This document shows, in pieces, positions 1 through 35,192 of a stretch of 35,192 nt of DNA. The translations under genes and the position numbers were made by a program. The stretch's first letter is position 1, and each line of letters begins with the position of its first letter. The stretch lies in contig NZ_JADEVE010000080.1 of assembly GCF_016125955.1 (NCBI RefSeq), positions 1 through 35,192 of the forward strand, read 5' to 3'. The notes beneath the pieces are model-generated. The model worked only from the letters and a program-made list of their open reading frames with translations, made no database searches and had not been told where the DNA came from. The stretch comes from Acetomicrobium sp. S15 = DSM 107314. GTDB taxonomy: Bacteria; Synergistota; Synergistia; Synergistales; Thermosynergistaceae.

Positions 1-141
1 ATATTGCTGACCGCGATACACATATCTTTTCTGCAAGTTGTTCTTGTGTAAGGTGCTTACGCTTGCGTGCTGAGCGTATAACTTCTCCGTATCCCACCTT
101 GTTTACCCCCCTTCAGATGCTAACTGTACTATGAAAATATA
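1..141. repeat. Terminal direct repeat, left copy (contig overlap)
   Basis: These 141 bases are identical to 35052-35192. The copy carries the first 32 codons of the XRE repressor (minus strand, 97 down to 1), which is complete only at the right end. An exact overlap of 141 bases equals a common assembler k-mer size, so it most likely marks a circular molecule, not a packaged terminal repeat. Confidence 0.95.
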
Positions 142-239
142 ACTGCTAAAGTAGTAGCGTAACCTCTACTCATTTTTGAAGGCAAAAGTGTCTTGACAGG
201 AGGGGGTTACTACACACGCTGCGTTTTTTGATCTACACG
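142..239. promoter_or_regulatory. Upstream control region of the XRE repressor
   Basis: This gene-free, AT-rich stretch lies on the circle directly upstream of the minus-strand repressor. It contains short related words such as CAGTTA next to TAG-containing triplets on the minus strand near 125-160, which could be operators. A TTGACA box occurs on the plus strand at 193-198 without a convincing -10 box at the right distance. The repressor promoter and its binding sites are the obvious expectation here, but no site can be assigned from sequence alone. Confidence 0.3.
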
Positions 240-365
240 ATGGCGGGTAAGATAGTAAGTCACAGAAGACGAATCGTGCTTAAGCTTTGGGAGAGAGATT
301 ACGGAGGAGGGTTGCTCGCAGGAGCGCTTGAAAGGTTAAAAGGACTGCCCGAACCTGAAACCTAA
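240..365 (+). CDS. Possible 41-residue basic protein
   Basis: A short open frame begins MAGKIVSHRRR and ends GLPEPET. It is basic at the N-terminus and has a Gly/Leu/Ala-rich centre that could form one short helix. It is divergent from the XRE repressor, a position where phages often keep small switch proteins. No ribosome binding site is well placed: the only good one, a GGAGGGGG run at 199-206, lies more than 30 bases upstream. There is no recognisable domain. It is the only plausible plus-strand gene in the window and may be spurious. Confidence 0.25.
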   Translation: MAGKIVSHRRRIVLKLWERDYGGGLLAGALERLKGLPEPET

Positions 366-619
366 CATGCCTCATTTTCTGTGTCTATAGCCCAAGAAAA
401 GGCACGGGCTGCGTTTCCGTGCAGATATTTCTTTGCCCATGAATGATAGAAGTATGACCCCCAAGCTCTGAGAATGCCCAGAGGGCGAAAAAGTATGTCT
501 TTTACGCTTGAGAATGCCCTACTTTCCTTTGTGGAATACGAACCTGCGGATTTGGGATAACCTTTACCGGATCCGGCATTGGAAACAAAAACCATATAGA
601 GCATCAGGGACATGAAAAA
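366..619. other. Gene-poor stretch beside attP
   Basis: No convincing gene is visible. The stretch contains an 11-base direct repeat, TGAGAATGCCC, at 469-479 and 509-519, and a hairpin with 6-bp arms (402-407 and 417-422) followed on the minus strand by a weak T-rich run. Short repeats near an attachment core can be integrase or Xis arm sites, but that is only a possibility. Confidence 0.35.
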
Positions 620-665
620 ATCCGCTGCTGTCCTGGTAATCCTTAAACCCAAAACAGCAGCGGAT
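620..665 (-). terminator. Strong intrinsic terminator closing the late operon
   Basis: A perfect 12-bp inverted repeat (620-631 and 654-665) encloses a 22-base loop and is followed on the minus strand by six T residues (620 down to 615). This is a classical Rho-independent terminator for transcription coming from the lysis genes. It directly follows the tRNA-like 3' end at 673-693, as a terminator would follow a host tRNA gene. Confidence 0.85.
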
Positions 666-672
666 CAAAACC

Positions 673-693
673 TGGTGGAGGCGCGGGGAATCG
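673..693 (-). other. Candidate attP core (3' end of a tRNA-Ala or tmRNA)
   Basis: Read on the minus strand this segment has the layout of the last 21 bases of a tRNA-like gene: a T-loop end CGATT, a T-stem strand CCCCG, a 7-base acceptor strand CGCCTCC, discriminator A, and CCA. The T at acceptor position 70 would form the G3-U70 pair that marks alanine tRNA and tmRNA. The 5' T-stem partner and the rest of a tRNA are absent upstream. This is what an integrase attachment core copied from the end of such a gene looks like. The integrase gene lies about 8 kb away on the circle, which is unusual. Confidence 0.55.
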
Positions 694-750
694 CCTTAGC
701 TAATATAAAGGGCTTTCTGGATCTTGTGCCCGTTTTTGTGCCCATATATC

Positions 751-885
751 TCATAGGACCGATATTTTGGCGGATAGGTTTATATGCGTCCTATGGCACT
801 CATTAAAACACATAGGGCATTTATGCCTTGAGAGGCAAAACAATTGCATCTGAGAGCATCTACAAAGGTTCGAATAACTGTCCAT
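751..885 (-). CDS. Small Cys/His-rich protein (44 residues)
   Basis: The frame starts at an ATG preceded by an ideal AGGAGG site seven bases upstream, and encodes 44 residues. Seven cysteines and three histidines cluster between residues 8 and 34, including CRC, HKCPMC and ECHRTH, which could bind one or two zinc ions. It follows the holin as the last gene of the late operon. Small zinc proteins of phages, such as Mu Com, regulate translation, but no family match can be claimed. A 10-base sequence upstream (943-952) is the exact complement of 881-890, which includes the start codon, so translation could be blocked by RNA folding. The strong ribosome binding site is the main evidence that the gene is real. 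Confidence 0.5.
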   Translation of the reverse strand: MDSYSNLCRCSQMQLFCLSRHKCPMCFNECHRTHINLSAKISVL

Positions 886-971
886 ATTTGTCCTCCTCGG
901 CACTGTTCAAATCTTACACTTCTTGTAGGCAAAATAAAAGTCCAAATATGGAAAAAGCATGAAACATTATT

Positions 972-1499
972 TTACCCTTCCTTTTTTTGCATCTCGGCTT
1001 TGAGTTCTGCCAGCCGTCGTTCGACATAATCCTCTGCGCTTTCCTGCTCAAGTGCCTTCTCCACCGGAGTCGTGCCAGTTAAAACCGATGCTTCAAGTGA
1101 TTTCTTGGAGGGAGAGACTAATTTGCCCTTCCAGAACCATGCATTATTATCTACCAATTTCTTACCAAAAAGACCCGTTATAATAAATCCGAGCAGGGTC
1201 CAATATGCTTCCGGCAAATCTACTGCTGGAGCCTTAAGCCCAAAGGCGGCGGCCCAGGGCATAAGAATATAATTATTCAGCAATGAAAGCACTCCTATCC
1301 AAATAAGGCTGGGAATCCCCCCAGCCACAAAAAGGCTCTCATGCCGGAACATTGATTGCAAAATGCCCATTCTGGCAATGTTTTCGTCTGCTTGGAGCTT
1401 TGCAAGCTCGTATTTCAATTGCTCTTTCTGTTTCGGATCCGGCAGGACCCGATCAATGATTTCGCCGATCGCCGGAATATGTTCAAGTAGAGAAGCCAT
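972..1499 (-). CDS. Holin, GTA 3TM-holin-like family
   Basis: This 175-residue protein has a soluble N-terminus of about 50 residues, then hydrophobic segments at roughly 54-80, 83-92 and 99-115, then a charged C-terminal tail that looks like a coiled coil (EQESAEDYVERRLAELKAEM). The order of charged start, membrane block, KKLVDNNAWFW and charged end fits the three-transmembrane holins first described in gene transfer agents (GTA_holin_3TM). Holins form the membrane lesion that lets the endolysin reach the cell wall. It starts one base after the stop of the XhlA-like gene and shares the lysis cassette with it and the endolysin. Confidence 0.75.
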   Translation of the reverse strand: MASLLEHIPAIGEIIDRVLPDPKQKEQLKYELAKLQADENIARMGILQSMFRHESLFVAGGIPSLIWIGVLSLLNNYILMPWAAAFGLKAPAVDLPEAYWTLLGFIITGLFGKKLVDNNAWFWKGKLVSPSKKSLEASVLTGTTPVEKALEQESAEDYVERRLAELKAEMQKKEG

Positions 1500-1500
1500 A

Positions 1501-1854
1501 CTATACGCCTCCTCTTCTGATGAGAGCCCCGATAAGGCCGCCGATAAAACCAGATGTAGCGCTTATGATAGCGATCCAAGTTTTCCAACTGCCCTGTAAA
1601 GCCGATACATCGCTCCGAAGATCCTTTAAATCCTTGGAAAGCTCAGAAACAGCCTTCGGTAAATCCTCTCTCCTGGCATTTGCTTGTTCGAGTCCACTAA
1701 GACGTTTATCATATTGAATCAATTGCTTTTCATGTAACCTGCAAAGTTCCTGTCGTTCGGTTGTCTGAGTCTCGAGTACCCAAAGACGCTCATTCATGCC
1801 CTGAAGTTCCTTCAAAATATCCTGCAGGATATCTTCTGTCGTACGCGCCATCAT
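1501..1854 (-). CDS. XhlA-like coiled-coil membrane protein of the lysis cassette
   Basis: The 117-residue product has a long heptad-patterned coiled coil (about 5-85) and one C-terminal membrane helix (about 92-112, TWIAIISATSGFIGGLIGAL) ending in RRGG. This build is that of haemolysin XhlA-type phage lysis proteins and related coiled-coil tail-anchored proteins. It probably acts with the adjacent holin. Its start ATG overlaps the endolysin stop (ATGA type), so the two are translationally coupled. A spanin-like role is less likely because there is no lipobox or signal peptide. Confidence 0.6.
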   Translation of the reverse strand: MMARTTEDILQDILKELQGMNERLWVLETQTTERQELCRLHEKQLIQYDKRLSGLEQANARREDLPKAVSELSKDLKDLRSDVSALQGSWKTWIAIISATSGFIGGLIGALIRRGGV

Positions 1855-2450
1855 TGCTCAAGCCCCGCTTTTTCGGCGAGCCGGACAACGCGCTGATGGA
1901 TCCAGCCTCTCAGAAATTTCTGCTGAGACTCGTTACGGTCCACAAGCCAATCGAACAACTCGGTTCGGTTCATGAGGACATCGACACACAGGTATCGGAG
2001 CAGAAAATGTGGCTCGACGTTCGGGTTCTCGTCCGTAAGGCGCTTGTCGATCTCAAGGAGCTCCACCAGGGCGGCAAACGTTTTCGGACCCAATGCACCA
2101 TCGACGACGAGCGGCGTCCCGACGAGTATCGAGTTCAAGGCTTCCTGAAGAAGTTTCACGGCTCCGCCTGGCCCGTGGTTGATCGCGCAATCGAAGAGAA
2201 TCAAATCAAGCGGTTCCGGAAGAAGGTCTCCTCGAATTGGATCCCAATAACCCTTTTTATAAATGATTCTGGCATGTTCTGTTTTCAGGGTTTTGATAGT
2301 TATGTCCTTTGACACCCACCCTTTCGCTTGAGCGGATCGCAACGTTCCTTCCGTCACACCAAGGTTGGTTTCGCCACCCCTATCGTCAGGGTTGTTACTG
2401 TATCCTCCTTCGACATTCAGAACGATTCGAAATACATCCTCAAATCTCAT
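1851..2450 (-). CDS. Endolysin, GH108-type muramidase with C-terminal wall-binding domain
   Basis: The N-terminal domain (about 8-95) carries the EGGYSNNPDDRGGETN signature of glycosyl hydrolase family 108, in which the glutamate of EGGY is the catalytic acid. The second part (about 95-190) resembles the peptidoglycan-binding region usually fused to this family (FDCAINHGPGGA, then VDGALGPKTFAAL). The enzyme would cut the glycan backbone of peptidoglycan during lysis. No signal peptide is visible, so export relies on the holin. A GTG at 2459 is an alternative start, but the ATG at 2450 has the better-spaced site. It overlaps the next lysis gene by four bases. Confidence 0.85.
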   Translation of the reverse strand: MRFEDVFRIVLNVEGGYSNNPDDRGGETNLGVTEGTLRSAQAKGWVSKDITIKTLKTEHARIIYKKGYWDPIRGDLLPEPLDLILFDCAINHGPGGAVKLLQEALNSILVGTPLVVDGALGPKTFAALVELLEIDKRLTDENPNVEPHFLLRYLCVDVLMNRTELFDWLVDRNESQQKFLRGWIHQRVVRLAEKAGLEQ

Positions 2451-2563
2451 TGATTTCACCGCCCTTTTATTACCACTCTCTCAACTTGTTATCTGATGTT
2501 GACTTGACCTCTATGCATTCTAATATTATTTGAAGGTTGAGCCTTTTATGGTACCTATTTTAG

Positions 2564-3643
2564 TTATTCATTATTTTCTCGCCTAAAAACCATATCACTG
2601 CATAACTTAACCCTTAAGTTATAACTATCACAATGTTTTAATAATCCGAAATATGATTGTACACTCGCATTAACTTCAGTGAAGTTGATTCTCCATTGAG
2701 CATATGCGCGTTGTAGAGCCTTTAGACGTCGTTTCATCTTTAAGGCTGTTTTTTTACGTAGTTTTTTATGGGTTGCCCATACTCTATAGCCGCAAAAATC
2801 AATGCCTTGGTTCACAATGTGAATAGAGGTTTTGTTGTTAAGGCTTAAATGTAATTGATTGTTTATAAATAAATCTATTTTAGTTTTTATATATTGCAGA
2901 TGTATTTTGTCAGGATGCAAGATAATAATATCATCCATATAGCGAATGTAATATTGTGTCTTCAATTCGTGCTTTGCGTATTGATCAAGCTCGTTAAGAT
3001 AAAGATTTGCGAACATTTGGCTTGTAAGGTTGCCTATAGGCATTCCTATCTTGCTAAGTCTTTCGTTATTGAAGCAATGATCTCCGAGCGATATACCGAA
3101 TTTTGTGTTCTCTGATCTAATAATCCTCTCCAAAAGCCACAAGAGGTCTTTGTCAGCAATTATGCGGCTAAGTATTTCCATTAACACATCATGGTCGATC
3201 CTATAAAAATATTTGCTGATATCCAGCTTAAGGGCATAAACTCTTTTATGTTTTCTCGATAAATATCGAAGCCAATACTGTAGCCTATCAGTGGCTCTAT
3301 GGATTCCGTAACCGATCCTGCAAGCATAACTGTCATAGATATAACGCTTATCCAAGAGTGGGTTTAGGACCCTATAGATAGCCCATTGCACCACTCTATC
3401 TCTGAAGGGTAGCGCCATAATCAGGCGCATTTTAGGATCATAAACAAAAAATTCCTTATATTTCCCAACCCTATAGGTTTTTTGCATGAGATCCTCTTGG
3501 ATGCAAATAAGATTTTCTTCCAGATTGTCCGTGAAGGCCATTACTTCATTTCTGAACCTTTTGCATTTGCGAGCATTGACATATGCTCCGAGAAGATTTT
3601 CGAAAGCATAGATTTTTGGATATAATTGTTTAAGTTTCTTCAT
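2564..3643 (-). CDS. Reverse transcriptase of the diversity-generating retroelement
   Basis: About 359 residues. The N-terminus (MKKLKQLYPKIYAFENLLGA) is typical of DGR enzymes. Further signatures are the LKLDISKYFYRIDH palm motif, the group-II-intron/DGR motif IGNLTSQ, the catalytic YMDD and the later GYRVW. It copies the nearby template-repeat RNA into cDNA while misincorporating opposite adenines, and the cDNA replaces the variable repeat of the target gene. An upstream TTG at 3694 keeps the frame open, but family members begin at MKKL, so 3643 is preferred. The gene is visibly more AT-rich than the structural genes, as is usual for DGR cassettes. It forms a unit with avd, TR and the target. 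Confidence 0.95.
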   Translation of the reverse strand: MKKLKQLYPKIYAFENLLGAYVNARKCKRFRNEVMAFTDNLEENLICIQEDLMQKTYRVGKYKEFFVYDPKMRLIMALPFRDRVVQWAIYRVLNPLLDKRYIYDSYACRIGYGIHRATDRLQYWLRYLSRKHKRVYALKLDISKYFYRIDHDVLMEILSRIIADKDLLWLLERIIRSENTKFGISLGDHCFNNERLSKIGMPIGNLTSQMFANLYLNELDQYAKHELKTQYYIRYMDDIIILHPDKIHLQYIKTKIDLFINNQLHLSLNNKTSIHIVNQGIDFCGYRVWATHKKLRKKTALKMKRRLKALQRAYAQWRINFTEVNASVQSYFGLLKHCDSYNLRVKLCSDMVFRRENNE

Positions 3644-3679
3644 TTCTTTTTCATTCTGCCTTATCATGCTCAAAAATAT

Positions 3680-3730
3680 TGCCGGGCATGACAACTTTCG
3701 CTTTATTGGCTACTAACTGCCTACCCGGCA
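3680..3730 (-). ncRNA. Structured spacer of the DGR template RNA
   Basis: Between TR and the reverse transcriptase lies a gene-free stretch of about 195 bases. It includes a 7-bp inverted repeat, TGCCGGG/CCCGGCA (3724-3730 and 3680-3686), followed on the minus strand by ATATTTTTG. In the Bordetella phage DGR the RNA downstream of TR is needed for priming and for binding the reverse transcriptase and Avd. This element sits in the matching place and may define the RNA 3' structure or its end. Confidence 0.45.
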
Positions 3731-3838
3731 TTTCAATTTTTTGCCGCCCTCGTTAACTGGGTCGACATGGAGGAAAGCCCCTTTGTCCCTAAGCTCCGGC
3801 CATGAACCCTTGAGTCCATGGTTTCTGGCAATAGGGCG

Positions 3839-3952
3839 AAGCCACACGGAACCCAATGTTGTTGTTCGAGTTCGAGCGGGAGTTGTTCAAGTTAAGAGCA
3901 AACAGACCGGCATTCGAGCCGTTGTTCCAGTTCCCGCCACGGAGCGGAAATC
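3839..3952 (-). repeat. DGR template repeat (TR)
   Basis: This 114-bp segment matches 4410-4523 at 101 positions. Twelve of the 13 differences fall at adenines of the minus strand (plus-strand T at 3860, 3863, 3865, 3866, 3871, 3884, 3887, 3893, 3923, 3925, 3926 and 3931), and one at 3890 falls at a T. The varied adenines are the first two bases of AAC codons, which allow many amino acids and no ochre or amber stop. It begins eight bases after the avd stop codon, the usual arrangement. Confidence 0.97.
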
Positions 3953-3960
3953 TCCTGAGT

Positions 3961-4317
3961 TTACGGCCTACCCCCAGAAATCTGTCTGGCCGATTTTAAC
4001 CAACCACCTATCATTCTTCCAATTTCCGAAGACATTTTCGACCAGTTTTCGTATTTTTTTACGGGCAGAAATTGTAAATCCTTGGCCAGTCGAACATAAT
4101 AATGCAGGATATTCAGTTGAACATCGGCTACTTGTATAGCTTTTATTTTGTAGTAATGCTTATTAGCTGTTATAATAGCCTCAAGTAGCTTAAACATCGC
4201 AAGTTTAGTTTCAGCAGCCAGAGTATGTCTTTCACTTTTAGGATATTGTCGTAAGCAAATATATCCATACTGGATCATGTCATAAGTTTTTTGTAGGATT
4301 TTCAATTCGTTGCCCAA
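3961..4317 (-). CDS. avd: Avd, accessory variability determinant of the DGR
   Basis: This 118-residue, mostly helical basic protein fits the Avd four-helix bundle (KILQKTYDMIQYGYICLRQYPKSERHTLAAE is the typical first part). Avd forms a pentameric barrel that binds the reverse transcriptase and the template RNA, and is required for mutagenic retrohoming. The start is a TTG with a GGAGG site seven bases upstream. The gene lies between the VR hairpin and TR, the canonical order in phage DGRs. Confidence 0.93.
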   Translation of the reverse strand: MGNELKILQKTYDMIQYGYICLRQYPKSERHTLAAETKLAMFKLLEAIITANKHYYKIKAIQVADVQLNILHYYVRLAKDLQFLPVKKYENWSKMSSEIGRMIGGWLKSARQISGGRP

Positions 4318-4342
4318 CGTCCACCTCCGGAAAGAACAAGAA

Positions 4343-4374
4343 AAAAGAGCTTGACAGGCTTCCGCCCGTCAAGC
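4343..4374 (-). promoter_or_regulatory. DGR retrohoming hairpin with GGAA tetraloop, also terminator-like
   Basis: Eleven-base arms (4364-4374 and 4349-4359) pair except for one G-T position and close on a GGAA loop. GRNA-loop hairpins just downstream of VR are a known cis-acting feature of DGR targets that raises retrohoming. Here the stem begins 35 bases after the end of VR and 24 bases after the target stop codon. The following TCTTTTTTC on the minus strand also makes it a plausible intrinsic terminator, which would separate target expression from avd and RT. Confidence 0.8.
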
Positions 4375-4398
4375 AGATCTCAATTTCCAGGGCTCAGA

Positions 4399-5475
4399 TT
4401 ACCCAACAAAAGCCACACGGAACCCAATGTGGTAGGGCGAGCTCGAGCGGGAGTAGTACATGTAAAGAGCAAACAGACCGGCATTCGAGCCGTAGAGCCA
4501 GCTCCCGCCACGGAGCGGAAATCGGGATCCATAATTCCGTACCCATAAGGCACCCTTAGGATCCATCGAATATGTGCCATCTGCCAATGTAATAGGCGCG
4601 ATAGCGGCCTGCAGCATCAGCGATGGTATCGTATAATCAGCTTTTTTGGTCAGATTTTTCCAATTGGTAATATATGTATATCCATAGTTGTTTGAATCAT
4701 TTCCCACAGGCCCGGCATAAGCAGTTATGGCATCTGAAATTATTGGGTCTCCTATATCTCCACTACTGCTTTCATCGCCTGATGCCGATGAGTTAAATCG
4801 AACGTTTGTATCCGGCCAATCTTCTTCAAGCATATTTAAATTGTTATCGGAAGGCATGTAGATTTTCCCATCAACTAATTTCAGGCCCCCTACCCACTCC
4901 GAGACATTTCCCACCATATCAGCGATTCCGGCGAATGTGTTATTGTGCCTCCATGCCGCCGGGCCCGATCCTGCCAGGATTCTGGCCTCTCCTGTGGTAT
5001 TTCCAGGAGTTCTACCATCTTGCCTCCTTCCAGTTTCGTAGGTTGCCTCATGAGACCTTCCATAATTCGTATTCCCACGAGGTTGAAAATTATTCTTGAT
5101 GCACCACAACGCAATGGCAGCCCACTCCCAATTAGTCATTAAATGCCATCCGCCACCTTTGGCGTTACATGCGGCCTTAGCATTATCATAATTTATGTAT
5201 GTCGTCGGATCCACGTTTGGCAACGAACATGCTCTGCCATCATAGACCTTGCTCTGATATGCACCGATGAAGATCTCCGGTTTTTCTATTCCTCCTGTTT
5301 TAAAAGCTGGATGTACGCCACTTCCATAGACGGGGTCGATATCCTCGAGGTTGAATTTAGGAATTCTCACCATATAGCTCGGGTATCCCATATCATCGTA
5401 CAATACCGTCACCTGCCCACCCGTAGCAGCTTCGACAGACGACCTCAGAGTATCCTTCGTGAAAATAATAGGCAT
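4399..5475 (-). CDS. DGR target: FGE-sulfatase/C-type-lectin-fold receptor-binding protein
   Basis: The 358-residue protein has a short N-terminal part (1-75) and then a formylglycine-generating-enzyme-like domain, a C-type lectin fold. Markers are HLMTNWEWAAIALW (about 111-124), GNVSEWVGG and, near the end, RGGSW and GFRVA. Residues 318-355 are encoded by VR, and ten asparagines of the TR version are changed (S325, L327, Y328, Y338, Y340, Y341, S345, P347, Y348, H349). The fold displays these on one ligand-binding face. Position at the end of the fibre genes suggests it is the adhesin at the tail tip. The start is one base past the previous stop. It is a binding protein; catalytic activity is not expected. 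Confidence 0.92.
   Translation of the reverse strand: MPIIFTKDTLRSSVEAATGGQVTVLYDDMGYPSYMVRIPKFNLEDIDPVYGSGVHPAFKTGGIEKPEIFIGAYQSKVYDGRACSLPNVDPTTYINYDNAKAACNAKGGGWHLMTNWEWAAIALWCIKNNFQPRGNTNYGRSHEATYETGRRQDGRTPGNTTGEARILAGSGPAAWRHNNTFAGIADMVGNVSEWVGGLKLVDGKIYMPSDNNLNMLEEDWPDTNVRFNSSASGDESSSGDIGDPIISDAITAYAGPVGNDSNNYGYTYITNWKNLTKKADYTIPSLMLQAAIAPITLADGTYSMDPKGALWVRNYGSRFPLRGGSWLYGSNAGLFALYMYYSRSSSPYHIGFRVAFVG
4410..4523 (-). repeat. DGR variable repeat (VR)
   Basis: This is the copy of TR inside the target gene. All adenine-directed changes lie in the first two positions of AAC codons, and the C at the third position is always kept. The 3' part of VR (coding GFRVA, 4412-4430) is identical to TR and serves as the initiation-of-mutagenic-homing region. 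Beyond 4523 the two sequences diverge at once. Confidence 0.97.
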
Positions 5476-5476
5476 C

Positions 5477-5815
5477 TCACACTACCTCCTTTTCGGCTTC
5501 TTCATATCTCCATAAAACAAGCTCTACGGCTTCAAGGTCGATCGGGAGTTTTCGTCTTAGAAAAACAGGATTTTCATGTTCATCTATTTCTCCAGAATCG
5601 ACCATTTCATATCTTGCCGGCGGAATCAAAATAGATGCAACATATCTGTCGCCAAGACCAATAACAAGGTCTTCGCCCCTCGTGCAAATGTCGATTATTA
5701 CTTGACTGTCTTTTTGCTCTGATTCAAGATCGAGCGCTATGTCGCCAATAAATAGAATCGTTCCATCAATTGTCCATTCGACATGTGGTTCAGGCTGAAT
5801 CTTTTTTACAATCAT
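5477..5815 (-). CDS. Unrecognised acidic protein of the fibre region (112 residues)
   Basis: The product is acidic and predicted to be largely beta (VEWTIDGTILFIGDIALDLES, then VIGLGDRYVASILIPPARYEM), with a final charged helix (DLEAVELVLWRYEEAEKEVV). It sits between a fibre protein and the DGR target and ends one base before the target start, so expression is coupled. Small proteins here are often fibre assembly chaperones or adaptors that hold the adhesin. That role is an inference from position only. Confidence 0.7.
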   Translation of the reverse strand: MIVKKIQPEPHVEWTIDGTILFIGDIALDLESEQKDSQVIIDICTRGEDLVIGLGDRYVASILIPPARYEMVDSGEIDEHENPVFLRRKLPIDLEAVELVLWRYEEAEKEVV

Positions 5816-5842
5816 ATTTTCACCACCCTTATATATAGCGCC

Positions 5843-6757
5843 CTATAAATTCAGTTTCCTGATAGTCCATCTAATTTCAATGTTATCAGCCATGCCATTT
5901 GCGCAGACTTTGAATCCATTTGAAGCTCGTTCATCGGCGTATATGTATCCAAGCTGATATCCACCTCCATCAAAATCAATAACGTCGAGATCGACAGAAT
6001 AATCGTTGCCCAGCACATTGAAAGGTAGCGCTACATAAACGAAGGGGGCATTCAGAAAGGTTTTTGGAGCATTTGGCTCTATTCTACGAATATCTGTTAG
6101 AATTATGTTTTCGAGATAGGGATCAACAGCTTCCGTACTGCCCGCAGGCACAGTTATTCTATATAAGGGAACTCCATTGTCTGGAATGCTGCCACCTAAA
6201 TCTGTGCAAAACGCTTCCCAGCCTCTTGAGCCCAAACCAAGATATATATAACAAATCTTGTCTAATCCAGAATAGTTACTCGGGATCGCTGCGCCATTCG
6301 TTTCTTCGCTTATTGGGACTAACATTCCCCCAACAAAGATAGTTCCTTCCTTAAGATTGATATTTCGAGTCGCAGATGTTGATTTCTCTATTGTGCAACC
6401 AGTTATTACACCTTTGTTCGAGATGGTAATTGTCCCCGATTGAAACCGCATAGAAAGGGTCTTTACGAGTTCTCTATTCGCCAATCCACCTAAATCGATA
6501 GCCTGAAGCAGGGAGGATATGACAGTATTTTGCATATCAGAACTAATGCCTTCCACTTGCTGCTCCAGATAATTCATCATTTCCGCTAAGGTAGGCTTAT
6601 CCCCCTTGGCTTCACTGATTTCTGTTTCGCACCCGGACAATCTTGTGTCCACGTTATTGAAATTTGCATCTATCTTGTCATATTTTTCATTCCATGCCGA
6701 CGGAATAGCTGGGAACTGATCCGGGTGTCTCCCTATAGTGCTATGAGGCAAGGCCAT
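5843..6757 (-). CDS. Tail fibre protein
   Basis: This 304-residue protein opens with HSTIGRHPDQFPAIPSAWNEKYD, a short helical segment with a coiled coil (about 25-75, LSGCETEISEAKGDKPTLAEMM), then beta-rich sequence to the end. The layout (N-terminal attachment, trimeric coiled coil, beta-structured shaft) is typical of short fibres in P2-like tails. A GGAGGTGA site precedes the ATG. It follows the collar-like protein and precedes the DGR module, so it may link the adhesin to the baseplate. No enzymatic domain is visible. Confidence 0.7.
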   Translation of the reverse strand: MALPHSTIGRHPDQFPAIPSAWNEKYDKIDANFNNVDTRLSGCETEISEAKGDKPTLAEMMNYLEQQVEGISSDMQNTVISSLLQAIDLGGLANRELVKTLSMRFQSGTITISNKGVITGCTIEKSTSATRNINLKEGTIFVGGMLVPISEETNGAAIPSNYSGLDKICYIYLGLGSRGWEAFCTDLGGSIPDNGVPLYRITVPAGSTEAVDPYLENIILTDIRRIEPNAPKTFLNAPFVYVALPFNVLGNDYSVDLDVIDFDGGGYQLGYIYADERASNGFKVCANGMADNIEIRWTIRKLNL

Positions 6758-6772
6758 TACTAATCACCTCCA

Positions 6773-7153
6773 TTAGAATCTGATTTTTAACTCTACTTCA
6801 TATGTTTCATCCACGTCCTTGATTTTTGGGGAAAAGCACCTAAATCCTATAAGGTCTCCGTTAGCGTCCAACAACCCTATCTCCGATATTTGTGCACCGA
6901 CCAGCTCGTCCCTTTCAAGCCTGCCAATACCCGTAACGCTCATGGAATCTTCTTGCATTATATTGTTGAGTTCCTTTCTCAGCCTTTCGTTATAAAGGCT
7001 TTCGCGCGCCGGGTCCATGGCTTTAGGGCTCAAATCAGAATTATGTCCCCCATCACCAAAAGCCATGAATCTAATCCTGGGTAGCGGGCTTTCGTTATAC
7101 ATGTGCCTTGCTATTTTTTCCCTAAACCGGTTTATTACCACGGCCTCAGCCAT
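6773..7153 (-). CDS. Tail-collar-fibre-like N-terminal protein (126 residues)
   Basis: The sequence IRFMAFGDGGHNSDLSPKAMDP followed by LYNERLRKELNN and EIGLLDANGDLIGFRCFSP follows the pattern of P2 gpH-type tail-collar domains (DUF3751-like: a GDG turn, alternation of short strands and a KxxDxxYxVELKIRF end). In P2 this domain is the N-terminus of the fibre. Here it is a separate gene with its own GGAGGTGA site, so attachment module and fibre are split. It probably joins gpI to the fibre. Confidence 0.65.
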   Translation of the reverse strand: MAEAVVINRFREKIARHMYNESPLPRIRFMAFGDGGHNSDLSPKAMDPARESLYNERLRKELNNIMQEDSMSVTGIGRLERDELVGAQISEIGLLDANGDLIGFRCFSPKIKDVDETYEVELKIRF

Positions 7154-7168
7154 ATCTTCACCTCCTCG

Positions 7169-8509
7169 CTATAATTGCATAATTTCCATCGTGGCTCTTG
7201 GTCCTGCATCACCTACGTTCCAGGAACCATCAATAGAAACATTGTCATATCCGACCAGAATGCCTCCCACCGGCGCAATATACTGACTATTGATTGACAA
7301 ATTCCCGAAACTTCTGAGCGGATCAAGCCCTACGTACCATGACCCGTTAGCGGTTATCCCAAACGGTGAGGCCCCCACAATCCAGGCACCATCGGCAATC
7401 TGGCCATTGATGAGCAGATCGGCCAAGGTTTGTGGAGTCTTTGCGTATTCCCACTCCCATTGCATCCTATGCGTCTCGGTCCATTGTGGCTCTTGTAAAT
7501 TCGCGGATATATTAAAGCTCACGCTATTTCGCGATACGGCATTAATCATATTTGCATGCCCAACAATCCATGAGCCGTCGACGCGCAGAGGCATCCTGTC
7601 GTCTTGGGCCAATGCCATAGGATGCCCAATGATTGCTATATGCGGGATAACAATCAAATGTCCTTGTGCCATACATGGGTATATCGTTTGTATGGGCTTG
7701 AAGAATATCAATTCTCCAACATTCCAGGAGCCGTTGACGACTAAATCATCATTTTTATCGATCATGTATGGCTTTGGATCGGGCCCGACAAACCACGAGC
7801 CGTCAATCATCAATCTGCACCACGGATAATATTCTTCTGCTTGTATATGCGCATACAAGCTTTCCATGATGAGTTTCGTGAAGACTTGCATGTTAAACTC
7901 AGCGGCCAGAACATAAAAATACAATGGCCAGGCTCGAACTGGTTTCATCTCTTCTATTGCCCATCGTATTTGGCTGAGCGATTTGTGGTTTGCCATCTCC
8001 GCCAAGTCGAGTTTTATAGAAAAGTTGGCCCAATGTGGAATGTCCGGCAACCCAGCCACGTCAATGCTTCTACTGATAATTCGCGGTGAAATATATGCTA
8101 CATCCCATGTTCCGTCGGCGAATAGTATCCCAGCATTTATGTAAGCTTGCCTAACTTCATGATATTCGAATAATTCGACGTTTTTGTAGCCCAACGAACT
8201 TAATAGACTAAGAATGCCGGTTTTTGTTCCTTTCAATCGATGCCAAGCCACAAAATGAATTATCATATTCCGCTTCGTTTCGTCATCCCAATCTGAGTCA
8301 TATAAGTCTACGTGAAACTGCCATGCGAGCAGATCCAATACATTACCCGTTAATATATCAATTTCGGGGATAATAATCGATCTATGCGTTTCCGAAAAAA
8401 CATCCCGAAAAGATACGTCCAAAGCGGCTGAAGTGCTCTGGATTTCTTTATCGTGCGTCAGGCTTTCTGGAAGGATCTCAAGTAGGCTGATCTTATCCAG
8501 CTCAGTCAT
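7169..8509 (-). CDS. Baseplate tail protein I with long repeat-bearing C-terminal extension
   Basis: The first 200 or so residues match P2 gpI (ESLTHDKEIQSTSAALD, LLAWQFHVDLYD, HRLKGTKTGI), the baseplate wedge protein that carries the fibres. P2 gpI stops there; this protein runs about 240 residues further. The extension repeats a DGSWxVG-like motif; counting from the upstream ATG at 8524 it begins at residues 241, 264, 316, 378, 393 and 432, with a related DGTWDVA at 137. The repeats look like beta-hairpin units and could form a fibre docking arm. The ATG at 8509 overlaps the gpJ stop and is chosen over the ATG at 8524, which lacks a ribosome binding site. Confidence 0.85.
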   Translation of the reverse strand: MTELDKISLLEILPESLTHDKEIQSTSAALDVSFRDVFSETHRSIIIPEIDILTGNVLDLLAWQFHVDLYDSDWDDETKRNMIIHFVAWHRLKGTKTGILSLLSSLGYKNVELFEYHEVRQAYINAGILFADGTWDVAYISPRIISRSIDVAGLPDIPHWANFSIKLDLAEMANHKSLSQIRWAIEEMKPVRAWPLYFYVLAAEFNMQVFTKLIMESLYAHIQAEEYYPWCRLMIDGSWFVGPDPKPYMIDKNDDLVVNGSWNVGELIFFKPIQTIYPCMAQGHLIVIPHIAIIGHPMALAQDDRMPLRVDGSWIVGHANMINAVSRNSVSFNISANLQEPQWTETHRMQWEWEYAKTPQTLADLLINGQIADGAWIVGASPFGITANGSWYVGLDPLRSFGNLSINSQYIAPVGGILVGYDNVSIDGSWNVGDAGPRATMEIMQL

Positions 8510-9623
8510 CTTCGATCCCGCCATAATTTATGATTATCGCTAATTCTTTGGCGACCTGGTAAGGATTAAGTGTTTTGAATTGCGGCTGTATAATTTCGAC
8601 CCTTTTTGCGCCTGCACCAATTACACGTCGGACCAATTCAGAGGGATTAATATCCCTCCCGAGTTTTGTTTTTTGCCATAATATAAACTCCTGTATGGCT
8701 TGATTGACAGCATCTACTATCATCGCTGAAATCGTGGCGTCGCTTTTTTTTACAAAAAATGTGAGATTGATAGTATATGGGATTTGTTCTGGAGCATGTA
8801 TATGCACATAGTCAGTTAGAGGTCGCTTGTCATCGGCAGAACAGCTCTCATCGATCAGCGATAATATTTCCTGACTTGGTAATTCTCCATCTTGCATTAA
8901 CGCGCAGATGTTAACTTGACCAGGTACCGGCGAATAGACCTTAACGTCACTGATGTCCTGATGTGCAGCTAAAGCCCAGTATTCATACGCTTTATATGGT
9001 CCCGCCGTCGAAAACGTTTCGGGAGCCAATCTTATACGATTTCTTAAAGATTCATCCTCTTCTTGTTCTTTCCCTCCCATAGTTTCTGCAATATTCACAA
9101 CTGATTCGATATAAGGGATAGGATCGACCAGTTTTTTAATTTGCCCGGGGATATATCCATTGCCGACTGAACCTACTTCCATACATTCTGCCATAACATC
9201 AATTGATATATTGCCAGCCAAAACAATCGCAGGTGCTGATGTTGCGAAAAAGAGCGTTCCATTAGGTGTTGCTCGGGTTCCTTGCGGAATAACCACCTCT
9301 CTTTCTTGCGGAGCAGACAATGTAAATCTAAGCGTTGTCTTTGCGGCTGAAGCCTCAAGCCGATAGACTCCTAACAGGATTCCAAGATGATCCAAATAGT
9401 CACCAGACGAATAAGCCAGCAGATTCTGCTTCGCCGCGAAATCGATCAATACCCGCTGCTGGGTAATAATTGCCGCAACCGATTCAAGGAATAGGCGGAC
9501 TGGATCTCCGGCTGCCAGGCTTCGTCCGGATAGCGATTCATATTTGGCGATAACCTCCGCTTCAACAATCCGTGTGTCTGTCTCGCAAAACGAAATTTCC
9601 GGAAGTTTCGTGATATCACTCAT
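8502..9623 (-). CDS. Baseplate assembly protein J
   Basis: The 373-residue product shows the BaseplateJ pattern: N-terminal EVIAKYESLSGRSLAAGDPVRLFLESVAAIITQQRVLIDFAA, the central YSSGDYLDHLGILLGVYRLEASAAKTTLRFTLS and the ETMGGKEQEEDESLRNRIRLAPE motif. Together with W and I it builds the wedge of the contractile-tail baseplate (T4 gp6-like). Its ATG overlaps the stop of the W gene, and its end overlaps gene I. Length is in the normal range for P2 gpJ relatives. Start and family are clear. Confidence 0.93.
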   Translation of the reverse strand: MSDITKLPEISFCETDTRIVEAEVIAKYESLSGRSLAAGDPVRLFLESVAAIITQQRVLIDFAAKQNLLAYSSGDYLDHLGILLGVYRLEASAAKTTLRFTLSAPQEREVVIPQGTRATPNGTLFFATSAPAIVLAGNISIDVMAECMEVGSVGNGYIPGQIKKLVDPIPYIESVVNIAETMGGKEQEEDESLRNRIRLAPETFSTAGPYKAYEYWALAAHQDISDVKVYSPVPGQVNICALMQDGELPSQEILSLIDESCSADDKRPLTDYVHIHAPEQIPYTINLTFFVKKSDATISAMIVDAVNQAIQEFILWQKTKLGRDINPSELVRRVIGAGAKRVEIIQPQFKTLNPYQVAKELAIIINYGGIEDD

Positions 9624-9924
9624 CGATCCTCACCCTTATCGACGGAATGAGCCGTCCGTCTCCGTCTTCTGTGAATGTTACTTTCACCACCTTTACACGT
9701 GGCTCATATTGATTCAGAGCCGCCACAATCTCGCCAGTCAGTTTGGCACGCGCCACGGGAGTCGGCTGGTCAATGAGCGTGCCGTCAATGCCAAATTCTC
9801 TATCAAGCGGCACCGATCCCCGGATGGTCGTTAGTATCGTCCTTACGTTCTGTAACACTTCGTCCACAACGGATTTAGGCTGGAACGAAATTGCCTGGAT
9901 ATCAGCTCGAACTAATTGTTCCAT
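9616..9924 (-). CDS. Baseplate wedge protein W (GPW/gp25 family)
   Basis: About 102 residues. The region DREFGIDGTLIDQPTPVARAK, followed by YEPRVKVVKVTF and RLIPSIRVRID, is the conserved core of the gp25-like lysozyme-fold wedge protein. It stabilises the ring at the sheath-baseplate junction. Translation probably starts at the ATG at 9924, eight bases after AAGGAG; the longer open frame to 9984 lies inside the previous gene and has no site. It overlaps gene U by 23 bases and J by eight. Confidence 0.9.
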   Translation of the reverse strand: MEQLVRADIQAISFQPKSVVDEVLQNVRTILTTIRGSVPLDREFGIDGTLIDQPTPVARAKLTGEIVAALNQYEPRVKVVKVTFTEDGDGRLIPSIRVRIDE

Positions 9925-10306
9925 CGATATACTCCTTTGCCGTGATAGCGATATCAGCAACCAGCAGATTTCCGAGGTTGTCAATGCGACTCCATGTTTC
10001 CTCCAGGGCCATTACAACAAAATTCCCCAAAGGTGCGCCGGCCAGAATCAATGTTTCGACAGCTCCGGAATCTCGCAATTCCCGCAGCTTTTGTATCTCC
10101 TGCCGTGGATTAACACCCAATGCTACATTGAATCTCATAGAAAACTTGACGGTATCCAGTCCTGGCCCAAGAAATTCCAGAAGATCCTTTTCCCCTATCC
10201 GGCTATGCTCGCCATATTTCGCTTCCCCAGATCTGACGAAATCGAAAAATGTTCGCACCTTATCTGACGAGGTCTCGAATACTACAGGCCCAAGGGTTCC
10301 TATCAT
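9902..10306 (-). CDS. Tail protein, P2 GpU family
   Basis: The 134-residue protein starts MIGTLGPVVFETSSDKVRTF and contains LEFLGPGLDTVKFSMRFN and LAGAPLGNFVVMALEE, the recognisable landmarks of the P2 GpU family. GpU relatives are needed for tail completion; their exact place in the particle is less settled than that of the wedge proteins. In P2 the U gene sits next to the tape measure; here it has moved between PAAR and W. A GGGGAG site precedes the ATG, and the gene begins five bases after the PAAR stop. Confidence 0.85.
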   Translation of the reverse strand: MIGTLGPVVFETSSDKVRTFFDFVRSGEAKYGEHSRIGEKDLLEFLGPGLDTVKFSMRFNVALGVNPRQEIQKLRELRDSGAVETLILAGAPLGNFVVMALEETWSRIDNLGNLLVADIAITAKEYIDGTISSS

Positions 10307-10310
10307 GCGA

Positions 10311-10604
10311 TCACTCCCCTACAAAAACATCAGGACTCCCAGTCGCGATAAAAGAGCCGCATGCCACTGGCGCCCCGATATATCCCACCTCCAAATTGTT
10401 CACAAACACTGTAGGCCACCCTTCCGCCAGGACCGAACCATGAGTTTCCGGAATATCAGGACAAGTGTGAGGTCCCCAGGCGTCACTCTGACGATGCACT
10501 GGAATATCATTGACAAATACATTCAGAGATCCTTCAATCGAGGGGCGCGGCGGCCAGCAGCCGTGACCCGTGCATATATCTCCCAGTCGTGCAACTGCCG
10601 GCAT
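10311..10604 (-). CDS. PAAR-domain spike tip protein
   Basis: About 97 residues, starting MPAVARLGDICTGHGC. The GDICTGHG start, the VNDIPVHRQSDAW and VFVNNLEVGYIG turns and regularly placed Cys/His residues (CTGHGCW, H-TCPD) match the PAAR fold, a cone that binds a metal ion and caps the VgrG/gpV spike. It would be the first part of the tail to pierce the cell envelope. It directly follows the gpV spike gene, as expected for partners. A GTG nine bases upstream is possible, but the AGGTGG site fits the ATG. Confidence 0.88.
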   Translation of the reverse strand: MPAVARLGDICTGHGCWPPRPSIEGSLNVFVNDIPVHRQSDAWGPHTCPDIPETHGSVLAEGWPTVFVNNLEVGYIGAPVACGSFIATGSPDVFVGE

Positions 10605-10617
10605 TATGCCCACCTGC

Positions 10618-11067
10618 CTATTCGAATATATTGTTAAGATGAGAAGGGATCGGTGCGTCCGACGGATTAATATGGATATTTTTGGCTGCTTTGATCAGAA
10701 TATCGCCTTCTCGAAAAACAATTCGCGACCCGAACGAATCAACTATGACGAGCTCATGAGTCGCTCTGTTGATTTCAATCGCGGCCCCACCGGGAATGGA
10801 CAGGTGCCAGATATTGCTATCCGCAATGGGAACGGCGTCCGGCCCGCTGTATATCGCGCCCAAAATGACCCCCTTTTCCAAGCCGTTATCCAAGAAGGCG
10901 CAAACTACATGCTCTCCAATGTCCAGCATGTGATATGCCTTGTTCTTGAGTGTTGCCGGAAAGAGTATAGGAAGGTTATATGAGACAAGGTTATCCAGAT
11001 CATCAAAGATGACACGCGCCGTTCCCTTTTCGGCGTCTATACTGCTAACTATTCCAATTCGTATCAC
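10618..11067 (-). CDS. Baseplate spike protein V
   Basis: The 149-residue protein has an N-terminal OB-fold region (MIRIGIVSSIDAEKGTARVIFDDLDN) and the gpV motif DIGEHVVCAFLDNGLEKGVILGAIYSGPDA, followed by a beta-helical C-terminus (GGAAIEINRATHELVIVDSFGSRIVF). It forms the trimeric membrane-piercing spike at the end of the tail tube and carries the PAAR tip. The start is GTG with an AGGAGGGG site. Length is somewhat shorter than P2 gpV because the C-terminal spike is short, which suits the use of a separate PAAR tip. Confidence 0.9.
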   Translation of the reverse strand: MIRIGIVSSIDAEKGTARVIFDDLDNLVSYNLPILFPATLKNKAYHMLDIGEHVVCAFLDNGLEKGVILGAIYSGPDAVPIADSNIWHLSIPGGAAIEINRATHELVIVDSFGSRIVFREGDILIKAAKNIHINPSDAPIPSHLNNIFE

Positions 11068-11078
11068 CCAAACCCCTC

Positions 11079-12086
11079 CTAATAGCCAAGGATTCTCCGT
11101 ATATCGATTGATGTTTCATAACCGGAACCTGAGCTCACCGAATGCACTGCTTTTTCAACATGATAGGTCCCGTCAAATCTTCCGAATCCGGAAACGGTCA
11201 CGTTTAATCCCGCGGACAATAGAACATTGCCAGCCGTTGTCATGCTGCCGGTTACTTCGTGGCGATTCGCTTTACGGAGCTCTTTTCTGGCCAGGGATTC
11301 CGCATTAGCAAGAGATTCTACTCGCCGGCGGATCTGCAGTTCCTGTCCCACTTCTGGTTCCGGATCTGGCACGTGAGTGTAAGATAGGAGTTCTTTCTTT
11401 TCCGCATCGTGATACTTGACAGTACAGGACTTATAAATATCAGCCGACTTGCTCGAGAATGAGTACCGGCTTATATCGCCTTTTTTAATCGTCGCCACAG
11501 GAGGCATAGCTTCATATTTTTCGGCATCAAAAATGACCAGCCTGCCATTGGATAGTTTCAACGACAATCCGGCATCATCGCAAAGATTCCTCAAAAATGC
11601 CAAGTCCGTCTGCTCTCGTTGATCTCGACGAGAATATTGAGGATCTTCATCGACGTCATAGAACAATTCCACACCCGCGATTCCGGCAATCTCACTGGCG
11701 ATCTTAGAAAGCGAAATATCCTCCCAGGCTTTGGTCTTCCTTTCCCGCCTGAGAGATGTCTTCACCAGCTCCGGCACTCCCTTAAGCGTCACTGTGTCAG
11801 GAGATCCGGAAGCGTCTATCTCGTCAATCGAAAAGGTTCCACAAGGAAGGCGGCTCAAGGAGCCTTCCCATTCCTTCGTTTCGATCGCCGCAACCATTGT
11901 TGCTCCTTTTGATGGATACCAATCTCTTTTCCATAATCCTTCACGGTCTTGAAATGTCACCTGAAGATCATCAGCCTTATCTTCGGCATGATCCGAAAAA
12001 GAAAAGGACAACAAAAAGGGCGCCACATCTGCTGAGATGTCGACGCCCTCATAAATCAGGGTCACCTTTGCCCGCCTTGCTTTCAT
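11079..12086 (-). CDS. Baseplate hub / late control protein D
   Basis: About 335 residues of the phage late-control-D family (P2 gpD, the gp27-like half of VgrG). Markers are FSFSDHAEDKADDLQVTFQDREGLW near the start, QREQTDLAFLRNLCDDAGLSLK in the middle and TTAGNVLLSAGLNVTVSGFGRFDGTYHVEKAVHS toward the end. It forms the central hub that joins tube and spike. The ATG at 12086 has GGAGG nine bases upstream and follows the stop of gene X by two bases. Confidence 0.92.
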   Translation of the reverse strand: MKARRAKVTLIYEGVDISADVAPFLLSFSFSDHAEDKADDLQVTFQDREGLWKRDWYPSKGATMVAAIETKEWEGSLSRLPCGTFSIDEIDASGSPDTVTLKGVPELVKTSLRRERKTKAWEDISLSKIASEIAGIAGVELFYDVDEDPQYSRRDQREQTDLAFLRNLCDDAGLSLKLSNGRLVIFDAEKYEAMPPVATIKKGDISRYSFSSKSADIYKSCTVKYHDAEKKELLSYTHVPDPEPEVGQELQIRRRVESLANAESLARKELRKANRHEVTGSMTTAGNVLLSAGLNVTVSGFGRFDGTYHVEKAVHSVSSGSGYETSIDIRRILGY

Positions 12087-12088
12087 CT

Positions 12089-12292
12089 CTATCGCCTCCA
12101 TGGAGGAGGGGCCGATATCGGTTCTATATCTATATCTGGAATGACCAATGAGATCCCTGCAGGGAATACCAGGATGTGACGATATGATGGGTTGGCTGCG
12201 ATAAGTATATGCATCATTTTTTCAGTACCCCAGACCCTTTTAGCGACGTTATCCCACATGTCACCCTGGATCGTTGTTATTAATTTACTCAA
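12089..12292 (-). CDS. Tail protein X, LysM-like
   Basis: This 67-residue protein contains a compact LysM-like unit (TIQGDMWDNVAKRVWGTEKMMHILIAANPSYRHILVFPAGISLVIP). It corresponds to P2 gpX, thought to sit between hub and tape measure or to help the tail contact peptidoglycan. It overlaps the end of the tape measure gene by eight bases and precedes D, the standard order T-X-D. Start, size and motif all agree with the family. Confidence 0.88.
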   Translation of the reverse strand: MSKLITTIQGDMWDNVAKRVWGTEKMMHILIAANPSYRHILVFPAGISLVIPDIDIEPISAPPPWRR

Positions 12293-14903
12293 GCGCCAGC
12301 CTCCTTTCCTGGTTTAGAGCTTGCTGGAGCTTGGCCATGAATGCATCCAGATCATCCTTCAGCGTTTTATCTATTACAACTGCCATCTCTTGGGGATTCC
12401 CAGAGGTGGTCACCTGAATCGTAGGAGAATAACTGACTCGAATTTCATTCCTATTTGTGGCCGACATCGAATTTGTGAGAAAGCCTTCGCGCGCCAGATC
12501 CAGAATGCCGAGATCTTGCCCGGCGGCGGCCCACAATTCACGCCCAAGCTTATCATTAGGAGATGTGACGGGGATTAGATATTCTTTTCCTGCCTCTCCA
12601 AAAATTCCTAAAGTAGGGTTTGATACCACGCCTCCACGTGCAAAACGCCCGTGTTTGCTCGGTTTTGTGCCGCTCTGATATCTTGGGGAACCATTGACCT
12701 TTTCTACATCAGAATTCCCTGTGATCACATTCTTTATGCCTTGCCAAATCCCCTTGATCTTATCAGGGAATCCGGCTATTTTGTCGAGAGCACCCTTGAA
12801 TGGACCCCAGATGATCTCTCCTACGCCTGCGAGGGCATTAGCTATCATCTCTGGAATTCCACCGAACCAGCCCACGACACTGGAGGCCTTCTCCTTGATC
12901 CAATCCCAGGCTCCTGCGATCCGAACCGACACGACATCCCATTTTTTATATAGAACGACTCCTATGACTATGAGAGCTGCAATGCTTGCGATTACCAATC
13001 CTATCGGGTTTGCCGACATGGCTGCGTTAAATGCCCATTGGGCCGCAGCCGCAATCTTTTGGGCCGCAGCCATTGCCAATGTTTTAGCCCTCAATAGGCC
13101 TATGGCTATAGCATGCTTTGTGACATTAAACATGCCGACAACTTTATTCCATAACATTTGTGCCCTTGTCACTGCTTTGGCCGCTGCCGTACCTTCGAGC
13201 TGAGCTGCCACGAGGGCTTTTTGGCCGCCGGTAGCAAGCAATAAGGCTGCCCGTAAGTTATAGAAAATCCCAGTCGCCGCCAGAAATCCACCCTTCACAA
13301 AGGTCCATCCATACCCAAGGCCGATCATGCCGACTTTCATAAGAGCCAGAGCCGAAACAGCTCCGACGATGACTTTCGTTATCTTCGGAAAGCGTTCTGT
13401 CAAGTCTGCGATGGCAGAAACACCTTTCGCTACGGATCCGGCTACACTTGCGATTCCAGGCAAAAGGACCCGCCCCAGACTGGACGCCAGAACTACTACG
13501 GATCCTTGCAAGGCATCGAGCTGGGCCTTCGCGCTTTTGAGGAACTTCTTGACTTCTTCATCCACGAGTCCGCGAGAGCCTTCCGAAACATCATTAAGGG
13601 CCCCGGGCAGTTCATTCAATTTGTTAAGCAGCGGAACGATACCTTTTGCTCCTTCATCTCCAAAGACTTTCTGTATCTCTTGGGCGCGTTCATCGAAATC
13701 AAGACCTTCAAGTGCTGACTCTATTTCTCGAAGCGTGGCTATCATATCGAGCTGACCGTCATCGTTCCTCTGAATTTCGATTCCCCAGGCTTCCTGAGCT
13801 TTCGACATTTGTCTTAATACCGCATTCAGGGCGGTACCGGCCTGACTACCCTGGAGGCCTGCGCTATTTAGTTGCCCCAAGAGCATGACACCCTGTTCGA
13901 GGTTTACGTTATAGTTCGCCATACCAGCGGCGCCTTCCTTGAGCGACTCGCCCAGCTGGCCAAAATCCCTGATCTGGTATTTGAACTGGACCTTCGTCAG
14001 AAGATCCCCCAGGCGACTCATCTTTTCTTGAGTGTTTCCGCTTAACTGATTCCCCAAGTTGTTGTATGTCGTTGCTATGACCTCGCCAACCTGTTCAGGA
14101 ACACCGGCCGTTACCTTCGCAACCTTCGCAACCACTAACGCAGCAGTCCGTGCCGCTTCAGCATCGAGACCTGCACTGTTGAGCGCATATTGGATGTTAT
14201 ATCCTTCTTCAAGCCCGGTCAGCCCAGATTTTGCCATTTGTTCGGCCACCGATCGGGCTTCTTTCATTGCTTTTTCTTTGTCATCTGCGTTAATGACCGT
14301 TGACAGCTTGATTTCTGCCTCTTGTGTTTTCATAGCAGCATAGACAGGTGCCGCGAGGGTACCCACAAGCGCCGCAGCTCCCAGCATCCTGCTGCGGTAT
14401 GCCTGTCGCTGTTGCAGGTTTGCTGCTTGCGCCGCTTGATTTGCCTGTATCTTTCCGCTCAACACCTGAGCTCTCGCGATCCTTTTATCAAGCTCCTCTT
14501 GGGCTTTCGCAAAATTTCGCGTCGAAACACCGGCCTTACGAAGCTCTGCAGATAATTCTTTCAATTCCGACCTCTGTGAATACAATTTGTTTTCAAGCTG
14601 GTTGACTTGCTTTTGCGCGGCTCCAAAGGCTTGCTGCATAGCCTTCGTGGGCTTATCTGTCGATTTCATCTGCGTGCCCAGACGCCGCACTTCTTCGCGC
14701 GCAGCTGCCAAAGATGTCTTTGTCCCCTCGATATCTCCCTGTAACCTCTTAAAGGCTGTAATATCGCTTTTTATCTTTCCGAGTCCTGATATCTGTTTAT
14801 CCAATTGATGAAGGTTGGACGACGCATTGAGGATTGACTTACTGAAACCAGGTTGCAATTTCCCGCCAATTTCAAATGCTATCTGAAAGATCTTACCTGC
14901 CAC
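12285..14903 (-). CDS. Tail tape measure protein
   Basis: About 872 residues. The N-terminus is a long coiled coil (about 20-175), followed by a TP901/P2 gpT-type core (MKTQEAEIKLSTVINADDKEK; GLDAEAARTAALVVAKVAKVTAGVP; LQGSQAGTALNAVLRQMSKA), strongly hydrophobic segments around 500-690 and a Gly-rich end with ARGGVVSNPTLGIFGEAGKEYLIPV. Its length sets tail length, and it may help move DNA across the membrane. The frame is open from a GTG at 14912, but that GTG is part of the GGAGGTG binding site; the GTG at 14903 is better placed. It overlaps the end of the frameshifted chaperone gene. Confidence 0.93.
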   Translation of the reverse strand: MAGKIFQIAFEIGGKLQPGFSKSILNASSNLHQLDKQISGLGKIKSDITAFKRLQGDIEGTKTSLAAAREEVRRLGTQMKSTDKPTKAMQQAFGAAQKQVNQLENKLYSQRSELKELSAELRKAGVSTRNFAKAQEELDKRIARAQVLSGKIQANQAAQAANLQQRQAYRSRMLGAAALVGTLAAPVYAAMKTQEAEIKLSTVINADDKEKAMKEARSVAEQMAKSGLTGLEEGYNIQYALNSAGLDAEAARTAALVVAKVAKVTAGVPEQVGEVIATTYNNLGNQLSGNTQEKMSRLGDLLTKVQFKYQIRDFGQLGESLKEGAAGMANYNVNLEQGVMLLGQLNSAGLQGSQAGTALNAVLRQMSKAQEAWGIEIQRNDDGQLDMIATLREIESALEGLDFDERAQEIQKVFGDEGAKGIVPLLNKLNELPGALNDVSEGSRGLVDEEVKKFLKSAKAQLDALQGSVVVLASSLGRVLLPGIASVAGSVAKGVSAIADLTERFPKITKVIVGAVSALALMKVGMIGLGYGWTFVKGGFLAATGIFYNLRAALLLATGGQKALVAAQLEGTAAAKAVTRAQMLWNKVVGMFNVTKHAIAIGLLRAKTLAMAAAQKIAAAAQWAFNAAMSANPIGLVIASIAALIVIGVVLYKKWDVVSVRIAGAWDWIKEKASSVVGWFGGIPEMIANALAGVGEIIWGPFKGALDKIAGFPDKIKGIWQGIKNVITGNSDVEKVNGSPRYQSGTKPSKHGRFARGGVVSNPTLGIFGEAGKEYLIPVTSPNDKLGRELWAAAGQDLGILDLAREGFLTNSMSATNRNEIRVSYSPTIQVTTSGNPQEMAVVIDKTLKDDLDAFMAKLQQALNQERRLALE

Positions 14904-15446
14904 GCCGTCCACCTCCTTTCTCGAGTTCCTTTACCCATTCGACCAATTCCTCCAGGGGTATTTGCATCCAGTAATTCACAGGAGCCCCGAAGATCTGGTA
15001 AAATGCGACCGCCGCTGAGCGAAGTATCTGGGCGGTCGCTCCTCCGCAACCTATTCTTCGAAAAAAAGCTTCAATCTCCCAACGAGTTCGATAGAATCTT
15101 TCATGCTCATGTTTTCCACCACTTCATACGGGATTCCGGCAGCTATCGAGCCCAAAATCTGCCAATAGGTCACAGACAGAATCGCATTCTGCACGTTATT
15201 GTGATCAGGAACTTTAAGCCTGAACAAGCGCTCAGCCTTCGTTACCGCGGCTCCAGTCAGTCTATCGAAATTAAGAACCAACTGATCATACACGACCCCT
15301 TCATATTCCACCGATTTCGTTAGTTTCATATGTTCAAGATCTGCCTCTTCGGGCTGTGGATCATTTATTTTACTCTCGGGCACATTTGTAGACTTAAGAT
15401 CTTTCACCTGCTCCTGATCTTTCTGGGTTTCTTGTTTCTCGCTCAA
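14893..15446 (-). CDS. Tail assembly chaperone E+E' made by -1 frameshift
   Basis: The upstream chaperone frame can shift back one base at T TTT TTC (15066-15060). It then stays open for 55 codons with protein-like sequence (QILRSAAVAFYQIFGAPVNY, IPLEELVEWVKELEK) before a TAA at 14895-14893. P2 makes gpE and gpE+E' by the same mechanism, and the extended form binds the tape measure protein in tail assembly. The extension has no start codon or binding site of its own, sits exactly between the chaperone and the tape measure, and ends in a helix rich in Trp and Glu as P2 E' does. Confidence 0.85.
15051..15446 (-). CDS. Tail assembly chaperone E (unshifted form)
   Basis: 131 residues of the Mu gp41 / P2 gpE family: an acidic Gln/Glu/Lys-rich N-terminus (1-35), then LTKSVEYEGVVYDQLVLNFDRLTGAAVTKAERLF and VTYWQILGSIAAGIPYEVVENMSMKDSIELVGRLKLFF. 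The FDRLTG and AERL parts are characteristic. It coats or guides the tape measure with its frameshifted partner. The last codons before the stop contain the slippery heptamer. It starts 11 bases after the tube gene. Confidence 0.9.
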   Translation of the reverse strand: MSEKQETQKDQEQVKDLKSTNVPESKINDPQPEEADLEHMKLTKSVEYEGVVYDQLVLNFDRLTGAAVTKAERLFRLKVPDHNNVQNAILSVTYWQILGSIAAGIPYEVVENMSMKDSIELVGRLKLFFEE

Positions 15447-15457
15447 GATGTCGCCTC

Positions 15458-15979
15458 CTAAACCAGTCCGAGGTCTCTGCGAACTGACGCCAGGTAGTCC
15501 TCTCCGTTAACCCTGGCAATGAAGTTGAACGGATCTATTTCGACAGACTCCTTGTCATCAAACCATACTTTAATGTAATTGATGCTGAACTCGTTCGCCA
15601 CATCGCCTGATTTTGCAACATCGAGTTTCCCGAGATTGGTGGTTTTTGGTACGGCCTTCACAACCACTTTGAGCGACTTTGTATTATATTCCCCGGTGCC
15701 GGCATCATAGAATTGGATAGAACCCCTGAGGTCAAGATGATGGGCTTTGGGAGCCGCGAGTTGCGTAACGGGTCCAGTAACTGTCCGCCAGTTGAGACCT
15801 AAGGTCATTGGAGAGTAATGTCCCAATGCCGGACTATCTATTTCGCCAGCAATTCCTGCACCCCTGACAGTGTCGGTCAAGCCCTCGAGGTTTGGTAGGT
15901 CCACGTCTGCCACCCCGAGAAGATCTGTTCCATCCAGATAAACCCGGAAATTTATCAACTTTTCTGGTATGTTATTCAT
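15458..15979 (-). CDS. Major tail tube protein
   Basis: The 173-residue protein starts with IPEKLINFRVYLDGTDLLGVADVDLPNLEG and contains TRTVTG-like loops, SIQFYDAGTGEYNTKSLKVVVKAVPKTTNLGKLDVAK and a C-terminal NFIARVNGEDYLASVRRDLGL. This is the P2 FII tube fold: stacked hexamers form the rigid inner tube that is driven through the envelope when the sheath contracts. It lies 13 bases after the sheath gene in the classical sheath-tube order. Confidence 0.93.
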   Translation of the reverse strand: MNNIPEKLINFRVYLDGTDLLGVADVDLPNLEGLTDTVRGAGIAGEIDSPALGHYSPMTLGLNWRTVTGPVTQLAAPKAHHLDLRGSIQFYDAGTGEYNTKSLKVVVKAVPKTTNLGKLDVAKSGDVANEFSINYIKVWFDDKESVEIDPFNFIARVNGEDYLASVRRDLGLV

Positions 15980-15992
15980 TTATTCTCATCTC

Positions 15993-17459
15993 CTAAACGA
16001 AGAGGCTCTCGAGATTTGATACGTCGAACTCGAGCTCCCATTCGATGTCTCGGGCCGGGATAGGCGGGGTCATAAATAAGCGGAATCTGATGATGCCATC
16101 CAAAAGATCCGTAACCGGATTATCCTCGGACCTGAATTCGACACGGTTCTTCTCCCCAACGAGGATTCCCCTCGCGGCAAGTCCATTGAGATTGATGTTC
16201 TCGCTATCCACAATGGTTTGGATTAGCCTGATATTCGTCGGAGCATCGACCTTCTGCCAGTATGTCAATACCAACTGGTTGCCCTTCCAAAAGAACATCC
16301 GTTTTACTGGAATGAACGCGTCCTTTGTATCGGTAACGGCTGGATAGCATGCTGTTCTGTTGCCCCAACACCGCCAGCCACCAACGAAATTAAGACCCGT
16401 CACGACGCCCTGGCTGTTGAGATAGTTAGCCTGTGACAATGTAAGGTTTACCTCATCGGATTCGTTGAGGCCGGCTATTGTAAGGCCATCGGCCTGAAAC
16501 CCCTGATTTGACGGAGAGACGTAGGGTATTCCCTCATGATCTCCGTCAGTATGCATCATCAGTGCGGCCACATGGGTACTCATATGATAGACGGACGATC
16601 CCAGCTTGACCTTGGGCCAGCAACAGATAAGGTTCTCCTGCATATAGTTGTTCTGGTTCTTCCAATCTGGAACCTCTGAATATGTTGCCACGGAATCGAC
16701 AGGAACGTCAGCAAGCGTCATTGCTTTGAATACTCCGTTAATGCCGTCCACCTTGGCGCCCATGATCGCCGCTACTTCGGGAAAGTGACTCCAGCCGGGC
16801 GCGAGCAGCGTGCCAGGAATAAGACGCAACGATGGATATACCTGCTCGATCAGTTCTATGCCGCTATATTTCCCGGTTGTGGCATTATAGCCTCCGACGA
16901 TATCCGATGCCGTCACCATCGATGGCATTAATTTGTCATAAGACACATTGAGATCCCCTTCTACAGGAATCGTGCTGTCCGGCGTGCGTGTTATGACAAG
17001 TTTTTCATCATCGCTAAAAGACAGAATATAATCCAAATCCTCTATATAAGTTGCGACATCCACCGCGTCCTTTACAACTACTGTACCGGCGAGAATTCCC
17101 TCCGAAGCCAGAACCGCTTTACCATCGGCATCGAGCGACACAGATTCACTCGACACGGATTCCTTATGTTCAGCCGGATCCAGCACATTTATGAACACCA
17201 CGGGCGCAACGCTGTATAATTGGAAAAACGTGTACATCGCCTCGCACAGCGTGTAGTCCGCCCAATTAGACGAATACCCCAGCGCATTCACCGCGTCCTG
17301 TAGCGTATAACACAGGACCAGCGAGTTGGTCTTGCCAACGCCATCCTTGCTCATATGGATGGGCGCGGTCCCAACAACCACCGCCGGCGAGTCGAGCCGG
17401 ACAGGAGGAATCACCGAGGTAGGGATTTCAGAGAATCGAACCCCGTGAAAATAAGTCAT
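15993..17459 (-). CDS. Contractile tail sheath protein
   Basis: The 488-residue protein starts MTYFHGVRFSEIPTSVIPP and includes VVVGTAPIH, a middle variable part (about 110-200) and the C-terminal RGILVGEKNRVEFRSEDNPVTDLLDGIIRFRLFMTPPIPARDIEWELEFDVSNLESLF. These match the P2 FI / Mu L sheath family. The presence of a sheath makes the phage a myovirus. Its start overlaps the previous small gene by an ATGA, so translation is coupled. Confidence 0.95.
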   Translation of the reverse strand: MTYFHGVRFSEIPTSVIPPVRLDSPAVVVGTAPIHMSKDGVGKTNSLVLCYTLQDAVNALGYSSNWADYTLCEAMYTFFQLYSVAPVVFINVLDPAEHKESVSSESVSLDADGKAVLASEGILAGTVVVKDAVDVATYIEDLDYILSFSDDEKLVITRTPDSTIPVEGDLNVSYDKLMPSMVTASDIVGGYNATTGKYSGIELIEQVYPSLRLIPGTLLAPGWSHFPEVAAIMGAKVDGINGVFKAMTLADVPVDSVATYSEVPDWKNQNNYMQENLICCWPKVKLGSSVYHMSTHVAALMMHTDGDHEGIPYVSPSNQGFQADGLTIAGLNESDEVNLTLSQANYLNSQGVVTGLNFVGGWRCWGNRTACYPAVTDTKDAFIPVKRMFFWKGNQLVLTYWQKVDAPTNIRLIQTIVDSENINLNGLAARGILVGEKNRVEFRSEDNPVTDLLDGIIRFRLFMTPPIPARDIEWELEFDVSNLESLFV

Positions 17460-17758
17460 GCACCACTACCCCCTCTCATTTCGATAACCTTCCCGGCCAG
17501 TTTGTGGATTAGCGTACTCTTTATCGTGAGGTCCTGCTGTGCTTTTGCCACATCTTTAGGTTCGACGAAAAGGTCCTTCATCCATGGATTTTCTTTCAAT
17601 ATTTTGTCTACCTCCGCCGGGAGGGGTCCCTTGAAAACCCTTCCGCGGTAAAGCCCCGACGCCGGGACGCCTGGGCCCATATAGACTATCTGTTCGGTGC
17701 TGCTGTTAATACTTCTTATTTCGGCTGTTCTGGTACTTTTAATTTTGCCCTTCGCCAT
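17456..17758 (-). CDS. Small tail-module protein preceding the sheath
   Basis: The 100-residue product contains VYMGPGVPASGLYRGRVFKGPLP and then PWMKDLFVEPKDVAKAQQDL, ending in a Lys/Arg-rich helix. A short protein with a GP-x(7)-G-x-VF start and a later F/LVEP motif is often found just before sheath genes in Mu-like tails. I know of no assigned function, and it does not resemble Mu gp38 (DUF2635) well. Overlaps with both neighbours make it part of the tail operon. Confidence 0.7.
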   Translation of the reverse strand: MAKGKIKSTRTAEIRSINSSTEQIVYMGPGVPASGLYRGRVFKGPLPAEVDKILKENPWMKDLFVEPKDVAKAQQDLTIKSTLIHKLAGKVIEMRGGSGA

Positions 17759-18233
17759 AAAATCTTGCCTCCTCCCTGGAGAGATTAGGCACCATTACGG
17801 GTATTGAAAAATGCGCCGTAAGCTCACCAAACCATTGAGGATATGGCTGATCTTCATATAACCGCCATTCGATCAGCTTGTTCTGTTCTTCCTCCAGCCT
17901 GTAGCGTCCCGCCACGGTCTGTCCGGGTGTGGAAGTTAAGGCCAAACGTATTCGCTGCAATACATTGACGCAATCCCGCCAACCATCCGCATCGTTGGCC
18001 CATGCGCCCACCAGGATCGACACGGTACAGATCCCCTGGGTCCGTTGATCGAATCCTTCCAATGGCAGGATCCGCACAAAGGGGAATTCCTCGCCTTCCT
18101 TCTCGCCGGCGCGCCGTGGTGGCAGCCAGCCTACAATAACATTTGGCACGGCGGGCCCATCCTTGCCTGGCAGTTCGAGATTCGCGAGCGCTTCCAGCAG
18201 GAGCTCTTTGAGCGCATCGCATAAAAGCAGCAT
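17739..18233 (-). CDS. Tail terminator/completion protein, Mu gp37-like
   Basis: The 164-residue protein has an N-terminal helix (DALKELLLEALANLEL), then PNVIVGWLPPR, FPFVRILPLEGFDQ and WANDADGWRDCVNVLQRIRLALTSTPGQTVAGRYRLE, ending with a beta segment (GELTAHFSIPVM). The pattern suits Mu gp37/DUF1834-type or lambda gpU-like tail terminators that cap the tube. It overlaps the gpZ gene by one base (TAATG). The assignment rests on pattern and position. Confidence 0.65.
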   Translation of the reverse strand: MLLLCDALKELLLEALANLELPGKDGPAVPNVIVGWLPPRRAGEKEGEEFPFVRILPLEGFDQRTQGICTVSILVGAWANDADGWRDCVNVLQRIRLALTSTPGQTVAGRYRLEEEQNKLIEWRLYEDQPYPQWFGELTAHFSIPVMVPNLSREEARFYGEGQN

Positions 18234-18868
18234 TATTTGCCCCCCTTCTTCAACATTAAGTCGACCTGGCGTCTCAACTCTTGCATGAGTCGTTCGTCGG
18301 AGACTTCTTTAAGTCTCGTGATTGTTTGAGGACGGCCAACCATTTGCGGAATAGAAAGCGAATATAGCTGAGAGAGTTTGGCTTTGCCACGAATAGTAGT
18401 TTCATTTGTGCGTTCCACAAGCCCAATATGACCTGATCTAAATCTCGCCAGAAAGGCATGTTTGTATTGCGTAGTAGGTCCCGATCGCTTGATAGTTACT
18501 GATATTTTTTTGCGATCTTTTACTTTAACCCCAGCCTGTTTAGGAACCGTTCTCGGTGAAATTTTGAATTTAGACATTGCTATGGGTCGACCGCTGACAA
18601 CAATCGATGCCTGGAGCCTATGCTGGCTTGCCTTCTTCTCCTCGATATGCTGACGAACTTCGTATGTCTTTACATGATATTCCCCAGTCGTTTGACGAAC
18701 TGCCTCGGCCTTTACGCCTTGCACCGCTTTATTTATCGCCCGAGATAGCACCATATCGATATTCCCATTGACGGATGCCAGAATCCCCTGCGCTCGCTTT
18801 ATATCTTCGTAATGGGACGAGGAAGACCACAGTACGACATCTCCTTTTCCTGACCTGGGGCCCGTCAT
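18233..18868 (-). CDS. Minor tail protein Z (prophage gpZ family)
   Basis: About 211 residues. The middle part (INKAVQGVKAEAVRQTTGEYHVKTYEVRQHIEEKKAS, VVSGRPIAMSKFKISPRTVPKQAGVKVK) and the later HAFLARFRSGHIGLVERTN fit the prophage minor tail protein Z family, a tail completion protein at the head-tail joint. The ATG at 18868 overlaps the upstream stop (ATGA) and has GGAGG before it; the frame is open further upstream to 18934 without a site. The protein is strongly basic. Confidence 0.85.
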   Translation of the reverse strand: MTGPRSGKGDVVLWSSSSHYEDIKRAQGILASVNGNIDMVLSRAINKAVQGVKAEAVRQTTGEYHVKTYEVRQHIEEKKASQHRLQASIVVSGRPIAMSKFKISPRTVPKQAGVKVKDRKKISVTIKRSGPTTQYKHAFLARFRSGHIGLVERTNETTIRGKAKLSQLYSLSIPQMVGRPQTITRLKEVSDERLMQELRRQVDLMLKKGGK

Positions 18869-19197
18869 GATTCGTTCGCCTCCAAGGTGACCTCGAGCAA
18901 TCCCTCTCCCTGTAAACATTCGGCTACGGTCCAATCGTGTCCATCAACAATTAGACGGTCCCCATATTCTGGCCGAAATCCAAGATCCTCAAGTTTGCAG
19001 ATCAACACTGTCCCCGCATGCCAAACCCCCTCGGCATAGTCGATGCTGTTTCTTCGTCCCGCGCGCTCTTTATAAAGGTCCTCGTCAAGCACCGCCAAAA
19101 TCTCTTTGCCTTCTACCTCTATGGCTTCCCCGAATAGGTTCAGAAGAGCTTGGTCAATAAGAGCCATAGACTCTGCGAAATCGCCTGTCCAGCTCAT
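18865..19197 (-). CDS. Head-tail joining protein (FII-like)
   Basis: This 110-residue acidic protein (AEGVWHAGTVLICKLEDLGFRPEYGDRLIVDGHDWTVAECLQGEGLLEVTLEAN) has the small beta-barrel pattern of lambda gpFII and similar adaptors that join the filled head to the tail. Position between the capsid-side connector and gpZ agrees. It overlaps both neighbours by four bases. Confidence 0.7.
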   Translation of the reverse strand: MSWTGDFAESMALIDQALLNLFGEAIEVEGKEILAVLDEDLYKERAGRRNSIDYAEGVWHAGTVLICKLEDLGFRPEYGDRLIVDGHDWTVAECLQGEGLLEVTLEANES

Positions 19198-19565
19198 TTA
19201 TTGCGCCCCCTGCGCTCCTCCAGTTTGGACATCAATTTCTCTATCGTCCAGCCATCGCTCGGTCTGCCGCCGAGAGCTCGATATTCGTCTTCCAAGACTT
19301 CTCTTTTGCTTTTCGATTCTTCCTGATTGTTGACTTTTCTTTTCTCGTCGACGTCCATCGGCGTTTCGTCTATGATTTCTTCGACATTTACCTCTTTGGC
19401 ATCCTTAAAGCCGACAAATTCTCCCTCGGATTCTGAAAAAACAAGCTCGGCTGCTCCTTTTTCGAGTAGCCGAGACGCTATTTTTTCATCTATTCCCGTA
19501 ATAAGATCTCCGGGAAGGAAGCGGACGCCGTTCGCCTTAACCCTGCTCAGCGCCCTGATTTCCAT
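19194..19565 (-). CDS. Small head-completion protein with C-terminal recognition motif
   Basis: The 123 residues fall into an N-terminal unit (MEIRALSRVKANGVRFLPGDLITGIDEKIASRLLEKGAAEL), a charged acidic linker (about 42-90) and a C-terminal unit, EYRALGGRPSDGWTIEKLMSKLEE. The last motif resembles the short helical units seen at the end of several small head proteins, such as DNA-packaging gpFI. It follows the major capsid protein directly. A role in packaging or head completion is inferred from place and shape. Confidence 0.6.
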   Translation of the reverse strand: MEIRALSRVKANGVRFLPGDLITGIDEKIASRLLEKGAAELVFSESEGEFVGFKDAKEVNVEEIIDETPMDVDEKRKVNNQEESKSKREVLEDEYRALGGRPSDGWTIEKLMSKLEERRGRNK

Positions 19566-19575
19566 GGATGATCAC

Positions 19576-20598
19576 CTATGGAAGCACGGTCGCCACGAAA
19601 AAGGCATCGATCTGCACAGGGACAGGCAACGGCCTGGAAGATAGCTGCAGGAACCTGGCGCTCGGTTTCTTCTGCACCCATGTACGGGGCACCCTCGGAA
19701 GGTCTATAGCGCCGATTTCTACATCCAAAACAGCTCCGTAAAGCATATCGGTCCTGGCTTGAGTGGATCCTATCAAGACCTTATTAGTTGGGACCATGGG
19801 CTGTTCCACGCCATTATCATCCAGATACCATTCATCATAGGAAAAGAGGTCTAAACCGACGTCTTTCAAATATCCAAGATAGGTCACGCCTCCAGGCATT
19901 TGAGTTGGATCTATGACACCAAGATCAACCCGTCTCGTGGATAAGTCTTCTTTCACTATTGGGTGGCCAAGGAAGGCATCTACAACATCCGAACCGAGGA
20001 TCAGCGTGTCAGGATTGACGCCGCTCGATTTCAGGATTTCGCGACGCCATCCACGAAGATCCTTCAGTGGATCCGAGTTACTCTTGTCACTCCAAATACT
20101 CGTGCCTTCAAGGATTTCAGTATTGGTCAAGCCGAAATTCACCGATTGATCGACACCTTCGCCAGTCATCCTAATTGAACCCGTGAACAGAGCCTGAGCG
20201 ACCATCCATTCTTCCCTGCGCGTGATCATCTCATCGAGTTCTGCCATATCTCTTCCCATTTGTTCGGCCGCTCGCTCTTCCGGACTCTGCCGTTCATACA
20301 GGTTGGATCCGGGAGCTCGTTTCAATAGATCCTCAGCGGTCGTGATCATATCCGGAGCCACCAGCACCGGTTTGTACGTTTCGGTCTTATAGCCGAGCCG
20401 CTCAACAGTCTTTCCGCCGATGACGGGGGAGACAAAGGGCGCCATCCTGCGCTTTCCCTTAATAATGTCGATATCGACATATTCCGTATCGAATGTCCGC
20501 ATATTGGAGAAAAAGCGCTCCTTTAGGAAGGTTCTGGCTGGCTTCATTTCCTCCAGCATCTGAAGCATCGTGCGAGTTTCAAAAAGATCGATAGCCAT
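19576..20598 (-). CDS. Major capsid protein, lambda gpE family
   Basis: The 340-residue protein shows the gpE pattern: FLKERFFSNMRTFDTEYVDIDIIKGKRRMAPFVSPVIGG near the start, then YKPVLVAPDMITTAEDLLKRAPG, and GVNPDTLILGSDVVDAFLGHP in the middle. It forms the HK97-fold shell of the head. The gene follows the decoration protein at 13 bases, the lambda D-E order. Length equals lambda gpE (341 residues) almost exactly. Confidence 0.94.
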   Translation of the reverse strand: MAIDLFETRTMLQMLEEMKPARTFLKERFFSNMRTFDTEYVDIDIIKGKRRMAPFVSPVIGGKTVERLGYKTETYKPVLVAPDMITTAEDLLKRAPGSNLYERQSPEERAAEQMGRDMAELDEMITRREEWMVAQALFTGSIRMTGEGVDQSVNFGLTNTEILEGTSIWSDKSNSDPLKDLRGWRREILKSSGVNPDTLILGSDVVDAFLGHPIVKEDLSTRRVDLGVIDPTQMPGGVTYLGYLKDVGLDLFSYDEWYLDDNGVEQPMVPTNKVLIGSTQARTDMLYGAVLDVEIGAIDLPRVPRTWVQKKPSARFLQLSSRPLPVPVQIDAFFVATVLP

Positions 20599-20611
20599 GT
20601 TTTAATCCTCC

Positions 20612-21262
20612 TTATGCAGATACGGCGGTCTTGAAGAATATACCCTTTGCCCGGGCGGCGGCCTTATGCATTGCAGCCGTGTCGGTACCGCCGAACACCA
20701 GTTCGGATTCGTTAAACTCACCGGTTAGATATACCGCCGCCTTTTGGGTCTCTGCTGAACTCTCTATATCCTCAGCGAGGATACATTCCACCACTCCACT
20801 GCCGTCGGTATTCGCACTGTTGACGAGCACATAAGCTCCAGAGCCCGCCATTACCGGGACGGTAAATGAATCACCAATGGCCGAATCAGTAGCCGTAGCG
20901 TTTCCTATAGTGAATTTAATATGGCCATTGGAATACTCCGTGCCCTGTATGGCATCTTCAAGTCTTGAGCCATCAGGAGCATAGACCGCAAAAGTCGCAT
21001 CGTTGGCACCAGCACTGCTCGGAGCCACGATGCAAACCATCCTATAATCGCCGATCTGGGCATTGGATTTGATCTCTACTCCGGAAATCTCGGCATCTCC
21101 ATCGTTAGTCCCAGATGCTGGAGTTCCAAGCGTTTTTGTGATTTTTCCGAGCACAGACCCTCTCTCCAGTGACCCGGTACCCGCCGCGATCGTCACGGCA
21201 TCCGTCACGACAGGGCATACATTGCCGGCAAAAAGATTATCAAAGTTAAAAACCTCAGCCAT
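20612..21262 (-). CDS. Head decoration protein
   Basis: 216 residues with the decoration-protein N-terminus (NLFAGNVCPVVTDAVTIAAGTGSLERGSVLGKIT), a middle insertion of about 100 residues (VCIVAPSSAGANDATFAVYAPDGS to GAYVLVNS) and the end VVECILAEDIESSAETQKAAVYLTGEFNESELVFGG. Lambda gpD has only 110 residues, so this belongs to the larger form with an added domain. It binds the outside of the expanded shell and stabilises it. It overlaps the protease stop by one base. Confidence 0.88.
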   Translation of the reverse strand: MAEVFNFDNLFAGNVCPVVTDAVTIAAGTGSLERGSVLGKITKTLGTPASGTNDGDAEISGVEIKSNAQIGDYRMVCIVAPSSAGANDATFAVYAPDGSRLEDAIQGTEYSNGHIKFTIGNATATDSAIGDSFTVPVMAGSGAYVLVNSANTDGSGVVECILAEDIESSAETQKAAVYLTGEFNESELVFGGTDTAAMHKAAARAKGIFFKTAVSA

Positions 21263-22398
21263 TATTTATTCCTCCTCCCATTTGCCCCACGGGCAAAAGC
21301 GGAAACAATCGCATTTATTTCGCTCTTTTCCAGATTAACCCCTTCCTCTGGATCCGAGACCCTTACGTCAGGTACATCATTGGCGTCAGCCTGGACGTAA
21401 TCTTGATGTTTTTTCGTCTTTTCGGCCTGGGCCTTCACAATGCGAACGGCAAATTCCTCAGCCGAACATGGTTCCTTGAATTTTGCTTTTTCCCCGAGCT
21501 CGCTGTCGGCTATTATTCCCATTTCTTCGATTGCCTTGATCCGTTCCCTTTCCTCGGTTCTACCTGCCTCAAGCACGGCGGCGTATACCTCTGGATGCTT
21601 TTCTTTCAGCTCGTCAATTGTCAATGCTTCCGCCTCCTCTATTGCTCCTGACTTAGTTGGTTCTTGTTTTTCGGGCATCTTGAGCACGTCGGCTTTGGCT
21701 ACTGGCTCCAGTTTTTTGGCGCCCAATGCCTGGAAAAGACGCTCAGGAGCCTTTTTGAACCTGGACAGATCGAACTGTATCTCTTTGCCGATACTCGCCA
21801 GAATGGCCATTCCTCCTTCGATCGACGCCGAAATGGGTATGGGATCGACAACTCTGTCCGCGAAACCAAGCTCCACGGCTTCAGCCCCGGTCATCCATGT
21901 TTCGGCCTCAAGCATTTCCTGGATCTTTTCTTTCGTCTGACCACTCCTTTCATAAACCGCAATCATAGTTTCCTGAAACTTGTCCAGGACTTCCGCTTGT
22001 TCTCTAAATTCGGCGGCATTCCCGCAATAGCACGCAACCGGCGAATGGATCATCATCATCGTATTAACTGGCATGATAATTTCATCACCTGCCATAGCCA
22101 CAATGGAAGCAGCCGATGCCGCCATTCCGTCCACATAGATCGTCACCGTTGCCGGATGAGACTTCAGAAGGGTATATATCGCCTGGGCCGACATCACATT
22201 TCCGCCTGGAGAATTAATCCTGACGTTTATTTTTTGGACATTGCCGATGGCCCTGAGTTCTTCCGCAATGCGTTTCGAGGACACGTCGTAGAGGTCCTCT
22301 CCAAAAATCCTAAGATCTCCGATATCTCCATATAAAAGTATTTCAGCCTCGTTCCCATCCGCCGCGGCTCGTACCTCCCAAAATCGCTTATTCGTAAT
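21262..22398 (-). CDS. Head maturation protease (ClpP-like, S14) with scaffold tail
   Basis: About 378 residues. The first 38 codons, before any ATG/GTG/TTG, encode the usual family start (KRFWEV..., EILLYGDIGD) and follow AGGAGG at the right distance, so translation probably begins at ATT (22398) or ATA (22401). The S14 fold shows NSPGG, the serine in GMAASAAS and the histidine in MMMIHSPVA. The C-terminal part (about 210-378) is charged and helical (KEKHPEVYAAVLEAGRTEERERIKAIEE), fitting a scaffold domain as in lambda gpC/Nu3. It cuts itself and the scaffold during prohead maturation. Confidence 0.88.
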   Translation of the reverse strand: MTNKRFWEVRAAADGNEAEILLYGDIGDLRIFGEDLYDVSSKRIAEELRAIGNVQKINVRINSPGGNVMSAQAIYTLLKSHPATVTIYVDGMAASAASIVAMAGDEIIMPVNTMMMIHSPVACYCGNAAEFREQAEVLDKFQETMIAVYERSGQTKEKIQEMLEAETWMTGAEAVELGFADRVVDPIPISASIEGGMAILASIGKEIQFDLSRFKKAPERLFQALGAKKLEPVAKADVLKMPEKQEPTKSGAIEEAEALTIDELKEKHPEVYAAVLEAGRTEERERIKAIEEMGIIADSELGEKAKFKEPCSAEEFAVRIVKAQAEKTKKHQDYVQADANDVPDVRVSDPEEGVNLEKSEINAIVSAFARGANGRRNK

Positions 22399-22411
22399 TA
22401 TTACTCACCTC

Positions 22412-23947
22412 CTATTGGCTCGGGATTAGCTTCCCATCTCGCCTGGCCTGTTCTTCCGCCACGCGCTGGTGATGGTTACGCTCCCAGTCTGTACCCGTAA
22501 GCTCAGCCGCTTCTATTGTCCGCGTGCTAAAGCCTTCTTCTACCCGTATTTTGGCCGCAGTGACTTCCTGCACCGGATTGAGTTGCCCCGGTGATGGGCC
22601 ACGCCAAATCGCGCTGCAATATGCCTTCCGCACCATTGGATCATCAAAAAAACCGGGGGCATAAAGCCTCCCGGTCGCTACTGCCTCGTCTAACCATGTT
22701 TCGTAAATTGGGCGGCAAAAAGATCCCTCGAACCATGCACGCCATGTCTTAAAAAACTTCCAGGCTTCCAAAAGAGCTCCCCTGCTCGCCGAATAACTCG
22801 ACGTAAAGTGTTTAACGAGGACTTCATATGGGATCCCCAAAGCCGAACCGATCTGTCTACACATGGATGTAACGAAGGAATCGAACGCCGCATTCGGGCG
22901 TTTTGGATCTACGATCTCCGGTTTTTCTCCTTGAGACAAGCTGATTACTGTCCCATGACCCAATTCGATCGCATGGCTGTCGTCGTAAATTGGTTCGTCC
23001 CCGAAGGGAGGCTCCCCAGGTGCCTGTTGAGTAATGAAAACTGTCAGAAGTCCGCCTACTACGGCAGCCATGAGCTCGGCCTCGGTATATCTATCCAGCT
23101 GCTTCAGGTCCTCGATCACCGGAGCAAGGAAAGGAACTCCTCGCCGCTGATCTATCCGCTCCGGATCCATCAAATGCAAAACATTCAATTGGCCGGTTCG
23201 CTGCCCATACGCCGGATATCGCACCCATTCTCTGCTTTTTCTGAGAACTTTTGGATTTGTACTCGTTGTATATGGATGCGCCTGACATATCCAATACGCC
23301 ACCGCAGCGCCCATATCATCGATCTCTACACCGCCTCGGATATCTTTGCCTTGACGATACCCATATGGAGGATCACAGACCCTATCACCGGCCAGCAGGC
23401 GAATTCTTAGATTGTAGGGCTGCTCGTTTCTGTTTTTGCGCAAAAGTAGAGCAAAAACATCGCCATCAAGCAAAAACGAATGGAACGCGAGGCGCTGAAG
23501 GCCATAGAAATCGCAGTGCTTCGAAGCATCACAATCTGTCGTTTCCGCCCAGAGCGAAAATTCGCGCTCGGCCTGTCTTTCCCATCGCCTCGCCTCTTCG
23601 GCCGTCATTTTAAGATACTCGGAATCTATCTGGCTATTGAGCCTCAACCCAGGGCCAATAACATTCGATTTGACAGTCCGTATTGATCCGGTAGCGAGGC
23701 CTCCGCCCATGAACAAGTCCCGAGATCGTGTCCTGAGGATTTCCAGATTATCTGTAATATCATGGTCCGGATCTCGACCATGACCCAAAAACCACCCCAA
23801 CGTGCTCCGCTTTGTTTTCGATGCCCCATGCCTTCCATATCCCGAAGATGCCATTATTTCGAGTTGGCGCAGTTTCAAGCGAGCCTCTGCGCGCTTCATC
23901 CCCCATCGAGGGGCTATTGAACTGATCGCCTTATCTAATATCTTCAT
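22412..23947 (-). CDS. Portal protein, lambda family
   Basis: About 511 residues with lambda gpB-type landmarks: the N-terminal SSGYGRHGASKTKRST, then FMGGGLATGSIRTVKSNVIGPGLRLNSQID, and the core FVTSMCRQIGSALGIPYEVLVKHFTSSYSASRGALLEAWKFF. It forms the dodecameric ring at one head vertex through which DNA is packaged and ejected. The ATG at 23947 overlaps the gpW stop (ATGA). The frame is open for 25 codons upstream, but that part lies inside gpW and has no binding site. Confidence 0.93.
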   Translation of the reverse strand: MKILDKAISSIAPRWGMKRAEARLKLRQLEIMASSGYGRHGASKTKRSTLGWFLGHGRDPDHDITDNLEILRTRSRDLFMGGGLATGSIRTVKSNVIGPGLRLNSQIDSEYLKMTAEEARRWERQAEREFSLWAETTDCDASKHCDFYGLQRLAFHSFLLDGDVFALLLRKNRNEQPYNLRIRLLAGDRVCDPPYGYRQGKDIRGGVEIDDMGAAVAYWICQAHPYTTSTNPKVLRKSREWVRYPAYGQRTGQLNVLHLMDPERIDQRRGVPFLAPVIEDLKQLDRYTEAELMAAVVGGLLTVFITQQAPGEPPFGDEPIYDDSHAIELGHGTVISLSQGEKPEIVDPKRPNAAFDSFVTSMCRQIGSALGIPYEVLVKHFTSSYSASRGALLEAWKFFKTWRAWFEGSFCRPIYETWLDEAVATGRLYAPGFFDDPMVRKAYCSAIWRGPSPGQLNPVQEVTAAKIRVEEGFSTRTIEAAELTGTDWERNHHQRVAEEQARRDGKLIPSQ

Positions 23948-24162
23948 CGGTCCATGGGAACGACATAGAACGTCCGTCGTCGCCCGCTGCCTCCCTCCAG
24001 CCGTTTGACTTCCTGTTCCCAATAATTGATCCTGTCGGCAATATATGGGAGATCGGGCATGGCCAAGCGACGGGATCCCATACTAAACTCCTGTCCCTGC
24101 GAAACCTTCAGCTCGGCATCTAACCAGGCCTGCAAATGTTTCTTTGCTTCTTCCAGCGTCAC
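23944..24162 (-). CDS. Head-tail joining protein gpW
   Basis: This 72-residue protein has two helical stretches (MTLEEAKKHLQAWLDAELKV and LPYIADRINYWEQEVKRLEGG) with the polar turn between them, as in lambda gpW. gpW enters the filled head below the portal and is needed before tails attach. Size (lambda gpW has 68 residues) and position between TerL and portal agree. It starts at a GTG overlapping the terminase stop. Confidence 0.88.
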   Translation of the reverse strand: MTLEEAKKHLQAWLDAELKVSQGQEFSMGSRRLAMPDLPYIADRINYWEQEVKRLEGGSGRRRTFYVVPMDR

Positions 24163-25916
24163 AAGGTCACCCCCTCGCTCAAGATTCTGCGCTTCTTGGT
24201 TGGCTGCTTTTTAGCTACACCGGCCAGTCGTTCGAAATTCGGACTCAATATAGCTATCGCCGCAGTGGCATAAACCCTGCAGTCTAAAGGTTCATTCCTG
24301 GACTTTTGGGTCCGCTTCACCCATCGCACCTTCCTGGCGCCCTGCGATGTAGTCTCAACCACTCTGCGCTCGGCCGTCAACCCATCAAAGTATTTCTCAT
24401 CATATCCGGTCTCTTCTGAGGCCGGCCAATGGCAATAATCCGGGCCCGGTTCCTCCACTTTCAGCCGCGCAATCAACAGCGCCTTGATCTGATCGACGCC
24501 CAGAGTGAAGAGTAGTGCCTTCTCCCTGCCGGCGCGCGATGGTTTCGAAACCTGGGGAACTCCGGCACCGCCTCGGCCTTTAACTGCATAGACCCTACGA
24601 TCTTCCCTGAGGCGTGTAAATCGATATACCTGAGATGTGGCATGGCCTCCGGAGTCTATGCATACACAGGCCACACTCAACATCTGCCCATCGGCTCGAA
24701 TCCATTGTTGCTTCAAAAGATCGTCCAACTGGCTCCAGACATGCATATCTCTGGCTGGATTGCCCACAAAAACCCTATAGGCAATACCCCAGCTCTCATA
24801 TCCGATGCCCCAACCTACTACCTCCACTTCCAGTCTGTCATCCTGTATGTCGACACCGGCCGTCAGAACGAGGACGCCAAGTGGTGGCATCTTGTATTCC
24901 TCTTTGTGTTGTTCGAGCGTTTCTAATTCAATCGACGAGTCGATAGCATCCCAAGTCCGTGCTAAACGCGTATTGTAAAATACCTGGAGCGCCTGGATAC
25001 CACCGCTTTCCTTGGCTTCAATATATTCTTCGACGAGCTCTGGCCAGGAGATCCAGGGAGATATCAAACCGGTGAGATGAAACGAACGATGTTTCCGTCG
25101 CTCCGGATGATCCGCTATCCAGCGTCCATTCTGACGCTTCCAGTGTTGTTCCTCGGATTCCTTCCCGCAATGGGGACAACGCATGACGGGATTCTCTTCG
25201 CGTCCCTGCCAGATAAGTAATTCCCACCTTGGATTGACGTCCTTCCCGCATTTTGGGCATGGCCAATACCAGCGTTCCATGGTCCCCTTCTTCCATTCGC
25301 TGTCTATCGGGGATAGGTCCGTAATAGTGGGAGTGGATGTTTGGATAACCAAAGAATTCCAATATGTAGTGACGCGCTTTTCCGCCAGTTTCCTTGGATC
25401 TCCTTCAGTGCCGGCACTTGCCGGATAACCGTCGATTTCGTCCATCAAAAGCGCTCTAACCGGCCTCGAGGCCAGCTTCTTCGGGCTGTTCGCTCCAACG
25501 ATGGCTACATATCCGCCCGGGAATTTCTTGGAGAGAATCGTATTGTCTGAACTCCTGGACTTGACATCCCGGATCTTTTCCCTCAAAACCGGCGTATCCT
25601 GTATCGTAGGTGCCAGGCGCTCTTTTGAGAACGACTCGCCCAGGTCTTCCGATGGCCATACCCATAGAATGGAACATGGATCGACATCGACAAGATACCC
25701 AAATATATTCAGCTCGATTTCCGTCTTTCCTGTTTGCGCTGCGGCCATAACGGTAACCCGCCTGACCCTTGAATCAGTGACGCAATCCATAATTCCCCGC
25801 TGATAGGGAGCACGGTCAGTCTTCCAGCGCCCTGGCTCAGATGCATATTCTCTCGATAGCCGTCGGAATTTATCAGCCCACTGCGATACCGTCAGGTTCG
25901 GAGGTGGAGCTATCAT
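24159..25916 (-). CDS. Terminase large subunit, GpA family
   Basis: About 585 residues. The family start (MIAPPPNLTVSQWADKFRRLS) leads to an ATPase domain with Walker-A-like AAQTGKTE and Walker B ALLMDEID. A zinc-ribbon-like CPKCG...CPHCG pair follows, then the nuclease domain with LTAGVDIQDDRLEVEVVGWG. The enzyme cuts concatemeric DNA and powers its entry into the head. Its start overlaps TerS by 44 bases; the frame is open to 25988, but the ATG at 25916 fits the family. GpA-type terminases usually work at cos sites. Confidence 0.95.
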   Translation of the reverse strand: MIAPPPNLTVSQWADKFRRLSREYASEPGRWKTDRAPYQRGIMDCVTDSRVRRVTVMAAAQTGKTEIELNIFGYLVDVDPCSILWVWPSEDLGESFSKERLAPTIQDTPVLREKIRDVKSRSSDNTILSKKFPGGYVAIVGANSPKKLASRPVRALLMDEIDGYPASAGTEGDPRKLAEKRVTTYWNSLVIQTSTPTITDLSPIDSEWKKGTMERWYWPCPKCGKDVNPRWELLIWQGREENPVMRCPHCGKESEEQHWKRQNGRWIADHPERRKHRSFHLTGLISPWISWPELVEEYIEAKESGGIQALQVFYNTRLARTWDAIDSSIELETLEQHKEEYKMPPLGVLVLTAGVDIQDDRLEVEVVGWGIGYESWGIAYRVFVGNPARDMHVWSQLDDLLKQQWIRADGQMLSVACVCIDSGGHATSQVYRFTRLREDRRVYAVKGRGGAGVPQVSKPSRAGREKALLFTLGVDQIKALLIARLKVEEPGPDYCHWPASEETGYDEKYFDGLTAERRVVETTSQGARKVRWVKRTQKSRNEPLDCRVYATAAIAILSPNFERLAGVAKKQPTKKRRILSEGVTL

Positions 25917-26628
25917 CTTCGAGATCGTCCTGCAGAGCCTTTTCAACGAGATCGTCCGTATTGACTGCTGCAAGCTCTCCAAGGGCATCTCTCACCTCCT
26001 CCATGACAAGTGCCTGAATTTCCGCTGGATCATCAATGTGCGCCAGGGTTGAGGCCAACTTGTTCGGCATTCCGAGCATTCGGCTTCGAAAGATCGTGAT
26101 GAGATCTCCCCAAATCTGCATAACTGTTTCGATTTTTGCCGTCTCTCCCTTGAGGATCTCCACGGCGATCTCGGCCTTATCAGCCTTGGCCCTCGTAAGC
26201 CGCAAAGTCTCAATATCGATGTCGTCCTGGTTACTCCTGGAATTATTACGGAGATATTCGTGATATGACCTGAGCGCTTCGAGAAAGGAATATCTTTCGC
26301 CATCTGCATCTTTGACGAATACACCACGGCTGGCGAGTTTTTGCACCCATCTGGCCGTTATTTCAAGAATCTCTCCCAACTCCGCCGCAGAAACCTTTGC
26401 CTTTTTGATGAATTCTACCGGCGAATTTGGCAGAACTGCTGTAATCGGCACTTCCTGAGCTCGTTCATATTCGAAATAGGCTCTGGCGCAGATCCCGAGA
26501 TCGTAAACGCCACGGCTTATCCTTTTGAAAATCCCCTTCCTGGTGAGCTTCTGTACCGTCCTCGGCGTGATACCCAATAGCCTTGCCAAATCCTGCGTAG
26601 TGCCCTCGAAAGTATCATCTTTTTTCAT
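25873..26628 (-). CDS. Terminase small subunit with two Nu1-like HTH domains
   Basis: 251 residues. Two winged-HTH-like units follow each other: residues about 9-53 (TQDLARLLGITPRTVQKLTRKGIFKRISRGVYDL) and 79-125 (AAELGEILEITARWVQKLASRGVFVKDADGERYS). Both resemble the single DNA-binding domain of lambda Nu1. The C-terminal part (about 135-250) is helical, as expected for oligomerisation and TerL contact, and ends acidic. It recognises the packaging site. It is the first gene of the late operon, behind a long intergenic region. Confidence 0.88.
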   Translation of the reverse strand: MKKDDTFEGTTQDLARLLGITPRTVQKLTRKGIFKRISRGVYDLGICARAYFEYERAQEVPITAVLPNSPVEFIKKAKVSAAELGEILEITARWVQKLASRGVFVKDADGERYSFLEALRSYHEYLRNNSRSNQDDIDIETLRLTRAKADKAEIAVEILKGETAKIETVMQIWGDLITIFRSRMLGMPNKLASTLAHIDDPAEIQALVMEEVRDALGELAAVNTDDLVEKALQDDLEDDSSTSEPDGIAVG

Positions 26629-27004
26629 TCCAATTCCCCTTCAAAGACATGAAACCGAGCTGTTAAAAAAGTTCACAAAAACGAACGTCACTGCGAAGCG
26701 AACAGGGTCGAAGGGTGTTCGCAGCTGGGGACCAAAAGCGAGTCCCTTCGGGCCCCACCCTGGAGGCACCGGGAGGACCCGCGAAAATCCCGCTAAGTCC
26801 CTTGTTGCAACGGTTTCCGCAATTTTCCAGGCCATTTTTTACTTAGTAAACATAAAGAACAATGTGTTGCCTAAAATTAAAGTGCTGAAAACCCGCTACA
26901 CCACTGGACTTTTAAGGGTTACAACCGAAATCCAAACTACCTAAAATCAGTAGAAAAAGCGAAAGCGAACGCGGACCCAAAATCGGCCTTTTTAGAGGTC
27001 AAAA
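26629..27004. promoter_or_regulatory. Intergenic region before terminase: candidate cos and late promoter
   Basis: About 375 bases with no convincing gene. It contains GC-rich paired elements: CGAAGGG/CCCTTCG at 26709-26715 and 26744-26750, and GGGAC/GTCCC close by. A CGCGGGTCCTCCCGG word (minus strand, around 26773-26787) is similar in style to sequences near cohesive ends of lambda-like phages. The half nearest integrase is AT-rich. With a GpA/Nu1-type terminase next door, a cos site here would be expected, and the late operon needs a promoter here. Neither can be pinned to exact bases. Confidence 0.4.
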
Positions 27005-27715
27005 TTAGGCCTGTTTTTGTGACGTAAGAAGGGGTTTTTGGAAGACCCCCGTGTCTTTCGCTCTGACCGGAAATGCCTTTTTTGTTCTGTATGTAACTGT
27101 TTGATATGCCGCAGCGTGATCATCCTGGGTAATGCCGATATACCGAAGGGTGATCTCCGGAGTGCTATGCCCGAAAATCTTTTGCAGAACGGCAATGTCT
27201 CTCGTTTTACGGTAGAAGTGATATCCGAAAGTCTTTCGCATGGTATGGGTTCCGACCCGCTCCTCGATTCCGCATGCCTCCGCGGCCATTCGCAGGATTT
27301 CCCATATCCTTATACGGCCCAGTGCCCTCGTCTCGCCGTTTTCGCCCAGCCTCCGAGAAGGAAACAGCGGTTCCGACAAATCCCATTGCGATATGGGCGA
27401 AAGCTGAGATTTGATTACATATTCGAGTTCTGTCCCCTTGATTCGTATGATTCGCTTCCTGTTCGTAATCGTCCTTGCCTTGCCTTTTTTGCGCGTTTTC
27501 TGTTCAAGTATCCATATTTCCTTTCTCCACCTGCGCGCTCCGGACTTAAACTCCTCGATAATGTCACCGAACGTCAGCCGACGAAGATCCGAAACGCGAA
27601 GACCGGTGTGGATTCCAAACTCGAATAGCAGATAATATACGGGATTCCACCGCCCCAGATACTCCGCAACCGAGACGACATCAGCCCGATTCCTGATCGG
27701 CTCGACATATTCCAT
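27005..27715 (-). CDS. int: Tyrosine recombinase (integrase), short form
   Basis: About 236 residues, lacking the usual arm-binding domain. The catalytic domain has the first arginine in HTGLRVSD, a beta-hairpin with a lysine (TITNRKRIIRIKG), HTMRKTFGYH (box II His and Arg), FGHSTPEITLRY with the final His and nucleophile Tyr. It would integrate the circle into the host chromosome, perhaps at the tRNA-like core at 673-693. The ATG at 27715 has GAGGTG upstream. It is separated from the early operon by a terminator and may use its own promoter. Confidence 0.9.
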   Translation of the reverse strand: MEYVEPIRNRADVVSVAEYLGRWNPVYYLLFEFGIHTGLRVSDLRRLTFGDIIEEFKSGARRWRKEIWILEQKTRKKGKARTITNRKRIIRIKGTELEYVIKSQLSPISQWDLSEPLFPSRRLGENGETRALGRIRIWEILRMAAEACGIEERVGTHTMRKTFGYHFYRKTRDIAVLQKIFGHSTPEITLRYIGITQDDHAAAYQTVTYRTKKAFPVRAKDTGVFQKPLLTSQKQA

Positions 27716-27761
27716 TGGCAACACCTCTATCAGGCAAGGAGACTAACGACAGGATGGAAGA

Positions 27762-27800
27762 GCAAAAAATAAAGACCCCCTGCCAAAGCCGGGGATCTTT
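27762..27800 (-). terminator. Intrinsic terminator at the end of the early operon
   Basis: On the minus strand AAAGATCCCC (27800-27791) pairs with GGGGTCTTT (27779-27771) with one bulged A, and is followed by ATTTTTTGC. It would stop early transcription before the integrase gene, which begins about 50 bases later. Confidence 0.75.
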
Positions 27801-27853
27801 GAACATTCCGCCACAATACAAGTTTACTCGCAAATCCAATATTAACAACCCCC

Positions 27854-27937
27854 TTAAGGGTACCATTAAGGGTACCATTAAGGCTATCGTTAAGGGTACC
27901 ATTAAGACTCTCGTTAAGGGTACCATTAAGACCGTCA
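27854..27937. repeat. Seven tandem copies of a 12-bp repeat
   Basis: Units of TTAAGGGTACCA start at 27854, 27866, 27890 and 27914 as exact copies, alternating from the third unit on with diverged units at 27878, 27902 and 27926 that keep TTAAG. The period is strictly 12 bp. GGTACC makes each exact unit palindromic in its core. The array lies between the last early gene and the terminator. It could be iterons for replication initiation, arm sites for the integrase, or a coding repeat of four residues on the plus strand. Confidence 0.9.
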
Positions 27938-27952
27938 TCAAAAATTAGCCTA

Positions 27953-28459
27953 CTAATACTCGCCCAACTTCCAGCCGGCCACAGGAGCTAATACCGCAGC
28001 TCTGGCAATTGCCCGCGGAACTTCCTGTCTTCGCCGTCGTATAGTGCTTTCGCTCACATTGTGCTTGATCGATAGATTCCGCATTTGCGATTCCTGGAGC
28101 CTTGAATGCCCGCGCATCGAATCTATCCAAACCACATGATCGACGAATATCGCCCAGCTTTGCGGGAAGGATTTACGATATTCCTTCGCTGCGGTGACAA
28201 TTCGCTCCCAACCTCCTGCATAATCAAGGATTTCGTCTATCTTGTCGGCCTTGAAAATCAACGACTCCTGTGGTGCATGGCCTAACGGAGTTAAATCCAC
28301 TCTCTCGTTTTCTTTTGATTGATCCTGAAATGGCGCTATTATATCAGCCAACTCACTTGATGATGGAGGAGGCACCTCTCCAGAAAGAATTCGCAGGCCC
28401 TGAGGATGATAGATAACGACGAATTCGATAATATCCGCAACCTGTCGTATCCTGTTCAT
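27953..28459 (-). CDS. HTH protein at the end of the early operon, possible regulator
   Basis: About 168 residues. The first part (RIRQVADIIEFVVIYHPQGLRILSGE) is not recognised. The C-terminal part (about 120-160) has a helix-turn-helix pattern, LQESQMRNLSIKHNVSESTIRRRRQEVPRAIA, as found in sigma-like or ArpU-type late regulators. Coming last in the early operon, it is a reasonable candidate for the activator of the late promoter. A GTG at 28480 overlapping the dnaC stop is an alternative start; the ATG at 28459 has AAAGG close upstream. Confidence 0.7.
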   Translation of the reverse strand: MNRIRQVADIIEFVVIYHPQGLRILSGEVPPPSSSELADIIAPFQDQSKENERVDLTPLGHAPQESLIFKADKIDEILDYAGGWERIVTAAKEYRKSFPQSWAIFVDHVVWIDSMRGHSRLQESQMRNLSIKHNVSESTIRRRRQEVPRAIARAAVLAPVAGWKLGEY

Positions 28460-28476
28460 GCCTTTATCCCTCACCA

Positions 28477-29391
28477 TCACATGACTTGCCTAAGGCGCCA
28501 ATCAGGCCCCGTCATGGTAATCCACCTGCAGAGTTCCGCGAGGCGCGAAACTATCCGCCGGCCCATCAGCCCACCATAATGACTCGATATTTCATCAGGG
28601 TCAGTTAAATTCGTCGTCACGAATGTCAGCTTCCTGTTTCTCATACGCTGGTCCAGAACTTGAAAAACCCGCTCAGCAACCCATTCATACTTCGTCGATT
28701 CAGCCCCGAGATCATCAAGGATCGCCACATCTGCTGCTATTACAACCTCCGCCGGGTCCAATCCGGTTTTGGTCGCAAACCATTTTCTGGAGGCATCTAT
28801 CAGGTCCGGCAGGCTCACGAAGACTGTATAGCATCCTGCTTCCAGCGCAACTCTCGCGAGGGCCACCTCCAGGTGGCTCTTCCCAACCCCAGGAGGGCCC
28901 ATAAGCATTAGCCCCTTGAGCGGTAGATTGCCATTCAGGATCCTTTGCCCTATTTCGATCGCGGCTTGGCGGGCCACCTCGGTCCCCTCCGTCTTCTCGA
29001 AGCCGTTGATCGTCTTGTCGCTCAGGTTCTCCGGAAGCCTCGCAGCTTTCAGCGCCGCTTTCATTCTCCGTTCGGCATTTGCCGATCTCGCTCTCTTGCA
29101 CGGCCTGTACGTGAGATATATCCTTCCGCCCGAGGCAGTCGCCACAGGCTGCATCCCTTTGAGCTGACACGCTGCCAGTCCTTTGCATTCCTGACAATAT
29201 TTCATTTCCCTGTCCAGTCTTATCAGTGCAAACGCATCCGATTCCGAGGGCGCTTTCACCATCTCCGCCGCTTTGGCCATATACGCTGCCAGATCCTGCT
29301 TGAGCAGCGATTCTCTTCTGCTGTTCCCACCATTCCCGGTATTGGTCGGGAAGTCGTTCTTTGTCTCGTTTATCGCTATTCCCTCCGGCAT
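28477..29391 (-). CDS. dnaC: DnaC-type helicase loader (AAA+ ATPase)
   Basis: 304 residues. The N-terminal part contains CQECKGLAAC, a small Cys motif common in phage DnaC-like loaders. The ATPase follows with Walker A GPPGVGKSH (about 173), Walker B AILDDLG, and VTTNLTDPDEISSHYGGLMGRRIVSRLAE (sensor and arginine finger). It loads the host replicative helicase at the phage origin together with the upstream initiator. The ATG has AGGAGGG seven bases before it. About 675 bases of its length are also open in the initiator frame. Confidence 0.93.
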   Translation of the reverse strand: MPEGIAINETKNDFPTNTGNGGNSRRESLLKQDLAAYMAKAAEMVKAPSESDAFALIRLDREMKYCQECKGLAACQLKGMQPVATASGGRIYLTYRPCKRARSANAERRMKAALKAARLPENLSDKTINGFEKTEGTEVARQAAIEIGQRILNGNLPLKGLMLMGPPGVGKSHLEVALARVALEAGCYTVFVSLPDLIDASRKWFATKTGLDPAEVVIAADVAILDDLGAESTKYEWVAERVFQVLDQRMRNRKLTFVTTNLTDPDEISSHYGGLMGRRIVSRLAELCRWITMTGPDWRLRQVM

Positions 29392-30151
29392 CCCTGCACC
29401 CTCCTCTCGTCGAAGTTTTCTGGTATTGCAGGCTGTTCAGCAGATATCCCGCCGTCAGTTCGGTCAATGGACGCCCTTTTCGCTTGAAACGCTCCTCCGC
29501 CGTAAGGAGTTCTTTTTGCACTCTCGCAGGCGTGTGGAGCTTTTCCAGTTTTCGGAAAGCCATAACCTCATCCCACGAAAGACCGCTCCTGGAGGTCTTG
29601 AACAACAGAAGCTCCGCCGTGGGCCTCATGATTTCTGGAACACTTTTAGCATCGTAAGGGGATGTCTCCTCATGGTTAGGTTTCTGTTGTGTTTCAGGCT
29701 CGGCCTTTTGGGCGCCGGAAGTGTTAGCTTCCCCCGAAGGGGTAGTATTTATATCTCGTTCATTGGTTATAGTTCTATGGCTATAGTTCTGTGTGTCTGT
29801 GTGGCACACCGGGTGTGTCTGTGTGGCACACCCCCCGTGTCCCTGTGACACACCCCCCTTAAGGATATATATTGAGGTTTGCCCTTTCTCGCCACGATAT
29901 TGATGTTGAATGTATCCTTTATCCTCGAGGGTCCTGAGTGACCGGTGAACGGTCCTATACGAACAACCGGCCCGTTTCATAAGAGCCTTAACCGATGGGT
30001 AACAGGTGCGCCCCCTGGTGGACGCGAAAGAACAAAGCGCAGCATAAATAGCCTTGTCATAAACTGAAATAGTCTCATCGGTCATAACGGCAATATCCAG
30101 AAAACAAAACCAAAAATCTCGTGAATCTTGGATTTCCACGGTTTCAGACAC
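28715..30151 (-). CDS. Winged-helix replication initiator (end uncertain)
   Basis: The conserved part is a winged-helix domain (about 25-95 of the product: TDETISVYDKAIYAALCSFASTRGRTCYPSVKALMKRAGCSYRTVHRSLRTLEDKGYI), then a polar linker and a second helical unit (about 180-250, LTELTAGYLLNSLQYQ). Such proteins bind the phage origin and recruit the helicase loader. The frame does not stop where expected near 29391 but stays open to 28715, inside dnaC and out of phase. The last 225 or so residues are Gly/Asp/Arg-rich and look like an out-of-frame reading. The GTG at 30151 with AAGGGG upstream is preferred to the ATG at 30184. Confidence 0.8.
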   Translation of the reverse strand: MSETVEIQDSRDFWFCFLDIAVMTDETISVYDKAIYAALCSFASTRGRTCYPSVKALMKRAGCSYRTVHRSLRTLEDKGYIQHQYRGEKGQTSIYILKGGVSQGHGGCATQTHPVCHTDTQNYSHRTITNERDINTTPSGEANTSGAQKAEPETQQKPNHEETSPYDAKSVPEIMRPTAELLLFKTSRSGLSWDEVMAFRKLEKLHTPARVQKELLTAEERFKRKGRPLTELTAGYLLNSLQYQKTSTRGGCRDAGGNSDKRDKERLPDQYREWWEQQKRIAAQAGSGSVYGQSGGDGESALGIGCVCTDKTGQGNEILSGMQRTGSVSAQRDAACGDCLGRKDISHVQAVQESEIGKCRTENESGAESCEASGEPERQDDQRLREDGGDRGGPPSRDRNRAKDPEWQSTAQGANAYGPSWGWEEPPGGGPRESCAGSRMLYSLREPAGPDRCLQKMVCDQNRIGPGGGCNSSRCGDP

Positions 30152-30156
30152 TGCCT

Positions 30157-30846
30157 TCACCCCTTTTGTCCCACAGGCGACCATGCTTCACATTGCTTGA
30201 AGTGAAAAGGCACTCCGGCCTTTTGGCATTGACCTATCAAAGAGCTTACTCGATCAGGATGCACCTGTCCGGTATCATGACTGGGTTCATTGCCGCACAT
30301 TACCCAGTCAATAGTCCTAAAATTCGTGATCCAACCAGGGGCGTGATCACCACCGTATCCATCCTTGGCAGGATATTGTCTGGGGTTGAGCCACTCGAAA
30401 ATATCTATCTCTTCAAACAACGGCTCACAGTACACGAATCGGACCGCAGCGCGAATGTCGAGTAAAATAGGTATCCTGTCATCAGCAGTGCGCTGGTTTT
30501 CGATGGTCACGCCCAGCCAAACATTTGGAAAAGCTCGATTGAAAGTATCTGTTTCTGCCTCTAATCGTTCAACGATCCGTTTCATACGTTCCGGCCTTTT
30601 CGTTAAAAGCATGAAGGTATGACGTCGACATTCGATGGAATGCATCACTGAAAAAACTGCCTCGAGCCACTGATCAGGCACATCTTCATGAAACAGATCT
30701 CCCATACTGCAGACGAGGATCTTTCCCGGCTTATTCCACTTCAATGGCTGATCCAATATATCCTCACGAAACACCAATGCCGGGGGACAACCCGTGATCG
30801 GATCCCAGATGGTATCAATCCATTTGATCCTTGAATTGTCAAACAT
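30157..30846 (-). CDS. Phage Gp37/Gp68 (DUF5131) family protein lacking the Cys cluster
   Basis: The 229-residue product has the family's IKWIDTIWDPITGC start, PLKWNKPGKILVCSMGDLFHEDVPDQWLEAVFSVM, LLTKRPERM, WLGVTIENQ, VYCEPLFEEIDI, IDWVMCGNEPSHDTGQVHPD and VPFHFKQCEAW. Family members usually have about 40 more residues after the first GC, with a CxxCYA-type motif; here the sequence passes straight from DPITGC to PPALVFRED. The function is unproven even for complete members, which look like radical-SAM or metal enzymes. The ATG at 30846 follows AGGAGG. Confidence 0.88.
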   Translation of the reverse strand: MFDNSRIKWIDTIWDPITGCPPALVFREDILDQPLKWNKPGKILVCSMGDLFHEDVPDQWLEAVFSVMHSIECRRHTFMLLTKRPERMKRIVERLEAETDTFNRAFPNVWLGVTIENQRTADDRIPILLDIRAAVRFVYCEPLFEEIDIFEWLNPRQYPAKDGYGGDHAPGWITNFRTIDWVMCGNEPSHDTGQVHPDRVSSLIGQCQKAGVPFHFKQCEAWSPVGQKG

Positions 30847-30867
30847 AGCCACTTCCTCCTAAGGATA

Positions 30868-31119
30868 TTATTTACAATCTCTATATGCTTTACCCTCAAC
30901 CATCACCCAATCGTTTCCTTCCCGATAGGATCCCGGTTTATCTTCATTCATCCAAAAAAACTTCTCTTTATGGCCTGCACGGCACTGATATATAGAAGGT
31001 TCATCGCATGGCATAAGGTCATTTATTTCGCAGCCGCAATCTTCACCCGCAAGTCCGTCATAGCCGTGTGTAATCAGCCAGTTTTTGACGATCTCCCGAA
31101 TAGCCCATCTATTATTCAT
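30868..31119 (-). CDS. Small Cys-rich phage protein 1
   Basis: About 83 residues. IVKNWLITHGYDGLAGEDCGCEINDLMPCDEPSIYQCRAGHKEKFFW places four cysteines and one histidine in a compact pattern suited to zinc binding. Proteins of this type are common in phage early regions, with no known function. The ATG at 31119 has GGGGGG upstream; the frame is open to 31137. It is the third of a run of small Cys-containing genes. Confidence 0.75.
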   Translation of the reverse strand: MNNRWAIREIVKNWLITHGYDGLAGEDCGCEINDLMPCDEPSIYQCRAGHKEKFFWMNEDKPGSYREGNDWVMVEGKAYRDCK

Positions 31120-31399
31120 CGCTGGCCCCCCGTTCATCGGTTAACTCATCGAAGACAACCACGGATTTACAGCAGGATAGAACGAGATGCCTGCCTCCGT
31201 CCCACCTGCCTCCGTCCCAAAAGGGTTCGGAGCGCAGCTCTTCGAGATCTTTCGACAATCCGTCCGCATCGAAAAGCGGACACCAATCCCCACATGATTT
31301 TTTGAAGGCTTCTGTCCCAGCAAAAGGACACATCTGCTTTCGAAAAACCTTTCCTCGCTGAATCCACAACGAGCCGTCCTTGTCAATCTTGCCTTTCAT
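31112..31399 (-). CDS. Small Cys-containing protein 2
   Basis: 95 residues with C at MCPFAG, KKSCGDWCPLFD and LSCCKS. The N-terminus, KIDKDGSLWIQRGKVFRKQMCPFAG, is of the type seen in short phage proteins that may bind zinc. GAGGAGGGGGACAGCA precedes the ATG. It overlaps both neighbours. No function is assigned. Confidence 0.7.
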   Translation of the reverse strand: MKGKIDKDGSLWIQRGKVFRKQMCPFAGTEAFKKSCGDWCPLFDADGLSKDLEELRSEPFWDGGRWDGGRHLVLSCCKSVVVFDELTDERGASDE

Positions 31400-31604
31400 T
31401 GCTGTCCCCCTCCTCGAAAAGAAGCTTCTGGACCCTGAGGCCCCATTCTCTGGCTCTGTCCCTGTATTCGTCCTCGCTCATTCGATCGAACAGAAAACAT
31501 ACATCGCAGTCGGTCATATGCATATAACAAATCTCTTGCCGCATGCTCCAGTGGCTGCACCGGAACCTCCGACCGGCTGAATCAGGATGCTCCTTGCGTT
31601 CCAT
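31383..31604 (-). CDS. Small Cys-containing protein 3
   Basis: 73 residues, polar and charged. FRCSHWSMRQEICYMHMTDCDVCFLFDRMSEDEY carries four cysteines and two histidines, followed by a helical tail (REWGLRVQKLLFEEG). It overlaps the dGTP-domain gene by 23 bases and the next gene by 17. The cluster of three such genes suggests shared regulation. Function unknown. Confidence 0.7.
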   Translation of the reverse strand: MERKEHPDSAGRRFRCSHWSMRQEICYMHMTDCDVCFLFDRMSEDEYRDRAREWGLRVQKLLFEEGDSNERQD

Positions 31605-32169
31605 CGGTCGCCTCGCTTCTCAGTTTTGGTCTGTCATCGTTTCCAACCTTTCGCATCGAGTACGCCAGAAGCTGAAATACACGAAAGGCGGCGTGAGCAA
31701 GCGGATGAAGCCCGTCTTCATGGTCTGCCTCAATGCCGCCAAACCAATCCCATACATGCCTTAGAAGGGATCCGAAGGCTCGCCCCCAACTCATGCCCTT
31801 TTCCCAATTGCGCTCGCCGTATTTTTCCGCTCCTACCGTGTAGACTTTTGCCAGTTCTCGGAGGGCATCGGACGGAATGAGGTCATAACGAAGCTTTCCG
31901 GCGTCGAAATTCTTTGCCGGCTCATCCTTCTGTTGAGTCGGGGTTGATCTGGCCTTCATGTTTTTTTCGATCCACGCATCTACTCTCCCGTGTTTCCTAA
32001 TGTCCCGTTTCGCTTCTTCTTTTGTGGCGTAGGTAACGTCATCGAAGGGGTCATCCGATGTCAAAAAATCACCTGTTGGAGCGTCTTTGCCAGGGATAAC
32101 CAAATAGACTTCTCCGTTCGTTATGATGATCCATCCCGCAAGTTCGCCTATTATGTCCCACTTTTTCAC
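31582..32169 (-). CDS. dATP/dGTP diphosphohydrolase-domain protein (DUF5664)
   Basis: About 195 residues. Residues from about 80 match the family well: KNFDAGKLRYDLIPSDALRELAKVYTVGAEKYGERNWEKGMSWGRAFGSLLRHVWDWFGGIEADHEDGLHPLAHAAFRVFQLLAY. The HxWxW and acidic GLHPLAHAA parts would form the MazG-like metal site. Such enzymes deplete dATP/dGTP pools in phages with modified bases; no base-modification gene is visible here. Residues 1-75 are an unrelated N-terminal unit. The GTG at 32169 avoids a long overlap and has GGGAG upstream. Confidence 0.85.
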   Translation of the reverse strand: MKKWDIIGELAGWIIITNGEVYLVIPGKDAPTGDFLTSDDPFDDVTYATKEEAKRDIRKHGRVDAWIEKNMKARSTPTQQKDEPAKNFDAGKLRYDLIPSDALRELAKVYTVGAEKYGERNWEKGMSWGRAFGSLLRHVWDWFGGIEADHEDGLHPLAHAAFRVFQLLAYSMRKVGNDDRPKLRSEATDGTQGAS

Positions 32170-32173
32170 TCTC

Positions 32174-32737
32174 TTATCGCTCCCTTCGGGCGGCCCCTTG
32201 TTCCTCTTCCACTTCCTGGATCTCATAATCGACCATCTGGCGGTCTGAAATAGCCACGATATAGCCGCCGGCTATCGACTGAAACAGGTAATGAACAACA
32301 TTGCCTGCACCTCGGCATGATCCGATGAATCGGCATCTGGTCTCGTCATCAAATCGGACCCCACGCGTTACCCGTTGAAGGATTTTATATACGCCTCCGG
32401 GTTTGAGTTCATAAACCCCTTCACGGCGCAGGTGATATTCCAGGATGCGTTTTTGAATTGTCGGCAACGGGCGATTCATGGTGTCGGCAATGCCTTGAGG
32501 AGACACTCCGAGGTCCAAAAGGCTTTCGAGCTGTTCCTGGTCTCGTGCCGTCCAAATCCTTGCTGCCGAAATCCCTACGCGATGCTTGGGACCGAACCCG
32601 CGCTCGCGCAAGACATTGGAGATTGTCGTATTGGACAGGCCGAAATCAATGGCAATAGCCTTGTTGGTGCAGCCTGTCTTCGATCTCCTGCATATTTCGT
32701 CCTTTTCGTCCTGGCTGATCCATATTTTACGGACCAT
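32174..32737 (-). CDS. Double helix-turn-helix DNA-binding protein
   Basis: 187 residues with two HTH units: about 13-48 (CTNKAIAIDFGLSNTTISNVLRERGF) and 66-104 (GVSPQGIADTMNRPLPTIQKRILEYHL). The C-terminal part (about 125-187) includes CRFIGSCRGAGNVVHYL and an acidic end. Two HTHs in tandem suggest binding to a long or repeated site. It may be an early regulator. No family can be named. GGAGG lies seven bases before the ATG. Confidence 0.75.
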   Translation of the reverse strand: MVRKIWISQDEKDEICRRSKTGCTNKAIAIDFGLSNTTISNVLRERGFGPKHRVGISAARIWTARDQEQLESLLDLGVSPQGIADTMNRPLPTIQKRILEYHLRREGVYELKPGGVYKILQRVTRGVRFDDETRCRFIGSCRGAGNVVHYLFQSIAGGYIVAISDRQMVDYEIQEVEEEQGAARRER

Positions 32738-32748
32738 CGGAGCGCCTC

Positions 32749-33126
32749 CTAAAATTTGATCGGAATCTGTATCCGCTGGCCGACTCGAAGCATCGGCCCC
32801 GTCGGGCCTCCAAGCCCGTTGATCTGCCTCACGTAGTAAATGACCAATCGGGGATCCTTATCCGGGTGATACATCTTGGCGATCTGCCAGAGCGTTTCCT
32901 GGGGCGCCACAATATGGACAACAGAAGCATCAGAGGGGTGTCGCCCATAATCCATGTCAGGGTCGGCAGGGCCGGTCGGCATAGCGAAGCGAAATAGAAG
33001 ACCAGTTAGAATGGTCACGCACGCCATCATAATCAGAACCAGCCTAAAGTTGACGCTTCTGTAACTATCGCCCCGACGTAGCGCCACGGATTCGGTCATG
33101 GCGTTGCACAATCTTCGGCGCCTCAT
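32749..33126 (-). CDS. Membrane-anchored LysM protein, YneA-like layout
   Basis: 125 residues: a short basic N-terminus, one membrane helix (about 27-48, FRLVLIMMACVTILTGLLFRFA), then a C-terminal LysM (about 70-124) with ETLWQIAKMYHPDKDPRLVIYYVRQINGL and RVGQRIQIP. This is the layout of YneA-type proteins, which block cell division from the outer face of the membrane during the SOS response. In a phage early operon it may stop division of the host. A LysM role in lysis is less likely because the lysis genes are elsewhere. Overlap ATGA with the AlpA-like gene. Confidence 0.8.
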   Translation of the reverse strand: MRRRRLCNAMTESVALRRGDSYRSVNFRLVLIMMACVTILTGLLFRFAMPTGPADPDMDYGRHPSDASVVHIVAPQETLWQIAKMYHPDKDPRLVIYYVRQINGLGGPTGPMLRVGQRIQIPIKF

Positions 33127-33458
33127 CGGAGCGCGTCCTCTTCCCGACTGCTGGCGGCCATTTTTTCAGCGAAAGCCCGGATATCTTCCACCCGCCATAC
33201 CGTGACGGACTTGCTCAACTTGACGCCTTTAGGAGCAATGCCTTCAGACACCCAGCGCCACCAGGTGGGCTTGCTGACCGGGATAATCTTCAGGATCTGC
33301 GGAAGCCGCATAAATCCGTATTCGTACGCCTCCTCCTTGTTTGCCTCCCTTCTATGTTTCTCGATTTCCTGCGACAGCTTATCGATCTTGGCGCTCAATT
33401 GCCGTATCTGTTCGGGCATAGATTCATCAACGACAAAAACTGTCTGTCCGGGTGTCAT
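33123..33458 (-). CDS. AlpA-like regulator or excisionase
   Basis: 111 residues. The N-terminal half is a coiled coil (about 14-42, MPEQIRQLSAKIDKLSQEIEKHRREANK). The rest is an AlpA/MerR-like winged helix: GFMRLPQILKIIPVSKPTWWRWVSEGIAPKGVKLSKSVTVWRVEDIRAFAEKM. AlpA activates an integrase/excision gene in the CP4-57 prophage, and similar proteins act as Xis. With no other Xis candidate here, this is the best one. Overlaps the antirepressor and LysM genes by four bases each. Confidence 0.8.
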   Translation of the reverse strand: MTPGQTVFVVDESMPEQIRQLSAKIDKLSQEIEKHRREANKEEAYEYGFMRLPQILKIIPVSKPTWWRWVSEGIAPKGVKLSKSVTVWRVEDIRAFAEKMAASSREEDALR

Positions 33459-34201
33459 GTCGTTACCTCCTCAACTACATTTATTGCCAAAAGCCGGGCT
33501 ATGAGATCTCGCCCTTTCGGAGTAACCATCGTCCGATACCTGGTTCGCACAACATCTCCAATCTCTATCTGTGTTCGCCTGACGCGGAAATATCCTGATT
33601 CCAGATAACGCTGACGCGGCACCCAAGACCCGTCGAGGCGATAAAGGATCCCCTGGTCCGCAAGGAACGAGAAGATCCTCCTCGGACCGGTCCCAAGGCG
33701 CTGGAATTCCTTCGCCACCGCCTGAAGAGACATATCGGAACCTTCCTGACAGGTCGCGTCCCAGGCAATGGCCTTTGGCGCAAGCTTGCGGTTTTCGGCC
33801 TCCAGGTGCTCCCTTAAATCCACCTCGTCGGCGAGGGCCCTGAGGGCCTCCTGGAAGTTTTGAGGAATCCGCCGGCCCTGGAATTCATAGCGGCCGGACT
33901 TTCGAATAGCCGGAAGGACATCGTGCACGACCCAGCGCCTAAACCTGCGGGCTTCCGGTTTGCGCGACCGGAGCACCATGGAATACAGGCCGGGTTCGTT
34001 GACCATCCAAGCCTCTCCCTGACGACCTAAGTTGAACTTAGCCCGTTCGTCTTCTTCAAGGGATTCGATAGCCACGCTGGGATTGGTGAGATCAAGCACA
34101 TCGCAGACATCCTTGGCCACCCACCAGGGTCCCCCGACTTCATCCACCACGACCCTGACCGGGTAACGTTCAAACCTGAAAACCTGAAGTTCGGTGCCCA
34201 T
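33455..34201 (-). CDS. BRO/Ant-type antirepressor
   Basis: 248 residues. The N-terminal BRO domain (about 1-105) shows VVVDEVGGPWWVAKDVCDVLDLTNPSVAIESLEEDERAKF, EPGLYSMVLRSRKPEARRFRRWVVHDVLPAIRKSGRYEF. The C-terminal part is a KilAC-like domain (LAPKAIAWDATCQEGSDMSLQAVAKEFQRLGTGPRRIFSFL, ending in the RDLIARLLAI region). Such proteins inactivate the repressor or act on host targets. GGAGGTGAAG precedes the ATG. Confidence 0.9.
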   Translation of the reverse strand: MGTELQVFRFERYPVRVVVDEVGGPWWVAKDVCDVLDLTNPSVAIESLEEDERAKFNLGRQGEAWMVNEPGLYSMVLRSRKPEARRFRRWVVHDVLPAIRKSGRYEFQGRRIPQNFQEALRALADEVDLREHLEAENRKLAPKAIAWDATCQEGSDMSLQAVAKEFQRLGTGPRRIFSFLADQGILYRLDGSWVPRQRYLESGYFRVRRTQIEIGDVVRTRYRTMVTPKGRDLIARLLAINVVEEVTT

Positions 34202-34273
34202 CGCTTCACCTCCGTTCCTGGCCTTTTTATGGAAGAATTTGCTTCACGAGTCATATGATTTTTTGCATTCCGC

Positions 34274-34426
34274 TCACCTCCTTTCGTTTGTTTCCTCTCT
34301 TTTCAGCCCAAGGATGCTATTGGCCGAAGTGCATGATCGGAATTCCATAAATCTCCACAACAGCCACACCATTTCCAGCGCCATTAAAATCAGCCACAGC
34401 TTCATGAGCAAAAACGCTATTTTCAA
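34274..34426 (-). CDS. Small single-pass membrane protein (50 residues)
   Basis: A TTG start overlapping the preceding stop (TTGA), with GGAGGGGG six bases before it, opens a 50-codon frame. The N-terminal half is hydrophobic with several Trp and Met (KIAFLLMKLWLILMALEMVW), then a basic/polar tail (SILGLKREETNERR). A membrane helix is evident. The function is unknown; early phage membrane peptides often inhibit host functions. The following 70 bases hold only a 5-codon frame and the binding site for the antirepressor. Confidence 0.55.
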   Translation of the reverse strand: MKIAFLLMKLWLILMALEMVWLLWRFMEFRSCTSANSILGLKREETNERR

Positions 34427-34635
34427 AACTCTTCCCCCTCCGCCATATCCTCAAGCTCGGCAAGCTTCTTTTTCTCCGCTTCGAGCCTTCGCCTGCTTCT
34501 GGCGTCGCGATGTATAAGTCTTCTGCTTGCCGCATATTCAACCCTCGCGCGCTGGATCTCGATCTGGTCCAGCAACTCACGCAGCATTTCATGGCGCGAC
34601 AGATATACGACATTGGATGTGCCAATCTCTCGCAT
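34423..34635 (-). CDS. Small coiled-coil protein (70 residues)
   Basis: The product is almost wholly helical and strongly charged (LRELLDQIEIQRARVEYAASRR and then RRRLEAEKKKLAELEDMAEGEEF), with a heptad pattern. The ATG follows GAGGAGAGG. It is coupled by TTGA to the membrane protein after it. No family is recognised. Small coiled-coil proteins in such early positions often bind host proteins, which is inference only. Confidence 0.65.
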   Translation of the reverse strand: MREIGTSNVVYLSRHEMLRELLDQIEIQRARVEYAASRRLIHRDARSRRRLEAEKKKLAELEDMAEGEEF

Positions 34636-34639
34636 GCCC

Positions 34640-34915
34640 CTACACCTCTCCTCTAACTTTTCCTGTTGCCATTAACGCCAGGACGGCAATGGCCTTGTTC
34701 GTTGCGGCAAGGCGTTCGAGATATGCTTTTCTGGTCTCGAGAAAGCGCTGCGTTTGAGGCATATCGGCTCTGCCGTTTTGCGTAAGATCACAACCGATCG
34801 TGAAAGTTTCTTCAGGATCGTCGAAGGTTTCAAAAAAAGCCTTTCTCGCCCTTTCCTCTTCCCCCAGAGCCTCCGCCAGATCGGGATCGGAAAGCCCGCG
34901 CGGAACATTTGTTAT
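34640..34915 (-). CDS. Uncharacterised protein with no ordinary start codon
   Basis: Between the repressor and the coiled-coil gene one minus frame reads like protein: LSDPDLAEALGEEERARKAF, FETFDDPEETFTIGCDL, RFLETRKAYLERLAATNKAI, ending MATGKVRGEV with TAG at 34642-34640. The competing 78-codon ATG frame (34908) is Arg/Pro/Lys-rich and looks like a shadow. The coding frame lacks ATG, GTG and TTG before its middle. Candidates are an ATA overlapping the repressor stop (ATAA, 34915), a -1 shift in the repressor's T-run near 34960, or a real two-base indel. The coordinates given use the ATA and are provisional. Confidence 0.45.
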   Translation of the reverse strand: MTNVPRGLSDPDLAEALGEEERARKAFFETFDDPEETFTIGCDLTQNGRADMPQTQRFLETRKAYLERLAATNKAIAVLALMATGKVRGEV

Positions 34916-35148
34916 GGCTTGTCCCGCACGGGCACTATAGGGTTTGAATAGATTAGAGAAAAAAGTGATCCACTTTCAAGACCAAGCGTTGTTTCAAGCG
35001 CGGCTATATTTTTTGCATCAGTAGGTGGATATTTTTCGGTTTCCCAGGCGTATATTGCTGACCGCGATACACATATCTTTTCTGCAAGTTGTTCTTGTGT
35101 AAGGTGCTTACGCTTGCGTGCTGAGCGTATAACTTCTCCGTATCCCAC
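34912..35148 (-). CDS. XRE-family repressor (short)
   Basis: 78 residues, nearly all one HTH domain: RSARKRKHLTQEQLAEKICVSRSAIYAWETEKYPPTDAKNIAALETTLGL. It binds operators and is the likely lysogeny regulator. It lacks the usual cleavage or oligomerisation domain after about residue 65; a frame of similar tone continues after it in another phase. The start is GTG with GGGGGG eight bases upstream. The first codons lie in the terminal repeat, so its promoter is at the left end of the window (142-240). Confidence 0.85.
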   Translation of the reverse strand: MGYGEVIRSARKRKHLTQEQLAEKICVSRSAIYAWETEKYPPTDAKNIAALETTLGLESGSLFSLIYSNPIVPVRDKP

Positions 35149-35192
35149 CTTGTTTACCCCCCTTCAGATGCTAACTGTACTATGAAAATATA
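35052..35192. repeat. Terminal direct repeat, right copy (contig overlap)
   Basis: Identical to 1-141 at every base. It contains the GTG start and ribosome binding site of the XRE repressor. Joining the copies gives a circle of 35,051 bp. Confidence 0.95.

Follow-up and report, generated by a model that had tools for sequence, protein, structure and literature searches.

Does the pair of 114-nt repeats lying near a reverse transcriptase gene in this 35,192-nt stretch of DNA (the window) belong to a diversity-generating retroelement (DGR), which protein would that element rewrite, and is it still at work? We are highly confident that it is a complete DGR of the BPP-1/VHML type, carried by a temperate phage with a contractile tail and rewriting the variable repeat (VR) of a target of the TaqVP family. 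The features on which this reading rests are the following:

2564-3694, minus strand: DGR reverse transcriptase, 376 aa (PF00078, 7.9e-21; phrog_1423, 1.8e-139; YMDD and IGMPIGNLTSQ motifs)
3839-3952, minus strand: template repeat (TR), 24 adenines, with 10 AAC and 1 AAT as in-frame codons
3961-4317, minus strand: avd (accessory variability determinant), 118 aa (PF22296 bAvd, 4.4e-33; phrog_3206, 1.3e-36)
4349-4374, minus strand: hairpin/cruciform-forming inverted repeat, 11-bp stem (one G.T), GGAA loop, 35 nt after VR
4399-5475, minus strand: DGR target (variable protein), 358 aa, TaqVP family, FGE-type C-type-lectin fold (PF03781, 4.6e-8; phrog_2889, 6e-126; model and structure matches)
4410-4523, minus strand: VR, target codons 319-355
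5477-8524, minus strand: upstream tail genes, encoding a phrog_8734 protein, a 304-aa protein, a tail-collar-fibre N-terminal-like protein, and a Tail_P2_I protein (domain and phrog matches)

Aligned without gaps, TR and VR differ at 13 of their 114 nt (six A>T, four A>C, two A>G, and one T>A), and 12 of these differences fall on TR adenines (p = 5.7e-9, hypergeometric, 24 adenines in TR). Among the 90 non-adenine positions of TR, a single one differs in VR, at codon 339, where TTG is replaced by ATG. All ten AAC codons of TR (325, 327, 328, 338, 340, 341, 345, 347, 348, and 349) are altered in VR, their third-base C being unaltered throughout. The preliminary description had given these coordinates and counts, with which the realignment agrees, as well as the ten changed codons and the untouched C; missing from it were the TTG-to-ATG difference at codon 339 and the eleventh AAY codon of TR, AAT at codon 331, which is the same in VR. 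The eleven AAY codons correspond to a computed ~8.7e12 possible protein variants. Identity between the repeats is lost sharply at both edges of the 114 nt: their 3'-terminal 21 nt are identical, divergence begins right after, and no distinct IMH* was recognized there. A search covering all 2.44 Mb of the assembly revealed neither a third TR/VR copy nor a second target.

In the direction of transcription, the target (5475-4399) is followed by the hairpin (4374-4349), avd (4317-3961), TR (3952-3839), and the reverse transcriptase (3694-2564), the last lying outside the range of 3839-5475 covered by the preliminary description. The reading frames of target, avd, and reverse transcriptase are all open, and the reverse transcriptase has an intact catalytic YMDD as well as an IGMPIGNLTSQ motif, which we take to be typical of DGR reverse transcriptases. 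The GGAA loop of the hairpin fits GRNA, and its DNA fold (z = -3.29) was equaled by only 3 of 200 shuffles. Published phage DGR hairpins have a stem of 7 to 10 bp and a GRNA loop and lie 4 to 34 bp from VR (PMC3240598); with its 11-bp stem at 35 nt, the present one is slightly beyond both the stem-length and the distance range, and we count it as a DGR hairpin. Such a hairpin follows VR in 55 of 78 TR/VR loci, the window included, and follows TR in none of the 78. Since reverse transcriptase, avd, TR, VR, hairpin, order, and adenine bias were each tested and found, the complete DGR in canonical order claimed earlier is upheld.

Two further observations concern the surroundings of TR. A 13-bp helix around TR in the RNA fold of the window was considered as a TR-flanking duplex and discarded, the whole fold being no better than shuffles (z = -0.9); likewise, TR-flanking RNA pairing was rejected as a common feature (mean z = -0.2 over 78 TRs). 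Separately, short motifs recur beside TR in many loci whose sequences are otherwise different (e.g., L002, L024, and L082), GGGGA/GGGA-like before TR and GCCAGA/GTCAGA after it, and may be part of a TR-RNA signal.

Related loci bear on the activity of such elements. We recovered 77 other loci with TR/VR pairs under a filter requiring that at least 75% of the TR/VR differences lie at adenines, a filter that favors the adenine pattern. Across 77 equal-length pairs, differences were seen at 62% of first-position and 44% of second-position AAY adenines, versus 0.8% of non-adenines. Pseudoalteromonas phages ACA1 and ACA2 and the prophage proACA1-A show no difference over 900 upstream positions, whereas 11 to 19 of 26 TR-adenine positions differ; the corresponding figures are 1/900 versus 16/23 for the pair L028/L029 and 0/898 versus 8/23 for L050/L051. 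Such near-identical elements are the most stringent test of activity, and with 0 to 1 upstream differences per ~900 and 8 to 19 of 23 to 26 TR-adenine positions changed, they show that the DGR family is active. L082 and L083, which are among the relatives nearest to the window, differ at 12 of 22 TR adenines and at 6 of 91 other positions, with an upstream divergence of 9.6%. The contigs L084 and L085, which come from different data sets, share 4,424 identical nt, and L085 breaks off (at position 8481, against L084 position 4424) immediately ahead of the first diversified VR codon, as expected if mixed VRs in a population broke the assembly, among other possible causes of a contig end. It counts against our reading that the targets of the closest relatives of the window phage are only ~75% identical and that one of the 13 TR/VR differences lies off the adenines. 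A terminase search of IMG/VR for the same phage gave best matches only 33 to 54% identical. The recent activity put forward in the preliminary description therefore stands for the family, through the adenine variation of VR in near-identical relatives, and for this copy present activity is what we infer.

It is unlikely, in our estimation, that this DGR was once active and is now inactive in this phage, with VR left as a frozen variant. One non-adenine difference has accumulated, and inactivation does occur, as seen from the frameshifted reverse transcriptase (PMC10612066) of the related prophage proACA1-A, where the annotation of this gene is missing; however, the open frames of target, avd, and reverse transcriptase, the intact YMDD, the low count of non-adenine differences (1/90), and the presence of the hairpin speak against such decay. 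The cassette of this complete DGR is real and looks functional.

An AlphaFold2 model of the target (42-sequence alignment; mean pLDDT 95.7) matches TaqVP, the variable protein of a Thermus aquaticus prophage DGR, better than any other solved structure (PDB 5VF4; TM-scores 0.91/0.86). The profile match to TaqVP covers the full length (E = 1.1e-117), and the two proteins are homologous over their full length with 42% identity in the Foldseek alignment; the next structural matches, the Treponema variable protein (2y3c) and Bordetella Mtd, are much weaker. These results bear out the FGE/C-type-lectin fold with VR at the C terminus that had been proposed. When the profile alignment is set against the published list of TaqVP variable residues (PMC6328139), 7 of the 10 changed target positions coincide with D348, N351, Y361, N364, S368, R370, and G372, and the unchanged AAT codon 331 aligns to V354. 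The Thermus aquaticus prophage has the same order of target, avd, TR, and reverse transcriptase; it differs in its phage and host, and the window has three extra AAC positions (327, 340, and 348). TaqVP is a monomer (PMC6328139), which we count against our explanation. By analogy with TaqVP and other DGR variable proteins, the changed positions would be exposed and would form a binding site.

Where this target acts is indicated by its genomic setting. Positions 1-141 and 35052-35192 form an exact 141-nt terminal direct repeat, so that the contig probably represents an entire phage genome, circular and 35,051 bp in size, rather than an integrated prophage with host flanks; its link to the host genome was made by binning. 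The gene set (terminase, portal, capsid, tail tube FII, baseplate J, GPD hub, holin, endolysin, integrase, repressor-like, and antirepressor genes) is consistent with a temperate contractile-tailed phage. Elsewhere on the contig, a seven-copy array with 12-nt spacing at 27839-27953 encodes a KGTIK-like peptide repeat within a plus-strand open reading frame (ORF; 27715-27948), opposite to the annotated phage genes. On the minus strand, the ORFs of an HTH_36 protein (28715-30184) and an IstB/DnaC-like ATPase (28477-29391) overlap by ~680 nt in different frames (28715-29391); either an ORF limit is wrong or the overlap is genuine.

The target comes straight after baseplate/tail-fibre genes in the same transcription direction. 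In L095 and L096, N-terminal tail-fibre domains are fused to a target homologue, and the gene order is alike in the cultured Vibrio phage VHML, Pseudoalteromonas phages ACA1 and ACA2, and Pseudomonas phage Bise. The position after the Tail_P2_I and tail-collar-fibre-like genes, these fusions, and the arrangement in cultured phages favor a tail adhesin over any other role by a wide margin, in agreement with the preliminary description, and the target would be located on the virion. That the lysogen instead produces it as a surface or secreted protein, its diversification serving the host cell, is very improbable. DGRs do diversify cellular proteins (PMC8144416), and domain and phrog searches recognized no tail-attachment domain on the 358-aa target itself, which we likewise count against our explanation; yet the gene position and direction and the fusions in homologues point to the tail, and the homologous ACA antireceptor was seen by mass spectrometry in a preparation with cellular contamination (PMC10612066). 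As for how a tail adhesin of this kind is held, it is possible, albeit rather doubtful, that the small upstream gene at 5477-5815 attaches it, giving an interchangeable two-piece receptor-binding tip diversified by the DGR.

Comparison with cultured phages extends these likenesses. The DGRs of VHML and ACA1/ACA2 (PMC10612066) have a homologous target 42 to 45% identical to ours, a downstream reverse transcriptase, and adenine-biased VR differences, and in ACA1/ACA2 avd is downstream of the target, as here. In the ACA phages, the reverse transcriptase has an N-terminal extension translated from TR (PMC10612066), whereas here TR lies between avd and the reverse transcriptase, 144 nt ahead of the listed start of the latter. 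Bise (OR683401) shares the order of baseplate J protein, target, four-helix-bundle protein (avd), and reverse transcriptase; its target, annotated as hypothetical, is 43% identical to ours, and the TR/VR pair that we found there has 9 of 9 differences at adenines. Bordetella phage BPP-1 (Mtd/Avd/Brt) shares the order, a GRNA-loop hairpin after VR, adenine mutagenesis, and a C-type-lectin-fold target, but Mtd is a trimer with additional beta-prism and beta-sandwich domains (PMC6328139) and has only remote fold similarity to our target (Foldseek E 8e-4, TM 0.3). An ordinary duplication beside an unrelated reverse transcriptase (group II intron, retron, or defense enzyme), for which RVT_1 alone would allow because it is common to all these enzymes, has practically no chance of being correct, since avd, the adenine-only differences, the hairpin, and the gene order are DGR specific and the enzyme matches phrog_1423 at 1.8e-139, the adenine bias and avd already contradicting it.

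For the complete DGR, we propose that the DGR reverse transcriptase, together with Avd, would copy a transcript across TR and misread its adenines. The resulting mutated cDNA would then take the place of VR in the 3'-terminal part of the target gene, with the 3' end common to TR and VR and the hairpin just downstream as guides. As TR stays unchanged, the process would be repeatable. The variable face of the target would most likely be the receptor-contacting tip of the tail. The lack of cross-infection among ACA phages has been tied to their antireceptor (PMC10612066), and our own ACA comparison agrees with that published analysis; by analogy with BPP-1 and ACA1/ACA2, changes in the target may alter host recognition and allow receptor switching.

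More than 30,000 DGRs are already catalogued, phage host-attachment proteins being among their main targets (PMC8144416), and the general picture is therefore unchanged. Our literature search found no paper on DGRs with Synergistetes. With its anatomy, target, and mechanism all within described examples, the element is an ordinary DGR. Our study adds one DGR, on a phage that is probably complete and circular and that was binned with a bacterial genome; by tying the target to a solved structure, it allows the variable residues to be placed on a real fold.
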